Below, piece after piece: positions 1-64,000 of a DNA stretch of 64,000 nucleotides (position 1 is its first letter; each line of letters starts with the position of its first letter). Position numbers and translations under genes: made by a program. The notes beneath the pieces are model-generated. The model had not been told where the DNA came from. It did not search any database and saw nothing but the letters and a program-made list of their open reading frames with translations. Source of the stretch: Thiorhodovibrio frisius (lineage in GTDB: Bacteria; Pseudomonadota; Gammaproteobacteria; Chromatiales; Chromatiaceae); the NCBI RefSeq assembly GCF_033954835.1, contig NZ_CP121471.1, positions 3,776,501 through 3,840,500 of the forward strand, read 5' to 3'.

Positions 1-2
1 GC

Positions 3-3000
3 TTGCCGCCGACGCTCGTGTCAACCCTCAAGCTCAGCGACGAGGGCCGCCTTCAGCTGTCAGCGCGGGAGCGCGACTACCTTGATACCACGCTCTTTCG
101 GCGCGCCACGGCCCGGGGTTGGCCACCATTGAGCTTCATCGGCAACGATGGCCGGGTGGTGGGTATGAGCGAGGATTATTGGGCACTGGTGAAACATAAG
201 CTGCGATTAAAAGAAGACACCTTGGCGCCGGTGGATTTTGCCGAGGTGTTGCAATCCATGCGGCAGGGGGAGGTGGACATCTTTGCCAGCACGACCCGCG
301 TCAGCCCGCGCGAGGCCTACGCGCTGTTCACCGACAGTTACGAAGGCTATCCCATCGCCATTGCCATGCGTCGCGACAGCGGTTTCATCACCGATGCCGC
401 AACGCTGCAAGGCCAGGTTGTGGCGGTGGGCAAGAATTACAGCGCCTACCACTTGCTCAAGGCCCGCTACCCCGGAATCGAGTTTCTGCCGGTACGCGAT
501 ACCCGCGCCGCGATTGCCGCAGTCGCTGCTGGCGAGGCCTTCGCAGCGGTGGATATTTTGCCCGTCCTGCAATATCAAATCGCCGCGCGCAACGACCCCG
601 AGGTGCTGCTGTCCGGGGTCACCGACCTGATGTTCAAGCTGCAAATCATGGTGAGTCAGGAGCACGCGCGCCTGGTGCCTCTGCTGAACCTCGCGATTGC
701 CGCCATTACCCCGGAGGAACGCATCGAGATCAGTAAGAAATGGATGTGGCGCGATGTGGTCACAGCCCGGGAAATCGACTACGGCTTGCTGTGGCGGGTG
801 ACCGGCATTGGGTTGCTGGTCATTTTGGCGATCCTGTATTGGAACCATCAGCTCGCCCGTCAAATCAGGCAACGCAAACACGCCGAGGGGCAATTACAGG
901 AAACCGGGGAGCGCCTGCGCTCGATCTTGGCTTCGATGGAGGATCTGGTCTTCGTGCTCGATACCGAGCAGCGCTTTATCGATGCCTACTATCAAGATGA
1001 ACGGCGACTCTTGATGCCTCCCGAGCAATTTCTTGGCAAGCCGTGTTCCGAGGTGCTGCCGCCAGCGATCTACGCGAAACTGGATGACGCCATCAAGGCG
1101 ATTCGCGGTCAGCGCGCGCAACAATTCGAATATTTCATGCCGTTGCCTGAAGGTGATGGGCGCTGGTTCAATGCCAGCGTTTCAGCGCGTTATGACGACA
1201 GGGGGCGTTTCATCGGCAGCACTATCGTCACGCGCGACTTCACCGACCGGAAACAGGCCGAGATCGCCTTGCGTCGGAGCCACGCCAAGTATCAGCGTCT
1301 GGTCGATGACATCGGCGGTCAGTTTATCGTCTATGCCCATGACGAACATGGCATCCTCACCAATGTGAGCAAAAACGTCGAACGGGTCTTCGGTCTGACT
1401 CAGGCCGAATGCATCGGGCAAAGTTTCGCGGATGTCGTCGATTGGCTGCCGGAATCCCTTGAGCTCGCCTGGGCGAATCTTGCCTACGTACTGCAGAGCG
1501 GCGAGGCACTGCCGCCCTGGGAGATCGAGTTCCATCGACCGGATGGTCAAATCGGCACAATCTTGGTCATTTCCAAACCGGCCAAGGATGAGGCGGGCAA
1601 GGTGACTTCGATCGAAGGTCTTGTCGAGGACATCACCGAGCGTAAGCTGGCCGCTGAAGATCTGCGCCTCGCCAAGGAGGCTGCGGAAAGCGCCAATCAG
1701 GCCAAGAGCGCATTTCTCGCCAACATGAGCCATGAATTGCGCACCCCGCTGAATGCCGTTCTCGGGTATGCGCAGATCCTCCAGCGCGATGCGACGCTCA
1801 CTGAGATGCAGCAGCAAGGCATCGACATTATTAATCGTAGCGGCGATCATCTGCTGACGTTGATCAATGATGTCCTGGATCTAGCGAAAATCGAGGCCGG
1901 CTACCTGGAATGCTTGCCGACTCCCTGTCGGTTACAAGATGTGTTGAGGGAATTATGCGAGCCCTTCCAGTTACGCGCCAACGAAAAGGGGCTCGCCTTC
2001 CGCTATCGGGCAGGCGTCTTGCCCAAGATTGTGGAGTTGGATGCCAAGCGCCTGCGGCAGATATGCATGAATCTGCTCGGTAATGCGGTGAAATTCACTG
2101 AACGGGGGGAGGTCAGCCTGGAGGCCAATTATCAGGCGGGCGCTTTGATTCTTCAGGTGACCGATACCGGCATTGGCATTCCCGCAGCCATGCGCGAGGC
2201 AGTGTTTGAGCCTTTCATCCAGGCTGGCGAGGCGCATCAAAAACAGCAGGGCACCGGCCTGGGCCTCGCCATCAGCCGCTCGCTTGTCAGCAATATGGGC
2301 GGGCACATTGAATTGGACAGCCAAGAAGGACGCGGCAGTTGCGTAACCCTCTCCATTCCAGCACCCGTGCTAGAGTCAGAGCTTCCGCCGCCGGTCTTGA
2401 CGTCCGATGCAGTCCAGATCAATGGCTATCGGCGCACCGATGATCGGCACGAGCCGTTGCGCATCCTGGTGGTGGATGACGAACCGACCAATCGCCTGTT
2501 GCTTGAACACCAATTAGTGTCCTTGGGCTTTGGCGTCACGGCGGCGGCCGACGGCGAGCAGGCGGTAGCGATGACCGCTGAGTCGGATTTCGATCTGATT
2601 CTCATGGACATGATGATGCCGAATCTGGACGGTCTGGCGGCCACGCGCATCATCCTCTCTCGACTCGGCGAACAGAATCAATGCATTATCGCCCTCACCG
2701 CACGGGCCTTTGAGGAAGACCGTCGCGAATGTTTGGCGGGCGGCTGCCGTGACTTTCTATCCAAACCCGTGGACAATAATCTGCTGTTTCAGGTGCTTCA
2801 GAGGCATCTGCCGCTGGTGTGGATGAGAACCGAGCCGAACGCGTCGATCTCTGCGACCGACACGCCGCCAGTCCCTGCGGCCGGCCCGCTCCCGGTCGCC
2901 TGGCTCTCGACCTTGGAGCAGACCCTCATTCGCGCCAAACCGGATCGGGCCATCGATCTCTTGGCGGAACTGCCCGAGCAGAACGCAGCGCTGAGCGAGG

Positions 3001-3077
3001 ATCTGCGGCATTGGATCGAAAACTATGACTATCAGCGCGTTCTGGACTGGATCGCTGCCCAGAAGCAAGAGGCATAA
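3..3077 (+). CDS. Hybrid sensor histidine kinase, 5' partial (SBP3-TM-PAS-PAS-HisKA-HATPase-REC)
   Basis: The reading frame is open to the window edge, so the true start lies upstream; the TTG at base 3 is only the first possible codon. Visible domains, in residues from base 3: a periplasmic family-3 solute-binding sensor domain (about 35-250), one transmembrane helix (about 260-282), two PAS domains (about 305-415 and 430-550), a HisKA domain with phospho-acceptor His577 in SHELRTPLN, a HATPase with N-box GNAVKFTE, DTGIGIP and GTGLGLAIS, and a receiver with DD825-826 and phospho-acceptor Asp869 in LMDMMMP. A short tail of about 100 residues follows. The first 35 residues look like the linker after an earlier binding domain, so the full protein may carry two or more. 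It is a membrane sensor that autophosphorylates and relays to its own receiver, and probably acts with the regulator that starts 3 bp downstream. The ligand is unknown. Confidence 0.93.
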   Translation: MPPTLVSTLKLSDEGRLQLSARERDYLDTTLFRRATARGWPPLSFIGNDGRVVGMSEDYWALVKHKLRLKEDTLAPVDFAEVLQSMRQGEVDIFASTTRVSPREAYALFTDSYEGYPIAIAMRRDSGFITDAATLQGQVVAVGKNYSAYHLLKARYPGIEFLPVRDTRAAIAAVAAGEAFAAVDILPVLQYQIAARNDPEVLLSGVTDLMFKLQIMVSQEHARLVPLLNLAIAAITPEERIEISKKWMWRDVVTAREIDYGLLWRVTGIGLLVILAILYWNHQLARQIRQRKHAEGQLQETGERLRSILASMEDLVFVLDTEQRFIDAYYQDERRLLMPPEQFLGKPCSEVLPPAIYAKLDDAIKAIRGQRAQQFEYFMPLPEGDGRWFNASVSARYDDRGRFIGSTIVTRDFTDRKQAEIALRRSHAKYQRLVDDIGGQFIVYAHDEHGILTNVSKNVERVFGLTQAECIGQSFADVVDWLPESLELAWANLAYVLQSGEALPPWEIEFHRPDGQIGTILVISKPAKDEAGKVTSIEGLVEDITERKLAAEDLRLAKEAAESANQAKSAFLANMSHELRTPLNAVLGYAQILQRDATLTEMQQQGIDIINRSGDHLLTLINDVLDLAKIEAGYLECLPTPCRLQDVLRELCEPFQLRANEKGLAFRYRAGVLPKIVELDAKRLRQICMNLLGNAVKFTERGEVSLEANYQAGALILQVTDTGIGIPAAMREAVFEPFIQAGEAHQKQQGTGLGLAISRSLVSNMGGHIELDSQEGRGSCVTLSIPAPVLESELPPPVLTSDAVQINGYRRTDDRHEPLRILVVDDEPTNRLLLEHQLVSLGFGVTAAADGEQAVAMTAESDFDLILMDMMMPNLDGLAATRIILSRLGEQNQCIIALTARAFEEDRRECLAGGCRDFLSKPVDNNLLFQVLQRHLPLVWMRTEPNASISATDTPPVPAAGPLPVAWLSTLEQTLIRAKPDRAIDLLAELPEQNAALSEDLRHWIENYDYQRVLDWIAAQKQEA

Positions 3078-3080
3078 GGA

Positions 3081-5159
3081 ATGGACGAGAACAAGCCCGC
3101 CAGCATTTTGGTCGTCGACGACATTGCGGAGAATCTCGGAATTCTCAAGACCATTCTCTCCGCCAAGCGCTACGAGGTCCGTCCGCTCTCCAGTGGTGAG
3201 CTGGCCGTGCGCGCGGCCCTGTCCGAAGTGCCCGATTTGATCTTGCTCGATATCATGATGCCGGGCATGAATGGCTATGAGGTCTGCGCCCGGCTCAAAG
3301 CCGACCCGCTCACCCGCGATGTGCCGGTGATCTTCATCAGTGCCCTGCACGACGCGGAGGACAAAGTACGCGCCTTCGCCGCCGGCGGGGTCGATTATGT
3401 GAGCAAGCCCTTTCAGGTCGATGAAGTGCTGGCGCGGGTCGCGACCCATCTGCACTTGCATGCCCTGCAACAGGCTCTGCGAACTCAAAACCAGCAATTG
3501 CAGGAGGCGGCCACCCTGTTTGAGGTGAGCGGTGAGGGCATCGTCCTGACCGACGCGGATGGCGTGATCCGGCGAGTCAATTCCGCCTTCACCAACATCA
3601 CTGGTTTTACCGCCGATGAGGTGATCGGCCAAACGCCACGGCTGTTTAAGTCGGGACATCACGCGCCCGAGTTCTACCAAACACTCTGGCGCGAGCTGTT
3701 GAGCAATGGGTACTGGGAAGGCGAGATCTGGAACCGGCACAAGAATCGCTCCATCGTTCCACAGTGGGAGACGATCACCGCGATTCGCGACCATGACGGC
3801 AAGGTGACCGGCTATGTGTCGCAATGGAGCAATATCACCCGGCGTCAGCTTACGGAGAAGGAAATCCGTGATCGTGGCAACTATGACGCATTGACCGGGC
3901 TGGCCAATCGCTCCCTGCTTCTGGAGCGGCTCGAGATGGCGCTCAAGGATCATCGACGCAATGGGCGTCGACTGAGTCTCTTGTGCATCAGTCTGGACAG
4001 GTTCAAGCCCGTCAATGAAGCCATGGGCTACATCCGCGGCGACCTACTGTTGCAACAGGTCGCCGCGCGGCTTGCGGCTGAGATTCGTGACATCGACACC
4101 GCCGCGCGGATTGGTGGCGATGAGTTCGTGCTCATGATCGTGGATCAAGCCGACTATGAAGAGACCGAACGCCTGGCCTGTCGGCTCCTCGAAGCCCTGT
4201 CGCAACCCTTTACCCTGGAGGAGGCGCGTGCCGAGATTGGCGTGAGCATTGGCATCGGTCTGTTCCCCGATGATGGTGACGGCGTAGAGATCGTGCTGCG
4301 CAATGCCATGATCGCCATGTCGCGCGCCAAGGAACATGGCGGACGCCAGGTGCGTTTTTTCACGGAGGCCATGGGACGCGAGCTGCTCGAGCGCCATCGT
4401 CTGGAAGTGGATCTGAAACAGGCGCTGGAGCGTGGCGAGCTGGAGCTGTATTACCAGCCCATCGTGGACCTCGGCAGCGGCCAACCCCAAGGTGTCGAAT
4501 GTCTGTTGCGCTGGCAGCATCCCGAGTTTGGCGCCATCAGCCCCGATACCTTCATTCCCATCGCCGAGTCTTCCGGACTCATTCAGGCCATCGGCACCTG
4601 GGTCATCGAAACGGCCTGTCGTCAGCTTGGCGACTGGCAGCGCCGGGGTTGGGTGCTCTATGCCTCGGTGAATGTCTCCACGCGCCAGATCCCAGACGGC
4701 GTTCATCCGGACTGGCTGAGTCAGCTCGTCAGCCGCCTGGGGCTGGAGCCAGAATCCTTGGTCTTGGAGATCACGGAAAGCCTGTTTGCGAGCGAGATCG
4801 AATCTGTCGCCGCCTGGCTGAAAGCGGTGCGTGCCTTGGGGTTCAAGGTGTATCTGGATGATTTCGGCACCGGGTATTCATCGCTGTCCTATCTTAAGAA
4901 CTTTCCCGTGGACACGGTCAAAATCGACCGCGCGTTCGTGCGCGACATGGTCGAACAGGAACGTGACCGGACACTGATCCGGGCGATCATGGCGATGTGT
5001 CATGAACTGAGCTTGCAGGTAGTGGCCGAAGGTATCGAAAACGCCGTGCAACGACAGCTCCTAAGCGATCTCGACTGCGCCTATGGCCAAGGCTACCTGT
5101 TTTCGCGCCCCCTGCCGGCCACCGAGCTCGAAGCCTTTCTGAGCCGTCACGAGACGTGA
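3081..5159 (+). CDS. Response regulator with REC-PAS-GGDEF-EAL domains (cyclic-di-GMP turnover)
   Basis: Cytoplasmic regulator of 692 residues starting just after the hybrid kinase stop (AAGGA precedes the ATG), so the two form one operon and probably one pathway. The receiver is at about 8-125 (LVVDD, LLDIMMPGMNG, VSKPF), a PAS domain at about 145-260, GGDEF at about 270-430 with the intact signature at 345-349, and EAL at about 440-690. The EAL signature reads ECL (Glu473 kept). DDFGTGY, VKIDRAF and VAEGIE, which carry metal and base-catalysis residues, are present. Both diguanylate cyclase and phosphodiesterase activities are therefore possible; which dominates cannot be told from sequence. 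Confidence 0.93.
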   Translation: MDENKPASILVVDDIAENLGILKTILSAKRYEVRPLSSGELAVRAALSEVPDLILLDIMMPGMNGYEVCARLKADPLTRDVPVIFISALHDAEDKVRAFAAGGVDYVSKPFQVDEVLARVATHLHLHALQQALRTQNQQLQEAATLFEVSGEGIVLTDADGVIRRVNSAFTNITGFTADEVIGQTPRLFKSGHHAPEFYQTLWRELLSNGYWEGEIWNRHKNRSIVPQWETITAIRDHDGKVTGYVSQWSNITRRQLTEKEIRDRGNYDALTGLANRSLLLERLEMALKDHRRNGRRLSLLCISLDRFKPVNEAMGYIRGDLLLQQVAARLAAEIRDIDTAARIGGDEFVLMIVDQADYEETERLACRLLEALSQPFTLEEARAEIGVSIGIGLFPDDGDGVEIVLRNAMIAMSRAKEHGGRQVRFFTEAMGRELLERHRLEVDLKQALERGELELYYQPIVDLGSGQPQGVECLLRWQHPEFGAISPDTFIPIAESSGLIQAIGTWVIETACRQLGDWQRRGWVLYASVNVSTRQIPDGVHPDWLSQLVSRLGLEPESLVLEITESLFASEIESVAAWLKAVRALGFKVYLDDFGTGYSSLSYLKNFPVDTVKIDRAFVRDMVEQERDRTLIRAIMAMCHELSLQVVAEGIENAVQRQLLSDLDCAYGQGYLFSRPLPATELEAFLSRHET

Positions 5160-5395
5160 TCCGTGCAGTCGGCGGCCAGCTCGCAGTTAATGCCCCCGAA
5201 GACCAGGGTCTTGACCGGCAACAGCAGCGCCTGGATGCGCAAGAGCATTGCATGCACGATACCGACGGTGTCGATGGCATGGAGTCCGAATCGATCTTGT
5301 TGCTGTCCGCAGCCCGGTGGCGAGCCGAAGTCTGCCGAAGGGGATCAATAGCAGCAAGCAGCCGCCGCAGATCGGCCTCGCCTGCGCGCTTGTCA
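5160..5395. other. Intergenic region between convergent genes; possible decayed coding
   Basis: No convincing gene. On the minus strand a stop-free stretch of about 45 codons reads like globular protein (hydrophobic leucine-rich run ending in GGINCELAADC), but it has no start and its flanking sequence continues better in another frame. It may be the eroded end of a lost gene. No T-tailed terminator hairpin was seen. Confidence 0.3.
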
Positions 5396-6766
5396 TCATG
5401 GCCCATCCGCTGGAAACGTCCAAGTCACCCGGCCGGTCTTGACCAGCTCCCGCCCCGGCTGCCCCAACTTTTTGCCGTAACGGATCAATTCGATCAGATC
5501 GGAGCTCACCTGCGGATTGGTGGTGAAGTAGGAGTGGCCGAACAGATCCGTGCGCTTACCCTCGTAGGAAATCAGGTCGATGCGCCCGACGGCCTCGAAA
5601 TAGCGCTGGGCACTGTCAGGAATGTCCTCGGTGCGGAGCTGACCGACGCGGTTGCGACTGCGAAAGAGGATGCGGGAAACCAGCAGGGCGCGGTCCTCCG
5701 GCGAGGCATAAATGGTCAAGCGGCCATTGATCGCGCGCGGCAGCCGCCCCTCGGGCCAGACCGTCATCAGCTCTGGATCGGAGAGGAAGCCGGTGATCTG
5801 CTGAGCGGCGATATCGACGTCAATGTCCGGCGACAGCAGCACCAGATTGTCGATTTTGTAAAGATCCACAGGCTCCTTGCCGGCGGCGATGGCCTCCGTC
5901 ACCAGTTCGCTCACGGCGCGCAAGGTTAGGGCCGTGCCGCGGCTATGGGCAAGGATTTGCAGCCGCTCGAGCCCCGGGGTACTCGCGAGGGTGCGGATGG
6001 TCTTCTTGAGATGCGCGACTGCGTAATCGGCCGATTCTGTGGTGGTGGTGTAGGAGATCAGGAAGTTGCCGGTGGTGGAGGCCGGCCAGGTGAAGAAGGC
6101 GCAGACCTGCTCGCGGCCGAGGAAGTGGCACAGCTCCGCAGCAGTAAAGGCGGCGGTGGCGAAGGTCTCGTTGAAACCGTGCACGTAGAGCATGAGCTCT
6201 TTCTTCGGCACCGCAGCAAGCCTGCGCTCCACCTCGCCCTGGAGCGCAGCCTTGGCATTGAAGTGGCGCGCAAGCTCAGCACGGTCGCGCAGGACCTTGC
6301 CGTCGTCGCCCCTGATCACCGAGTAGGGCTCTTCCGGATAGACCCCCAACTCCCGCACCTGACCGAGTTCAAGATTGACCTCCTCGGTGCGCTCCGCAAG
6401 CTGGCTCTGCTCGCGCAGCGTGTTCCAGCCCAACGCCGGGACCATCTGTACCTGGGCGGAGCCGAAGGCGATGTGCCGGGCACGTCCTTGGCCGTAAGGA
6501 AGCGGCGTCTCGTCCTTGGCTTGCGCCTCGAGCTCTGCGGGCGTTGGCGGAGCGCGGTCGGTAACATAAAGGAGATCAATGTCCTGACTTTGCCCGAGAC
6601 TCTGACGCGCCTCCACGGCCGGCTCGAACACCGCCTGGCCGCCTGGAAGCTGGTACAGGGTCGGGGTCGGCATCAGTTGGCGCGCGCTGCCGGCGCAGCC
6701 GGCGAGCAGGGCAGCGGTCAGCAGCGCGCTACCGAGCTTAAGGACAGGTTGTTGCATCAGCGTCAA
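5396..6766 (-). CDS. Alpha/beta hydrolase lipoprotein, DUF900 family
   Basis: 456 residues with a lipoprotein signal (LLTAALLAGC, acylated Cys24). The rest is an alpha/beta-hydrolase fold of the DUF900 family: oxyanion region VHGFNE at 195-200, nucleophile elbow AHSRGT with Ser275, a probable acid in LSPDID, and a C-terminal His in LFGHSY. It should be an esterase- or lipase-like enzyme anchored in the envelope; the substrate is unknown. Two ATGs lie at the start (6766 and 6757) and either gives the same signal peptide. It stands alone, with a broken PAS fragment immediately upstream on the same strand. Confidence 0.85.
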   Translation of the reverse strand: MTLMQQPVLKLGSALLTAALLAGCAGSARQLMPTPTLYQLPGGQAVFEPAVEARQSLGQSQDIDLLYVTDRAPPTPAELEAQAKDETPLPYGQGRARHIAFGSAQVQMVPALGWNTLREQSQLAERTEEVNLELGQVRELGVYPEEPYSVIRGDDGKVLRDRAELARHFNAKAALQGEVERRLAAVPKKELMLYVHGFNETFATAAFTAAELCHFLGREQVCAFFTWPASTTGNFLISYTTTTESADYAVAHLKKTIRTLASTPGLERLQILAHSRGTALTLRAVSELVTEAIAAGKEPVDLYKIDNLVLLSPDIDVDIAAQQITGFLSDPELMTVWPEGRLPRAINGRLTIYASPEDRALLVSRILFRSRNRVGQLRTEDIPDSAQRYFEAVGRIDLISYEGKRTDLFGHSYFTTNPQVSSDLIELIRYGKKLGQPGRELVKTGRVTWTFPADGP

Positions 6767-6926
6767 AACCTTTGTTGACTGCGAACGGGGCCTATGGAGT
6801 CACCGTCGGCAAAGGCGTCGATGGCGGCCTTGATGCGGGGCGGTCGTCGGGATGAATGGCGTTGTGCCACAGAAAGGGATCGCGATGAATATCTGCGGTG
6901 GAAAAACCGAGGATATCAGAAGACAT
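6767..6926 (-). pseudogene. Frameshifted remnant of a PAS sensor gene
   Basis: Reading the minus strand from the ATG at 6926 gives DILGFSTADI, DPFLWHNAIHPDDRP, typical of the middle of a PAS domain. The frame then hits a stop, but moving one frame continues the same motif as RIKAAIDAFADGDS, so a single-base loss is likely. No kinase or cyclase output domain remains before the hydrolase gene. I interpret it as a decayed sensor fragment; an alternative is a fortuitous match, but the HPDDRPRI-type signature is specific. Confidence 0.55.
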
Positions 6927-7197
6927 CTTGCGCTTTCTCTTTGGGATATGCGGCTAGAACCCCGGATAGGATAAACGCAATCACCGGGAGTTGACAGTGA
7001 GTAAAACGGCAGGTCAGCGAACGGGGGATGGCTGCTGACAGCGGAACCGATGCAACCGGCAGCGCTTTGCGGATTCATGATAGTCAATCGCAAAACCTTC
7101 GCATAAGCTACACTCTTTATGGGACTTATTGGATTCCTGGCCTCTTGTGTATCGGATTCTCCTGGCTTTCCCTCAGACAATCAGAGCTTGCAAGACA
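6927..7197. other. Intergenic region upstream of chemoreceptor gene
   Basis: Shared 5' region of the leftward PAS remnant and the rightward chemoreceptor. No convincing gene. A TACACT hexamer near 7110 could serve as a -10 element, but no good -35 or flagellar sigma-28 promoter was found. Confidence 0.3.
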
Positions 7198-10100
7198 ATG
7201 ACTCACGCATCAGTTCGCCGTTTGCCCTTGCGTTACCGTTTGTTACTTTCCTTTCTGCTGGTGGGCATTCTGCCGGCGACGGTGGTCACTGTCATTACCA
7301 CCTGGAACGCGGCGGGGGCGCTGGAGGATGGCGCGTTCAGTCGTCTGGAGTCGATCCGCGGGATCAAGCAGGCCCAGATTGAACGCTATTTTGAAGAGCG
7401 CAAGGGCGACATGGGCGTGCTGGTCGATCTGATCGGTACGCTGCGCAGCGAGGCCTTTCACCGCTTGACCGCTGTGCGCGAGATCAAGCGCGCCGCAGTG
7501 GAGCGCTACCTGACGGACGTGCTGAATCAGTCCCGCACCTTTGCCTCAGACGGCATGATCGTGGAGGCGATGCAAGGTTTCACCGGGGCTTTTGCGGAGC
7601 AGGGCGAGGCGGTGGCGGCTGTTCCCGGCGAGGTTGAGCGCCTGCGTGCCGCCTTGGCCGACTACTACCAGGGCCCCTTTGCTGAACGCTATGCGGAGCT
7701 GAACGGCAGCCCGCCGGACTGGCAGGCGCTGCTCGATCCGCTGCCGGGCGCTACCCTGGCCCTGCAAAACCTCTATATCGGCGACAACTCCCACCCGCTG
7801 GGCGAGAAACACCGCCTTGATGCCGCAAGCGACGGCTCGGCCTATAGCGCACTGCATCGGCGCTTTCATCCGTGGATTCGCAGTTATCTGGAGGCCTTTG
7901 GGTACTACGACATCTTTTTGGTCAATAGCGGCAGTGGCGAGATCGTGTATTCGGTGTTCAAGGAGCTGGACTACGCCACCTCGCTGATGGACGGCCCATA
8001 CGCCGAGACCAACTTTGCCGATGCCTTCCGCCGCGCCGATGCGGCACCCCCTGGGGAGGTGGTGCTGGTCGATTTCGCGCGCTATACGCCATCCTACGAG
8101 GCCCCTGCCGGCTTTGTCGCCACGCCCATCTTCAACGGCGATCAGCGCCTTGGAGTGGCTATCTTTCAGTTCCCGATCGACCGGCTCAACGCCATCATGG
8201 GTGAACGCGCGGGCCTCGGCAAAACCGGGGAAACCTATCTGGTCGGGGAAGATGGGCTGATGCGCTCCGATGCCTTTATCGATGCCGACGGTCGCAGCGT
8301 CGATGCCTCCTTCCGTCATCCGGAGCAGGGACAGGTCGATACAGAAGCGACGCGCGAGGCTTTCGGCGGTCAGGCCGACACCCGCGTCATAAAGGGCTAT
8401 GACGGCCACCCGGTGCTGTCCGCCTATGCCCCGCTGAATGTGGCCGGACTGCATTGGGCCATTCTCGCCGAGATTGACGTGGCCGAAGCCTTCAGCCCGC
8501 AATTGGCCGGCGAGGACTTTTACCGCAAATACATCGACCAGTACGGCTACTACGACCTGCTGTTGGTCAATCCCGATGGTTACGTCTTCTACACCGTGGC
8601 CAAAGAGCCGGATTACGAGACCAACCTGAGCGACGGGCCTTATGCCCGCAGCAACCTCGGCGAGTTGTTCGGCCAAGTCTTGCAAAGCGGGGAATACGGC
8701 TTTGCTGACTATGCCCCTTATGCGCCTAGCAACGACCAGCCCGCAGGCTTTATTGCACAGCCGATCGTATACGATGGCCAGACCGAGCTGGTGGTGGCCC
8801 TGCAACTGCCGCTGGAGCCGATCAACCGCATCATGGCCATTCGCGACGGCATGGGTGAGACCGGCGAGTCCTATCTGGTCGGCCCCGATCATCGCATGCG
8901 CTCGGACTCTTTCCTCGACCCCAAGGGCCGCAGCGTCGCCGCCTCTTTTGCCGGAACGGTCGATAAAAACGGCGTGCTGACCCAAGCGACCAAGGAAGCG
9001 CTGGCGGGCAAGAGCGGGACGCAAGTGATCGCCGATTACAACAACAATCCGGTCCTCTCAGCCTATGCCCCGCTCGAGGTGGAAGGGACACGCTGGGCGC
9101 TGGTGGCGGAGATCGACGAGACCGAGGCCATGGCCGCAGTCAATCGCCAGATCAAGGTGGTCGCCCTGGTGCTCGGCGCCGCCCTGCTGGCGATTCTGGC
9201 AGTGGCCCTGCGCATCACCCGCGGCATCACCCGCCCGCTCGGCGGCGAGCCGGAGGAGATGCTCGAGCTCAGTGAGGGCATCGCCAATGGCGATCTGTCC
9301 ATGACCTTGGATGACCCGGATCGGCACACCGGCGTCTATGCCGCGATGGGGCGCATGGCGCACCGCTTGCGCGACATGGTTGAGCACATCCGCCAAACCA
9401 GTCAGGAGCTCTCCTCAGCGGCGGAACAGACCTCCGCCATCACCGAGCAAACCAGCCGCAGTGTCGACACCCAACAGAATCGCATCGATGAGCTGGCCAC
9501 GGCCGTGAATGAAATGGCCGCCACGGTGGAGGAAGTCGCGCGCAACGCCGCCGGTGCGGCCGAGGCTGCGCGCGAGGCGGATAACGCCAACCACCAAGGC
9601 AGCGAGGTGGTGCAGCGCAGTATTTCCGCCATCGAAGAGCTGGCCGGTCATGTGCGCCAGGCCGCCACCGTGATGGCAGATGTCGAGTCGAGCAGCGCTG
9701 AGATCGGATCGGTGCTGGAGGTGATTCGCTCAATCGCCGATCAGACCAATCTGCTGGCGCTGAATGCCGCAATTGAAGCTGCTCGCGCCGGCGAGCAGGG
9801 CCGCGGCTTCGCCGTCGTGGCCGATGAGGTGCGCACCCTGGCCGCCCGCACCAGCGATTCCACCACCAACATCGAGCACATGATTCACCAACTGCAAGAC
9901 TCGACCCGGCGGGTCGTCGCCACGATGCAGAGCGGCAACGAGGCTTCCACCAAAGCCGTGGCGCATGCCGGCGAAGCGGGCAACGCGCTGCACAACATCG
10001 GCACCGCCACCTCGCGCATCAGCGAGATGAACATGCAAACTGCCAGCGCCGCAGAAGAGCAATCTGCGGTTGCCGAGGAGATCAACCGCAACATCACCGG

Positions 10101-10218
10101 AATTAGCGACGAGACCCATCAAACCGCCAATGGCGCACGCCAGACGGCCGAGGCCAGTGGGCAACTCGCCGAGATGGCAGCGCGGCTGAGCGAGCTGGTG
10201 GCCTTTTTCAAGACCTGA
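7198..10218 (+). CDS. Methyl-accepting chemotaxis protein with tandem-duplicated periplasmic sensor module
   Basis: I prefer the ATG at 7198 (1006 residues, beginning [14 protein letters not shown]) over the one at 7129, because the first transmembrane helix (about 14-36) then follows a short basic N-terminus. A very large periplasmic part contains two similar modules of about 210 residues (about 224-433 and 439-646). They share YYD-(I/L)-(F/L)-LVN, the (S/D)GPYA motif, GxTGE(T/S)YLVG and PVLSAYAPL, in the style of Cache domains. A second transmembrane helix (about 660-680), a HAMP region, and a methyl-accepting coil with the conserved hairpin tip ([19 protein letters not shown]) follow. The protein should signal to CheA/CheW. 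There is no C-terminal CheR/CheB pentapeptide; it ends FFKT. Confidence 0.93.
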
Positions 10219-10221
10219 CTT

Positions 10222-10248
10222 AGGCCCCATATCCAAACAATCGGGCCT
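10222..10248 (+). terminator. Weak inverted repeat after the chemoreceptor gene
   Basis: AGGCCC and GGGCCT are separated by 15 bases just after the stop codon. The following bases (TGCTTGATTC) are only moderately T-rich, so terminator function is uncertain. Confidence 0.3.
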
Positions 10249-10364
10249 TGCTTGATTCTATCCAGCGCGTTAGCCTGGAATTTGGCGAGAGACTGCGCCA
10301 CCAGGCCAGTTTACTTGTGCACGGCAGTTATTTTCCTGCAGAATTGCCGCAGAATTTCCTGCTG

Positions 10365-10411
10365 TTACCCTAACCCAGCAGATCCATTCTCCGGGGTGGC
10401 CGGGGCTATGA
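10365..10411 (-). repeat. F2 repeat copy (reverse orientation)
   Basis: Carries the conserved block ATTCTCCGGGGTGGCCGGG followed by CTATGA. The hairpin half is degenerate here. See the F2 finding. Confidence 0.7.
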
Positions 10412-10486
10412 CACTTAGGGTGGCGCGGGTCTGATTGTGTCGGCCAATCGACCTTTTTTGGACACATTCCTTGCGAGTGACACAGA

Positions 10487-11155
10487 ATGAAGATATTTTC
10501 GCTTCAAACACTCGTCCTTGGTCTTGTCATCGCCGCTGCTCAGGTGTCTGCGGCTGGTTTCGATTGCGCCAAGGCCCAGAGCTGGGTCGAGAAGACCATC
10601 TGCGCCGATCCGGCACTCTCAAGGCTCGATGATGCTTTAACCCGCAGCTATCGGGCTGCCTTGCGCAAGACCAGCAAGGCCGCAGCACTTCGCGCTAGCC
10701 AGCGTGACTGGCTGAGCAACCAGCGCGACACTTGCTCCACCAGCGACTGTCTGATTAGCCTTTACCGCACGAGACTTGAGCAACTCGAGCAGGTTACCAC
10801 TGACGACCAGGTGGACGCTGGCATCAGCGGTCAATACAGCCGGCGGGTGGACGGCCAGCCAGACCAGAACTCTGCCGATATCCGCATCCGCTCACTTGGC
10901 GACGGAACAGTTCAGGTCGATGGCAACGCAGTCCTGGCACTACAGACAGGCGCGGGCCTGAACGCCCGCACCGGCTCTTTCGAGGGAACCGCCACCTTGG
11001 ATGGCAAGCTGATTGACTTCGCCGAAGGCGGTGCCTATGGCTGCCGCCTGATGATCAGGCTGGCGCAAAACGCCATCTCCGTGAGCGATGACAATGGCCA
11101 ATGCGGTGGCTTGAACGTCACCTTCAATGGACACTACCGCAAGGTACCCGACTGA
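10487..11155 (+). CDS. Secreted LprI-like (DUF1311) protein
   Basis: 222 residues with a cleavable signal peptide (about 1-22, ending VSAAG). Residues about 23-100 match the DUF1311/LprI N-terminal lysozyme-inhibitor type domain: FDCAKAQSWVEKTICADP, then L..LD..L...Y, SQRDWL, and paired Cys residues (CSTSDC). The remaining ~120 residues have no family I recognise, but contain two further Cys residues and a repetitive beta-like pattern. It is likely periplasmic; lysozyme inhibition is only suggested by the domain family. The start is supported by the signal peptide. It stands alone. Confidence 0.75.
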   Translation: MKIFSLQTLVLGLVIAAAQVSAAGFDCAKAQSWVEKTICADPALSRLDDALTRSYRAALRKTSKAAALRASQRDWLSNQRDTCSTSDCLISLYRTRLEQLEQVTTDDQVDAGISGQYSRRVDGQPDQNSADIRIRSLGDGTVQVDGNAVLALQTGAGLNARTGSFEGTATLDGKLIDFAEGGAYGCRLMIRLAQNAISVSDDNGQCGGLNVTFNGHYRKVPD

Positions 11156-11185
11156 TTGAAGCGCCTCATGGAAACAGATATCCGC

Positions 11186-11647
11186 TCAGCCTGATTTCCA
11201 CCGCGCAGCTGACAGCGCGTCTTGCTCGCGAGTTTGGACCCAGCGGGGGCCTGCTGGCGTGAGTTCGCGTTTCCAGAACGGAGCTTGGGTTTTGAGGGCG
11301 TCGATGAGGAATTCGCAGGCACGGAAGGCGTCGCTGCGGTGGGTACTGGCGGTCACCACCAGCACAATGGCATCGGTAGGATGCAGTGCACCGACCCGGT
11401 GAATAATGCGCCCGCCCGCGAGCGACCAGCGGGCGCGGGCCTCCTCAAGCAGTTGATGTAGCACCTTTTCGGTCATGCCGGGGTAGTGTTCCAGAACCAT
11501 TTCGTGCACCGCCTGCCCATGGTTCAAATCCCTTAAAATGCCGACAAAGCTGACCATTGCGCCGATGCCCGGCAGGGCCTCGCGCAAAGCGCGCTGCTCC
11601 TGCTCGGGATCGAATGTCTGAAGCTGTACCCGCACGTCGAACATCAT
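11186..11647 (-). CDS. moaE: Molybdopterin synthase catalytic subunit MoaE
   Basis: 153 residues. MoaE transfers sulfur from MoaD thiocarboxylate to precursor Z (cPMP) to make molybdopterin. Diagnostic features are GAMVSFVGILRD near the N-terminus, the central LEHYPGMTE, RIIHRVGALHPTD, STHRSDAF and the active-site Lys region LKTQAPFWKRE. I place the start at 11647 (a second ATG follows at 11644) because GAGG lies 7 bases upstream; the longer open frame to 11764 runs through a tandem repeat and is not credible as coding. No moaD or other molybdenum cofactor gene is adjacent. Confidence 0.92.
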   Translation of the reverse strand: MMFDVRVQLQTFDPEQEQRALREALPGIGAMVSFVGILRDLNHGQAVHEMVLEHYPGMTEKVLHQLLEEARARWSLAGGRIIHRVGALHPTDAIVLVVTASTHRSDAFRACEFLIDALKTQAPFWKRELTPAGPRWVQTREQDALSAARWKSG

Positions 11648-11688
11648 GATGCATCCTCGGCTCAGAGAATTGACGGGGTTGCCGCTAC

Positions 11689-11730
11689 CCCTGAGAGATT
11701 GGCCCTGAGAGATTGGCCCTGAGAGATTGG
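11689..11730. repeat. Three tandem copies of a 14-bp unit upstream of moaE
   Basis: The unit CCCTGAGAGATTGG occurs three times head to tail at 11689, 11703 and 11717 without a mismatch, 42-83 bp upstream of the moaE start. It could be a protein-binding iteron array controlling moaE or simple slippage; neither can be decided from sequence. Confidence 0.85.
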
Positions 11731-11834
11731 GAGTAATTTGCGCCGCTGAACCCACGCCAGCCACCTGCGGTCAAAAATAATCGCTTCGCGGGCTCGTGAG
11801 AAGGGGTGGCCACCCTCATTGTGGAAAACTGGGA

Positions 11835-12011
11835 TAGACCTATCGCAAACTGATGGTTTTCGGTTATGGGTCTGGTGACGGCCACGGGGTCTCGGCGGCC
11901 ATTGATTGGATCAGGGACGCCGCCGGGAAGCCTACAGGGAAGTATTCACGGCGTCCCCCGTGGCCGTCACCCGGCCCAGAACGAGCCGAAATCTCAAAGG
12001 GTTTCGGTGTA
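11835..12011 (+). repeat. F1 palindromic element, long copy (177 bp)
   Basis: Begins TAGACCTATCGCAAAC and ends AAAGGGTTTCGGTGTA. It contains complementary arms (GACGGCCACGGGG and CCCCGTGGCCGTC) around a central GGCGGCC...GGACGCCGCC hairpin whose loop is about 16 bp longer than in the 161-bp copies. It ends 30 bp before the prkA start codon, leaving the prkA ribosome-binding site intact. Confidence 0.85.
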
Positions 12012-12041
12012 ACTGCTGATCGATCCACGGAGGTTCCATCG

Positions 12042-13964
12042 ATGTCGATTTTCGAGCGTTACCGAGCCAGGTATGAGTCCTCGCGCGAAGAGGAGATGAC
12101 GCTGAATGAGTATCTGGATCTGTGCAAGCGCGATCCGCTGACCTATGCCGGCGCGCCCGAGCGGCTGCTGAACGCCATCGGTGAGCCCGAATTGGTCGAC
12201 ACCCATGATGATCCGCGCCTGAGCCGGATTTTTCAGAACAAAGTGATTCGCCGCTACCCGGCATTCCGCGATTTCTTCGGCATGGAAGAGTCCATCGAGC
12301 AGCTGGTGTCTTATCTTAAGCACGCGGCTCAGGGGCTTGAGGAGCGCAAGCAGATTCTCTATCTGCTCGGCCCCGTTGGCGGCGGCAAGTCGTCGCTCGC
12401 CGAGAAACTCAAAGAACTGATGGAGCAGGTGCCTTTTTATGCCATCAAAGGCTCGCCGGTATTTGAGTCCCCCCTCAGCCTGTTCTCACCACAGGAAGAC
12501 GGCCCAATTCTCGAGGAAGACTACGGCATCCCGATCCGCTATCTACGCACCATCATGTCGCCCTGGGCGGTAAAGCGCTTGCAGGAATACAACGGCGACA
12601 TTACCCAGTTCAAGGTCGTTAAGCTCTATCCGTCCATTCTCGAACAGGTGGCAATCGCCAAGACCGAGCCCGGCGATGAAAACAATCAGGATATTTCCTC
12701 CCTGGTCGGCAAGGTGGATATTCGCAAGCTCGAACATTTCGCCCAGCACGATGCCGATGCCTATGCCTACTCGGGCGCCCTGTGCCGAGCCAATCAGGGA
12801 TTGATGGAATTCGTCGAGATGTTCAAAGCGCCGATCAAAGTACTGCACCCGCTGCTGACGGCGACACAAGAAGGCAATTACAACCCGACCGAGGGTCTCT
12901 CCGCCCTACCCTTCCAGGGGATTATTCTCGCCCACAGCAATGAGTCGGAATGGCAAAGCTTCCGCAACAACAAAAACAACGAGGCGTTCCTTGATCGCGT
13001 TTATATCGTGAAAGTGCCCTATTGCCTGCGGGTGACCGAGGAAAAGCAGATTTACCAGAAGCTGCTATACAACAGCTCGCTCAATCATGCTCCTTGCGCG
13101 CCGGGAACGCTTGAGATGATGTCACAGTTCTCGGTGTTGACGCGCATGAAAGAGCCCGAGAACTCGAGCATTTTCTCCAAAATGCGGGTTTACGACGGCG
13201 AGAATCTAAAAGACACCGACCCCAAGGCCAAATCGGTGCAAGAATACCGCGACTATGCCGGCGTCGATGAAGGCATGTCGGGCATTTCCACCCGCTTTGC
13301 CTTTAAAATTCTCTCGCAAGTTTTTAACTTCGACCATAGCGAAGTCGCAGCCAATCCGGTGCATTTGCTCTACGTGTTAGAGCGCCAGGTCATTCGCGAG
13401 CATTTGCCCCCCGAGGTGCAGGATCGTTATCTCGGCTTTTTGAAGCAATATCTGGCGCCACGCTATGCAGAGTTCATCGGCAAGGAACTTCAAACCGCCT
13501 ATCTTGAATCCTATGCCGAGTATGGTCAGAACATCTTCGACCGCTATGTCACCTATGCCGATTTCTGGATTCAGGATCAGGAATATCGTGATCCTGACAC
13601 CGGCGAGATGATGAATCGCGGCGCGCTCAATGAGGAACTCGAAAAAATCGAAAAACCGGCAGGTATCTCCAATCCCAAAGATTTCCGCAACGAGATTGTG
13701 AACTTCGTGCTGCGCGCGCGCGCCAATAACAAGGGCTCCAACCCGCGCTGGACCAGCTACGAAAAGCTGCGAGTGGTGATTGAGAAGAAAATGTTCTCCA
13801 ACACCGAGGAGTTGCTGCCAGTGATTTCCTTTAATACCAAGGCATCAGCCGACGAGAAGAAGAAGCACGAGCAATTCGTCGACCGCATGGTGGAAAAAGG
13901 CTACACACCCAAGCAGGTACGGCTCCTGTCCGAATGGTATCTGCGCGTACGCAAGGCCCAATAA
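12042..13964 (+). CDS. prkA: Serine protein kinase PrkA (YeaG)
   Basis: 640 residues, the usual length for YeaG/PrkA. The start MSIFERYRARYE is chosen because ACGGAGG precedes it and because the longer frame runs back through an F1 repeat. An AAA-type N-terminal domain carries Walker A GPVGGGKSS (about 110-118); the C-terminal half is the PrkA kinase-like region (EGNYNPTEG, LAHSNESEW, GISTRFAFKILS). It is the first gene of the conserved prkA-yeaH-spoVR cluster, which in enterobacteria is induced by nitrogen or stationary-phase stress under RpoS/NtrC. Cytoplasmic. Confidence 0.95.
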   Translation: MSIFERYRARYESSREEEMTLNEYLDLCKRDPLTYAGAPERLLNAIGEPELVDTHDDPRLSRIFQNKVIRRYPAFRDFFGMEESIEQLVSYLKHAAQGLEERKQILYLLGPVGGGKSSLAEKLKELMEQVPFYAIKGSPVFESPLSLFSPQEDGPILEEDYGIPIRYLRTIMSPWAVKRLQEYNGDITQFKVVKLYPSILEQVAIAKTEPGDENNQDISSLVGKVDIRKLEHFAQHDADAYAYSGALCRANQGLMEFVEMFKAPIKVLHPLLTATQEGNYNPTEGLSALPFQGIILAHSNESEWQSFRNNKNNEAFLDRVYIVKVPYCLRVTEEKQIYQKLLYNSSLNHAPCAPGTLEMMSQFSVLTRMKEPENSSIFSKMRVYDGENLKDTDPKAKSVQEYRDYAGVDEGMSGISTRFAFKILSQVFNFDHSEVAANPVHLLYVLERQVIREHLPPEVQDRYLGFLKQYLAPRYAEFIGKELQTAYLESYAEYGQNIFDRYVTYADFWIQDQEYRDPDTGEMMNRGALNEELEKIEKPAGISNPKDFRNEIVNFVLRARANNKGSNPRWTSYEKLRVVIEKKMFSNTEELLPVISFNTKASADEKKKHEQFVDRMVEKGYTPKQVRLLSEWYLRVRKAQ

Positions 13965-13989
13965 CCCGACTGACCCCTGTCATTAGCGC

Positions 13990-15258
13990 ATGTCGCATTT
14001 TATCGACCGCCGCAACTCCTCGAAAAACAAAAGCGCTGTCAATCGCCAGCGCTTTCTCAAGCGATATAAAGCACAGCTCAAGCGTGCCGTCTCTGATGCG
14101 GTGAACCGGCGCAGCATCACCGACATGGACGCCGGCGAGAAGGTGGGCATACCATCCAAAGACCTGTCCGAGCCGGTGTTTCATCACGGCCCCGGCGGAC
14201 AGCGTGAGCAGATTCATCCGGGAAACAAGGAATTTGCCGCTGGCGACCGGGTACCGCGCCCAGAAGGCGGCGAGGGTGGTCGGGGACAAGGACGCGCCAG
14301 CCGCGACGGGAGCGGTGAGGATGATTTTGTCTTTGAACTCTCGCGTGAGGAGTTCATGGACCTGTTGTTTGATGACCTGGAATTACCCAATCTGGTGCGC
14401 AATCAACTGCTGGGCACCACCGAATTCAAAACCATCCGCGCCGGCTATACCACCAGCGGAGCGCCCAGCAACATCGACGTGGTGCGCTCGCTCAAAGGCG
14501 CCATCGCCCGGCGCACGGCCCTTGGCGCCCCCCATCGCGGGCGCATCCGCGAGCTGGAGCAAGAACTCGAAGCTCTACTTGCCGCTGGCGCGCCCGAGAC
14601 TGCCCCCGAAGTATCAGCCCTGCGCGAGGAGATCGCGCGGCTGAAAACCCGCATCAAAGCCCTACCCTTTATCGACACCTTTGACCTGCGCTATCAGTCC
14701 TTCACCCGCGAGCCGAAGCCGAGCAGCAAGGCGGTGATGCTGTGCATCATGGATGTATCGGGCTCAATGGACCAGATGCGCAAGAATCTCGCCAAGCGGT
14801 TTTTCATCCTGCTGTATCTTTTCTTGCAACGCAATTACGACAAAATCGAGGTCGTCTTTATTCGCCACCATACGGTTGCGCAGGAGGTGGACGAGCAGGA
14901 ATTCTTCTATTCGCGCGAAACCGGCGGCACAGTGGTCAGCAGCGCGCTCAGCCTGGCGCATGAGGTCATTAAAGAGCGCTATGATTCCAGCCAGTGGAAC
15001 ATCTATGCTGCCCAGGCATCAGACGGCGATAACTGGGACTCCGACTCGAGCATCTGTCGCGACTTGATGATCGACCAAATCATGCCACTGATGCGCTATT
15101 TTGCCTATGTTGAAATCACACCACGTCAACATCAAAGTCTGTGGTACGCCTACGAAGATGTAAAAGCGGCCCACCCGCATTTCGCGATGGAAGAAATCGG
15201 CGGTGCCGAACATATTTTTCCGGTTTTCCGCGAGTTGTTCAAAAAGCAGGAGGCATGA
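13990..15258 (+). CDS. yeaH: YeaH/YhbH family VWA-like protein (DUF444)
   Basis: 422 residues. It begins with the family hallmark [21 protein letters not shown] in pieces ([18 protein letters not shown]), has a low-complexity glycine/arginine-rich linker (about 75-115), then a von Willebrand A fold with MIDAS motif DVSGSMDQ and [24 protein letters not shown]. It is the partner of PrkA and SpoVR, 25 bp downstream of prkA and 3 bp before spoVR, so one transcript is likely. Its biochemical role is not established. Confidence 0.94.
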
Positions 15259-15261
15259 GCC

Positions 15262-16839
15262 ATGGACGTGGAAGAACCAGTGATTGCCCCCACAAATACC
15301 AAGGCTAAGAACAAGAAGCCTCAGAACGGCAAAGCCGAAGCCTCCGCAACCGAGGATCGCTTCATCTCGACCTCATCGGAATGGAGTTTCCCCCTACTCG
15401 AACGCTTCGACCGCGAGATTGGCAAGATCGCGCGCGATGAGTTTGGTTTGGATACCTACGCCAATCAAATCGAGGTGATTTCTTCCGAGCAGATGATCGA
15501 TGCCTATTCGTCGGTCGGGCTGCCGATTAATTACAACCATTGGTCCTTCGGCAAGCAGTTTGTCGCCACCGAGCAGACTTACCGGCGCGGTCAGATGGGG
15601 CTGGCCTATGAGATCGTGATCAACTCCGATCCCTGCATCGCCTATCTGATGGAAGAAAACACCCTGCCGATGCAGGCACTGGTTATTGCCCATGCCTGCT
15701 ATGGCCACAATAGCTTTTTTAAGGGCAATTATCTGTTTCGCACCTGGACCAATGCCGATGCCATTATCGATTATCTGGTCTTTGCCCGGTCTTATATCGC
15801 AGAATGCGAAGAACGCCATGGTCAGGAAGAAGTCGAGTTGTTACTCGACTCCTGCCACGCACTGATGAACTATGGGGTCGATCGCTACAAGCGCCCGTCG
15901 CCGCTATCCATGGCGGAAGAGAAAAAACGCCAGCACGAACGCGAGACCTACCTTCAGGCGCAAGTTAATGATTTATGGCGCACCCTGCCGGTGGCACCAG
16001 ATGCCGAAACCGAGAAAGAAGAACAGCGCTTCCCCTCCGAGCCACAAGAGAATCTGCTCTACTTCATCGAAAAAAACGCGCCCCTGCTTGAGCCCTGGCA
16101 GCGCGAGATGGTGCGCATTGTGCGCAAAATTGGGCAATATTTTTATCCCCAGCGCCAAACCCAGGTCATGAACGAGGGCTGGGCAACCTTTTGGCACTAC
16201 ACCCTGCTCAATCGGCTGTATGAAAAGGGCCTGGTCAATGACGGCTTCATCATCGAAATTCTCCAGTCGCATACCAATGTCATCTACCAGCCCCCATTTG
16301 ACTCGCGTTACTATTCCGGCATCAACCCCTATGCGCTGGGCTTTGCGATGATGCGTGACATCCGCCGCATCTGCGAGGAACCAACCGATGAAGACCGCGA
16401 CTGGTTTCCTGATTTTGCCGGTCAGGACTGGATCAAGGTGCTGGACTTTGCCATGCGCAACTTCAAAGATGAGAGCTTTATCGCCCAGTACCTCTCACCG
16501 CATTTGATGCGGGAACTCCACCTGTTCGCGGTGCGCGACGATGACCGCGAGGAAGAACTCGAAATCACCGCTATCCACGAGGAAGCCGGCTACCGGGCAC
16601 TGCGCAAGTCACTCGCCGATCAGTACAACCTTGGCAGTCGCGAGCCCAATATTCAGGTCTACAAGGTGGACACTCGCGGCGACCGTTCGCTGACGCTGCG
16701 CCACTATCGCTACAATCGCCGCCCGCTTGATGAAAGCGCGGAGGAGGTATTGCGCCATATCCGCCGCCTGTGGGGGTTTGACGTGCGCCTTGAGGCGGTC
16801 GAAGAAGACGGTTACACCCACCTAGTAGCCGAGGTCTGA
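15262..16839 (+). CDS. spoVR: SpoVR family protein (YcgB)
   Basis: 525 residues, usual length. Family motifs present: SEWSFPLLERFDREI, YSSVGLPINYNHWSFGK, HACYGHNSFFKGN, and the conserved MNEGWATFWHY with His and Glu suited to metal binding. It starts 3 bp after yeaH with GGAGG-type sequence (AAGCAGGAGGCATGAGCC) upstream. Its function is unknown despite wide conservation; it always travels with the PrkA kinase module in proteobacteria. Confidence 0.95.
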   Translation: MDVEEPVIAPTNTKAKNKKPQNGKAEASATEDRFISTSSEWSFPLLERFDREIGKIARDEFGLDTYANQIEVISSEQMIDAYSSVGLPINYNHWSFGKQFVATEQTYRRGQMGLAYEIVINSDPCIAYLMEENTLPMQALVIAHACYGHNSFFKGNYLFRTWTNADAIIDYLVFARSYIAECEERHGQEEVELLLDSCHALMNYGVDRYKRPSPLSMAEEKKRQHERETYLQAQVNDLWRTLPVAPDAETEKEEQRFPSEPQENLLYFIEKNAPLLEPWQREMVRIVRKIGQYFYPQRQTQVMNEGWATFWHYTLLNRLYEKGLVNDGFIIEILQSHTNVIYQPPFDSRYYSGINPYALGFAMMRDIRRICEEPTDEDRDWFPDFAGQDWIKVLDFAMRNFKDESFIAQYLSPHLMRELHLFAVRDDDREEELEITAIHEEAGYRALRKSLADQYNLGSREPNIQVYKVDTRGDRSLTLRHYRYNRRPLDESAEEVLRHIRRLWGFDVRLEAVEEDGYTHLVAEV

Positions 16840-16939
16840 GCGGCCGCCAGGGCGCGCGGGCCACATCAGCTTCCATCACAGGACAAAAGGCTTTGTTATA
16901 CTTGTTCAAACATCAACCCCCGATCAGATCGATCTGGTA

Positions 16940-18670
16940 ATGGCATCCAATCCCCTGCTGTCCTACACCATACTGGTGGTTGACGACGAACCGACCAACA
17001 CCAAGGTGCTCGACAAAATCCTGTCGAAAGCCGGCTATACCTCGGTCGTCACCACCAATGATTCGCGCGAGACCCTGGCGCTGGTAGAACGCCATCGCCC
17101 CGGGGTGGTGTTGCTCGATCTCAACATGCCGCACATTGATGGATTCGGCGTGCTGCGTCAGCTAAAGAGTCAACTCGAGGACAGCTGCCCGCCAGTGGTC
17201 TTCCTGACCGCGCAAGGCGATCAGTCCTCGCGTTTGCAGGCGCTACAGGGCGGTGCGCGCGACTTTCTGACCAAGCCGTTCGACCGCGCCGAACTACTCG
17301 TGCGCATCGAAAACATGCTGGCATTGCGCCAGGGCGAAGAAGAGCGACTGCGCTTTTATTCCCAGTACGACAACCTGACCGGCCTGCCCAACCGCGACTA
17401 CAGCATCCGCCTGCTCGACGATAATCTGGCCAATCGCCAGGATGAGCCCGTTGCCGTGCTGCTGCTGGCGCTGCAACGCTTTGATCGCATCAATCAGAGC
17501 CTCGGCCATGAGGCCGGCGACCGTCTTCTGTGTGCCTTCAAGGATCGCATCCTAAAGATGTTCCCACAGCGCCAGACCATTATCGGTCGCATCGAGGGGG
17601 CGCGCTTTCTGATTGTGATGCTGGGGCTGGAAGCCGCGCATTTTAGCAACCTGGCCGACCGTCTACAGCATCTGCTCGACGATCTTCACCTGCCGATGCA
17701 GATCGACGACGTGGAATTCCGCCCCACGGCTCACATCGGCGCGTCGCTGTTTCCAAAAGATGGCCGTAACGCCCGCGAGCTGCTCGCCAGCGCCGACACG
17801 GCTCTCACCCGCGCCCGCAGCCAGACCGATCTGGCCTATGCCTTCGCCGATGCCGCCACGGACGCGCAAGTGCGCGAACAAATCCAGCTCGAAACCGAAC
17901 TCCACCGCGCGCTTGAGCGCGAAGAATTTTTCCTGGTATTTCAGCCCCAGGTGGCGCTGACCGATGGCCGCATTGTGGGGCTTGAAGCACTGTTGCGCTG
18001 GAATCACCCGACCCGCGGCGTGGTCCCGCCCGGTCAGTTTATCCCGCTGCTCGAGGAAACCGGTCTTATCATTCCGGCCGGGGAATGGATTATTGATCAG
18101 GCCTGTGCCCAGGCGCGCGTCTGGCTCGATACCTTGCCGGGGCAATCCGCGCTGCGCATTGCCATCAATCTTTCGCCGCGTCAGTTCCAGAGCAACAATC
18201 TGCTCGAGCAGGTCAAGAATGCCATCAAGCGTTATCACATTCCGCCGCATCAGCTCGAGCTGGAGGTAACCGAGAGCCTGCTGATTGAGGACTTCCCGGG
18301 CACTCATCAGCTACTGAGCCAGCTCGACACCATGGGCGTGCGCATTGCCCTGGACGACTTTGGCACCGGCTACAGTGCGCTGACCTACCTACAGGCATTC
18401 CCCTTCCATGCGATGAAGGTTGATCGCTCCTTTGTCAGCACCGTTGGAGGATCGCGCAAGTCTGAGGCGCTGCTGCGGGCCATCGTGCAAATCGGCAAGA
18501 GTCTGGAGCTTGAGGTCGTCGCCGAGGGCATCGAAACCAAGCCGCAGTTCGACTTCCTGCGCAACCATGGCTGCGATCTTGCGCAGGGCTTCGGGCTTGC
18601 CAAACCGCAGCCACCAGCTGAAATCGAAGCCCTGCTGAAAAACGGGTATATTAAGACCCTGCTCTCTTAG
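16940..18670 (+). CDS. REC-GGDEF(degenerate)-EAL response regulator, likely c-di-GMP phosphodiesterase
   Basis: 576 residues, cytoplasmic. The receiver occupies about 10-130 (VVDDEPTNTKVL, VVLLDLNMPHIDG, LTKPF). The GGDEF domain (about 145-300) has lost its signature: IEGARFLIV stands where GGDEF should be, so cyclase activity is not expected. The EAL domain (about 320-570) is intact, with LEALLRW, NLSPRQF, EVTESLL, DDFGTGYSAL, KVDRSF and VAEGIE. A receiver-controlled phosphodiesterase is the best reading. No partner kinase is adjacent; the nearby kinase at the window start already has its own regulator. Confidence 0.92.
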   Translation: MASNPLLSYTILVVDDEPTNTKVLDKILSKAGYTSVVTTNDSRETLALVERHRPGVVLLDLNMPHIDGFGVLRQLKSQLEDSCPPVVFLTAQGDQSSRLQALQGGARDFLTKPFDRAELLVRIENMLALRQGEEERLRFYSQYDNLTGLPNRDYSIRLLDDNLANRQDEPVAVLLLALQRFDRINQSLGHEAGDRLLCAFKDRILKMFPQRQTIIGRIEGARFLIVMLGLEAAHFSNLADRLQHLLDDLHLPMQIDDVEFRPTAHIGASLFPKDGRNARELLASADTALTRARSQTDLAYAFADAATDAQVREQIQLETELHRALEREEFFLVFQPQVALTDGRIVGLEALLRWNHPTRGVVPPGQFIPLLEETGLIIPAGEWIIDQACAQARVWLDTLPGQSALRIAINLSPRQFQSNNLLEQVKNAIKRYHIPPHQLELEVTESLLIEDFPGTHQLLSQLDTMGVRIALDDFGTGYSALTYLQAFPFHAMKVDRSFVSTVGGSRKSEALLRAIVQIGKSLELEVVAEGIETKPQFDFLRNHGCDLAQGFGLAKPQPPAEIEALLKNGYIKTLLS

Positions 18671-18776
18671 TGAGCCCTGCGGCAACGTCCGTCGCGAGAG
18701 TTTGCCATTCGCCGTTCGCGCCCGCAGTGATCATCACCTCCTTGGCACCCTTGCAGCTTGCATGGCGCCGATTCGC

Positions 18777-19058
18777 TCAGCCGAAATCGTAGTATTTCTC
18801 TACCGCCTCGGTAATCTCCCAGGTACAGCTCATGCCAGCGGGAAAGGTAATGAAATCCCCGCGACTGAAGGCTTGCGGCTCCCCGCCTGCGGGCGTCACC
18901 TTAAAGCGACCACGGATGATGTAGCAGGTCTCGGGTTGATCATAGTGCCAGTCGAAGGTAGACGGCTCCTTGCGCCAGATTGGCCATTGCTCCACACCCA
19001 GCACCTCCAGTTTGGCCGGAGAGGGTTTATGCTCGCAAAGAATTTCCTGCTCGGACAT
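18777..19058 (-). CDS. Small cupin-domain protein
   Basis: 93 residues forming a single cupin barrel: WHYDQPETCYIIRGRFKV (metal-binding region) and a G.F..FP.G..C.WE second motif as in the Cupin_3 (ureidoglycine aminohydrolase-like) group. The first motif has one His and two acids, so metal binding is plausible but incomplete. GGAGGAATT precedes the ATG. It is a single gene with convergent and divergent neighbours, and its substrate is unknown. Confidence 0.8.
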   Translation of the reverse strand: MSEQEILCEHKPSPAKLEVLGVEQWPIWRKEPSTFDWHYDQPETCYIIRGRFKVTPAGGEPQAFSRGDFITFPAGMSCTWEITEAVEKYYDFG

Positions 19059-19126
19059 GATTCAATTCCTCCTGTCATTCACAACATCTGATCAACACAC
19101 GACAGTATCGCACCTGACCTGGTCGG

Positions 19127-19287
19127 CATACCCAGCGGACATGGACTTTCGGCTTATTTTGGGCCGGGCAGCGGTCACGGGGGACGCCGTGAACCCTTCC
19201 ATGGGGGCTTCCCGGCGGCATCCCTGCCGCCGAGACCCCCGTGACCGCTGCCCGACCCAAAACAGAAACGCATTTGCTACAGCTATA
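19127..19287 (-). repeat. F1 palindromic element, full 161-bp copy (reverse orientation)
   Basis: Aligns in reverse along its whole length with the copies at 59648 and 61907 and has the same length. Its end (CATTTGCTACAGCTATA) lies only 2 bp before the pncC start codon, so the pncC leader comes from the repeat. Confidence 0.85.
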
Positions 19288-19289
19288 AA

Positions 19290-19799
19290 ATGCTAGTCAC
19301 CGACGCACAACTCCAGCAACTCGCCACCAGAGTTGCCGCTGCCCTGAGCGCGCGCGCCTGGCGGCTGGTCACGGCTGAATCTCTAACGGGTGGGCAAATC
19401 GCCAAAGTCTGCACCGATATTCCCGGCAGCAGTGCCTGGTTCGACCGCGCCTTTGTCACCTACAGCCCCCAGGCCAAGCAGGAGATGCTTGGCCTGTCGT
19501 CCGAACTCCTTGAACGCGCTGGCATCGTCAGCGAGGCGGTCGCCGCCGCCATGGCCAGTGCCGCGCTGGCCCGCAGCCAGGCCGAGGTCAGCATTGCCGT
19601 CACCGGCGTAGCAGGGCCGGGGGGCGGCAGCGCGCAGACGCCCGTGGGCACCCTCTGCTGCGCCTGGATGGACCGCGACCGCTTAGCAGAAAAACAGCCG
19701 CCGCAAGTCGAGACCTGCCATTTCAACGGCGACCGCGACCAGGTCCGCCGCCAGAGCGTTCAGTACAGCCTGGCGCGCCTGCTCGATATCTTGGCATAG
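19290..19799 (+). CDS. pncC: Nicotinamide-nucleotide amidase (CinA C-terminal domain protein)
   Basis: 169 residues, a stand-alone CinA C-terminal domain as in E. coli YgaD/PncC. It deamidates nicotinamide mononucleotide to nicotinate mononucleotide for NAD recycling. Motifs: [44 protein letters not shown], and F.GDRD.VR near the end. The N-terminus lines up with family members from residue 3, so ATG 19290 is right even though no Shine-Dalgarno sequence is visible; an F1 repeat ends 2 bp before it. It lies upstream of recA as in many gammaproteobacteria. Confidence 0.93.
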
Positions 19800-19957
19800 C
19801 GCATCGCGCAACGCGAGCCAGGACACCAACTGCCCCAGCGCGCGGTGACGTGCCCGAAAGCCTGTGTGATAATCTTGCGCTCATTGCCCTGCGACCTGCT
19901 CTCCACCGAGCCGGCCGCGCAGCAGGCACATTTGGGCGCGCACCGAGCGGAGAAACA

Positions 19958-21040
19958 ATGGACGACAATCGCAAGAAAGCCCTGGCCGCCGCGCTGGGAC
20001 AGATCGAAAAGCAATTTGGCAAAGGCTCGGTCATGCGCATGGGCGATGCCGGGGCCATTCGCAACATCGAGGTCGTCTCCACCGGCTCCCTGAGCCTGGA
20101 CGTGGCCCTTGGCATCGGCGGTCTGCCGCGCGGGCGCGTCATCGAAATTTACGGCCCGGAGTCATCGGGCAAGACCACTCTAACCCTGCACGCAGTGGCC
20201 GAGATGCAGAAAACCGGTGGTACTGCGGCCTTCGTTGATGCCGAGCATGCGCTTGATCCACAATATGCCGAAAAGCTCGGCGTGAATATGGACGAGCTGC
20301 TGGTCTCCCAGCCCGACACCGGCGAGCAGGCGCTGGAGATCACCGACATGCTGGTGCGCTCCGGCGCGGTCGATCTGGTGGTGATCGACTCGGTTGCGGC
20401 GCTCACGCCCAAGGCGGAAATCGAGGGTGAGATGGGCGACTCCCACGTCGGCCTGCAAGCGCGGCTCATGTCCCAGGCGCTGCGCAAGCTGACGGCCAAC
20501 ATCAAGCGCTCCAACGCCATTGTCATCTTCATCAACCAAATTCGCATGAAGATCGGCGTCATGTTCGGCAGTCCGGAAACCACCACTGGCGGCAACGCGC
20601 TCAAGTTCTACTCCTCAGTGAGACTCGATATCCGCCGCATCGGCTCGCTGAAAAAGGGCGAGGAAGTCATCGGCAACGAGACCAAAGTCAAGGTGGTCAA
20701 AAACAAGGTCGCCCCGCCCTTCAAACAGGTGACTTTCGACATCCTTTATGGCGAGGGCATCTCGCGCGAAGGCGAGATCATCGATCTTGGCGTGGCTGGC
20801 AACATCATCGACAAGTCGGGCGCTTGGTACAGCTACTCCGGCAACCGCATCGGCCAGGGCAAGGACAATGTGCGCAACTATTTAAAGGAAAATCCGGACA
20901 TGGCAGCAGACATCGAGGCCAAAATCCGCGCTCAACTGCTGCCCAGCGCCGAAGCCCTAGAGGCTGAGGACTCCTCCGATGCCGGCGCGGAGCTCCCTCC
21001 GGCCAAGGCCGAGAAGAGCGCCAAACAGGCCGAGACCTGA
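19958..21040 (+). CDS. recA: Recombinase RecA
   Basis: 360 residues. RecA forms the ATP-dependent nucleoprotein filament for homologous recombination and SOS induction. The start [20 protein letters not shown] is chosen from family alignment and the GCGGAGA sequence 5 bases upstream; the frame continues back to 19850 but that stretch is not RecA. Walker [10 protein letters not shown] is at about 66-74, the [21 protein letters not shown] region in two pieces ([19 protein letters not shown]) is intact, and the C-terminal tail is acidic and alanine-rich (EDSSDAGAE). I could not find a clear LexA box upstream. Confidence 0.98.
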
Positions 21041-21102
21041 TCCGGACCCGCTGTGGATCGATTGCGCCCCAATGTTCAAGACAGCGTTCAAGGCTCCAGC
21101 GC

Positions 21103-21148
21103 TCATGGTCCCGCCCACCCCGGAGAATGGCTCCCAGTGATTCACGCG
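21103..21148 (+). repeat. F2 repeat copy overlapping the recX start
   Basis: CATGGTCCCGCCCACCCCGG followed by AGAATGGCTCCCAGTGATTCACGCG. The ATG of the longest recX frame (21127) lies inside this repeat. Confidence 0.75.
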
Positions 21149-21696
21149 AATACCGAGACCAAGAGCAGGCTGTGAGTCCCCTGTCACCATCAGGCACGCC
21201 CGCGCAGCCAAGCGAGCCCGCCGTGGAGATCCGCAACCGCGCGCTGCGCCTGCTCAGCCGCCGCGAGCACAGCCGGCTGGAACTCGAGCGCAAGCTCAGA
21301 GGGCACGACGGCCCATCGCAGGCCATTGATGCGGTGCTCGATGCGCTCGAACAGGAAGGCCTGTTGCACGAGGATCGCTTCGTCGAGGCCTATGTGGCGG
21401 AGCGCTTCGACAAAGGCTTCGGCCCGCTGCGCATCCGCTCTGAACTCCAAACCCGGGGCATTGGCGAGACGCTGATTGACCGCCATGTGCGCATTGATGA
21501 CGAAACTTGCTTTGAACTCCTCTGCCGTGCCGACAGCCACTGGATGAAGGTCAATGAAAGGCCTTTTTCCGATGAGCCCGAAGCCGACGCCTGCCGGCGC
21601 GAAACTGCCAAGCGCGCGCGCTTTCTTGAATCGCGCGGCTTTCCCACGCATCTGATCGCCCGGCTGCTTCGCCAGGACGACGCCTTTTCTTTCTGA
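21127..21696 (+). CDS. recX: Regulatory protein RecX
   Basis: Up to 189 residues. It modulates RecA filament stability. Family features: IRNRALRLLSRREHSRLELERKL, EGLLHEDRFVEAYV, KGFGPLRIRSELQTRGI and the C-terminal FLESRGFPTHLIARLLR (each seen as part of the three-helix repeats). The first 8 residues come from an F2 repeat. A GTG at 21172 (residue 16) is a good alternative start, since conserved similarity begins near residue 34. It lies 86 bp after recA, as is typical. Confidence 0.9.
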   Translation: MAPSDSREYRDQEQAVSPLSPSGTPAQPSEPAVEIRNRALRLLSRREHSRLELERKLRGHDGPSQAIDAVLDALEQEGLLHEDRFVEAYVAERFDKGFGPLRIRSELQTRGIGETLIDRHVRIDDETCFELLCRADSHWMKVNERPFSDEPEADACRRETAKRARFLESRGFPTHLIARLLRQDDAFSF

Positions 21697-21735
21697 CGCC
21701 CAATCGACTATTCAGTCCCATAAGACACCTTAAAG

Positions 21736-24339
21736 ATGAACAGCAGCGCCGAGCTTCGCCAAGCCTTTCTCGACTACTTCGCCCAGCAGGACCACACCCT
21801 GGTGCCCAGCAGCCCGCTGGTGCCGGGCAACGATCCCACCCTGCTGTTCACCAACGCCGGCATGGTGCAGTTTAAGGACACCTTTCTCGGTCGCGAAAAG
21901 CGCCCCTACAGCCGCGCCGCCAGCTCGCAATTGTGCGTGCGCGCAGGCGGCAAGCACAACGATCTGGAAAACGTCGGCTACACCGCCCGGCACCATACCT
22001 TCTTTGAGATGCTGGGCAATTTCAGCTTCGGCGACTACTTCAAGCGTGAGGCCATCAACTACGCCTGGAATTTTCTGACTCAGGTCTTGCACCTGCCACC
22101 CGAACGGCTGTGGGTGACGGTCTACACCGAGGATGACGAGGCCGCCGACATCTGGCTCAAGGAGCTGAAGGTCGACCCAACCCGATTCTCGCGCTGCGGT
22201 GAGAAGGACAATTTCTGGTCCATGGGAGATACCGGCCCCTGCGGCCCCTGCTCGGAAATTTTCTACGACCACGGCCCTGAGATCCCCGGCGGCCCGCCCG
22301 GCTCCGAGAATGCCGAAGCCGACCGCTATGTGGAAATCTGGAATCTGGTGTTCATGCAGTTCAATCGCGACGCCAGCGGCCAGCTGAGCCCACTGCCTCG
22401 TCCATCGGTAGATACTGGCATGGGCCTGGAGCGCCTGGCCGCCGTGGTGCAGGGCGTGCATAGCAACTATGAGATCGATCTCTTCCGCAATCTAATCCGC
22501 GCCGCGGCCGAGGCTACCGGCTGCAAAGACCAGAACAGCAAATCCCTGCGCGTGATTGCCGATCACATCCGCTCTGCTGCCTTCCTGATCGCCGATGGTG
22601 TCACCCCTGGCAACGAGGGACGTGGCTATGTGCAGCGGCGCATCATTCGTCGCGCCATCCGCCATGGCTATCAACTCGGCCAGCAACAGCCCTTCTTTTA
22701 TCAATTGGTCGCGCCCCTGGTCGCCGAGATGGGCAGCGCCTACCCGCAACTGGCCGGCAAGCAGGACTACATCGAGCGCGTGCTGCGCACCGAGGAAGAA
22801 CGCTTTGCCGACACGCTCGAGCTGGGCCTGCGGCTGTTCGATGACCTGGTCGCCCAGGCCCGAGGTGGTCAAATTCCTGGCGAAGCGGTATTCAAGCTCT
22901 ATGACACCTACGGATTCCCGGCCGACCTGACCGCCGACCTGGCCCGCGAACGCGGGTTGACGCTCGATCTGGCCGGCTTTGATGCTGAAATGACGCGGCA
23001 GAAAGAGCGCGCACGCGCGGCCAGCCAATTCGGCGGCGCCGCGATGGACCGGATTGAACTCGAGGGCAAGACCGACTTCACCGGCTACGAGGGCACCGAC
23101 GACCAGGGCACCCTGGTGGCGCTCTACCGCGACGGCGAGGAGCGCGACAGCCTGAGCGAAGGCGAAAGCGGCCTGGCGATTCTGGATTTGACACCTTTCT
23201 ATGCCGAGTCCGGCGGCCAAGTGGGCGACACCGGCGTGATCGAGACAGAAAACGCCCGCTTTGAGGTACTCGACACCCAGAAGCACGGCGATGGCGTCAT
23301 TGGTCATCACGGCCGGGTGGTCAGCGGCGAGCTGCAAGTGGGCGACCAGGTCAGCGCCCGGGTCGATGGCGAGCACCGCAGCGCCACCGCCCTGCATCAC
23401 TCCGCCACCCATCTGCTGCATGCGGCCCTGCGCACGGTGCTCGGCGATCACGTCCAGCAACGCGGCTCCCAGGTCGGCTCAGAGCGGCTGCGCTTCGACT
23501 TCTCCCACTTCGAGCCGGTCACGCGCGAGCAGCTGCGCGCCATTGAGCATCTGGTCAATCGCGAGATCCGCAACAACCACATGGTCGAGACCCGCATCAT
23601 GGAGATCGAAGACGCCAAGCGCTCCGGCGCCGTGGCCCTGTTCGGCGAGAAATACGGCGATCAGGTGCGGGTGCTGCGCATGGGGGATTTCTCGGTTGAA
23701 CTCTGTGGTGGCACCCATGTGCGCGCAGTCGGCGACATCGGGCTCTTTAAAATCCTTTCCGAGACCGGCATTTCCTCCGGCGTGCGCCGCATCGAGGCGG
23801 TCGCCGGCGAGCAAGCCCTGCGCTGGGTTGAGGACGAAGAAAGCCGTCTGCAACGCATCGCCGAGCTGGTCAAAGGCTCGCCCGCTGATGTGGATGAAAA
23901 AGTCAGCCAGCTCGCCGAGCGCGCGCGCCGACTGGAGAAAGAGCTCGAACAACTCAAGGGCAAGCTCGCCAGCGCCGCCGGCTCCGAGCTGGCGGATCAG
24001 GCCATCGACATCAACGGGGTCAAGGTGCTGGCCGCCAAGCTTGATGGAGTCGACCCCAAATCCTTGCGCGATACGCTCGATCAGCTCAAGAACAAACTCG
24101 GCTCTGGCGTGCTGGTGCTGGCGACTGAAAACGCCGGCAAGGCCAGTCTGATCGTCGGCGTCACCAAAGACCTGACCGACCGCTTCAAAGCCGGCGACCT
24201 CATTAAAGTGGTTGCCGCCGCTGTTGACGGTAAAGGCGGCGGCCGCCCCGACATGGCCCAGGCCGGCGGCAACAACCCCGCCGCCATCCCGGCATCCCTA
24301 GCGCTGGTTGAGCCCTGGGTGCGCGAACGCGTCCACTAG
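21736..24339 (+). CDS. alaS: Alanyl-tRNA synthetase
   Basis: 867 residues, normal length. It charges tRNA-Ala. The class II catalytic core starts [17 protein letters not shown] with [11 protein letters not shown] and [10 protein letters not shown]-like motif 2 ([11 protein letters not shown]). The editing domain has the zinc ligands HHSATHLLH (about 553) and CGGTH (about 656). The C-terminal DHHA1/C-Ala domain ends with [12 protein letters not shown]. It lies between recX and lysC, as in many gammaproteobacteria. Confidence 0.97.
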
Positions 24340-24386
24340 CCAATTGCCAATAGCCCACTAGCCACTAACGACTAACCACTTCTTCA
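24340..24386. repeat. Degenerate short direct repeats between alaS and lysC
   Basis: The 47-bp spacer is made largely of CCAATAGC, CCACTAGC, CACTAACG, ACTAACCA-like units. No Shine-Dalgarno sequence for lysC is visible in it. Probably slippage-generated filler. Confidence 0.5.
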
Positions 24387-25625
24387 ATGTCACTGATCGT
24401 TCAAAAATACGGCGGCACCTCGGTTGGCAGTATCGAGCGCATCCAGCATGTCGCCTCCCGCGTCAAACAAGCCACAGACCAAGGGCACAGTCTGGTCGTG
24501 GTGGTCTCCGCCATGTCTGGCGAGACCGACCGCCTGCTCGGACTGGCTAAAGCCATACAGGCCGTCCCCGCCCCGCGCGAGCTTGACGTACTGCTATCCA
24601 CCGGTGAGCAGGTCACCATCGCCCTGCTCAGCATGGCGCTTGAGGCCATCGGCTGTCCGGCGCGCTCCTACACCGGCGCCCAGGTGCACATGCTCACCGA
24701 CAGCGCGCATAACAAAGCCCGCATTCGCGACATCGACGCCGCCCGGGTGCGCGCCGATCTCGATGCCGGGCGTGTGGTAGTGGTCGCCGGCTTTCAAGGC
24801 GTTGACGAACAGGGCGATATCACCACCCTCGGGCGCGGCGGCTCGGATACCTCGGCGGTGGCCATGGCCGCCGCGCTCAAGGCCGACGAGTGCCAAATTT
24901 ATACCGATGTCGATGGGGTCTACACCACTGACCCACGCATCGAACCCCATGCGCGCAAGCTCGAACGCATCACCTTCGAGGAAATGCTTGAAATGGCCAG
25001 CCTCGGCTCCAAGGTGTTGCAAATTCGCGCGGTCGAGTTTGCCGGAAAATACCGCGTGCCCCTGCGTGTGCTCTCAAGCTTTACCGAAGGCGCAGGCACC
25101 CTGATCACTTTCGAGGACGACACTGTGGAAGACGCCCAGATCGCCGGCATTGCCTTCGCCCGCGACGAAGCCAAACTCACCATTCTTGGCGTGCCAGATC
25201 AGCCCGGCATCGCCCATCGCATTCTCGGCCCCGTCTCAAACGCCAACATCGAAGTCGACATGATCGTGCAGAACGTCGCCGCCGATCAGCGCACGACCGA
25301 CTTCACCTTCACCGTGCACCGCAACGACTACGACAAGGCCATGGCCATTCTGCACGACACCTGCGCCGGCCTGAACGCCCGCGAGGTACTTGGCGACCCG
25401 GCCATTGTCAAAATCTCGCTGGTGGGCGTGGGCATGCGCTCCCATGCCGGCATCGCCAGTCGCATGTTCGAGGCGCTGGCGGTCGAGGGTATCAACATCC
25501 GCATGATCTCAACCTCCGAGATCAAAATCTCCGTGGTGGTCGATGAGAAATACCTCGAACTCGGCGTGCGTTCGCTGCATAAGGCCTTTGGGCTTGATCA
25601 GGCCGGCGAAGGCAAAACGACTTGA
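24387..25625 (+). CDS. lysC: Aspartate kinase
   Basis: 412 residues, the usual size of a monofunctional aspartokinase that phosphorylates aspartate at the head of Lys/Thr/Met synthesis. It starts LIVQKYGGTSVGS (kinase signature) with GRGGSDTSAVA and the YTDVDGVYTTDPR substrate region in two parts (YTDVDGVYTTDP). Two C-terminal ACT domains (about 265-410; LGVPDQPGIAHRIL and SLVGVGMRSHAGI) suggest lysine or threonine feedback. Such genes can contain an internal start for a beta subunit; I did not see an obvious one. Confidence 0.96.
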   Translation: MSLIVQKYGGTSVGSIERIQHVASRVKQATDQGHSLVVVVSAMSGETDRLLGLAKAIQAVPAPRELDVLLSTGEQVTIALLSMALEAIGCPARSYTGAQVHMLTDSAHNKARIRDIDAARVRADLDAGRVVVVAGFQGVDEQGDITTLGRGGSDTSAVAMAAALKADECQIYTDVDGVYTTDPRIEPHARKLERITFEEMLEMASLGSKVLQIRAVEFAGKYRVPLRVLSSFTEGAGTLITFEDDTVEDAQIAGIAFARDEAKLTILGVPDQPGIAHRILGPVSNANIEVDMIVQNVAADQRTTDFTFTVHRNDYDKAMAILHDTCAGLNAREVLGDPAIVKISLVGVGMRSHAGIASRMFEALAVEGINIRMISTSEIKISVVVDEKYLELGVRSLHKAFGLDQAGEGKTT

Positions 25626-25730
25626 AGCAGGGCCGCCCCCTGATGACGCATGCCCTCGCGCAACCCGTTCTCGCGCTATCTGAACCGGGTTATTTTTGAC
25701 CAGACCAGACTGAAACATTGCGATTCCAGG

Positions 25731-25758
25731 CTATTGTTCAACTGTAACAATTGTTACA
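25731..25758. promoter_or_regulatory. Perfect 16-bp palindrome upstream of csrA
   Basis: TGTAACAATTGTTACA occupies 25743-25758, a perfect inverted repeat. It overlaps a second imperfect one, ATTGTT then CAACTGT then AACAAT (25733-25751). It lies about 150 bp before csrA in an otherwise empty 285-bp leader, consistent with a dimeric repressor or activator site. The factor is unknown. Confidence 0.55.
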
Positions 25759-25910
25759 CTCGCACTGGCAGATCATTGATCGCCATCCGCAAGGCACGCG
25801 ATCCCCACTTCAAGCCCGGCGCCACTGAGCACGACCCAGAGGCGCCCGACTCGAAAACCGGAAGACAGGGATCGCACCGCAAATAAAAGGGAAAACAGGG
25901 AGATACAACA

Positions 25911-26135
25911 ATGCTGATATTGACCCGCCGGGTCGGCGAAACGCTTATGATCGGTGACGAGGTCACAGTGACCGTCCTGGGCGTCAAAGGCAATCAGGTT
26001 CGCATCGGCGTCAACGCCCCCAGAGATGTCGCGGTGCATCGCGAGGAAATCTACGAACGCATCAAGCGCGAGCAGACACCTTCGACGGACGCCCCCACCG
26101 ACTCCGACCAAGCGGAGTTTTTACCCGAGAGCTAG
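25911..26135 (+). CDS. csrA: Carbon storage regulator CsrA (RsmA)
   Basis: 74 residues. This RNA-binding dimer recognises GGA-containing leaders and controls translation. The sequence is canonical: [31 protein letters not shown], and the [10 protein letters not shown] helix with Arg44-equivalent present. The tail after about residue 60 is polar and variable. GGGAG lies 9 bases before the ATG. The order alaS-lysC-csrA is the classical one; the tRNA-Ser found next in some relatives is absent here. Confidence 0.97.
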
Positions 26136-26190
26136 GATCGCTGCGCCCTCTGCGGGCATCTCCACAAAACATTCGCTGATCAACTCACGC

Positions 26191-26220
26191 CCGCGCGGCC
26201 GATGTCTCGCCGCCGCGCGG
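26191..26220 (+). terminator. Strong GC hairpin downstream of csrA
   Basis: CCGCGCGGC and GCCGCGCGG form a perfect 9-bp stem around a 12-base loop, followed about 15 bases later by a T/C-rich stretch (CTTGTTTCCTCTCTC). It is a good candidate for csrA transcription termination, though the U-tract is not immediate. Confidence 0.5.
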
Positions 26221-26340
26221 ACGATTGAGCTTGTTTCCTCTCTCAGGGTTCGGGGCCAAGCGGTGCAGAGCGCTCTGGGATAGGCATTGATATGCGGACT
26301 CCGCGCCAACCCGCAATCTCCCCCTAGCGACACATCCACC

Positions 26341-27615
26341 ATGCAAGAAGTCGTTCTGATCGAGGTCACCGGGCGCGACCGCCCCGGCATTACCATGACC
26401 CTGACTCAAGCCCTGGCGCGCGACCAGGTGCGTATTCTCGACATTGGCCAGTCGGTTATTCACAACACCCTGGCGCTCGGCATCCTGGTCGAGTTGCCCA
26501 CCGACAGCGGCGGCTGTCAGGTATTTCGCGAACTGCTGTTCGCTGCCCATCGCCTGGGACTGGATGCGCGCTTCACCCCGATTGAATCCGACGCCTACGA
26601 AGACTGGGTGCGCGAGCAGGGCCAGCCGCGTCACATCCTGACCCTGCTTGGCGCCGTGATCAATGCCGAGCACATCGCCCAAGTCGCTGCCGTGGTCAGC
26701 CGTCACGGGCTCAATATCGATCAAATTACCCGTCTATCGGGGCGCATTTCCCAGCGCCCGGAAGCTGCGCACCATAGCCAAGCCGCACCCGGAACCCGCC
26801 CCGCCTGCGTGGAGCTTTGGCTGCGCGGTCCAGTGCCGGACATCTCCGCCCTGCATGCCAGCTTTCTGCAACTCGGCAGCCAACTTGATGTCGACATTGC
26901 CATTCAGGAAGACGACATCTTCCGCCGCAACCGCCGGCTGGTGTGCTTCGACATGGACTCTACCCTGATCCAGACCGAAGTCATCGACGAGCTGGCCACC
27001 GCTGCCGGAGTTGGCCAACAGGTTGCCGCCATCACTGAACGAGCCATGCGCGGGGAGTTGGATTTCGGCGCCAGCTTTCGCGAACGCGTCGCCCTGCTTA
27101 AGGGACTGGAAGAATCCGTGCTGGCCGGAATCGCTGCGCGTCTGCCGATCACCCCAGGTGCGGAGCGGCTGATCCAGAGTTTAAAAGCGCTTGGCTATCG
27201 CATCGCCATCCTCTCCGGCGGCTTTACCTATTTCGCCGAGCATCTCAAGCAGCGCCTCGGCATCGACATCGTCCATGCCAACCCGCTTGATAGTAAGGAC
27301 GGCCGCCTGACCGGCGAAGTCACCGCCCCCATCGTCGATGGCGCGCGCAAAGCGCAACTCCTGCGCGAGATAGCAACGCAGGAAGGCATCCGCTTGGAGC
27401 AAGTCATCGCCGTCGGCGACGGCGCCAACGACCTACCCATGCTCGCCATCGCCGGCCTCGGCATCGCCTTTCATGCCAAACCGCTCGTCAAGGAACAGGC
27501 CAGACACTCGCTGGCCGCCGTTGGGCTTGATGGCATTCTCTACCTGCTCGGCATGCGCGACCGGGATCTAGAACACCTGAGCGTGAAACAGCAGCTTTCT
27601 GCCGAGACCCTTTGA
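26341..27615 (+). CDS. serB: Phosphoserine phosphatase SerB
   Basis: 424 residues. It removes phosphate from phosphoserine in serine synthesis. I start at ATG 26341 (MQEVVLIEVTGRDRPG) because the ACT domain begins there; the frame extends 18 codons further without similarity. Two ACT-like domains (about 1-200) precede a HAD phosphatase with CFDMDSTLIQTE, ILSGGFTYFAE and GDGANDLPMLAIAGLGIAF. The stop codon and last few residues (AETL) coincide with the right end of a short F1 repeat, so the repeat appears to have defined the C-terminus. Confidence 0.95.
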   Translation: MQEVVLIEVTGRDRPGITMTLTQALARDQVRILDIGQSVIHNTLALGILVELPTDSGGCQVFRELLFAAHRLGLDARFTPIESDAYEDWVREQGQPRHILTLLGAVINAEHIAQVAAVVSRHGLNIDQITRLSGRISQRPEAAHHSQAAPGTRPACVELWLRGPVPDISALHASFLQLGSQLDVDIAIQEDDIFRRNRRLVCFDMDSTLIQTEVIDELATAAGVGQQVAAITERAMRGELDFGASFRERVALLKGLEESVLAGIAARLPITPGAERLIQSLKALGYRIAILSGGFTYFAEHLKQRLGIDIVHANPLDSKDGRLTGEVTAPIVDGARKAQLLREIATQEGIRLEQVIAVGDGANDLPMLAIAGLGIAFHAKPLVKEQARHSLAAVGLDGILYLLGMRDRDLEHLSVKQQLSAETL

Positions 27616-27655
27616 GATTTCGGCCCAAAACCGAAAGTCAGCTTGCGATTGGTAC
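27598..27655 (-). repeat. F1 short form (58 bp, reverse), overlapping the serB stop
   Basis: Reverse reading gives TACCAATCGCAAGCTGACTT, then TCGGTTTTGGGCCGAAATC and TCAAAGGG. Both outer ends of the F1 element are kept and the centre is missing, with the junction TTTTGGG/CCGAAATC. The same junction is seen at 42605-42661. Confidence 0.8.
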
Positions 27656-27729
27656 ATCCTCCGCAAAGCCCAGGACCATGGACCTTAGCCGCTAGAGTCG
27701 AACACCACCCAAGGTCGCCACCCGGCAGA

Positions 27730-28440
27730 TCAGGAGGGTGCAGAGCCCTTGCTTTGCGAAGCAAGCCAGGAGCGCGCGCATTCCCACAGCCGATAACTCC
27801 AGTCAAGCGTCTTAAGCAGCGTGACCAGCACCACCGCGAGCACCGGCGCATGCAGGAGCAGACATAGGCTGACCAGGGCATAGAGGGTGAAGATGTCGAA
27901 CCCAGGCATCAGTCCGCGATCCATGAACCACTTTTTCCAACGGCTGCGGACCAGCGGATAACGGCGCGCGCAGGGCGTGATGACCCAGGCAACTAGGGCC
28001 AGGTCAAGATAGAGGGTCGCCAGCATGGCTAGACCAAGCCAGGCCGGCACATGGGCCACCACCACCAGGACGACAAAAAGCACAAAGCGCACCAGTTGAT
28101 CGCTGAGCTGATCGAGCCGATGGCCGATGGTGCTACAGCACTGGTGGTAACGGGCCAGGTTGCCATCGACGCCGTCGAGCAGATGGTGGAGCTGAAGCAG
28201 CACTGCGGCGGCGACAAACCAATGCGCCGCCAGTGCCCCGGCGGCGGCCAGGCCGGCGGCGGCGGAGAGCGCAGTTGCCTGGTTGGGCGAGAAACCGAGA
28301 CGATCCGCCGCCCAGGTCAGCAGGGTGTCGAGCCGATGGGCGTAGTAGCGGTTGATCGGATATTCATAAGGGCGACGCGGCTCGGGATGGTAGCGCGCAT
28401 CCAGGCGCGCATAGCCATCGCGGAGCCGCTGCCAGAGCAT
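27730..28440 (-). CDS. CDP-alcohol phosphatidyltransferase family membrane protein
   Basis: 236 residues with about six hydrophobic helices. The full signature of the family, DG-x2-AR-x8-G-x3-D-x3-D, is present in DGNLARYHQCCSTIGHRLD followed by QLSD, so the CDP-alcohol binding and catalytic aspartates are all kept. It transfers a phosphoalcohol from a CDP-alcohol in phospholipid or related synthesis; the acceptor is unknown. It starts 3 bp after the leuB stop, so it is probably cotranscribed with the leucine operon, although the function seems unrelated. Confidence 0.85.
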   Translation of the reverse strand: MLWQRLRDGYARLDARYHPEPRRPYEYPINRYYAHRLDTLLTWAADRLGFSPNQATALSAAAGLAAAGALAAHWFVAAAVLLQLHHLLDGVDGNLARYHQCCSTIGHRLDQLSDQLVRFVLFVVLVVVAHVPAWLGLAMLATLYLDLALVAWVITPCARRYPLVRSRWKKWFMDRGLMPGFDIFTLYALVSLCLLLHAPVLAVVLVTLLKTLDWSYRLWECARSWLASQSKGSAPS

Positions 28441-28443
28441 GGC

Positions 28444-29529
<1,086 letters not shown>

Positions 29530-29547
29530 AGGATGGTTTCTCCGTTC

Positions 29548-29622
29548 GGTTCAGGTCGCGTTGGGCCAGATCGGGCCAAATCGGGTCAGGTCGGGTCGAA
29601 TCAGGCCGGGGTCGAGTCGGGC
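29548..29622. repeat. Degenerate decamer repeats between leuB and the Uma2 gene
   Basis: Successive units GGGCCAGATC, GGGCCAAATC, GGGTCAGGTC and GGGTCGAATC run from 29563 in 10-bp steps. They are preceded and followed by looser variants. The stop codon of the Uma2 gene (29601-29603) and its last residues fall inside the array. Confidence 0.75.
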
Positions 29623-30206
29623 ATGTCCGGGAGCCGGACATCTTCATAGAGATCGGCGAGCCGCAGCTCGCAGCTTACCGGCGGGCAGTCGATTAGGATT
29701 CGCGCATCCGGGGCGTTCAGGCGCTGATGCACCCAACCGCCACTCGATGTGGCTGAGGCATCCCGCCGCCAGTGTTCCACCAGCAGGCGATCCTGAGCAA
29801 TGATCAAATAATGGCGCAACGACTCAAGCTGACGGTAACCAAGCAATTTTTCCCGTCTGTCGATGTGTTGCGTACTCGCAGACAGCACCTCGGCAATCAA
29901 GCAAGGAGCTGATTTCACAGTCGCTTGGGAGTCATAGCCCTCGCAGCTCAGCATCACATCCGGATAGTAATAAGCCTCTTGCGCCGGTACCGAGACCTTC
30001 ATGTCGTTGATGAAAAGCCCGCATGCTTTGCCGCGTGTCGCGTTGCGGAGGTGAAAAAACAAATTTCCCGCCACCCGATTATGTGCCTCGCTCGCGCCGG
30101 TCATCGCGAAGACCTGGCCAGCGACATACTCGTGTTTCACCTCGCTGACGCATTCTCCGTCTAAGTACTCCTCCACGCTAATTAGACGCTCTTCCGCTGC
30201 CAGCAT
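29601..30206 (-). CDS. Uma2 family (DUF820) PD-(D/E)XK nuclease-fold protein
   Basis: 201 residues. Uma2 features: an N-terminal S.EEYL..E..SE.KHEYV.G..., GASEAHNRVAGNLFFHL, the PDVMLSCE acid, the LIAEVLSASTQHIDRREKL catalytic E-x-L...D..K stretch, and LRHYLIIAQDR. The putative nuclease residues are intact. Such genes are numerous in cyanobacteria and purple bacteria; their role is unknown. It sits in the middle of the leucine operon, 15 bp after leuD, and its 3' end is in a decamer repeat, which suggests it was inserted there. Confidence 0.88.
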   Translation of the reverse strand: MLAAEERLISVEEYLDGECVSEVKHEYVAGQVFAMTGASEAHNRVAGNLFFHLRNATRGKACGLFINDMKVSVPAQEAYYYPDVMLSCEGYDSQATVKSAPCLIAEVLSASTQHIDRREKLLGYRQLESLRHYLIIAQDRLLVEHWRRDASATSSGGWVHQRLNAPDARILIDCPPVSCELRLADLYEDVRLPDMPDSTPA

Positions 30207-30221
30207 GTCAGCCTCCCGCCA

Positions 30222-30866
30222 TCAGGCGAATAGCCAGGGCGCCTCGGTGGCGCGGCGTTGTTCATAGGCGGCGATGGCATCGGCATGTTCCAGCGTCAGG
30301 CCGATGTCGTCCAGGCCGTGGATCAGGCAGTGGTGATGGTGGGGGTCGATGTCGATTTCGATGTGCGCGCGACCATCTGGGCTGAGCTTGAGGTTGTGCA
30401 GATCGACATCGATGGTCAAAGGTGCATCACCACTGGCCAGGGTGAAGAGTTCATCAATCAGCGCCTCGTCGAGCACCACCGGCAGGATGCCGTTTTTGGT
30501 CGCATTTTGATGAAAGATGTCGGCAAAGCTCGGCGCGATCAGCACCCGAAAGCCATAATCAGCCAGCGCCCAAGGGGCGTGCTCACGCGAGGAACCGCAG
30601 CCGAAGTTACGGCGTGCAAGCAGGATTTTTGCGCCCTGATAGCGCGGATCATTCAACACGAAGTCCGGATTGATAGGCCGGTTGGTGCAGTCCATTCCTG
30701 GCTCACCGTGATCAAGATAGCGCCATTCATCGAACAGATAGGGGCCGAAGCCGGTGCGCTGAATAGACTTCAGGAACTGTTTGGGGATGATGGCATCGGT
30801 ATCGACATTGGCCCGGTCGAGCGGCACCACGACGCTGCTGAAATTCTCAAAAGGCTGCATGGGCAT
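30222..30866 (-). CDS. leuD: 3-Isopropylmalate dehydratase small subunit
   Basis: 214 residues. The swivel-domain subunit pairs with LeuC to isomerise 2- to 3-isopropylmalate. Motifs: [34 protein letters not shown], and [21 protein letters not shown]. Two in-frame ATGs (30866 and 30860) are possible. It begins 3 bp after leuC, so translational coupling is likely. Confidence 0.97.
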
Positions 30867-30869
30867 GGC

Positions 30870-32300
30870 TTAGACCTCCCGCACGTCGACAAAATGACCA
30901 TGAACGGCCGCCGCTGCCGCCATGGCCGGACTGACCAGATGGGTGCGACCGCCCGGCCCTTGCCGGCCCTCAAAGTTGCGGTTACTGGTGGATGCGCAGC
31001 GCTCGCCTGGCTCCAGGCGGTCGGCATTCATCGCCAGGCACATGGAGCAGCCCGGCTCGCGCCATTCAAAGCCAGCGTCGATGAAAATTCGATCCAGCCC
31101 CTCGGCCTCCGCCTGCTCCTTAACCAGCCCGGAGCCTGGCACCACCAGCGCTTGCTTGACAGAAGCCGCCACCCGTTTGCCTTTGGCGACCTCGGCTGCG
31201 GCGCGCAGATCCTCGATGCGACCATTGGTGCAGGAACCGATGAAGACCTTATCCAAAGCAATGTCGCTGATCGCCGCGCCCGGTTCAAGGCCCATGTAGG
31301 CGAGCGCATGGCGATAACTGCCAGCCTTGACCGGATCGGCGATCTCGGCCGGATCAGGCACTGTCGCGTCCACCGGCACCACCATCTCGGGCGAGGTGCC
31401 CCAGGTGACCTGCGGGCGGATGCTGGCAGCGTCCAGATGCACCACCCGGTCATACTCGGCACCGGGATCGGAATTCAGGCTTAGCCAGTAGGCCGCCGCC
31501 TGCTCGAATGCCGCGCCCTGGGGCGCCATGGGCCGTCCGCGCAGGTAATCGACGGTTTTCTGATCAATGCCAATGAGTCCCGCACGCGCGCCGGCCTCGA
31601 TCGCCATGTTGCAGACCGTCATCCGCCCTTCCATGCTGAGCGCTTCGATGGCATCGCCGGCGTATTCGATCACATGACCGGTGCCCCCGGCAGTGCCAAT
31701 CTCGCCGATGACGGCCAGCACGATGTCCTTGGCCGTCACGCCGGCACCCAGCACCCCATCGACGCGAACCAGCATGGACTTGGATTTTTTCTGCGTCAGG
31801 CACTGGGTGGCCAGCACATGCTCGACCTCCGAAGTGCCGACGCCAAAGGACAGCGCACCGAAAGCGCCATGGGTAGAGGTGTGGCTATCGCCGCAAACAA
31901 TGGTCATGCCGGGCTGGGTGAAGCCCTGCTCGGGGCCGATCACATGCACGACGCCCTGGCGCTTGTCCGCCATGTCGAACAGCGGGATACCGAACTCGTG
32001 GCAGTTGTTGATCAGCGTCTCGACCTGAATGCGCGAGACCGGATCGACAATGCCGAGGTGCCGATCAAGCGTTGGCACATTGTGATCCGGCACCGCCAGA
32101 TTGGCCTCGGGCCGGCGCGGTTTCCGGCCAGCCAGGCGCAGCCCTTCAAAGGCCTGCGGCGAGGTGACTTCATGCACCAACTGCCGGTCGATGTATAAAA
32201 GCGCCGTGGCATTTGATGACTCGGAAGCCGATGCCACCGAGTCATCGACGCGCACCAGATGCGCGTCCCAAATCTTGTCGTAGAGCGTCCTCGGACTCAT
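30870..32300 (-). CDS. leuC: 3-Isopropylmalate dehydratase large subunit
   Basis: 476 residues, an aconitase-family [4Fe-4S] enzyme. The start [12 protein letters not shown] is typical, [13 protein letters not shown] and [16 protein letters not shown] follow, and the cluster cysteines are in [13 protein letters not shown] and [14 protein letters not shown] lies 10 bases before the ATG. It is the first gene of the minus-strand leucine operon (leuC-leuD-Uma2-leuB-phosphatidyltransferase). I see no leader peptide rich in leucine. Confidence 0.97.
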
Positions 32301-32368
32301 GCGCTGCCATCCTCAACAGAAAAGAATGTCGCAGGATAAGCGCGAGCGGCAAAGCTTGGCAAACTGGC

Positions 32369-32421
32369 ATGCCAATCGCAAACTGGTTTTCAGAAAACAG
32401 AAAACGCATTTGCTACAGGGA
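32369..32421. repeat. F1 outer ends in inverted arrangement
   Basis: GCCAATCGCAAACTGGTTTTC is followed directly by AGAAAACGCATTTGCTACAG. These resemble the left end of F1 and its own reverse complement as seen at 19287. It may be a collapsed element with two left arms. Confidence 0.5.
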
Positions 32422-32455
32422 TCAGCCAATCGTCAAGGCAGGACGCGACCAAAAG

Positions 32456-33979
32456 CTACTTGATCGCACCATCGCCAAGCAACCAGCGATATATCTCCAA
32501 ATAGTCGCGCGCCGGTCTCGTCCAGGAGTGCTCAGCAGCCATGCCATTGGCCCGCAAGCGGTCAAACTGCTCGGGATGGTCCGACCAGAGCCCAAGCGCG
32601 CGCTCAAGCGCGAACTCGAGATCAAAAGGGCACGAATTATCGAAAACAAAACCATTGCGCTGTTCCAACGGTTTCCCGCAGAAATTGGCATCGAACACCG
32701 TATCCGCCAGCCCCCCGACCCGGCTCACCACCGGCACACAGCCATAGCGCATGGCGATGAGCTGCGTCAGCCCGCAGGGCTCATAGAGGCTTGGCACCAG
32801 CATTAAATCCGCCCCGGCGTATATCTGGTGCGCCAGTTCCTCGTCATAGCCAAGCGTCAGATGACAGTCGGGGTTGGCCGAATAATGATCGCGCAACTGC
32901 TCAAAGCGCGTCTGGATTTGCGGCTCCTGCGCACTGCCGAGCAAAACGCACTGGCCTTTCTTTTCCATAGTGTAGACCATTGCATGAGAAATGAGGTCCA
33001 CACCTTTCTGCCGGTCGAGCCGACTAACGATAGCCACCAGGGGCTTATTAGCCGCTTGCAGCCCCAAACGCATGCGTAAAGCGGCGGTATTGGCAGCTTT
33101 CAGCGCAAGGCTGTCGGCATTGAACGACTGCGCGATAAAGGGATCGGTCTGCGGATTCCAGCTCTCCCAATCGATGCCGTTCAGCACCCCGGCAAAGCGC
33201 CCCTGAGCCTGTTTGGCGGCCAGCACCCCTTGCAGACCCATGCCTTGCTCGGTACGCAGCACCTCCCAGGCATAGCGCGGCGAGACCGTGGTAACGAAAT
33301 TGGAAAATACGATGCCGCCCTGCATCAGGTTGGCACGGGGCATCAGCTTAGCGTCAACCGCACCGGCGCTGTCTGAAAGACGATCCGGCGTCATCAAACG
33401 CGCGGCATCCAACCCCGCGGCTGTCAACACCTGCGGCTCCACCCAGCCCTGATAACCCAGGTTATGCAGGGAATAGCACACCCGGACGCGATCCAGAACG
33501 CGCTTCGGGCCGCGCTGCGCGAAGTCTTCACGCAACAGCACAGGCACCAGGCCGGTCTGCCAATCGTTACAATGCAGAATGTCCGGCCAGCCGGCGGATT
33601 GATGCAGCCATTCGAGCGCCGCGCGGCAATAACAGGCAAAGCGCAGGGCGTCGTCCGGCTCGCCGTAGATGCGACCGCGTGCGAAAAAAGCCTCGCTCGA
33701 CTGGGGGGCCAGAAACCGGCAACTCAGGCCATCGACCTGTCCCGACGAGACCCGACAGCGCAGCCGCTGCCCGGCAAAGTCGAACCACAGATCATCGCGC
33801 AGCACCTGGCGGTCAATGATGAGTTCGTGGCGCAGGCAGTCATAATCCGGCAGCAGGATCTCGACCTCAGTACCTGCGGCCAGCAAGGCACGCCCAAGCC
33901 CATGGACAAAATCCCCGAGCCCGCCCGCCTTGGCCACAGGCGCGCATTCAGCGGCAAGAAATGCGATGCGCATAGCCAA
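32456..33979 (-). CDS. glgA: Glycogen synthase (ADP-glucose type, GT5)
   Basis: 507 residues. It elongates alpha-1,4-glucan from ADP-glucose. N-terminal IAFLAAECAPVAKAGGLGDF contains the KxGGL substrate motif, and VSRLDRQKGVDL, VPSLYEPCGLTQLIAMRYG and the preceding GADLMLVPS form the GT-B donor site. The start could be 33979 or the second ATG at 33973. It lies downstream of a DUF4912 gene, a family that I recall being found near alpha-glucan enzymes, so the two may work together in glycogen storage. Confidence 0.94.
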   Translation of the reverse strand: MAMRIAFLAAECAPVAKAGGLGDFVHGLGRALLAAGTEVEILLPDYDCLRHELIIDRQVLRDDLWFDFAGQRLRCRVSSGQVDGLSCRFLAPQSSEAFFARGRIYGEPDDALRFACYCRAALEWLHQSAGWPDILHCNDWQTGLVPVLLREDFAQRGPKRVLDRVRVCYSLHNLGYQGWVEPQVLTAAGLDAARLMTPDRLSDSAGAVDAKLMPRANLMQGGIVFSNFVTTVSPRYAWEVLRTEQGMGLQGVLAAKQAQGRFAGVLNGIDWESWNPQTDPFIAQSFNADSLALKAANTAALRMRLGLQAANKPLVAIVSRLDRQKGVDLISHAMVYTMEKKGQCVLLGSAQEPQIQTRFEQLRDHYSANPDCHLTLGYDEELAHQIYAGADLMLVPSLYEPCGLTQLIAMRYGCVPVVSRVGGLADTVFDANFCGKPLEQRNGFVFDNSCPFDLEFALERALGLWSDHPEQFDRLRANGMAAEHSWTRPARDYLEIYRWLLGDGAIK

Positions 33980-34034
33980 TCTGCGAAATTGCGATTACCA
34001 AAACACCCATCCGGGCCATGCCGCAACCAGGGAT

Positions 34035-35228
34035 TTAATCGGCATCTGCTGGCGCAACAGGCAGGGACTCAACCGGCAGGGATGGCAGGAGACGCAACAA
34101 AGCATGAATCAACTCAGGGTCGGTGATATCAAGATCGAACCCAAAACGCCCGCCCGGGCCGACGCGATAGCCATGCCCACCGAGATCGAGCACAGTACCT
34201 GGCGGCGCCTGACCGCTGATGCGCAACGCACCGCACAGGGTCATCCGCGCAGGCTCTCGCGGCGAGACCAGGGGGCCGCTGCCGGCGACCGGCCACTGCG
34301 ACCGAGCGGCATCGGGCGCGGCCCCGGCAGCTCTTGCGGCCGCCGGAATGATCGCGGGGGCAGCTTGCAGGTCATTCCAGGGTGGCACGACCATGCTTGG
34401 TGGAGATGACGTTTCCCACACCGGAAAAGCCACATCGAAAGAGGGGCCGAACCCGGCAAGGTCTGCATCCAAAGGCGCTTGCAGTCCAGCCTCCGAACCG
34501 GTTTTGATATCCGATTGGCGATTCGGCTCGCCCATCGTCTCGGCAACCGGCATGATCAACTCAGCCAGCGCCTGGAGGCCAGTGGGCAGCGGCGCATTCG
34601 CTGCGCTCCAAAGAGCGGGCAGATCAACCCCCACCACAGACGGCAGCGCCAGCCGATTGGAGCGTGCCAGCATCAGCCAGCCACCATCGGGACTAGCCAA
34701 TCCCAGTTCGGCCTGATACCAGGCGTCCGGCTCCAGTCCTACCAGCCCTAAGCGCCCATGCCGCACCGAGGCCACCGGCAGCAGGCTGGTGCTCGGCTCG
34801 TCCGCGCCAAGTTCGTTCCAGCGGCGCAAACGCACGCTTGGCGAGACCGCGCGCCGCGTCTCGGACCCAAAAGCGGCTGCGGCATCCTTTGCGTTCAGCG
34901 CCCTGAAACGCCAGCGCAACTCCAGTGCATCGCCGCTAGCGGGATAGAGCAGCAGAAAATCACGCTCACTGGCAAGCGCGAAGGATTCGGGCGCTGTGAT
35001 CTGTGCCTCGCCAGTCAGCGCATCGTCAGTCGCACCTCTGGGCACAACTTTGGGCACAACTTTGGGCACAACTTTGGGCGCAACTCTGGTCCCAGCTGTG
35101 GCCTCACGCGAATGGGGAAACAATCGAGAAATCCGCTTGGCCTCCGGAAATCGCAGCGGCAAAAAAGCGCGCGAGCATGGGTGCTCACGGCACGGAATCG
35201 TGGCAGGAAATGCCTCGCATTTTAACAC
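34035..35228 (-). CDS. DUF4912-like protein of unknown function
   Basis: 397 residues, start uncertain. The part from about residue 75 to 205 resembles DUF4912: FLLLYPASGDALELRWRF, then W.ELG, a central V....Y.AELGL...GGW..LARSN....P block. The C-terminal 60 residues repeat a beta-rich pattern (CGALRISGQAPPGTVLDLGG). The middle, about 230-320, is proline/alanine-rich linker. Near the N-terminus four 12-bp repeats encode VVPK units. It is probably cytoplasmic. It is cotranscribed with glgA (55 bp gap), suggesting a link to polysaccharide metabolism; the family assignment is moderate. Confidence 0.65.
   Translation of the reverse strand: MLKCEAFPATIPCREHPCSRAFLPLRFPEAKRISRLFPHSREATAGTRVAPKVVPKVVPKVVPRGATDDALTGEAQITAPESFALASERDFLLLYPASGDALELRWRFRALNAKDAAAAFGSETRRAVSPSVRLRRWNELGADEPSTSLLPVASVRHGRLGLVGLEPDAWYQAELGLASPDGGWLMLARSNRLALPSVVGVDLPALWSAANAPLPTGLQALAELIMPVAETMGEPNRQSDIKTGSEAGLQAPLDADLAGFGPSFDVAFPVWETSSPPSMVVPPWNDLQAAPAIIPAAARAAGAAPDAARSQWPVAGSGPLVSPREPARMTLCGALRISGQAPPGTVLDLGGHGYRVGPGGRFGFDLDITDPELIHALLRLLPSLPVESLPVAPADAD
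35040..35087. repeat. Four tandem 12-bp units inside the DUF4912-like gene
   Basis: GGGCACAACTTT occurs three times exactly and once with two changes (GGGCGCAACTCT). In frame on the minus strand it encodes repeated Lys-Val-Val-Pro, so copy number can vary without frameshift. Confidence 0.85.
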
Positions 35229-35243
35229 AAAACAGAGACATGC

Positions 35244-36386
35244 CTAAAAATGTCGCTCGCGATCAACAAACCAGAAGACACACAACCAGCCGCCAATGGC
35301 CGCCACAGATGCCAGCGCAAAGGTCGGCCCCGCACCCAGCGGTCCCCAGAGCTGACCGCCGAGCAAACTCCCGGCCCCGCCACCGGCGCCGAAGCTCAGG
35401 CTATTGTAAAGGGCCTGACCGCGCCCCTGAACCGACCCGGGGAAATAATGATGCACCAAATGAATGGCCGAGGCATGAAAGGCGCCAAAGGTCGCGGCAT
35501 GCAGGCATTGAGCCAGTACCTGGACCAATAAGACCGGAGCAAGCCAGCCGATCAGATTCCAGCGCAGCACCCCCAGCGCCAGACTCGCCAGTAGGATGCG
35601 CCGCGCCCCGAAGCGCTCCAACAACCAGTGCATGCGCAGGAACAACAGTACCTCCGCCATCACCCCGAGGGCCCAGAGCGCACCGATCAAGGCGCTGCTG
35701 TAACCCGCTGCTTCCAGATGAATGGAATAGAAGGCGTAGTAAATCCCATGGCTGAACTGCATCAGAAAGCAGCTCAGCAGAAAAAAGGCAATCTCGTGGC
35801 GCATGAGCAGGCGGCGAATGGATGCCACCGGATGCGCATGATGGGCATGCCCGCAGTCCGGAACCAGCATGGCGCTCATCCAGACCGCCACAAAAAGCGC
35901 CAATACAATGCCGGGAATCACCCCGGTTCCACTCCGCCCGACCCACCAGCCGAGCCCGCCAACCACCAACACAAAGCCAACTGAACCCCACAGACGCACC
36001 TGTGAATAGCGATTAGCCGCCGCGCCCAGGTGATTAAAGGTAACCGACTCCACCTGCGGCAACGCAGCATTCCAGAAAAAGCTGAACACCAGCATCACCA
36101 GCGCCACCGACCAGAGGGAGTCGGACCAGAAAATACCGACGAAGGTCACGCAGGTCGCGAAGGCCGAGATCCGAACCAGGGGCATGCGCGCGCCAAAGTG
36201 ATCCGCGAGCCAGCCCCACAGCATGGGCGCGACAAGCTTGGTACCCATCAAAATCGCCATCAACGCGCCAATGGCGGCGGCCGAAAAGCCATGGGATTGC
36301 AGGTAAGGCCCCCAAAAGGGGACTAGGGCACCGAGCGCGCCGAAATAGAACAGGTAGTAGGCCGACAGCCTCCAGTAAGGCATCAC
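35244..36386 (-). CDS. MFS transporter, HcaT/MFS_1-like
   Basis: 380 residues with about 12 hydrophobic helices. The N-terminus [27 protein letters not shown] in parts ([21 protein letters not shown]) and [16 protein letters not shown] between helices 2 and 3 match the MFS_1-like group that includes the phenylpropionate permease HcaT. The substrate cannot be predicted. The start is GTG 36386 or ATG 36383 in the sequence GTGATG, which overlaps the aroC stop TGA, so the two are translationally coupled. Confidence 0.88.
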
Positions 36387-37492
36387 TCCTCAGAGGACGC
36401 CTGCGCGGGAACTGCCTCCAGCGGCGCCTTGACTCCGGCATTCTGCCCGCGATGGCGCAGCAAATGATCGGCCAGCACCAGCGCCAGCATGGCCTCGGCA
36501 ATAGGGGTTGCGCGAATACCGACACAGGGGTCGTGCCGGCCCTTGGTGACAATCTCCACCGCCTGCCCGTTAAGATCGACGGTGCGCCCCGGCAACCGAA
36601 TGCTCGAGGTCGGTTTCAGCGCAAGGCGCGCAACAATATCCTGCCCGGTCGAGATGCCGCCGATCACGCCGCCAGCGTGGTTGCTTAAAAAGCCCGCTGG
36701 CGTCATTTCATCGCGATGCGCGCTGCCCTTCTGGCTGACGCTGGCAAAACCGGCGCCGATCTCCACCCCTTTGACTGCATTAATGCTCATCAGCGCATGG
36801 GCAATATCGGCGTCCAGGCGGTCGAACACCGGCTCACCCAACCCCGGTGGCAGCCCCTCGGCCACCACTGTGATCTCGGCGCCAATGGAATCTCCTTCCT
36901 TGCGCAAGGCGTCCATGAAGTCCTCCAGCTCGGGTACCAGGCTGGCATCACCGCAGAAAAAGGGATTGGCGTGCACCTGCTCCCAGTCGAGCGCTTGCGG
37001 GCGCAGCGGCCCGAGCTGCGACAAATAACCGCGTACCCGCGCCCCGCACAAGTGCTTGAGCACCTGCTTGGCCACCGCACCCGCCGCCACCCTGGAGGCT
37101 GTCTCTCGCGCCGAGGAGCGACCGCCACCGCGATAATCGCGCTGGCCGTATTTCATGGTGTAGCTGTAGTCGGCGTGGCCGGGACGAAAGCGTTGGGAAA
37201 TCTCGGAATAATCTTTGGAGCGCTGATCGAGATTCTCAATCAATAAGGCGATAGGCGTACCCGTGGTCAGCCCCTCGAAAACGCCTGAGAGAATGCGCAC
37301 CTGGTCGGGTTCGCGCCTTTGGGTCGTGTGGCGCGACTGGCCCGGCGCGCGCCGATCGAGGTCAGGCTGCAAATCGGCCTCGGTCAGCGGAATACCGGGC
37401 GGACAGCCGTCGAGAATACCGCCGATTGCCGGGCCGTGGCTTTCGCCAAAGCTGGTAAAGACCAGGCTTCTGCCGATGCTGTTGCCAGACAT
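36383..37492 (-). CDS. aroC: Chorismate synthase
   Basis: 369 residues. It makes chorismate from EPSP with reduced FMN. All three signatures are seen: [18 protein letters not shown], the central [20 protein letters not shown] region, and [17 protein letters not shown] (FMN-binding Arg). It starts [14 protein letters not shown]. It is the first gene of a probable minus-strand operon aroC-MFS-DUF4912-glgA. Confidence 0.97.
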
Positions 37493-37619
37493 GTTAAGAG
37501 GTGCCGCTAAAAATGGGGTGGGGGGATTTTTGCGACATCATGGACGACAGATGCCGAGCGCACATGTTCCGATGCGACCGCAAACAGGCGCGCAGGCCAA
37601 TCAATTCGCGCCTCATGTT

Positions 37620-37665
37620 CATGGTCCGTGCCACCTTGGCGAAGAAACCCCTTGTTTCAGGGTAA
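37620..37665 (+). repeat. F2 repeat copy 1 of a tandem pair
   Basis: CATGGTCCGTGCCACCTTGG then a hairpin GAAAC-CCCTT-GTTTC ending AGGGTAA. Compared with the other copies the stem has changed on both sides (GAATC/GATTC to GAAAC/GTTTC), a compensatory change. Confidence 0.7.
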
Positions 37666-37670
37666 AGGCT

Positions 37671-37717
37671 CATGGCCTCGATCACCCTGGAGGATGAATC
37701 CATGTAATTCAGGGCAA
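37671..37717 (+). repeat. F2 repeat copy 2 of a tandem pair
   Basis: CATGGCCTCGATCACCCTGG followed by AGGATGAATCCATGTAATTC and AGGGCAA. It lies 10 bp before the end of the TolC-like gene (whose stop is at 37727). Confidence 0.75.
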
Positions 37718-37726
37718 GGACCGGAC

Positions 37727-39148
37727 CTAATAAGCCGGCGGCTGCACCAGGTCTTTCTGATTGAGCCAGGCATTGCCCATGGCCAACACCTCGCGATTCA
37801 GGGTGCTGGTGGCTTGATGCAGCAAAACGCCGTTGATAATGTAGTCATAGCGGGCCGAGAGATACTCGAACTCGGCCTGAAACAGATTCTGCTGCGCATT
37901 GAGCACATCGACCTGGGTCCGGGTGCCAACCTCAAGCCCGGCCTGGGTGGATTCGAGCGCGCTGCGCGCCGAAACAATGGCCGCTTGCCGAGCCTTCACA
38001 TCGCTAATGCTTGAGAGAATGCCGCGAAAGGCATCATTGACCTGATTGATCACCGCCCGGCGCTGCTGGTCGAGCCGGTCCTGCGCGGCGCGGAAGTTAT
38101 ACCCGGCCTGGCGAGTACGCGAGGCCACGGCACCACCCTGGTAGATGGGCACCGTCAAGTTAAGGCCGACGTAGCCGGAATCGATATCGGAACCAAACTC
38201 GGCGCCAGAGCGCGTAATATCGTACCCAGCCTGCAAATCAACGCTCGGATAATAGGCCGAGCGTTCGACTTCAATGCCCTTGCGCGCGGACTCGGCGGCC
38301 TGCTGTGCGGCAATGACGTTGAAATTTCTTGCCAGCGCCGTTTCGGCCCAAGCGTTGATATCGTTGGGCTCAGGCGGCGCTAGGGGCAGTCTGTCGCCGA
38401 GCCGTGCAAGCGGCAAGGAAACCGGACCGATAATGCGTCGAAGCGCCTCCCACCTGTTGTCGAGCTCGTTCTTGGCGCTGATCAGATTGGCGCGCGAGCG
38501 GTCATAAGCGGCCTGACTTTCGTTGACATCGGTAATAGCAACCAGACCGACGTCGAAACGCTGCTGCGACTGCTCGAGTTGACGCGCGTTGGCGGTCTCC
38601 AGAGCCTTCTGCACGCGTACCGCGTCGTTTGCCCGCAGCACGTCGAAGTAGGCCTCGGTGGTGCGAACCATCAGATCGATTTGCGCGGCCTGATACTGGG
38701 CCTCGGCCTGGGCAATGGTATTGTCCGCCTGACTAAGCTGAACCCAGTTAGCGCGGTTGTAGACCGATTGGGACAGCTGGGCACCGGCGCCGGAGGTCTG
38801 GTAGGTGTCGGTCCCCGCCCCAAATCCGGACAAATTGCTATAGTTGTTTTCAGTCTTGACTTGGTTGTATTGCACATTTCCGCTTAGCGAGAAATTGGGC
38901 AACAGCAGAGCTTGCGCCTGGGGCTTGTTCTCGCGCGCAGCATAAAATGTCTGCTCCGATTCACGCAGCGTCGGGTCGCTATTGGTGGCAAGATCGTAGA
39001 TCGTGAGCAAATCCGCCGCCTGCGCCCCCGGCAGGAGACACAACGCGCCGAGCAGCACGACACCGGAGACTTGGCGCGGGAACAGGCGGGCGCGCGCGAA
39101 ACCAAAGAGTGAAGCGGCCGAACGGGCCGCCGTGATGGGTTTTGACAT
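37727..39148 (-). CDS. tolC: TolC family outer membrane channel protein
   Basis: 473 residues from ATG 39148 (MSKPITAARSAAS), preceded by GGGAAG. The longer frame to 39223 adds 25 residues before the signal peptide and is unlikely. Signal peptide about 1-44 (ends PGAQAAD). Mature protein starts LLTIYDLATNSDPTLRESEQ, typical of TolC, with two OEP repeats each made of coiled-coil and beta strands (QSVYNRANWVQLSQA; NLTVPIYQGGAVASRTRQA). It forms the outer membrane tunnel for type I secretion or RND/MFS efflux. No partner pump gene is adjacent. Confidence 0.93.
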   Translation of the reverse strand: MSKPITAARSAASLFGFARARLFPRQVSGVVLLGALCLLPGAQAADLLTIYDLATNSDPTLRESEQTFYAARENKPQAQALLLPNFSLSGNVQYNQVKTENNYSNLSGFGAGTDTYQTSGAGAQLSQSVYNRANWVQLSQADNTIAQAEAQYQAAQIDLMVRTTEAYFDVLRANDAVRVQKALETANARQLEQSQQRFDVGLVAITDVNESQAAYDRSRANLISAKNELDNRWEALRRIIGPVSLPLARLGDRLPLAPPEPNDINAWAETALARNFNVIAAQQAAESARKGIEVERSAYYPSVDLQAGYDITRSGAEFGSDIDSGYVGLNLTVPIYQGGAVASRTRQAGYNFRAAQDRLDQQRRAVINQVNDAFRGILSSISDVKARQAAIVSARSALESTQAGLEVGTRTQVDVLNAQQNLFQAEFEYLSARYDYIINGVLLHQATSTLNREVLAMGNAWLNQKDLVQPPAY

Positions 39149-39421
39149 GTCAGTGTTGCTTCCCAAAAGCATCGGATCCAAGTCAGGATGGAGACTGATT
39201 ACGGACAGTACATGGCCGTACAAAGCCCAGAAAAGCGCCTAGCATGACGCATCGCTACCCTACTGCGTGAGCGCTGTGTCATCACCAGGGCACCAGAGCG
39301 CGTCACCAGACTGTCCAGACTGACGGGCGGAGTAAACATAAAATGATACCTTGTCTCGATCAGCCTTGCATCGGCAGATTCACCCGGTCGCAGCCTGAGC
39401 GGCCGTATCATAGAGAGTGTT
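39149..39421. other. Divergent intergenic region between tolC and the Mth938-like gene
   Basis: 273 bp that must hold the divergent promoters of both genes. I see no gene, repeat or clear operator; no consensus sigma-70 pair stood out. Confidence 0.3.
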
Positions 39422-39799
39422 ATGAAATTCTCCGAAATCCTTGACCCCAAAGCCCTGCGCATCGAAGCCTACGACGCGGATCATTTCCGCATCAGTGGGC
39501 AAGTTTTCGCCCATGCCGTCCTGCTGCTACCCCCGGCCGAGGTCCAGCCCTGGAGGTCAGGGCCGGCGAGCACCATCACCGGGGCTGACCTGGAACCCCT
39601 GTTCAATGCTCGCCCGCAGGTGATCCTTATTGGCACGGGCGCCAACCACTGCATGCCGCCGCCGTCACTGATGGCTGCCGCCACGGAACGCGGCATTGGC
39701 ATCGAATGGATGCGAACCGGCGCCGCCTGTCGCACCTACAATCTGCTCGCAAGCGAAGGCCGCCGGGTGGCAACAGGCCTGCTTCTAGAGCACGACTGA
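39422..39799 (+). CDS. Mth938-like domain protein (DUF498)
   Basis: 125 residues, full-length for this small family, which is related to human NDUFAF3 (a complex I assembly factor). Features: GHFRISG-type start (DADHFRISGQVF), LLLPPAEVQPW, and the core VILIGTGANHCMPP, followed by GIGIEWMRTGAACRTYNLLASEGRRV. It is cytoplasmic; the bacterial role is unproven. It is a single gene, divergent from tolC, with an F2 repeat 14 bp after the stop. Confidence 0.87.
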   Translation: MKFSEILDPKALRIEAYDADHFRISGQVFAHAVLLLPPAEVQPWRSGPASTITGADLEPLFNARPQVILIGTGANHCMPPPSLMAAATERGIGIEWMRTGAACRTYNLLASEGRRVATGLLLEHD

Positions 39800-39812
39800 C
39801 TTGCCTGACGCG

Positions 39813-39858
39813 CATCGTTCCGATCACCCCGAACAATGAATCCATGTCATTCACGGCA
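39813..39858 (+). repeat. F2 repeat copy
   Basis: CATCGTTCCGATCACCCCG then AACAATGAATCCATGTCATTC and ACGGCAGG. The hairpin is GAAT...ATTC with a slightly imperfect stem. Confidence 0.75.
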
Positions 39859-39960
39859 GGGGTCGAGAGGGAACTTAGGAGAGAACTGGCAGCAATCCGC
39901 TACCGCTCACGCACAAGGCTCAGGCCGTTTTGACCCACATTCGCTTTCATCCTGCCAATC

Positions 39961-40671
39961 ATGGACCGCAACATCATCCTGACTACCCTGGCCGCTGCCG
40001 TGCTAGGCATCGCTGGCCTGTGGCTGCTCCTGTCGCTGAATCCACCCGCGGAACCACCCGGCCCACCGCAGCTGCCCTGGAATGTCACGCGCTCTGCTGG
40101 GGACCACACGCAGGTCTTCGGACTGACGCTGGGCGAGAGCCGGCTTGCCGATCTGCGTGCGCTGCTCGCTGATCAGGGGAAACTCAGTCTCTTTGTTGGC
40201 GCCGATAGCGGAATGACCATGGAGGCATTCTTCGATGACATCGTCCTGAGCGGCCTCCGCGCCGACTGGGTTGCCAGCCTACAGATCCCCGCGGCGCAAC
40301 TCGATGCGATCTATCAACGCGGCCTGCGTATCACCAGCCTCGGCGATGGCAAGCGCAGGGTCAGCCTGGCCCCCGAGGATGCCGCGCGGCTGACCGAGGC
40401 ACCCCTGCACCGCCTCACCTACCTGCCGTGGAAGCGGCTCGAGCCGCGCGATATCGCCGGCAACTTTGGCGAGCCCTCGGAGCGCATCGCCGAGAAGACC
40501 GGCGTCCAGCACTGGCTTTATCCGGACCTTGGCATGGACATCGCGCGCGATCCCGAGGGTGCCGTTGTCATCCAGTATCTCAACCCAAAAGACTTTCACA
40601 CCGCTCGCACCCGGCTGCTCCAGGCTGCATCAACCGCCGAAGAGCCGGAAGCGCCCATCGAGCTCAGGTAA
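39961..40671 (+). CDS. Membrane-anchored protein of unknown function
   Basis: 236 residues. One N-terminal transmembrane segment (about 5-26, LTTLAAAVLGIAGLWLLLSL) and a proline-rich linker, then a soluble domain that is probably periplasmic. Recognisable but unassigned segments are VFGLTLGESRLADLRALL, MTMEAFFDDIVLSGLRADW, LTYLPWKRLEPRDIAGNFGEP and QHWLYPDLGMDI. The GEP..R....G..HWLYP pattern recalls proteins that sense or bind ligands via a beta-sandwich, but I cannot name a family. Its last 42 bp overlap the 3' end of the oppositely transcribed RNB gene, so the two transcripts are antisense at their ends. Confidence 0.75.
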   Translation: MDRNIILTTLAAAVLGIAGLWLLLSLNPPAEPPGPPQLPWNVTRSAGDHTQVFGLTLGESRLADLRALLADQGKLSLFVGADSGMTMEAFFDDIVLSGLRADWVASLQIPAAQLDAIYQRGLRITSLGDGKRRVSLAPEDAARLTEAPLHRLTYLPWKRLEPRDIAGNFGEPSERIAEKTGVQHWLYPDLGMDIARDPEGAVVIQYLNPKDFHTARTRLLQAASTAEEPEAPIELR

Positions 40672-42513
40672 GTCCACGGACGCAAGAGTCATATTCACGT
40701 CGGCATCGAGTGACAGCTCCGACTTGGCGCGCAGCCGGGTCTCGAACGCCAGTTCCGGAATCAACACCACCGTGCGCCGCTCCTCCTGCGCCACCACCAC
40801 GCCCCGCCCGCGCCAGCCGGGATTCGCTTGCAGGTACACAAGCTTCCAGTGCTGATTGGACAGGCGCTCGGCCTTGCGCACTGCGGCTCCGGCCACCTCG
40901 GCCTGACTGGCGCGCGCGGCGACCTCGCTGGCATCCAGCACCGGCTCACCGCGCAGATGCGCCCGCAACTGCTGATGCACCAGCAAATCGGCATAGCGGC
41001 GCAGCGGGCTGGTGGCGCGCGCATAAAGCGGCAGGCCCAGGCCGCCATGCGCACCGGGCTCCACCGCCATCCGCGTGGGCTTAAAACAGCGCCGATAGGC
41101 GTACATGCCAGACAGCGTCTCCGGCTGCTCGATGCGCTCCGGCGGCGGCTGCACGGCAAAGGGGATGGCAAGCGCGCGATCCTGGCAAAAGCGCGCTGCG
41201 GCCTCGCCGGCCATCAGCATGGCGTCGGTGACCAAATCGCGCGCGGCCAAGCGTTCGATCGGCTCGATTGCCACTTGGCCGTCGCGCAACCGCACACTGA
41301 CCTCCGGCAGATCGATACGGGCGGACTGATTGGCCGCACGCCGGGCGCGGAAGCGCTCGGCGATTTGCATGAGCGACGCGAAGGGCTGTTCCTCCAACCG
41401 CTGCTCAGCCTCGGCGTAGCTCAGGCGCTCAACCCGCACCCAGCTCGGATGAATTTCGATATCGGCCAGCTCGCCTTCCTCGGTGCAGCGAAAGCCGAAG
41501 GACAGGGCCGGGGAGACCTCTTGCAGACCCACACCGAGCGCTGCGGTCGCCGCCTCTGGCAGCATGGTCACCGCCCCTTCTGGCAAGTACAGCGTGGCCC
41601 CGCGCGCGCGCGCCTCGAGGTCGAGTTCCGAGCCTGGCGCCACCAAGGCGGCCACATCGGCCACATGCACCCAGATGCGTTCGCCATCCAGGCTGATGGC
41701 ATCGTCCGGGTCCTGATTGCCAGCGTCATCAATCGCGAAAGCCGGCAGGCCTGTCAGATCCAGGCGTGATTCCTCGACCAACTCGGGCAGCGCCAACTCG
41801 GGTGCCGCGAGCGCCACGCCGAAGCGTCGCGGATGCGGATTATGCTCGGGCGGCCAATGCCCAATGCGCAGCAGGAATTCATGCGCCTTCGCCGGCTGCT
41901 CAGCCACATTGAAGTGTTTAAGAATGCGCGAGTGCTCGCTCTGCTGATAGGCCACACGCTCGACCTCGCGCAGGCGCTCGGCATCCTCTGGGGCCAGCGC
42001 GCGCTGCTCGACGCGAGCAACGAAATCCGTCCAGTCCTGCTCAGCGCGCGCCTTTGCCTCGCGCTGCTCGCGCTCCTCGGCAATCGCCTCGGCCGAGCGC
42101 GGGTGGATCGCATCGGGCGCGCCCTCGAACAGCACGCCTTCCATGACCAACTGCCAGGTCGCCCAGACAGCCGCAGGGGAGGACTCGCCATGAATCAGCT
42201 CGGCCAAATCGGCCAGGGTGGTGGTCTCGCCATCGAGCAACTCCCAGGCCTCCTCGACACTCCCGCCATCACCGGCCAGTTCGCCAAGCCCATTGGTAAG
42301 ATCAGCAAGCCGGCGCAGCGGGCCCGGATGCAGCATCACCACGTCTTTGGGGCGCACGCGCTTGGTCTGACTGCCTTCGAGCTCGATCTCGATTTTGTCG
42401 TCGAGCGCGCTGACCCGCGCCGGGCGGGACTTGTAGAGCACCAGCGCATCGACGCGCGGGCTGCCTTGATGAATGGACAAGATGAAGCTATCTCCCAGAG
42501 AATGGCGCAGCAA
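40630..42513 (-). CDS. RNB-domain exoribonuclease (RNase II/R-like)
   Basis: 627 residues. It is a cytoplasmic 3'-5' exoribonuclease. The catalytic RNB motif IDDAGNQDPDDAIS with its four aspartates lies at 261-274. RYADLLVHQQLRAHL and a short C-terminal S1-like OB segment (GRGVVVAQEERRTVVLIPEL) follow. The N-terminal ~250 residues are a winged-helix/OB region unlike the E. coli RNase II cold-shock domains, as in the shorter RNB proteins of cyanobacteria and Chromatiales. ATG 42513 is used; a TTG at 42480 with GGGAG upstream is another option. It overlaps the previous gene by 42 bp tail to tail. Confidence 0.9.
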   Translation of the reverse strand: MLRHSLGDSFILSIHQGSPRVDALVLYKSRPARVSALDDKIEIELEGSQTKRVRPKDVVMLHPGPLRRLADLTNGLGELAGDGGSVEEAWELLDGETTTLADLAELIHGESSPAAVWATWQLVMEGVLFEGAPDAIHPRSAEAIAEEREQREAKARAEQDWTDFVARVEQRALAPEDAERLREVERVAYQQSEHSRILKHFNVAEQPAKAHEFLLRIGHWPPEHNPHPRRFGVALAAPELALPELVEESRLDLTGLPAFAIDDAGNQDPDDAISLDGERIWVHVADVAALVAPGSELDLEARARGATLYLPEGAVTMLPEAATAALGVGLQEVSPALSFGFRCTEEGELADIEIHPSWVRVERLSYAEAEQRLEEQPFASLMQIAERFRARRAANQSARIDLPEVSVRLRDGQVAIEPIERLAARDLVTDAMLMAGEAAARFCQDRALAIPFAVQPPPERIEQPETLSGMYAYRRCFKPTRMAVEPGAHGGLGLPLYARATSPLRRYADLLVHQQLRAHLRGEPVLDASEVAARASQAEVAGAAVRKAERLSNQHWKLVYLQANPGWRGRGVVVAQEERRTVVLIPELAFETRLRAKSELSLDADVNMTLASVDLPELDGRFRLFGG

Positions 42514-42604
42514 GAATGGCAGTCGCGATGGTGGCGACCAGGCGCGGGGCGCAATCCGCTCACACTACCCCAGTCAGCCCAGGGCAGTCATCTTTAGCGT
42601 GCAA

Positions 42605-42661
42605 TATACCAATCGCAAATGATTTTCGGGTTTGGGCCGAAATCTGAAAGGGTTTCGGTAT
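42605..42661 (+). repeat. F1 short form (57 bp)
   Basis: TATACCAATCGCAAATGATT then TTCGGGTTTGGGCCGAAATC and TGAAAGGGTTTCGGTAT. The ends match the full element and the centre is deleted at the same place as in the copy at 27598-27655. Confidence 0.85.
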
Positions 42662-42666
42662 GGCAG

Positions 42667-42697
42667 CTTCATGCTCTGGGGTGGCCGGAGCCATGAC
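42667..42697 (-). repeat. F2 repeat, partial copy abutting the F1 short form
   Basis: CTTCATGCTCTGGGGTGGCC then GGAGCCATGAC. The hairpin half that other copies show is missing, apparently replaced by the adjacent F1 element (5 bp away). Confidence 0.65.
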
Positions 42698-42749
42698 GGT
42701 TAAGAATCATGCCCGTGCGAGACGGGCCTCAGCAGACAGGCATTCGCTC

Positions 42750-43784
42750 ATGAACACCCAGTGGCAGAGTTTTATCACAGCGCATGGCGGAACCCTCGAC
42801 GCCTCCACCAAGGTACGTTTTCCCGACATGCCCATCGAGGCCGAGTGCGCGCTCTGCGCCCTGGGCGAACTTGGCGTGATTGCGATCGATGGCGCCGAGG
42901 CGACCGATTTTCTGCAGGCGCAGCTCAGTAACGACCTGCGCGAACTCTCCGACACCCATGCGCAGCTCAGCAGCCACTGCAACGCCAAGGGACGCATGTT
43001 GGCCAATTTCCGCGTACTGCGCCAGGGCAAGGGCTACCGTTTGATTCTGCCGCGCGAGCAGATCGCCGCCGTGCTGCCACGGCTAAAAATGTTCGTGCTG
43101 CGCGCGCAAGTCGACCTCGTTGATTTGAGCGACGAAATTGTCTGCCTTGGCCTGATCGGCGCATGCATGAGTCCGCTGCTGACAGACCGCTTCGGTTCAC
43201 TGCCCGACAGCGACAATGGCCTGGTCCGCCAAGGGGATGAGTGCCTGATTCGCATCGCCGGCCCGATCCCGCGCTGGCTGTTTGTCGGCCCGCCCTCTGC
43301 GGCCGAGAGCCTGTGGCAGCAGGCGCGGGAAAAGGACGCGGCCCTGGCCGGCGGCGACCTCTGGTCCCTGCACGACATCCGCGCCGCCATTCCCACCATC
43401 ACGGCCGCCACCCGCGCGCTTTTCGTGCCCCAGATGACCAATATGCACCTGATTGATGGCGTGAGCTTCCACAAAGGCTGCTACACGGGCCAGGAAGTAG
43501 TCGCGCGCATGCAATACCTCGGCAAGCTCAAACGGCGCATGTATCTCAGCGAGGTCGCACTTGACCAGCCTCCCGCCCCCGGCAGCCTTCTCGACTCCGC
43601 CGGCAGCCAGTCTGGTCAGGGGGCGGGTGCGGTCGTGGATGCCAGGCTCAACGCCGCTGGCCACTGCGAGCTGCTCGCGGTGGCAGAAATCGCCGCCGTC
43701 GAACGCAATGACCTAAGGCTGGCGGAGACCGGCACGCCGCTAAAATTGCAGCCACCCCCTTACGGCTTTCCGCAGGAGGTTTGA
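42750..43784 (+). CDS. ygfZ: tRNA-modifying / Fe-S maintenance protein YgfZ (folate-binding, GcvT-like)
   Basis: 344 residues from ATG 42750 (MNTQWQSFITAHGG); the frame extends 30 codons upstream through repeats and is not used. YgfZ is a folate-binding protein that supports Fe-S enzymes such as MiaB. The diagnostic K-G-C-Y-x-G-Q-E motif is present as HKGCYTGQEVVARM. ALGELGVIAIDGAEATDFLQAQLSND, in parts, marks the N-terminal domain. It is monocistronic, convergent with dsbA. Confidence 0.92.
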   Translation: MNTQWQSFITAHGGTLDASTKVRFPDMPIEAECALCALGELGVIAIDGAEATDFLQAQLSNDLRELSDTHAQLSSHCNAKGRMLANFRVLRQGKGYRLILPREQIAAVLPRLKMFVLRAQVDLVDLSDEIVCLGLIGACMSPLLTDRFGSLPDSDNGLVRQGDECLIRIAGPIPRWLFVGPPSAAESLWQQAREKDAALAGGDLWSLHDIRAAIPTITAATRALFVPQMTNMHLIDGVSFHKGCYTGQEVVARMQYLGKLKRRMYLSEVALDQPPAPGSLLDSAGSQSGQGAGAVVDARLNAAGHCELLAVAEIAAVERNDLRLAETGTPLKLQPPPYGFPQEV

Positions 43785-43821
43785 GCCATCTTCCGCCATC
43801 TCAAAGCCAGCGGGGCCTCGC

Positions 43822-44463
43822 TTATTGGTCGAGTTCCTGCACGATCAGCGCATCGATCACCTCGAAGGTGCGCTCCCGGCTGCCGGCCTGGCTCGGGCTA
43901 GTGACATAGGCGCCGTTGACCACCAGCGTGGGAACGCTGGTAATACCAAAACGGGTGGCGAAATCGGCCGATTTGCGCACCTGCATATCGACCGGAAAGG
44001 ACATATAAGCCGCGCGAAAGGCGTCCTCATCAATGCCCTGTTCGGCGGCAAAGGCGATCAACTCCTCATCGCTGAACAAGGGCCGGCGTTCCTCCTGCAG
44101 TGCCTTGAATAATGGCTCGTGCAATTGCTCAAGCGCGCCGATCTGCTCGGCGGCAAAAAAGGCCTTGGCATGATTGACCCAGCGCACTGAATTGGCTGCC
44201 GGAACACGGCGGAATTTCACCTGTTCGGGCTGCCGGGCCAGCCATTGCTTGAGATCCGGCTCCAGATGATAGCAATGCGGACAGCCGTACCAGAAGAACT
44301 CCAGCACCTCCATGCTGCCATCCTCCTCCCCTGCCGGCTCAAACCACTGTGGCTGCTCAACCGCAAGGTAATCGACACCCTCTTCGATGTCGCTTGCGTA
44401 TGCCAGGCCCAGAGTGGAACCGATCAGCATCAATAGCAGTAGGGGTAGACGAAAACCAGACAT
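43822..44463 (-). CDS. dsbA: Thiol:disulfide interchange protein DsbA
   Basis: 213 residues with signal peptide (about 1-23, LGLAYAS). It is the periplasmic oxidase of protein thiols. The thioredoxin-fold active site is CPHC in FFWYGCPHCYHLEPDL; the cis-proline loop is GITSVPTLVVNG. A TTTCCTCTC region (GAGAGGAAA on the coding strand) gives a good ribosome-binding site. The gene is alone, with ubiA next upstream. Confidence 0.95.
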   Translation of the reverse strand: MSGFRLPLLLLMLIGSTLGLAYASDIEEGVDYLAVEQPQWFEPAGEEDGSMEVLEFFWYGCPHCYHLEPDLKQWLARQPEQVKFRRVPAANSVRWVNHAKAFFAAEQIGALEQLHEPLFKALQEERRPLFSDEELIAFAAEQGIDEDAFRAAYMSFPVDMQVRKSADFATRFGITSVPTLVVNGAYVTSPSQAGSRERTFEVIDALIVQELDQ

Positions 44464-44559
44464 GAGCAGTTTCCTCTCTGCGGATAATTCTTCTTGAGCG
44501 AAGGTTGCCGCGCACAGCCGATCCGCGACCGGTCAAGCCAGCCACCCTCTGAATAAGGT

Positions 44560-44606
44560 TCATAGTCCCGGCCACCCCGGAGAATGAATCTGCTGTTTCA
44601 GAGTAA
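44560..44606 (+). repeat. F2 repeat copy supplying the ubiA 3' end
   Basis: CATAGTCCCGGCCACCCCGG then AGAATGAATCTGCTGTTTCA and GAGTAA. Read on the minus strand it encodes the last ten residues of UbiA ([10 protein letters not shown]) and its stop codon. Confidence 0.8.
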
Positions 44607-45498
44607 GGTAGTTGATTGCGACCCCTGCGAACACGACCATGCCGTAGTAATTATTGTTCAAAAACGCATGAAAACAGCGCTCGGGCTCGCGCCCAATGAT
44701 GAGCCACTGCTGATAGAGGGCCAGCCCCGCAGCCACCGCAAGGCTCGCGTAGTAAGCAAAGCCCAGACCCGCGCCCAGCCCGACCCCAACCAGCAGCGCA
44801 AGCATCAGCACCTGCAGCAGACCAACCACCAGTCGATCCTGTTGGCCGAAGAGGATGGCAGTGGATTTAATGCCAATCTTGAGATCATCCTCGCGATCAA
44901 CCATGGCGTACTGGGTATCGTAGATCAGCGCCCAGACCACAGCGGCAATAAAAATCAGCCAGGCGAAGCCGGGAATACTGCCATTGATCGCCATAAAGGC
45001 CATGGGCACCGCCCAGCCAAAGGCCGCGCCCAGAAACACCTGCGGCAGATGGGTGAAACGCTTCATGAAGGGATAGATGGCCGCGAGCCCCACCGCAACA
45101 AAGGACAGGGCCACCGTCTGCCAGTTGAGCATCAGCACCAGAGCAAAGGCCAGCAGGCAAAGCACCACAAAGACCCCGAGCGCCTCACCCGGGCGGATAA
45201 TCCCCGCCGCCAGCGGCCGCGCCATGGTGCGCCGCACATGGCCGTCAAAGTCGCGATCAGCATAGTCGTTGATGGCACAACCGGCCGAGCGCATCAGCAC
45301 CACGCCGAGCACAAAGATCACCACCACAGCCCAGGGCGGCTGCCCGTCCCCGGCAATCCAGAGCGCCCAGAGCGCCGGCCACATCAGCAGAAAAATGCCA
45401 ATCGGCCGATGCAGGCGCACGAGTTCATAGTATGCACGCAGGCGCTCGCGCAATCGCAGACCGCGCGCAGCAGCGAGTTTGACGTCAGGTACGGACAT
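44560..45498 (-). CDS. ubiA: 4-Hydroxybenzoate polyprenyltransferase
   Basis: 312 residues from ATG 45498 ([13 protein letters not shown]); a start at 45525 adds 9 residues. It is an integral membrane prenyltransferase of ubiquinone synthesis. [19 protein letters not shown], the first Asp motif [15 protein letters not shown] and the second [17 protein letters not shown] are canonical. About eight transmembrane helices. The C-terminal ...[13 protein letters not shown] is unusual: its last ten residues are encoded by an F2 repeat, so the native stop seems to have been replaced. Confidence 0.95.
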
Positions 45499-45700
45499 GA
45501 GCCATCGCGAAAGCCAAAAAAACAAGCCCTGGATTATGCCACAGCCAAGCGCTCAGGCGCAGAAGAGGCCGCCGGTACAGCCATGCGCTGCGGGGTATTA
45601 GCCCTCGCGCTCGAGTCCAGGCCATTTGCAAAACCCTGATGACCAGAACAACAAGATTCATGTCACTGGACAGGAATGGCTTGATGGCCAGACGAGAGGC

Positions 45701-47035
45701 TCACAACCGACGCGTCAGCAGACCAAACTGACCGACCCCGGCGCTCTGGGCCATCGCCGGCACGCCCAGGCGCACGCTCCAGCCCGAGCCGGGAGCAACC
45801 TCGAGCGGCTGGCCCTGACTGTCTGTCAGCTGATCGCAGGCGAATGCATGGTTGCCGGCGGGCGTGAGCAGTTCGAGCCGGTCACCGCGCGCGAAGCGGT
45901 TTTTGACCGCGATCTCGGCGAGACCGGCCGCAGCATCATAGTCAGTCACCTCGCCGACAAATATGGCGCCAACATTGCGCGAGACGCCGTCCTGATAGTT
46001 CTGCAACTGTTCGGGCGCGTGGCGTTGGAAAAACCCGGCTGTGTAGCCACGGTTGGCCAGACCCTCGAGCTGCTCCAGCCAGCGTGGCTCAAAGGGGAGA
46101 CCGGCACAGGCGGCATTGATGGCCTGGCGGTAGACCTGGGTGGCACGAGCGCTGTAGTAGTGGGATTTGGTGCGCCCTTCAATCTTCAGACAATCAATGC
46201 CGATATCGACCAGCGCGGCAACATGCTCGACGGCGCGCAGATCCTTGGCATTGAGTATGTAGGTGCCGTTTTCGTCCTCGAACACCGGCAGCAGTTCGCC
46301 GGGGCGCTGCGCTTCTTCGAGCACGTAGCCCTGATCAGCCTGGGCGGCGGTTCCAAGCCGGTATTCCCAGCGACAGGCGTTGGTGCAACTGCCCTGATTG
46401 GCGTCGCGATGATTAAAGTAACCGGACAGCAGGCAGCGCCCGGAGTAGGCGATACAAAGTGCGCCGTGGATAAAGACTTCCAGCTCGATATCCGGGCACT
46501 GCTGGCGAATCTCGGCAATTTCCGCCAGCGACAGCTCGCGCGACAGAATCACCCGCGCAATCCCCTGTCGCCGCCAAAAGCGCACCGCCGCCGCATTGGT
46601 GGTATTGGCCTGCACCGACAGATGAATGGGCATATCCGGCCAGTGCTGGCAAACAAGATCGATCAGCCCGGGGTCGGACATGATGAGCGCATCGGGCACA
46701 TCGGCTGCATCATCCGGGCTCAGAATGGGGCGCAAATCCTCAACAAAGGTGCGCAGCTTGGCGCCATGGGGCACCAGATTTACGGCCAGATAGAAGCGAC
46801 GACCGAGCGCATGGGCGGCGCGAATGCCGGTGATCAGATTCTTGCCGGTAAAATCGTTGTTGCGCACCCGCAGGCTGTAGCGCGGAATGCCGGCATAGAC
46901 GGCGTCGGCACCATAGGCGAGCGCATAGTCGAGATTGCGTCGGGTGCCGGCCGGCGCCAAGAGTTCGGGGCCGGTGCCAATTGCCGGGTTGTCTACCGGA
47001 TTGGCTGCCGGGTTTGCCGCTGGATTGGCGGTCAA
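45701..47035 (-). CDS. trhP: Peptidase U32 family protein, TrhP/YegQ type (tRNA hydroxylation)
   Basis: 444 residues. The U32 signature ELEVFIHGALCIAYSGRCLLS, in parts (EVFIHGALCIAYSGRC), plus GSCTNACRWEY and ELLAPAGTRRNLDYALAYGAD identify it. In E. coli YegQ/TrhP takes part in the prephenate-dependent first step of 5-hydroxyuridine formation in tRNA. The start is a TTG (47035) overlapping the TGA of the upstream gene as TTGA, with GGTGGA upstream; no ATG is suitable. The N-terminus is a repetitive NPAANPAANPVDNPA tail. Translationally coupled to the ChaN-PDZ gene. Confidence 0.88.
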   Translation of the reverse strand: MTANPAANPAANPVDNPAIGTGPELLAPAGTRRNLDYALAYGADAVYAGIPRYSLRVRNNDFTGKNLITGIRAAHALGRRFYLAVNLVPHGAKLRTFVEDLRPILSPDDAADVPDALIMSDPGLIDLVCQHWPDMPIHLSVQANTTNAAAVRFWRRQGIARVILSRELSLAEIAEIRQQCPDIELEVFIHGALCIAYSGRCLLSGYFNHRDANQGSCTNACRWEYRLGTAAQADQGYVLEEAQRPGELLPVFEDENGTYILNAKDLRAVEHVAALVDIGIDCLKIEGRTKSHYYSARATQVYRQAINAACAGLPFEPRWLEQLEGLANRGYTAGFFQRHAPEQLQNYQDGVSRNVGAIFVGEVTDYDAAAGLAEIAVKNRFARGDRLELLTPAGNHAFACDQLTDSQGQPLEVAPGSGWSVRLGVPAMAQSAGVGQFGLLTRRL

Positions 47036-48186
47036 TGCAGTTCCACCGTCACCATCAGGCGCTCGGGCTCGCCGATGAGTCCCGGGCGCAAAGCTTCCAC
47101 GACCAAGCGTTCCCCCGGTGTGGCGTCGATCATAGCGATGCGCACATCGGCGTAGTCCTCAATGGTGCGCTCGCCAATGCGCACCAGACGGTCGCCTTCC
47201 TTGAGCCCAGCGTCCCTGGCACCACTCTCAGCCGCAAAGCCCTGGATGCCAATACCCTCGCCGTCCGACTCAATATCCAGCATGACGCCAAGCAGGCCAC
47301 GCTCGGGCAATTCTGCGGGCTGCGGAAACAGCAGATAATCGGCCCGCTCAGGCGCAAAGGCATAATGGGTGCCGTTCAAAATGGTAACCATTTCCACCGG
47401 ACGGCGCCGCTTGAGCCTTTGCGGGATGCCCTGACCATATTCGATGTGTCCACTACCGGCCAGCACAACCAGGGTCGTCCCAGGGTGCATCTCCAGATAG
47501 CGCGCCGCCTGCTCCGCCATGCCCTCGTCCCACAGGAGTTGCACCGCGAGAAAACGCTCGAAGTCGCTATCCGGGCCTTGCGGATGCAGATCAAAGACGG
47601 CTTTGATACGCTCCCGATAAGCAGGATCGGACGCATCGAGTTGCGTCGGCAGCCGGGCGCGCTCCTCGGCTGACAGGGCATCGAGCCCCTGGCCGCCGAC
47701 TTTTTCGGTCAACTCCTTGGGCACATTGAGCGCGATCAGCGCGATGCCATGCTCGCGCGCGAAGTGCAAAATGGGGCGGTAGAGCCGGTAGTCGAAGCGC
47801 CAGCGGTCAAAATATTCAGTCTGCTTGAGCATATCCTGTTCGCTGATGTCGCCCGCGACATAGGCATCGAGCACTGACTGGAACGGCTGCTGGAAAAATT
47901 CCATCCCGATCGCCAGCGGCTTGCCACGCGCGTGCAGTCGCTCGATGATGGCCAGTTGGTTGAGATGATCGGCATAGCTGTCGTGCGTCTCGCCGATAAA
48001 CACAGCATCCTGATCGGCAATGCGCTCGATCAGATCCTCAAGCCCGACCAGGCTGGTCATGTCAAGCACCTGGGTGCTCGCGACGGCTTGCTCGGCTGTG
48101 GCTGCCTCCGCGTCCATGGCGACACCCGGCGGCACTTGCGCACTGACTGCAAACAACGGAAAGCACATCAGGAGGAGACCAAGCAT
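47032..48186 (-). CDS. ChaN-like (DUF399/Tiki-fold) exported protein with PDZ domain
   Basis: 384 residues if started at ATG 48186, which puts the hydrophobic signal (MLGLLLMCFPLFAVSA) at the N-terminus. An ATG at 48315 or the frame to 48381 lies in or near an F1 repeat. The ChaN fold covers about 55-275: AVFIGETHDSYADHLNQ, GMEFFQQPFQ, VLAGSGHIEYGQGIPQRL (metal/haem-type ligands). A PDZ domain follows at about 300-384 (GIQGFAAESGARDAGLKEGDRLVRIGE in pieces). Such proteins are proposed to bind haem or act as metalloproteases. Periplasmic or outer-membrane associated. Confidence 0.8.
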   Translation of the reverse strand: MLGLLLMCFPLFAVSAQVPPGVAMDAEAATAEQAVASTQVLDMTSLVGLEDLIERIADQDAVFIGETHDSYADHLNQLAIIERLHARGKPLAIGMEFFQQPFQSVLDAYVAGDISEQDMLKQTEYFDRWRFDYRLYRPILHFAREHGIALIALNVPKELTEKVGGQGLDALSAEERARLPTQLDASDPAYRERIKAVFDLHPQGPDSDFERFLAVQLLWDEGMAEQAARYLEMHPGTTLVVLAGSGHIEYGQGIPQRLKRRRPVEMVTILNGTHYAFAPERADYLLFPQPAELPERGLLGVMLDIESDGEGIGIQGFAAESGARDAGLKEGDRLVRIGERTIEDYADVRIAMIDATPGERLVVEALRPGLIGEPERLMVTVELH

Positions 48187-48283
48187 GGACGCGCGCCAGT
48201 GGCGCAACGCCCCGGAGAAGCGGGAGTGGCTGAACACAGGTCTGATTCCTCCGCGATGAAAGACTGATGACCGCGCGCTGGAC

Positions 48284-48400
48284 GATACCCTAAGATGCTG
48301 GGTGACACTAACCATGATGTATTCACGGTGTCCCCAGTTGCCACCCACCTTGCCGTCACCCGGCCCAGAACGAGCCGACATCTCAAGGAGTTTCGGTATA
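48284..48400 (+). repeat. F1 element with internal deletion of the left half
   Basis: The right half from TATTCACGGTGTCCCC through GCCGTCACCCGGCCCAGAAC to AGTTTCGGTATA is clear. The left end (GATACCCTAAG) is only loosely like F1. Confidence 0.65.
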
Positions 48401-48473
48401 CATCAGGTTGCGCGGTACTGGGTACAACCCCAAACTTGCTCGGAGTTGATCGGTTCAACGGCCAATATGCTCG

Positions 48474-50846
48474 ATGAGAACGATGCCCCACACTCGAATT
48501 TGCCCGATTTTTCCTGGCAGCGCACCGCAGCAGTCATGGCTCGCCGGCCTGGTTGTGCTGCTGGTTGCAGTGTTGCTGCCGATCCCGGCCAAAGCCGCTC
48601 CCCCCCCTGGCAACGACCAGGTTCGCACCAGCGCGCATGCGCTTGTGGTGAAACTCAATCCGCGCGCGGGCGAGATCATCGCCAACGACCGGCTGACGCT
48701 GCCCGAGCCGATGCGGGAGGTGAATTTCGCCCTGCATCGAAATCTGCACCCCGAGCTGGCGAGCGCGGGGCGGTTGCACCTGACTGGCAGCCACGGCCAC
48801 TTGCATTTTTATCGCGCCGAGTTACCAAGCCCGGCCACCGAGATCAGTCTGCACTATCGCGGGCGCATTCGCCACGGGTTGCAGGAACTCACAGAAGGCA
48901 TGGGCCGCTCGCGCCAGCAATCGCTCGGCACTATTTCAGCGGATGGCGTGTTTCTAAGCGGCTACAGCGGCTGGTATCCGCGCCTGGACAATACCATGGA
49001 TTCCTTCACCCTGGCAGTCGGTCTCCCCGCAGGCTGGAGTGCGGTGTCCCAGGGTGTCGGGCCTGGCCAAGTCCCGCCGCTGGGCGCAGACGATACCCCC
49101 GACACAGCAGATTCATCCGCCGGGGAGGCGCCGAGCCATGAGCATTCGGCGGTTCAAGTCTACTGGCAGGAATCCCATCCACAGGATGAAATTTACCTGA
49201 TCGCCGCACCCTTTGAGTTTTATCAGCAGGCGGCCGATGGGGTGGACATCCAGGCCTGGCTGCGCGAGAAGGACGACACTCTCGCCAAGCGCTACCTTGA
49301 CGCCACGCGCGACTATCTCAAGCGCTACAGCACCCTGATTGGCCAATACCCCTATTCCAAGTTCGCCCTGGTCGAGAACTTTTGGGAGAGCGGTTATGGC
49401 ATGCCCTCCTTCACCCTGCTTGGCCCACAAGTGCTGCGCCTGCCCTTTATCCTGCACAGCTCCTACCCACACGAAATTCTGCACAACTGGTGGGGCAATG
49501 GCGTCTTCGTTGACTGGGACAGCGGCAACTGGAGCGAGGGGCTGACAGCCTATCTAGCCGACCATCTAAACAAAGCGCTCGTCGGCCAGGGCAGCGCCTA
49601 TCGGCGTGATCAGCTCAAGGCCTATGCCGATTATGTCCGCGCCGGGAGCGACATGCCCCTGATCGATTTTCGCGCCCGCCACAGTCAGGCCTCGCAGGCC
49701 ATTGGCTATGGCAAATCGCTGATGGTTTTTCACATGCTGCGCCAGCTGCTGGGCGATGCGCCCTTCATCGCCGGCCTGCGGCTGTTTTATGCGCAGAACA
49801 AATTCCAATCCGCGAGCTGGCAGGATATCCAGCAGGCCTTTGAGCAAACCAGCGAACAGGATCTGAACGCATTTTTCAGCGCCTGGACAAAACGCCCGGG
49901 CGCCCTGCGTCTGAGTCTTGAGGGGGTTGAATCGCACCAGCAGCCCGACGGGCGCTATCGGGTCAGCGCTGGGGTGCGACAACTGCAATCCGAACCGCCC
50001 TTTCCGCTGCGGGTGCCGGTCATCGTGCACGACAGCCTGGGCGCACCTCATAGCCTTTGGCTTGCATTCAACGGCGAGCGCGAGCGGTCCTTTGCCTTGA
50101 CGCTCGATCAGCCCCCGCTGCGACTGGCCGTCGATCCAGTATTCGACAGCTTCCGTATGCTAGAGCCCGGCGAAACCCCCGTCAGCCTGAGCAACCTGTT
50201 CGGCGCGGAAGCTGGCACCCTGATCCTGCCCGCAGCGGCCCCGGCGGAGCTGCTGCGCGCCTACCGGCAACTCGCCGATGACTGGCAAAAAGGCCAGCCG
50301 CACTGGCGTATTTTGTCGGATGCCGACATCGAACAGCTACCCTCCGGGGCAGTCTGGCTGCTAGGCTGGGAAAACCGTTTTCTGCCTGAGTTCAGTCGCG
50401 ACAGCACCAATTTCCAAATCAACACCGCACAACGGCTGGTCAAGCTGAGTGGCGAGGATGCCTTTGTTAAAGACCAAATTCCGGTGCTGACGCGCTTTTC
50501 CAATCCAGGCGCTGCCGGACCAGCGGCAACGGGCGCGAAACCGGGCGGCAGCGATAGTGCCGCGCCTGCCTCAAGGGACTCTCGGCCAATGGGGTGGCTC
50601 GCAGCACAGGACCCAGCCGCCATCGCCGGGCTGGCGCGCAAGCTGCCACATTACGGAAAATACGGCTATCTGCTATTTGCCGGCGCCCAACCCACCAACC
50701 AGCGCAAGGGCCAATGGCCGGTGCGGGACTCCCCCTTGATGCACTGGTTTAGCGATAAAACCGGCACGCCTCTGGCTCCGGTCAAACGCCAGTCTCTGAT
50801 CGATGCGCTCGCGCACCCACACCCACACCCACACCAAGCGCCGTGA
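48474..50846 (+). CDS. M1-like zinc metallopeptidase, exported
   Basis: 790 residues with signal peptide (about 1-42, LLPIPAKA). An M1 gluzincin core has zinc ligands HEILH (333-337) and the Glu of NWSEGL (355); the gap is 17 residues, one less than in classical M1 aminopeptidases. The GxMEN exopeptidase motif is replaced by SGYGMPSFTLLG, so N-terminal specificity may be lost. It resembles the larger periplasmic 'peptidase M1' proteins of purple bacteria. The C-terminal ~230 residues are unassigned. The 3' end (HPHPHPHQ) lies in a CACCCA repeat that overlaps the opposite regulator gene. Confidence 0.85.
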   Translation: MRTMPHTRICPIFPGSAPQQSWLAGLVVLLVAVLLPIPAKAAPPPGNDQVRTSAHALVVKLNPRAGEIIANDRLTLPEPMREVNFALHRNLHPELASAGRLHLTGSHGHLHFYRAELPSPATEISLHYRGRIRHGLQELTEGMGRSRQQSLGTISADGVFLSGYSGWYPRLDNTMDSFTLAVGLPAGWSAVSQGVGPGQVPPLGADDTPDTADSSAGEAPSHEHSAVQVYWQESHPQDEIYLIAAPFEFYQQAADGVDIQAWLREKDDTLAKRYLDATRDYLKRYSTLIGQYPYSKFALVENFWESGYGMPSFTLLGPQVLRLPFILHSSYPHEILHNWWGNGVFVDWDSGNWSEGLTAYLADHLNKALVGQGSAYRRDQLKAYADYVRAGSDMPLIDFRARHSQASQAIGYGKSLMVFHMLRQLLGDAPFIAGLRLFYAQNKFQSASWQDIQQAFEQTSEQDLNAFFSAWTKRPGALRLSLEGVESHQQPDGRYRVSAGVRQLQSEPPFPLRVPVIVHDSLGAPHSLWLAFNGERERSFALTLDQPPLRLAVDPVFDSFRMLEPGETPVSLSNLFGAEAGTLILPAAAPAELLRAYRQLADDWQKGQPHWRILSDADIEQLPSGAVWLLGWENRFLPEFSRDSTNFQINTAQRLVKLSGEDAFVKDQIPVLTRFSNPGAAGPAATGAKPGGSDSAAPASRDSRPMGWLAAQDPAAIAGLARKLPHYGKYGYLLFAGAQPTNQRKGQWPVRDSPLMHWFSDKTGTPLAPVKRQSLIDALAHPHPHPHQAP

Positions 50847-51591
50847 CATAGCGCAGCAACTCATCAGGCGTGGTAAAGCCAAGCTTTTTCATAATCCGCC
50901 GGCGGTAGGTATCAACCGTCTTGGTGCTGATGCCCATGTCCTCGGCGATATTGCGCAGCGCGCTGTTGCGCGCCATGGCTTCAAGCAAGGCGCGCTCGCG
51001 CGCGGACAGCCGGTTGAAGCCGGCCTCCTCGGCTGGCTCAGGCGCGCGCGAGAAAAATGCTTCGCCCAACTTGACCTGCCGAATGGCGTCAAGCAGATCC
51101 TCGACCGACTGGTCCTTCTGCACGAACCCCGTCGCGCCCGCGGCGGCCATTTGCTGCACGAAGCTCTGATCGCCATGTGCCGAGAGCGCAATCACCCGCA
51201 CCCCGGCCGACAGGGCACGAATGCGCGCCGCCGCCTCGATGCCATTCATGCCGGGCATACAAACATCCAGCACCACCACATCCGGCTCCAGTTCCTCACT
51301 CATGCGCACGGCCTCATCGCCGTCGCCAGCCACGCCGATGAGTTCGACGCTGGGATCCCCCCGCAGCAACGCACCCAGCCCGTCGCGCACCATCACATGA
51401 TCATCGACCAGAAGCACCCGAATCGGTAGCGGTGGAGGCGGAGGCTCCTCCGGGACGGATTCCGAACCGGCTTCCGCGATCAGATCTGGCGCTTCGTCCT
51501 CGCCTAAGGGCTGCACCGGATCATCATCAGGGTATTCAAGCGCGGATTCACCGCAAGCCGCGTCAGCAACGTCTTGCTGTTCTAACCTCAT
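50782..51591 (-). CDS. NarL/FixJ family response regulator
   Basis: 269 residues from ATG 51591, which has a strong GGGGGAGG six bases upstream; the frame to 51651 is not needed. An acidic N-terminal extension of about 55 residues (PDDDPVQPLGEDEAPD) with a poly-proline run precedes the receiver (about 57-175; LLVDDHVMVRDG, phospho-acceptor in VVVLDVCMPGMNG, VQKDQ). A LuxR-type HTH follows (about 185-250; LSARERALLEAMARNSALRNIA, in parts, and GISTKTVDTYRRRIMKKLGF). The last ~18 residues (GVGVGVGARAHRSETGV) are encoded by the antisense of the peptidase 3' end. No cognate kinase nearby. Confidence 0.9.
   Translation of the reverse strand: MRLEQQDVADAACGESALEYPDDDPVQPLGEDEAPDLIAEAGSESVPEEPPPPPLPIRVLLVDDHVMVRDGLGALLRGDPSVELIGVAGDGDEAVRMSEELEPDVVVLDVCMPGMNGIEAAARIRALSAGVRVIALSAHGDQSFVQQMAAAGATGFVQKDQSVEDLLDAIRQVKLGEAFFSRAPEPAEEAGFNRLSARERALLEAMARNSALRNIAEDMGISTKTVDTYRRRIMKKLGFTTPDELLRYVTALGVGVGVGARAHRSETGV
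50814..50837. repeat. CACCCA hexamer array in overlapping convergent gene ends
   Basis: Three perfect CACCCA units plus CACC. On the plus strand it encodes His-Pro repeats of the peptidase, on the minus strand Gly-Val repeats of the regulator; both genes tolerate unit gain or loss. Confidence 0.8.
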
Positions 51592-51708
51592 GCATAACCT
51601 CCCCCTCCCAGAACATTGCCAAAGTCGGAGTAAAATGCGTTCAATGCGCAAAAGAACTGTTTAGCATGCTCCCTGGCACGCCCGCAACCAACCATCGCCC
51701 CATGCGAC

Positions 51709-53079
51709 ATGACATACGACAAACAACCGCCCGCTCTTGACTTTAACCGAGATATCTGGTCCGTCTCCAGGCTAAACCGCGAACTGTCCGCCGTACTCCA
51801 GGGCAGTTTTCCGCTGCTATGGGTGCAGGGCGAGGTCTCCAATCTGGCGCGCCCGGCCTCCGGGCATCTGTATTTCAGCCTCAAGGATCAAGCCGCACAG
51901 ATGCGCTGCGTCATGTTCCGCAACAAGCGCCTGCTCGCTGCTGTCACGCCCGCAAATGGCCAGCAACTGCTGGTGCGCGCGCGCCTGGCCTTTTACGAGC
52001 CACGCGGCGACTGCCAGTTGATCGTCGAGCATGCCGAGCCGGCCGGTGAAGGCGCGCTGCGCATGGCACTTGAGGCACTAAAAAGACGCCTTGCCGCCGA
52101 GGGCTTGTTCGATGAATCCAGCAAACGCCCGCTGCCGCCCTTGCCGCGCCAGATCGGCCTGGTGACCTCAGCGAGCGGTGCCGCGCTGCATGATCTGCTC
52201 ACGGTGCTCGGGCGGCGCTGGCCACTCACGCCGTTACTCATCTATCCGGCGCAGGTCCAGGGCGAAGGTGCGGCCGAGAGCCTGATCACCGCGCTAGAAC
52301 GCGCCAACGCACGCGCTGACTGCGATTTGCTGATCCTGGCGCGCGGCGGAGGCTCCTTTGAAGACTTGATGGCCTTTAACGACGAAGGCCTGGTGCGCAA
52401 GATTCGCGCCTCCGCCATCCCAGTGCTGACAGGCATCGGTCATGAAGTCGACCTCAGCCTGGCCGATCTGGCCGCTGATCGCCGTGCCGCGACCCCTTCG
52501 GCTGCGGCTGAATGCGCCACACCGGCACAGCTCGCCATGCGCGAGCGCCTGCTCGGCCTGGAAGGTCGCCTGGTGGCCAAGACCCAAACCTGGCTGGACC
52601 AAGTCCGACGCCGCCTGATTAACACCGAACGCCATCTGCGCCTGTTGCATCCCCGCAACCAACTGCAACAGCAGGCACAAAGACTTGATCGGCTCGAGCA
52701 ACGCCTGTGCGAGATACAGGGACGCATCCTGCGGCGCCAGCATGACGGACTGAATCACCTACAACAGCGCCTGGCCATTGCCACCCCGGCCCGCACCATT
52801 GAGCGCGAACGCAACCACAGCGACAGACTCCAGGGCCAACTGAGCGCAGCCGCGCAAAGGCTGATCGAACAGCGCCGCCAGCGCCTGCAGGCCATCAGCG
52901 CCGCTCTGAATGCCCGCAGCCCACTGGCGACCCTGGGCCGCGGTTACGCGCTCGTAAGCAGTAGCGACGGCAAACTCCTCAAAAGCCGCCATCAAGTGCA
53001 ACCAAACGCGCGCCTGAGCATCCGCCTGGCAGACGGCACCATTACCGCGCGGGCAGAAGAGCAAGCAAGCAGCGATTGA
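51709..53079 (+). CDS. xseA: Exodeoxyribonuclease VII large subunit
   Basis: 456 residues. With XseB it degrades single-stranded DNA in both directions. N-terminal OB domain (WSVSRLNRELSAVLQGSFPLLWVQGEVSN, in parts) and the catalytic domain with PLPPLPRQIGLVTSASGAALHD, DLLILARGGGSFEDL and GHEVDLSLADLAADRRAATPSAAAE in parts. The coiled-coil C-terminal region ends LGRGYALV...G. The start could also be a few codons upstream, but ATG 51709 fits the family. No xseB in the window. Confidence 0.95.
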   Translation: MTYDKQPPALDFNRDIWSVSRLNRELSAVLQGSFPLLWVQGEVSNLARPASGHLYFSLKDQAAQMRCVMFRNKRLLAAVTPANGQQLLVRARLAFYEPRGDCQLIVEHAEPAGEGALRMALEALKRRLAAEGLFDESSKRPLPPLPRQIGLVTSASGAALHDLLTVLGRRWPLTPLLIYPAQVQGEGAAESLITALERANARADCDLLILARGGGSFEDLMAFNDEGLVRKIRASAIPVLTGIGHEVDLSLADLAADRRAATPSAAAECATPAQLAMRERLLGLEGRLVAKTQTWLDQVRRRLINTERHLRLLHPRNQLQQQAQRLDRLEQRLCEIQGRILRRQHDGLNHLQQRLAIATPARTIERERNHSDRLQGQLSAAAQRLIEQRRQRLQAISAALNARSPLATLGRGYALVSSSDGKLLKSRHQVQPNARLSIRLADGTITARAEEQASSD

Positions 53080-53092
53080 GCTGGATAACCTT

Positions 53093-53139
53093 CATGGTCC
53101 CGACCACCCAGGGTAATGAATCTGAGTGATTCACAGTAA
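53093..53139 (+). repeat. F2 repeat copy between convergent xseA and aminotransferase genes
   Basis: CATGGTCCCGACCACCCAGG then GTAATGAATCTGAGTGATTC and ACAGTAA. The hairpin GAATC-TGAGT-GATTC is perfect here. Confidence 0.85.
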
Positions 53140-53150
53140 ATGAGGCCGGC

Positions 53151-54353
53151 TCAGCCCCCCTGAGCCAACTCTGCCACCTTGGCAAGCCGCTCCATCGCCT
53201 GCTCAAGATTGTCACGGCTGGTAGCGATGGAAATGCGCACGCACCCATTGAGCCCGAACGCCGAGCCCGGCACCAAGGCGATGCCGGCCTGCTCAATCAG
53301 ATACTCCGCGAGTTCAAGATCCGTGCTGACCGACTTCAGACCATCAATCAGCCCCTGCACCTCTGGAAACACATAAAAAGTGCCATCGGTCGCCATGCAG
53401 TCAATGCCAGGCATGCCATTAAGTGCATCAACCACCAGATCGTGACGCTCCTTGAAGGCCGCGACCATCTCCAGAATGCATTCCTGCGAGCCCTCAAGCG
53501 CCGCCTGCGCCGCTACCTGAGAGATGGAGGTCGGGTTGGAGGTGCTCTGCGACTGGACCTTTTTCATCGCCTTAATGATTGGCTCGGGGCCACCTGCATA
53601 ACCAATGCGCCAACCGGTCATGGAGTAAGCCTTGGACACGCCATTGAGCACCATGGTGCGCGGTTCAAGATCTGGACAAACATTGAGGATGTTGACAAAG
53701 GGCTCGTCTTTCCGCCAGCGGATATGCTCGTACATGTCATCCGTGGCAATGAGTGCGCGCGGAAACTCCCGCAGTACCTCACCAAGCGCTTTGAGTTCAT
53801 CGGCGCTGTATGCCATGCCGGTCGGGTTCGACGGGCTGTTAATCACCACCAGCCGGGTTTGCTCGGTCATGGCCGAGCGCAATTGCACCGGAGTGATCTT
53901 AAATTGCTGCTCCGCTCCCGCATGCACAAACACCGGCGCGGCCCCCGCCAGCAATACCATATCGGGATAAGACACCCAGTAAGGCGCAGGAATAATCACC
54001 TCATCGCCCGGATCAAGCACCGCTTGGGCCAGGTTATAGAAGCTTTGCTTGCCGCCGCAGGACACCAGAATCTGATCGGCAGCAAAATGCAGCCCATTCT
54101 CGCGCTCAAACTTGGCCACCACAGCTGCTTTCAGCTCGGTGGTGCCATCGACCGCCGTATACTTGGTGAAGCCATCGCGAATGGCCTTGATCGCGGCCTC
54201 CTTGATATGGGCCGGCGTGTCGAAATCCGGCTCGCCGGCACCAAGGCCAATCACATCCTTACCAGCCGCGCGCAGCGCCTTGGCACGGGCGGTAATCGCA
54301 AGAGTGGCCGAGGGCTTGACCGCCTGGACCCGGGCAGAGAGCTTGATCGTCAT
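53151..54353 (-). CDS. Pyridoxal-phosphate aminotransferase, aspartate type (class I, subgroup Ib)
   Basis: 400 residues. It transfers amino groups between aspartate (or an aromatic or prephenate-type substrate) and 2-oxoglutarate. The PLP lysine is Lys241 in NGVSKAYSMTGWRIGYA; NSPSNPTG (173-179) and the C-terminal ISIATS..N...A. motif with the substrate Arg (VRIS) agree. The N-terminal LSARVQAVKPSATLAITARA is that of AspC/AatA enzymes of thermus-bacillus type rather than E. coli AspC. Monocistronic, minus strand. Confidence 0.94.
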   Translation of the reverse strand: MTIKLSARVQAVKPSATLAITARAKALRAAGKDVIGLGAGEPDFDTPAHIKEAAIKAIRDGFTKYTAVDGTTELKAAVVAKFERENGLHFAADQILVSCGGKQSFYNLAQAVLDPGDEVIIPAPYWVSYPDMVLLAGAAPVFVHAGAEQQFKITPVQLRSAMTEQTRLVVINSPSNPTGMAYSADELKALGEVLREFPRALIATDDMYEHIRWRKDEPFVNILNVCPDLEPRTMVLNGVSKAYSMTGWRIGYAGGPEPIIKAMKKVQSQSTSNPTSISQVAAQAALEGSQECILEMVAAFKERHDLVVDALNGMPGIDCMATDGTFYVFPEVQGLIDGLKSVSTDLELAEYLIEQAGIALVPGSAFGLNGCVRISIATSRDNLEQAMERLAKVAELAQGG

Positions 54354-54598
54354 GGTTGTTTGACACCTTGAAGTTGGACAGAGTGATCAGGTGCGCGCCA
54401 CCGCAACACCAACGCGACAATGCGGACCGATGCAGGAAGGCGCTCAGATGCCACAATCATAGCCGAGCATCATGCCCCATGTCTCAGGCCGTCACGCCGC
54501 AAAGCCAGCCAGAGCAGAAGGCTCGCACAGCACCCGTCGGTGTCGCAAGCAGATTGGCACAGAGGGCAATTCGGACCTAGATTCCGCACCAGAAGCGT
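54354..54598. other. Intergenic region upstream of the aminotransferase
   Basis: Leader of the leftward aminotransferase. Small open frames exist, but I see no similarity, ribosome-binding site or conserved motif. Confidence 0.3.
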
Positions 54599-54599
54599 G

Positions 54600-54618
54600 A
54601 AGGTTTGCGATTGGTATA
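54600..54618 (-). repeat. F1 end fragment
   Basis: AAGGTTTGCGATTGGTATA is the reverse of the F1 left end. It directly abuts an F2 copy starting at 54619. Confidence 0.7.
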
Positions 54619-54662
54619 GCGTGAATCACATGGATTCATTCTCTGGGGTGGCCGGGACCATG
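54619..54662 (-). repeat. F2 repeat copy (reverse)
   Basis: GCGTGAATCACATGGATTC then ATTCTCTGGGGTGGCCGGG and ACCATGA. The hairpin GAATC-ACATG-GATTC is perfect. Confidence 0.85.
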
Positions 54663-54733
54663 AGCGTCAGGCGGTCCATGTAAGGGTGCAAACAGGACTG
54701 TTGTCCCGCCCAAAAAAGGATGCTAGGTTTTCG

Positions 54734-54775
54734 TCAGCCAGCCTAGATCAGCCATGATCTGACGAATGTTTTTTT
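54734..54775 (+). terminator. Stem-loop followed by seven Ts upstream of the TMEM43-TerB gene
   Basis: AGATCA-GCCA-TGATCT is a perfect 6-bp stem, extended by flanking GTCAG/CTGAC, and is followed 8 bases later by TTTTTTT. It could be a terminator protecting the downstream gene or an attenuator in its leader (it ends 32 bp before the start codon). Confidence 0.4.
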
Positions 54776-54807
54776 AGAGTCCTGCAAATCCTAGGGGGGT
54801 ACGCACC

Positions 54808-56268
54808 ATGGCAACAGATAAGAAAAACCGCTGGGCAGGCCTTCTGCTCGGTCCCGCCATCGTGTTCATCGGCCTGGGAGCCATCTGGAAAAACGAGACC
54901 CGCTTCGACTATCACCAGGCCGCGCAACAAACCCAGAGCGTCCAATCTCCGCGTGATTTGGTCTCCGAGCAGCGCTTTTCCTATACCGGAAATATGGATC
55001 AAGGACTGGTCATGGACGGCGACTATGTCGAGACCTTCACCGGCTATCTAATGGTGCGCCGCAGCGCCGAGATCTATGCCTGGGACAAGGACACGGACTC
55101 TGATGATCACGTGACATGGACGCGCCGGTGGATGAGCAGCGTGGAGAGCAATTCCCGCAACCAGGGGATCCGTCAGCAGCTTTCTTCGCGCACATTTACT
55201 CTGGCGCAGTACGACCTTGGGGACTTGGCCATCAATGGCGCACGTATTGAATTTGTTGATAAAACCGTGGAAATATCACCTCAGGATTTGCAGGTAACGC
55301 ACTCGGCACTGCAAGACCAGGGCGGGTATCTCTACCTCTCCAAAGGACAGTCCGACAATCTCGGCGATGAACGAGTGCGCTACACTGGCATTCCAGTGCC
55401 AGCGACAGCCACTTATTTTGGCAAGGCGGCAGCTGGACGTGGCGTAGCCGATACATCCCAGGCGCGCACCGGCATGATCAATGATCTTATCCAGGACAGC
55501 GGAATTTTGCACCATCTGGTCGCTGGCGAGCGCGAGACCGCACTGGCGACCATGGCGGCCCATATCAGCCGGTTAAAGTGGATTGTTCGGGGTCTGGCGT
55601 CAGTGGCGGTCATCCTGGGCTTCAATATCTTCTTCAGCACCATCCTGGGAGTTCTCTACTCCGTTCCTGTCATTGGCAACATCGCCAGATCCGGGGCTTT
55701 TGTTCTTTCCCTGGTGCTGGGCATCCCACTCATACTCATCACCATGCTTGGTGGTTTCTTCCTGGCCAACCCACTGGTCCCGGCGGTATTGGCGGCCCTG
55801 CTGATCGTCGGCATCATTGCTCTGCGTCAGCGCAAGAAACAGACCCGGAAAGCGGTCTACCAAGATCTGCAAACCCAGTACGGGCCTCAACTCGAGACCC
55901 TGGACATGACGGAACTGGAGTTCATCGAACTGGCCAAGCTGGTGTTCGCCGATGGCCAGTTCGATCCCAAGGAAGAAAAATTTCTGCGCGACTGGTCGCG
56001 TAAGCAGGGCTGGAATGACGCACATTTCGCGACCATGCTGGCGAAGGCGAAAGACATGGGCAGCGCAGGCCCGCCAAGCCGCATTGCCAGCGAAGAACAC
56101 CTGAAGACACTGATCCGACTCGCCCTGGCCGATGGCAACCTGTCGCGTGAAGAGCTGAAAAGCATTGAGCACGCCGGAAAACGCCTCGGTTACGATCAAA
56201 AGCGCATCGCGCGCCTGACACAACAAGTCCTGCAACTGGCAACCACAAAAGCGGCGCATACTGCTTAA
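54808..56268 (+). CDS. TMEM43-family membrane protein with C-terminal TerB-like domain
   Basis: 486 residues. N-terminal membrane helix (about 12-30), a large extracytoplasmic domain of the TMEM43 (DUF1625) family, then three to four hydrophobic helices (about 255-345, LASVAVILGFNIFFSTILG; GIPLILITMLGGFF). The C-terminal ~90 residues (about 370-475) resemble the TerB/co-chaperone DjlA fold: LVFADGQFDPKEEKFLRDW and LIRLALADGNLSREELKSIE with acidic residues that may bind metal. AGGGGGG precedes the ATG. TerB proteins are tied to tellurite or envelope stress responses; here the role is unknown. Confidence 0.8.
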   Translation: MATDKKNRWAGLLLGPAIVFIGLGAIWKNETRFDYHQAAQQTQSVQSPRDLVSEQRFSYTGNMDQGLVMDGDYVETFTGYLMVRRSAEIYAWDKDTDSDDHVTWTRRWMSSVESNSRNQGIRQQLSSRTFTLAQYDLGDLAINGARIEFVDKTVEISPQDLQVTHSALQDQGGYLYLSKGQSDNLGDERVRYTGIPVPATATYFGKAAAGRGVADTSQARTGMINDLIQDSGILHHLVAGERETALATMAAHISRLKWIVRGLASVAVILGFNIFFSTILGVLYSVPVIGNIARSGAFVLSLVLGIPLILITMLGGFFLANPLVPAVLAALLIVGIIALRQRKKQTRKAVYQDLQTQYGPQLETLDMTELEFIELAKLVFADGQFDPKEEKFLRDWSRKQGWNDAHFATMLAKAKDMGSAGPPSRIASEEHLKTLIRLALADGNLSREELKSIEHAGKRLGYDQKRIARLTQQVLQLATTKAAHTA

Positions 56269-56350
56269 AAAAAGCACCTGAACGGGCGCTGAGTCTGACG
56301 GATCGAAGCACGGCGCTATCTGCTAAAGACCGGATTTGCGTTCCGCCATG

Positions 56351-56391
56351 GTTATACCGCAGTGTTTATTTTAACCACAGTGTTTGGTAAA
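56351..56391 (+). promoter_or_regulatory. Paired 12-bp direct repeats upstream of the cold-shock fusion gene
   Basis: ACCGCAGTGTTT (56356-56367) and ACCACAGTGTTT (56374-56385) are 18 bp apart. The second is also flanked by ATTTTAACC and GGTAAAAT, an imperfect inverted repeat. It lies 40-80 bp before the start codon, as expected for an operator overlapping a promoter. No factor can be named. Confidence 0.45.
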
Positions 56392-56433
56392 ATCGAGAGA
56401 ACCAAATCTTGATTTAAGGAGCACGGAACGGAC

Positions 56434-57219
56434 ATGAAAACCGACCGGGGCGCGCTACGCGAAGGAACCATCATCCGCTGGGAACAGGGAAAAGGATTCG
56501 GCTTCATCAGACCTCGCGACGGCTCTAAGGATGTTTTCGTTCATGTCACCGCATTGCCCAACGGACGTCCGCTGAGCGTCGGAACCGATGTGATCTTCAG
56601 CCTGACCGAGGATCCCAAGGGACGCGGCATGCGCGCTTTGAAGGCCGTGCCTGCTGCTGGAAAGCCAGGCTCCGTCAACAAGACCATGGTCGAGCAGCAG
56701 ATCGAGCATCCACCGCAGCACGCGCGCCGCAATAGGCTCGGATCTCGACCTCGCGAGGAAAACGCAGAGCATCGCTCAACGAGAACAGACAGCCGACGAC
56801 GCGACCAGAGCTTAAGGGCCATCCCGATCAATGCGCAGAGCGTTTTCGTCGGTTTTCTCGCCCTCTTTTGCCTCACGGGCGCTGTCATCATGATCCCGGT
56901 AACGCCGATCCCTCTGATCGCTTATCCCTTGATGAGTCTGATCGCATTCTTCGCTTATGCACGTGACAAGCTCAGCGCGATTCGCAATACCTGGCGAATC
57001 CCCGAGAGTTCGCTGCACTTACTGGAAGCCCTGGGCGGATGGCCAGGCGCCTATCTCGCCCAAAAGAGCATGCGCCACAAGACGGTGAAGACGAGCTACC
57101 AAATCACCTACTGGCTAATCGTCTGTCTCCATGTCGCATTCTGGGCGACTTGGCTGATCGCACCAGAAATGCTAATCAGTGTACTCAAATCAACGGCGGA
57201 GATATCCTGGTCAAATTAG
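56434..57219 (+). CDS. Cold-shock domain fused to DUF1294 membrane domain
   Basis: 261 residues. The N-terminal cold-shock domain (about 8-72) has RNP1 GKGFGFIRP and RNP2 DVFVHVTAL, so it should bind single-stranded nucleic acid in the cytoplasm. A basic, arginine-rich linker (about 75-125, RRNRLGSRPREENAEHRS) leads to a DUF1294 domain (about 128-245) with four hydrophobic helices, the SLIAFFAYARDKLSAIRNTWRIPE signature in parts, and LEALGGWPGAYLAQK. The fusion is common in gammaproteobacteria, and its role is unknown. AAGGAG lies 12 bases from the ATG. Confidence 0.9.
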   Translation: MKTDRGALREGTIIRWEQGKGFGFIRPRDGSKDVFVHVTALPNGRPLSVGTDVIFSLTEDPKGRGMRALKAVPAAGKPGSVNKTMVEQQIEHPPQHARRNRLGSRPREENAEHRSTRTDSRRRDQSLRAIPINAQSVFVGFLALFCLTGAVIMIPVTPIPLIAYPLMSLIAFFAYARDKLSAIRNTWRIPESSLHLLEALGGWPGAYLAQKSMRHKTVKTSYQITYWLIVCLHVAFWATWLIAPEMLISVLKSTAEISWSN

Positions 57220-57224
57220 GTCCT

Positions 57225-57264
57225 TTTCAGAGCTAGTCTTCACTCAGTCCGCACTCCTCTGAAA
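57225..57264. terminator. Possible bidirectional terminator between convergent genes
   Basis: TTTCAGAG and CTCTGAAA form an 8-bp stem with a 24-base loop between the cold-shock fusion gene and the GMC oxidoreductase gene. The long loop makes function doubtful. Confidence 0.3.
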
Positions 57265-57297
57265 TCACTCCTCGCATTGCGGTCGTCATCCCTGCAT

Positions 57298-58998
57298 TCA
57301 TGAGCTGCGACCGGTCGGCTTTTCCCCCAGCATCCGCTCCGCCACCCGCAGCGCATTCGCATAGATAGTCCAGGTATAGGGCACGCTGCCACCGGTGGGC
57401 ATGAAGCTGCCGTCGGTGACATAAAGATTTTCGACCTCATGGGCGCGGCAGTCAGCATCCAGCACCGAGGTCTTGGGGTCGGTGCCAAAGCGGCAGCCAC
57501 CGGCCATCAGATTGGGCGGCGGGGAGCCGCTGATGCTTGAACGCACCCGCGCGGCTCCCAGTTCGTTTAATACCCGCTCGGCCTTGTCGGCCAGATAGCG
57601 CCCGACTTTCAAATCCTGCGCATGATGGCCGATGCGGATGCGCGCGACCGGCTGACCCCAGCGGTCTTTCACCGAGGGGTCGAGGCTGACAAAACAATCG
57701 TCGTTGGGCAGCCAGTCGCAGAAGACCTCAAAGCGCAGGGTCCGATCCGCACGAAACCACTGCTCCAGCCGACGCTTGAGCGGCAGGCCCCAGAGGAGTT
57801 CACCATCGCGCCACTTGGCCCGATTGGCCAGGCCGGTAGGGTTGGGATGCGCGAGCATGAACTCCACAATCCCGCCCTTGTGCGGCCCGGCGGCGAAGGA
57901 CTGATCCTTGATGACATACCAGTCATCGAGCGCACGGTTCACGAAGGGTCCCATGGTCTTCAGAGCCGCCGCGCGTTCCGGGCCAAGGGCATCGTATTCC
58001 AAGTCACCGGAGCCCGAACCGCCGGCGGAGAACAGCAGATTGCGGCCCACTTGACCGGAGTTGTTGGCCAGACCCTGGGGAAACTTCGGCCCGGTGGAAT
58101 TGAGCAGCAGCCGACTGGTCTCTACCGCCTGGCAGGCCACCACGAAGCGCTTGGCGGTGACCTGTCGGCGCTGGCCCTCGGCATCTGCGTATTCCGCCGC
58201 GATTACCTTGCCGCGCGCATCGCTAATCAACCGCAGCACTTGCGCATGGGAGCGAATGGCGCAGCGCCCTGTGGCCAGTGCCGGTGCCAGCCAGGCCGCG
58301 CGCGCACCACCCTTGGCGCCGCTTGAACAACCAAAGCTGCCGCAGTAACCGGAATACTCGCAGGAACGCCGCCTCAAAGCCGGGCGCGACAGGATGGCGC
58401 GCGGCACGCGCAGGGCGTGATAGCCGAGGTTTTCGCAGGCTTGGCCGATCCAGGCCGACACTGGATGTTCGAGCGTTGGCGGATAGGGAAAATCAGCGCT
58501 TGAACGCGGTTCGATGTTGGGGTGCTTCGCTATGGCCCCGGAGATGCCGACCAGCTGTTCGACCTGATCATAGTAAGGTTCTAGGTCGTCATAGCCGATT
58601 GGCCAATCGACGCGGTTGGCGCCATCAATGGGGCCAAATGCTTCGAGCTGACGGAAATCCACCGGCTTGAGCCGATGAAAAAAACCACTCATCAGGTTGC
58701 TCGAGCCACCAACCAGATTACCGTTCCAGAAGTCCCAGCCGGACTCTGAAGTCGGCGTCGCGGTCCAGTCGCCATCCGCATTGCGGTCTTCGACTACATG
58801 AGGCTCGAGACGCTTCTCTGGGGTATAGACCGGACGCCGACAGCAGGCCAGCTCATCCTTGCGAAAATGTTGGTCTGCAAGCCAAGGGCCTTTCTCCAAC
58901 ACGAGCACCGAAAGACCTGCCTGCGCCAAACGCCAGGCCACGGGCGCACCGCCAGCACCGCTGCCGATGATGCAGACATCGCAGTCGGTGTCGCTCAC
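57298..58998 (-). CDS. GMC family flavoprotein oxidoreductase
   Basis: 566 residues from GTG 58998, whose GTGA overlaps the stop of the upstream subunit; GAGG lies 8 bases before it. The frame extends 22 residues further but overlaps the upstream gene. FAD dinucleotide motif CIIGSGAGGAPVAWRLAQAG with E of VLVLEKG, VGGSSNLMSGF, and the C-terminal DGSFMPTGGSVPYTWTIYAN typical of this membrane-linked subgroup rather than choline dehydrogenases. It oxidises an alcohol, sugar or similar substrate; the substrate is unknown. It probably pairs with the small Tat subunit encoded just upstream. Confidence 0.88.
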   Translation of the reverse strand: MSDTDCDVCIIGSGAGGAPVAWRLAQAGLSVLVLEKGPWLADQHFRKDELACCRRPVYTPEKRLEPHVVEDRNADGDWTATPTSESGWDFWNGNLVGGSSNLMSGFFHRLKPVDFRQLEAFGPIDGANRVDWPIGYDDLEPYYDQVEQLVGISGAIAKHPNIEPRSSADFPYPPTLEHPVSAWIGQACENLGYHALRVPRAILSRPALRRRSCEYSGYCGSFGCSSGAKGGARAAWLAPALATGRCAIRSHAQVLRLISDARGKVIAAEYADAEGQRRQVTAKRFVVACQAVETSRLLLNSTGPKFPQGLANNSGQVGRNLLFSAGGSGSGDLEYDALGPERAAALKTMGPFVNRALDDWYVIKDQSFAAGPHKGGIVEFMLAHPNPTGLANRAKWRDGELLWGLPLKRRLEQWFRADRTLRFEVFCDWLPNDDCFVSLDPSVKDRWGQPVARIRIGHHAQDLKVGRYLADKAERVLNELGAARVRSSISGSPPPNLMAGGCRFGTDPKTSVLDADCRAHEVENLYVTDGSFMPTGGSVPYTWTIYANALRVAERMLGEKPTGRSS

Positions 58999-59612
58999 AA
59001 GGGCAGCCTCGGGTAGATGGTCTCGGCATCCGGGCGCGGATAGCCGGGGACATGTTCGAGCCAACGCCAGCCGATGCCATTCGGGTTGCCGCCATAGGCC
59101 GGATCGGTCAGCAGGGCTTCCATGAGATAGAGCAGCAGCGTGGAAAGCCAGTTCTCACCGACATCGCTCGCGGCGGTCTCGCGCAGCAGGGACTCGCGCG
59201 CATCGCTGTCGAGGTTGAGAAAAGACTGCCCGGTGCGCTGTCGGCTCAGATCCTCCAGCCAGCCGGCGCCGTTGAGAATAAACGCCGGCTCATCCGCATC
59301 GGTCCTGGCATCGGCCAGCACAAAGCGCAGATAGTTAAGCGCATTGATTTCCCGCGCGCCTGGAGCGGCGGGTTCGGACGGGAACAGATGCAGCTGCACT
59401 GCGTCGATGAGCGCCAGGCGCTCGGCTTCGCTCAGCGGCATGGTTGCATCAGAGGTGGCTGCAAGGGCCGGCGCAAAAAGCCCGGCGACCGTGACCCCAG
59501 CGCAGCGGGCAAGAAAGGCGCGGCGGTCAAGTAACTCCCGATGCCAGTCGCAGAACAACGGGCGCGCGATGCCAGGGCCTGCACTCTGTTTCTGTCCGTC
59601 ACGGCGAATCAT
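58995..59612 (-). CDS. Gluconate 2-dehydrogenase subunit 3-like protein with Tat signal
   Basis: 205 residues from ATG 59612. The longer frame to 59825 crosses an F1 repeat and is not credible. A twin-arginine signal is visible (LLDRRAFLARCAGVTVAGLF), followed by the subunit 3 pattern ALIDAVQLHLFPSEP.APGAREINAL.YL, WLEDLSRQRTGQSF and a C-terminal EALLTDPAYGGNPNGIGWRW in parts. In known enzymes this small subunit accompanies the GMC flavoprotein and helps its export. It overlaps the GMC gene by 4 bases (GTGA). No cytochrome c subunit gene follows. Confidence 0.85.
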   Translation of the reverse strand: MIRRDGQKQSAGPGIARPLFCDWHRELLDRRAFLARCAGVTVAGLFAPALAATSDATMPLSEAERLALIDAVQLHLFPSEPAAPGAREINALNYLRFVLADARTDADEPAFILNGAGWLEDLSRQRTGQSFLNLDSDARESLLRETAASDVGENWLSTLLLYLMEALLTDPAYGGNPNGIGWRWLEHVPGYPRPDAETIYPRLPL

Positions 59613-59647
59613 GCTTGTGCCCAATTGGCTGAAAGGAAGTGGCCAGA

Positions 59648-59808
59648 TATACCAATCGCAAACGGGTTTTCGGTTTTGGGTCGGGCGGCGGCCACGGGGG
59701 TCTCGGCGGCAGGACGCCGCCGGGAAGCCTCCATGGATGGATTTACGGCGCCCCCCGTGGCCGTCACCCGGCCCAGAACGAGCCGAAATCTCAAAGGGTT
59801 TCGGCATA
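59648..59808 (+). repeat. F1 palindromic element, full 161-bp copy
   Basis: Begins TATACCAATCGCAAACGGG and ends CAAAGGGTTTCGGCATA. Arms GGCGGCCACGGGGG and CCCCCCGTGGCCGTC pair across a central GGCGGC-AGGAC-GCCGCC hairpin. This is a good reference copy. Confidence 0.9.
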
Positions 59809-59842
59809 GCAACGCCGTATTGCAAAGAATGCCGGATTTCTC

Positions 59843-60256
59843 TCAGCCGCCCTGAATTTCGACCTTGATCGGTTGTCCTTGCGGGTCATAGGTCACCCGA
59901 AACACGATAAAATCACTCGACGACATAAAGCCTTCGATCGGGCTGCCCACCAAGTTCCAAATTCCCAGAGTCGCAACGGAGAGGATGCCATGGGTAAAGG
60001 AACGCAGGGTCGAGCCCTTCTTGCGCCGAACCTGATAGACCTCTTCAAAGGTGCCATCTGGTTGCTCCTTGGCAAGCAATATTTGCCCGCCATACTCCAG
60101 CAACCCCAGAAAACAACTTCTAGTCTCGCACCGTGCGATCCTGTTCTCAGTCGCGCCGGCCTGTTTTGACGCCTTCTTGGCCGCAGGCCCAGTACATGTG
60201 CTCAATGTGGTTGCCAGCAGCGCTAGCATCAGCAAGCTGAAAAAACGACGAGTCAT
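59843..60256 (-). CDS. Small lipoprotein of unknown function
   Basis: 137 residues from ATG 60256 (MTRRFFSLLMLALLATTLSTC). The signal ends in a lipobox-like LSTC (Cys21). Upstream residues of the open frame (to 60319) lack similarity. The mature part has two Cys (IARCETRSCFLG), a GGQILLAKEQPDGTFEEVYQV segment and GSPIEGF near a TLGIWNLVG hydrophobic stretch. I recognise no family; it resembles short envelope lipoproteins of Chromatiales in style only. It lies between the rhomboid gene and the GMC operon on the same strand. Confidence 0.65.
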   Translation of the reverse strand: MTRRFFSLLMLALLATTLSTCTGPAAKKASKQAGATENRIARCETRSCFLGLLEYGGQILLAKEQPDGTFEEVYQVRRKKGSTLRSFTHGILSVATLGIWNLVGSPIEGFMSSSDFIVFRVTYDPQGQPIKVEIQGG

Positions 60257-60277
60257 ACAGGGATTCCGCTTGTGTGT

Positions 60278-60290
60278 GGGTAATTTACCC
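60278..60290. promoter_or_regulatory. Small palindrome before the lipoprotein gene
   Basis: GGGTAA-T-TTACCC lies 22 bp upstream of the lipoprotein start codon, a position suited to an operator. It could be chance. Confidence 0.25.
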
Positions 60291-60439
60291 GTTGAAATCT
60301 GCCGATCGCGAAGGCGCACGAGAACGCACTCTCGCGGTCAGCAGGAGTGCCGCAAGAACATTTGCGTCCCCGCCGCTGGCATCTGGGGTCTTTATCATTC
60401 TGACAAAAATTCACGCGATTCGAAAACAGCTCGACTGAT

Positions 60440-61891
60440 TCAAGCTGTTGTGCTTGATTGGCGCGCCATTCTGCGCAGAATTGCGCCATGGCTTGCACCA
60501 TATTTGCCTTGCGCGTTCCTTAGAATCTGCTTTGCAACCTCATGTTGAGCACAGGTCTGCGCGTACCGAAACAGTGAGGCTGCCTCCTCGACGCTGCCGA
60601 GGGCAAAATGTTCAGACATTTGCAGGCACTCCTCCAGGACGCGAAAGGCAGCGGCGATCTTACCCTGGCGCAGGTAAAGGGAAATCACCAATCGTCCGGC
60701 ACAGTGCACGGCACGATAGTTCCCATAATCCTTCATCTCTTGAAATATGTCTTCATAGGCTTCGGGATTTCTCGCGTAGAGGTCGAAATATTCAAGCAGA
60801 ATCAGCACCGCCTCGCTATTTCGCCGCACCCGCACGGCCTGAAAAAGACGGTCGATAAAGGACTGGTAATCCCGCTTTGCCTGATGCAACCGCTCCTCGT
60901 TTTGATAGGTTTCCGGTCGCTTGCGATATGAACTGAACCCTCCAAACCTGTCTCGGCGCCTCCACTGCTGACGCCACAACTCTTCGTCCAGGTCTTCTTG
61001 GTTGATTGCGCGTTGTTCTTTCAAAAAGTAAACGCCGATTAAATAGCCGGTGAATCCACCGGCAACGTGGGCAATGACAAGAACATTACCGACATCAGCG
61101 GATGAAATGACACGCCAAGTATCCAAGCCGATAAACCACACCGCAAGAATCCAAGCCGGGATGTAAGAATGACCAACTGGGAACCCCACCCAGAAAAGCG
61201 TCTTGATGCGAGCCTTCGGCATCAGAAAGGCTGAAAGACCGATCATGCCCGTCACGACACCTGAGAACCCGAGCGCAGGCAAGGGTTCGGCGCCGAGCAG
61301 AACAGTGACAGAGTAAGCGCAATCAGCGGTAACGGCTGTTGCGAACAAGATGGCGATGTAACGAAGTTTCCCTCCCACCAGCAATTCCAATGCGGGAGCG
61401 AAAGCGATGAAGAAGATCATGTTACCGATCAGATGCTGCCAATCCGCATGTGCGAGCGATGACGTAAGCACCCTGAATGGGTTCCAACCCAAGGGGTCAT
61501 ACATCAAAGCCCCATCCAGGCTCCACGGAGGCCCGGATTGGAGAAAGTGCTGATAAAGACGCTTCAGGTTATCGACAAATCTTGCCCGACTCACGCCCTC
61601 CAAGGGATCGGGAGAATCTAGCAATTGATTGTAGAAGGCCTCCGGGTTCGGACGCGAATGGATGAGTGGAAGCCACTTCTGGCAAGTTAGAATTGCCGAC
61701 TCGTCATTCTCCTTCAAAAAATCGGAGCGCAAAAGTTCCTGATTGCTTCTGCAATAATTATGGACCGAATAGCTGATTCGTTTCTCGTTCTGATCTTGCT
61801 TCCAATAGATGAGGGTACAAAGAACGACCACCGCGAGTGTCACCCAGGGTATTTTCCCCAACTGCAACGCCGTGCTATATGGAAGAAACAT
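60440..61891 (-). CDS. Rhomboid family intramembrane serine protease with long loop and helical C-terminus
   Basis: 483 residues from ATG 61891 (MFLPYSTALQLGKIPWVT); the frame upstream is F1 repeat. The first transmembrane helix (about 14-30) is followed by a soluble loop of about 110 residues before the rhomboid core. Core motifs: HADWQHLIGNMIFF, nucleophile Ser in ALGFSGVVTGMIGL, and catalytic His in VIAHVAGGFTGYLIG. The C-terminal ~180 residues (about 305-483) are soluble and helix-rich (SFIDRLFQAVRVRRNSEAVL; AGRLVISLYLRQGKIAAAF), similar in style to TPR or HAT repeats, and probably cytoplasmic. The protease cleaves membrane proteins; the targets are unknown. Confidence 0.87.
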   Translation of the reverse strand: MFLPYSTALQLGKIPWVTLAVVVLCTLIYWKQDQNEKRISYSVHNYCRSNQELLRSDFLKENDESAILTCQKWLPLIHSRPNPEAFYNQLLDSPDPLEGVSRARFVDNLKRLYQHFLQSGPPWSLDGALMYDPLGWNPFRVLTSSLAHADWQHLIGNMIFFIAFAPALELLVGGKLRYIAILFATAVTADCAYSVTVLLGAEPLPALGFSGVVTGMIGLSAFLMPKARIKTLFWVGFPVGHSYIPAWILAVWFIGLDTWRVISSADVGNVLVIAHVAGGFTGYLIGVYFLKEQRAINQEDLDEELWRQQWRRRDRFGGFSSYRKRPETYQNEERLHQAKRDYQSFIDRLFQAVRVRRNSEAVLILLEYFDLYARNPEAYEDIFQEMKDYGNYRAVHCAGRLVISLYLRQGKIAAAFRVLEECLQMSEHFALGSVEEAASLFRYAQTCAQHEVAKQILRNAQGKYGASHGAILRRMARQSSTTA

Positions 61892-61906
61892 TGTTGAGTT
61901 TTCCGA

Positions 61907-62067
61907 TATACGAATCGCAAACGGGCTTTCTGTTTTGGGTCGGGTGACGACCACGGGGATCTCGGCGGCATGGATGCCGCCGGGACGCCTATAGGGATAT
62001 ATTCACGGCGCCCCAGTGACCGTCACCCGGCCCAGAACGACGCAAAACCTCAAAGGGTTTCGACATA
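61907..62067 (+). repeat. F1 palindromic element, full 161-bp copy
   Basis: Begins TATACGAATCGCAAACGGG and ends CAAAGGGTTTCGACATA. Same length and arm structure as at 59648, with scattered substitutions. Confidence 0.9.
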
Positions 62068-62118
62068 CCGTCCAATCAATAGTATCGACTTATCGATAGC
62101 TCCCAAGGCCAAGCTGTC

Positions 62119-63339
62119 CTATTCCGAATCGCTCACTGAGGCGGCTATTCGGGGAGACGAAAATCGCGTACCCATAAGATAGCAACTGCCGCTCAGCAGG
62201 CCGCTCAGGCCCATGCCGACGAGTAACGGCGTCGCGCTGCCATCGTGCAGGAGGCTGATCAGCGAACCGCTGAGCGCCCCTGCACCGAAGCGGACCGCGC
62301 CGCCGAAGGCTGAGGCGGTGCCGGCCAGATCGGGAAAGTCAGCCATAAACCCGGCCATGGCATTGCCCATTACCAGCGCCGTCATGCCCAGATAGGCTCC
62401 CGTTAGGGGTGCGATCAGCCACAGGCTCGGGTTGGGTACCTGAGTCAGCACCAGCATCAAGAGCGCGGCGAGCGCCTGCACGCCAAGCCCGATCTGCAGC
62501 AGCCGCTCGGCACCAAAGCGCGGAATCAGTCGCGCGTTTAGCACGGACACCACCAACGCTGCTGCCACATTGGCTCCGAACAGCGGGCCGAAGACCTGCG
62601 GCGAGATGCCGTGGAGCTCGATGTAGACGTAGGGCGAGCCGACGACAAAGCCCATAAGTCCGGCAAAGCTCGCCGAGGCCGTGCCCAGATAGGCCAGCGC
62701 GCGGCGATGGCGCAGGATGCGCCCATATTGACGCAGCGGATCCGAGAACCTTAGCTGGCGCCGCGCCGGTAGCAGGGTTTCCGGCACCACACGCAAAAAC
62801 AGCAGTGCCGTGACCAGAGTGATACCTAGCAGGGTGGCAAACACCCAGCGCCAGGAACCGACCAACAGCACCAGACTGCCAAGGCTCGGAGCGATCAATG
62901 GTGCCAGCCCCATGACCAGCATCACCAGCGTCATCACCCGCGCATAATCGTCATGCGCAAAGCGATCACGCACCAATGCCGGGATGGTCACGGCAATGGC
63001 CGCGCCGCCGACTGCTTGTAAACTCCGGCTCACCAGCAGCCAGGTCATCGACGGGGCCAGCGCGCAGCCCAGGACGCCGAGGGCGAAAAGCGCTAGCCCG
63101 CCGCCGATCAGCGGTCGGCGCCCGCGCACATCCGACAAGGGCCCGAGCAGCAGCTGAGCGCTGGCGAAAAACCCCAGATACAGGGTGACGCTGAACTGCG
63201 CAAGCCAGATGTCGCTGCCCAGATCGCGCGCAAGCGTTGGCAAACTGGGCAGGTAGAGATCGATCGCGAAGGGCGTCAGGGCGGCCAGCGCCCCGAGGGT
63301 AATCAGCAGGCTAGGGTGTAGGTGTGCGCGGCGAATCAG
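62119..63339 (-). CDS. Bcr/CflA family drug-resistance MFS transporter
   Basis: About 406 residues, 12 hydrophobic helices. Family signature in TPFAIDLYLPSLPTLARDL, the loop GPLSDVRGRRPLIGGG between helices 2 and 3, and LQAVGGAAIAVTIPALVRDRF. It exports drugs or metabolites by proton antiport in the inner membrane. The start is unclear: no ATG or GTG is in a good place. AAGGAG lies 5 bases before a CTG at 63339 (then ATT CGC CGC), which I use; the open frame further upstream is an F2 repeat. Confidence 0.88.
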   Translation of the reverse strand: MIRRAHLHPSLLITLGALAALTPFAIDLYLPSLPTLARDLGSDIWLAQFSVTLYLGFFASAQLLLGPLSDVRGRRPLIGGGLALFALGVLGCALAPSMTWLLVSRSLQAVGGAAIAVTIPALVRDRFAHDDYARVMTLVMLVMGLAPLIAPSLGSLVLLVGSWRWVFATLLGITLVTALLFLRVVPETLLPARRQLRFSDPLRQYGRILRHRRALAYLGTASASFAGLMGFVVGSPYVYIELHGISPQVFGPLFGANVAAALVVSVLNARLIPRFGAERLLQIGLGVQALAALLMLVLTQVPNPSLWLIAPLTGAYLGMTALVMGNAMAGFMADFPDLAGTASAFGGAVRFGAGALSGSLISLLHDGSATPLLVGMGLSGLLSGSCYLMGTRFSSPRIAASVSDSE

Positions 63340-63350
63340 TCTGTCTCCTT

Positions 63351-63396
63351 TACCGTGAATCAACAGGCTTAATCTTCCGGGTTGGCCATGACCATG
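63351..63396 (-). repeat. F2 repeat copy (reverse), degenerate
   Basis: TACCGTGAATCAACAGGCTT then AATCTTCCGGGTTGGCCATG and ACCATGAG. The hairpin stem has decayed. Confidence 0.7.
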
Positions 63397-63517
63397 AGCG
63401 TTAGGGTGGACTTGGCGAGCGGCTTGGCGCTTCCCGCTCGACCAATGCCGCGAGGATACGCGGGATCGCAAGTGGTGGTGGGTTGCTTGGCCATCAGGCG
63501 GAATGTCCAGTCAAGCG
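63397..63517. other. Intergenic sequence upstream of uvrB
   Basis: Part of the 341-bp gap between the transporter and uvrB. Apart from the two flanking repeats I see no gene or motif. Confidence 0.3.
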
Positions 63518-63605
63518 TTCGCCGCGCCTCCATGGATGGATTCACAGCGCCCCGTGGCCGTCATCCGACCCAGAACGAGCCAAAATCGCAAAGGGTTTCG
63601 GTATA
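63518..63605 (+). repeat. F1 element, right half only (88 bp)
   Basis: From GCCTCCATGGATGGATTC through CCCCGTGGCCGTCATCCG to AAAGGGTTTCGGTATA. The left arm is missing, so the central hairpin is incomplete. It ends 75 bp before the uvrB start. Confidence 0.8.
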
Positions 63606-63680
63606 TCATCATGACACAGGGTAATAGAATGAGCCTCATAGCCCCACCACACGCCTTTGGATGCGCCAAGATTCCGCACC

Positions 63681-64000
63681 ATGACACAGACTAGAGCCTT
63701 CCAGCTCGAATGCGCCTTCCAGCCTGCCGGCGATCAACCAGCTGCGATTCGCGCGCTAGTTGAGGGGCTGACCGACGGCGAGGCCGGCATGACGCTGCTC
63801 GGCGTGACTGGCTCGGGCAAGACCTTCAGCATCGCCAATGTGATTGCCGAGCTGCAGCGCCCGGCTTTGATTCTGGCGCCCAACAAGACGCTCGCCGCTC
63901 AACTCTACGGGGAGATGAAGGACTTCTTCCCGCACAACGCGGTGGAATATTTCGTCTCTTACTACGACTACTATCAGCCGGAAGCCTATGTGCCGGCGAC
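63681..64000 (+). CDS. uvrB: Excinuclease ABC subunit B, 3' partial
   Basis: 106 codons before the window ends. Translation from ATG 63681 ([20 protein letters not shown]) matches the UvrB N-terminus: Walker [31 protein letters not shown] in parts, and the beta-hairpin entry [17 protein letters not shown]. UvrB is the damage-verifying helicase of nucleotide excision repair. A short overlapping ATG frame at 63629 is not UvrB. No LexA box is obvious upstream. Confidence 0.96.

Follow-up and report, generated by a model that had tools for sequence, protein, structure and literature searches.

A TA-ended, MITE-like repeat of Thiorhodovibrio frisius with a decaying form of a widespread hairpin module whose loops resemble CsrA sites

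The window analysed here is a stretch of 64,000 nucleotides and corresponds to positions 3776501-3840500 of the genome of T. frisius (G000), which consists of one contig of 5,417,120 bases. Scattered over it are full, partial and shortened copies of a palindromic repeat, which are given below together with the parts of a representative copy.

59648..59808, + strand: full element, representative copy, 161 bp
59648..59663, + strand: left end TATACCAATCGCAAAC of the representative copy, located by end-pattern search
59793..59808, + strand: right end of the representative copy, here AAAGGGTTTCGGCATA, a variant of AAAGGGTTTCGGTATA
59782..59805, + strand: right subterminal hairpin with a 10-bp stem
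59673..59700, + strand: long arm, 5' strand
59752..59779, + strand: long arm, 3' strand
59688..59765, + strand: core module, covariance-model match of 93.4 bits
59704..59722, + strand: core hairpin 1, with the 5-nt loop AGGAC at 59711-59715, the ANGGAN of the family being absent
59727..59749, + strand: core hairpin 2, GCC TCC-ATGGAT-GGA TTTAC GGC, loop at 59733-59738
61907..62067, + strand: full copy, 161 bp, two hexaloops retained, T-A closing hairpin 2
19127..19287, - strand: full copy, 161 bp, right end diverged, two ANGGAN loops retained
11835..12011, + strand: 177-bp copy of the long subclass, with hairpin-1 insertion
48311..48400, + strand: partial copy, right part
63468..63605, + strand: partial degenerate copy, strong right part and weak core match (21.8 bits)
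54603..54618, - strand: lone left end, exact
42605..42662, + strand: short form of 58 bp, ends joined without core
27598..27656, - strand: short form, ends joined without core
32368..32383, + strand: lone left end with 2 mismatches

A sequence-only reading of this DNA had already recognised the three 161-bp copies (59648-59808, 61907-62067 and, reversed, 19127-19287) and the 177-bp copy at 11835-12011, all of which have the sizes it gave. The partial copies it placed at 48284-48400 and 63518-63605 are real as well, the first in its right part with homology starting at about 48311 only, the second with an actual start further back, at about 63468-63480. Missed were the short forms at 42605-42662 (+) and 27598-27656 (-), the lone left end at 32368-32383 and, above all, a conserved structured core that is present far beyond the element. 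The copy at 19127..19287 (-) gives the best core match of the window (97.6 bits). Subterminal hairpins had been assigned to both ends; the right one is indeed a 10-bp stem, whereas the left one is weak.

The window also contains a second short repeat of about 55 bp, of the GGTTCATGGTCCCGGCCACCC..GAATGAATC type, at 53086-53139, 54617-54671, 63350-63405 and about 44554-44600, with about a dozen 73–93% matches in sister species. In addition, positions 62165-63351 and 63697-64000 are 93% and 97% identical to places in the sister genome G002, the other long G002 matches of the searched stretch of the window having 73–83% identity only, and this high-identity similarity breaks off at a distance of some 100 bp from a copy of the element.

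Used as a query against its own genome, the 161-bp repeat was matched by all 40 scored candidates (of 134), with E values from 2e-79 to 3e-37, which exceeds what chance would give. The TATACC..GGTATA ends likewise recur across the genome: at up to 2 mismatches the left-end pattern TATACCAATCGCAAAC was found at 69 sites and the right-end pattern AAAGGGTTTCGGTATA at 71 sites, the reversed-pattern control giving 1 site in either case. A profile run over the fetched loci of this genome yielded 71 distinct repeat traces; 49 of them score above 90 bits, and the 48 of these that span more than 120 profile positions are referred to as near-full copies. When 30 copies were aligned, their flanks proved to be unrelated and the similarity ended at TATACC and GGTATA, which form a terminal inverted repeat that is perfect over only about 6 bp. 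Pairing of left with right ends resulted in 43 elements, 16 of 159–161 bp, 18 of 166–187 bp and 9 of 44–84 bp, and left 26 left and 28 right ends unpaired. Exactly 161 bp, the length originally ascribed to the family, is therefore its commonest size but applies to only 11 of the 43 end-paired elements, which fall into three size classes. Most of the long class is explained by inserted sequence within hairpin 1 (CCTTGATCGGATCAGGGAY or a variant of it), present in 17 of the 48 near-full copies, and the short forms are internally deleted copies with a reduced or absent core. Long and short forms have also been described for Correia elements (PMC2229807). The pairing further gave five inward-facing pairs of like ends, 2.3–5.5 kb apart. 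According to a crude purpose-made gene caller, 48 of the 49 copies overlap no gene. The neighbours diverge at 20 of the 49 copies and converge at 4; tandem contexts comprise 9 copies in sense and 14 in antisense orientation, and 2 copies are left unclassified.

The centre of the element had been taken for a single hairpin. Instead, the inner ~80 nt constitute a covarying three-way-junction module with two hairpins. A first alignment comprised 16 sequences of the inner part, taken from seven genomes; in it 15 of 24 pairs had changed on both sides, and covariation amounted to 0.523 compared with 0.162 in shuffles. The covariance model R1 was built from this alignment; on 92 matches (90 distinct), 97.1% of the cells are paired and double changes occur in 21 of 23 pairs. 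AGCC/GGC, a helix inside hairpin 2 that lies outside the model, is paired in 97.0% and doubly changed in 2 of its 3 pairs, and with this helix included the four helices are again paired in 97.1% of cells and show 23 of 26 pairs doubly changed and a covariation of 0.718 against 0.164 when shuffled. The 92-match alignment was fitted to the model and hence favours the modelled helices, but no shuffled or slid version comes near it, sliding of the partners lowering the pairing to 34–50% of cells. The matches were drawn from 90 loci after removal of L134, L135, L144, L154, L164 and L046 as same or near-identical places, and L001-L031 were excluded, own-type copies being counted separately. Conservation is not confined to the loops but extends to the junction, the AGCC/GGC helix and a TTYAC bulge.

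The search of related genomes that had been suggested covered 55 genomes (own included) and located the whole element in the sister species G001 and G002. Four further genera of the family match in the inner part alone, and the sequence outside it differs from that of the element. On this evidence the core predates the element. In the class as a whole, R1 matches were obtained in 66 of 369 genomes (own included) and 59 of 272 genera, with up to 12 candidates scored per genome and at least 12 present in 20 of the 66 positive genomes; the model already contains ANGGA loops and therefore favours matches that have them. A scan of the genome collection with a pattern for hairpin 2 only returned at least 120 stretches, of which the 80 listed come from 28 assemblies. 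A 66-nt core consensus found no match when compared with plasmids, phages and E. coli.

In one genome (G281), 9 of 10 inspected copies of the core belong to one longer element with its own ends; this larger element (L134-L143) ends near TAAGGAACGAGCATGAAATAACTT and AAGTTATTTTGTGCATATTCCTTA. Among ten copies each from G341 and G122 no two arms are alike at 70% identity, and in G271 2 of 45 copy pairs share an arm, yet the arms in all three genomes are well self-paired. The loci L144-L163 of G341 and G122 thus present a conserved head on a well-paired arm specific to each copy. In an orthologue pair from Ectothiorhodospira (L215/L246) the arm carries three substitutions per side which compensate each other, whereas other orthologue pairs have uncompensated arm changes too; the compensating changes could reflect either selection for pairing or palindrome-correcting mutation. 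At L037, L119, L125, L167 and L168 two oppositely oriented cores are separated by about 165–1370 bp.

The YPAL/RU-2 repeat of Yersinia resembles the present element in being an intergenic, MITE-like palindrome, of 167/168 bp, and its sequence as printed in PMC2759123 has the core of our element at its centre, namely an AAGGAT-loop hairpin followed by GAGCC-TAC-ATGGAT-GTA-TTTAC-GGC. However, the YPAL termini are described in PMC2229807 as being without TA, with target duplications of 3–26 bp near dyad symmetry, whereas the element of T. frisius ends in TATACC..GGTATA, and it is therefore not YPAL despite the common core. With an E value of 2e-5, R1 also matches a YPAL-like element in E. coli. 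Of 5426 genomes of this species 5 contain one, which is chromosomal in one case and plasmid-borne in four. At the two E. coli loci read (L329, L330) it has IS remnants and a gene for alcohol dehydrogenase next to it.

An Rfam search of the window gave no gathering-level match. The nearest Rfam family is the TwoAYGGAY RNA (RF01731), which like the core combines a common stem with two hairpins whose loops read A-N-GGA-N, but in which hairpin 2 has a long unbulged stem while that of the core is short and bulged. Its model had no match at E<=10 in G000, G001, G002 and G006 (54 candidates scored per genome, in G000 out of 206) and one weak match in G022. A TwoAYGGAY-type RNA is multi-copy in G042, a member of the same class (see also L055 and L063), with 27 matches, one of them above the Rfam cut-off. 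Related loci gave weak matches to models of Ysr224 and of miRNAs, which were put down to chance or to the palindromes. By form, the element can be likened to ERIC, Correia/NEMIS and RUP, which are small palindromic intergenic repeats with TA ends; RUP has an IS630 partner, whereas none was found for the present element. To the eye, hairpin 2 bears some resemblance to the ERIC primer. The CsrB/RsmZ-type sRNAs are encoded at one or few loci, whereas the copies of the present element are dispersed and have a fixed junction fold. As in the core, GGA motifs are found in the hairpin loops of these sRNAs (PMC4383904).

The loops of the core deserve separate consideration. Binding sites of the CsrA/RsmA proteins have been summarised as a SELEX consensus RUACARGGAUGU for CsrA and a hexaloop ANGGAN for RsmE, bridged sites being 10–63 nt apart (PMC7652899), and hairpin 2 (CUACAGGGAUGUA) is a close fit. 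A pattern of two GGA loops fits 86 of the 92 R1 matches with 19–21 nt between the GGAs. The pattern itself makes every loop 2 an ANGGAN; loop 1 has 6 nt and reads ANGGAN in 72 of the 86, and it is 7 nt long in 9 (the G281 type) and 5 nt long in 5. Because R1 was built with ANGGA loops, a fairer test searched for hairpin 2 only. Hairpin 1, which lies outside that search pattern, reads C-ANGGAN-G in 107 of 113 places from the at least 120 stretches (9 edge matches left out) and, among the 80 listed stretches, in 73 of 77 (4 left out), with 13 stem variants. In the genome of T. frisius itself the hexaloop is kept by 6 of the 48 near-full copies in hairpin 1, by 33 in hairpin 2 and by 5 in both, 10 copies that were unparsed in hairpin 2 being scored as not kept.

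The dispersed and intergenic location, the fixed ends, the unrelated flanks and the internally deleted forms agree with what had been proposed at the outset and suggest a non-autonomous, MITE-like element. Its mobility is inferred from the structure of the copies; no transposase or empty site was found, the flanks of the window copies being too diverged to align with G001 and G002 in the part of the window compared, and those of a G122 stretch likewise too diverged for an empty-site comparison with the relatives of G122. The proposed link to an IS630/Tc1 transposase, by which the repeat would be a MITE of such an element with duplication of a TA target, would account for the TA at either end and has a parallel in RUP, a TA-ended bacterial MITE tied to IS630-Spn1 (PMC2229807). 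This link is not supported, and we regard it as quite improbable: the corresponding DDE_3 domain has no match in the own genome; in the sister species, with 4 partial matches in G001 and 16 matches in G002, the ends of the four G002 copies that were compared differ, being CTAGTACC-like; and the search for an IS with the ends of the element failed, as neither end of the element (at most 3 mismatches) nor a core match occurs in 20 fetched transposase loci and the own genome has no left-right end pair 190–6000 bp apart, that is, none of IS size. Unlikely, too, is the idea that an HUH (Y1) or similar recombinase acts on the head as single-stranded DNA, with loops, bulge and junction as the DNA footprint of a protein. 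It would explain why conservation of the head extends past the loops and includes the bulge, and Y1_Tnp domains do occur throughout the genus, its three species having 13, 23 and, in G002, 2 matches. G002, however, is rich in elements with just these 2 matches, a DNA substrate would not predict the excess of G-U described below, and the core (E<=1) has no match in 10 fetched Y1_Tnp loci of the 38 matches, for which reason a Y1/RAYT partner was rejected. In G000, 11 of the 13 Y1_Tnp matches lie within the first 350 kb (G000:C1:104041-342444). Finally, the representative copy folds very stably (-100 kcal/mol), as ordinary intrinsic terminators or chance palindromes might, but this interpretation is contradicted by the ends common to 71 traces, by the covariation of the core across genera and by the lack, as judged by eye, of a T-run right after the arm in the inspected copies, making it highly implausible.

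Another possibility, which we put forward tentatively on the basis of sequence and predicted fold, is that the head is a working CsrA/RsmA-binding RNA, serving as dispersed decoys or in the control of neighbouring transcripts, in other genera and less so here. The C-ANGGAN-G hairpins match the RsmE hexaloop and the SELEX consensus (PMC7652899), and CsrA binding has been proposed for TwoAYGGAY RNAs in PMC4333381. A csrA gene was found in 61 of 66 core-positive genomes, an overlap tallied by eye from two genome lists, and G000 has 2 csrA matches; however, csrA is nearly as common in core-negative genomes (252 of 303; Fisher p 0.06), and no csrA match was obtained in 5 core-positive genomes, among them one that is 98% complete. 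On the ANGGAN strand G-U exceeds A-C by 111 to 48 over 101 places and by 59 to 37 in arms outside the model, the places being not independent in either case; the arm count comprised 69 of the 92 model matches, own genus and all but one of the own family dropped, and 71 named places, without duplicates and arms under 10 bp. In the own copies the G-U excess, 41:20 over cells, all but disappears over distinct pair types (19:15). Changes private to one own copy comprise 6 G-U and 11 A-C and thus no G-U excess, suggesting that single own copies decay freely. Compensation in the arms of the Ectothiorhodospira pair would be in line with a functional RNA, the uncompensated changes in other orthologue pairs would not. 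Neither would the retention of both loops in so few of the own copies, the conservation of junction, TTYAC bulge and AGCC/GGC helix beyond the needs of CsrA binding, or the lack of a sense bias towards neighbouring genes, the pooled tandem contexts being 18 sense and 36 antisense (p 0.02). For the wider family these contexts were taken from the 80 listed of at least 120 loci, with 53 of 81 matches classified, some of them orthologous places of sister species, and those at edges (18), overlapping a called gene (9) or without a gene (1) left out. Our literature search found no paper joining YPAL-like repeats with CsrA; for other repeats, of the TAACTGA type, CsrA was weighed and considered unlikely in PMC4679880.

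The best reading of these sequences is that of a TA-ended MITE, distinct from YPAL, which carries a degenerating copy of a widespread hairpin module resembling CsrA sites. Taken as a whole, the repeat is probably best explained as a non-autonomous, MITE-like element with a class-wide head that is decaying in this genome. The TATACC...GGTATA ends would presumably have been moved in trans by a transposase since lost or unrecognised. Between them lies a long palindromic arm that is capped by the conserved three-way-junction head. In many gammaproteobacterial genera this head sits on repeats whose ends are different or whose arms are specific to a locus, YPAL being one of these repeats. With its pair of C-ANGGAN-G loops spaced by about 20 nt, the head is shaped like a CsrA/RsmA target with two sites, which suggests that it most likely began as a protein-binding module at the RNA level. 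In T. frisius, most copies have lost the hexaloop of hairpin 1 and look like decaying insertions, so that the element is here probably for the most part a parasite of the genome rather than a functioning regulator.

YPAL-like hairpin repeats have already been described as MITEs; what is new is that a common core with covariation extends over 59 of the 272 genera in the sample, which would give these repeats one anatomy. More speculatively, YPAL and the present element might belong to a class-wide superfamily of mobile hairpins whose head binds CsrA/RsmA at two sites, so that the parasites would dock on, titrate or be silenced by the regulator and seed new Csr-controlled sites. Should the head not bind CsrA/RsmA, its conservation would point to another recombinase or RNA-binding protein; if it does, regulator-binding sites would travel on mobile repeats.
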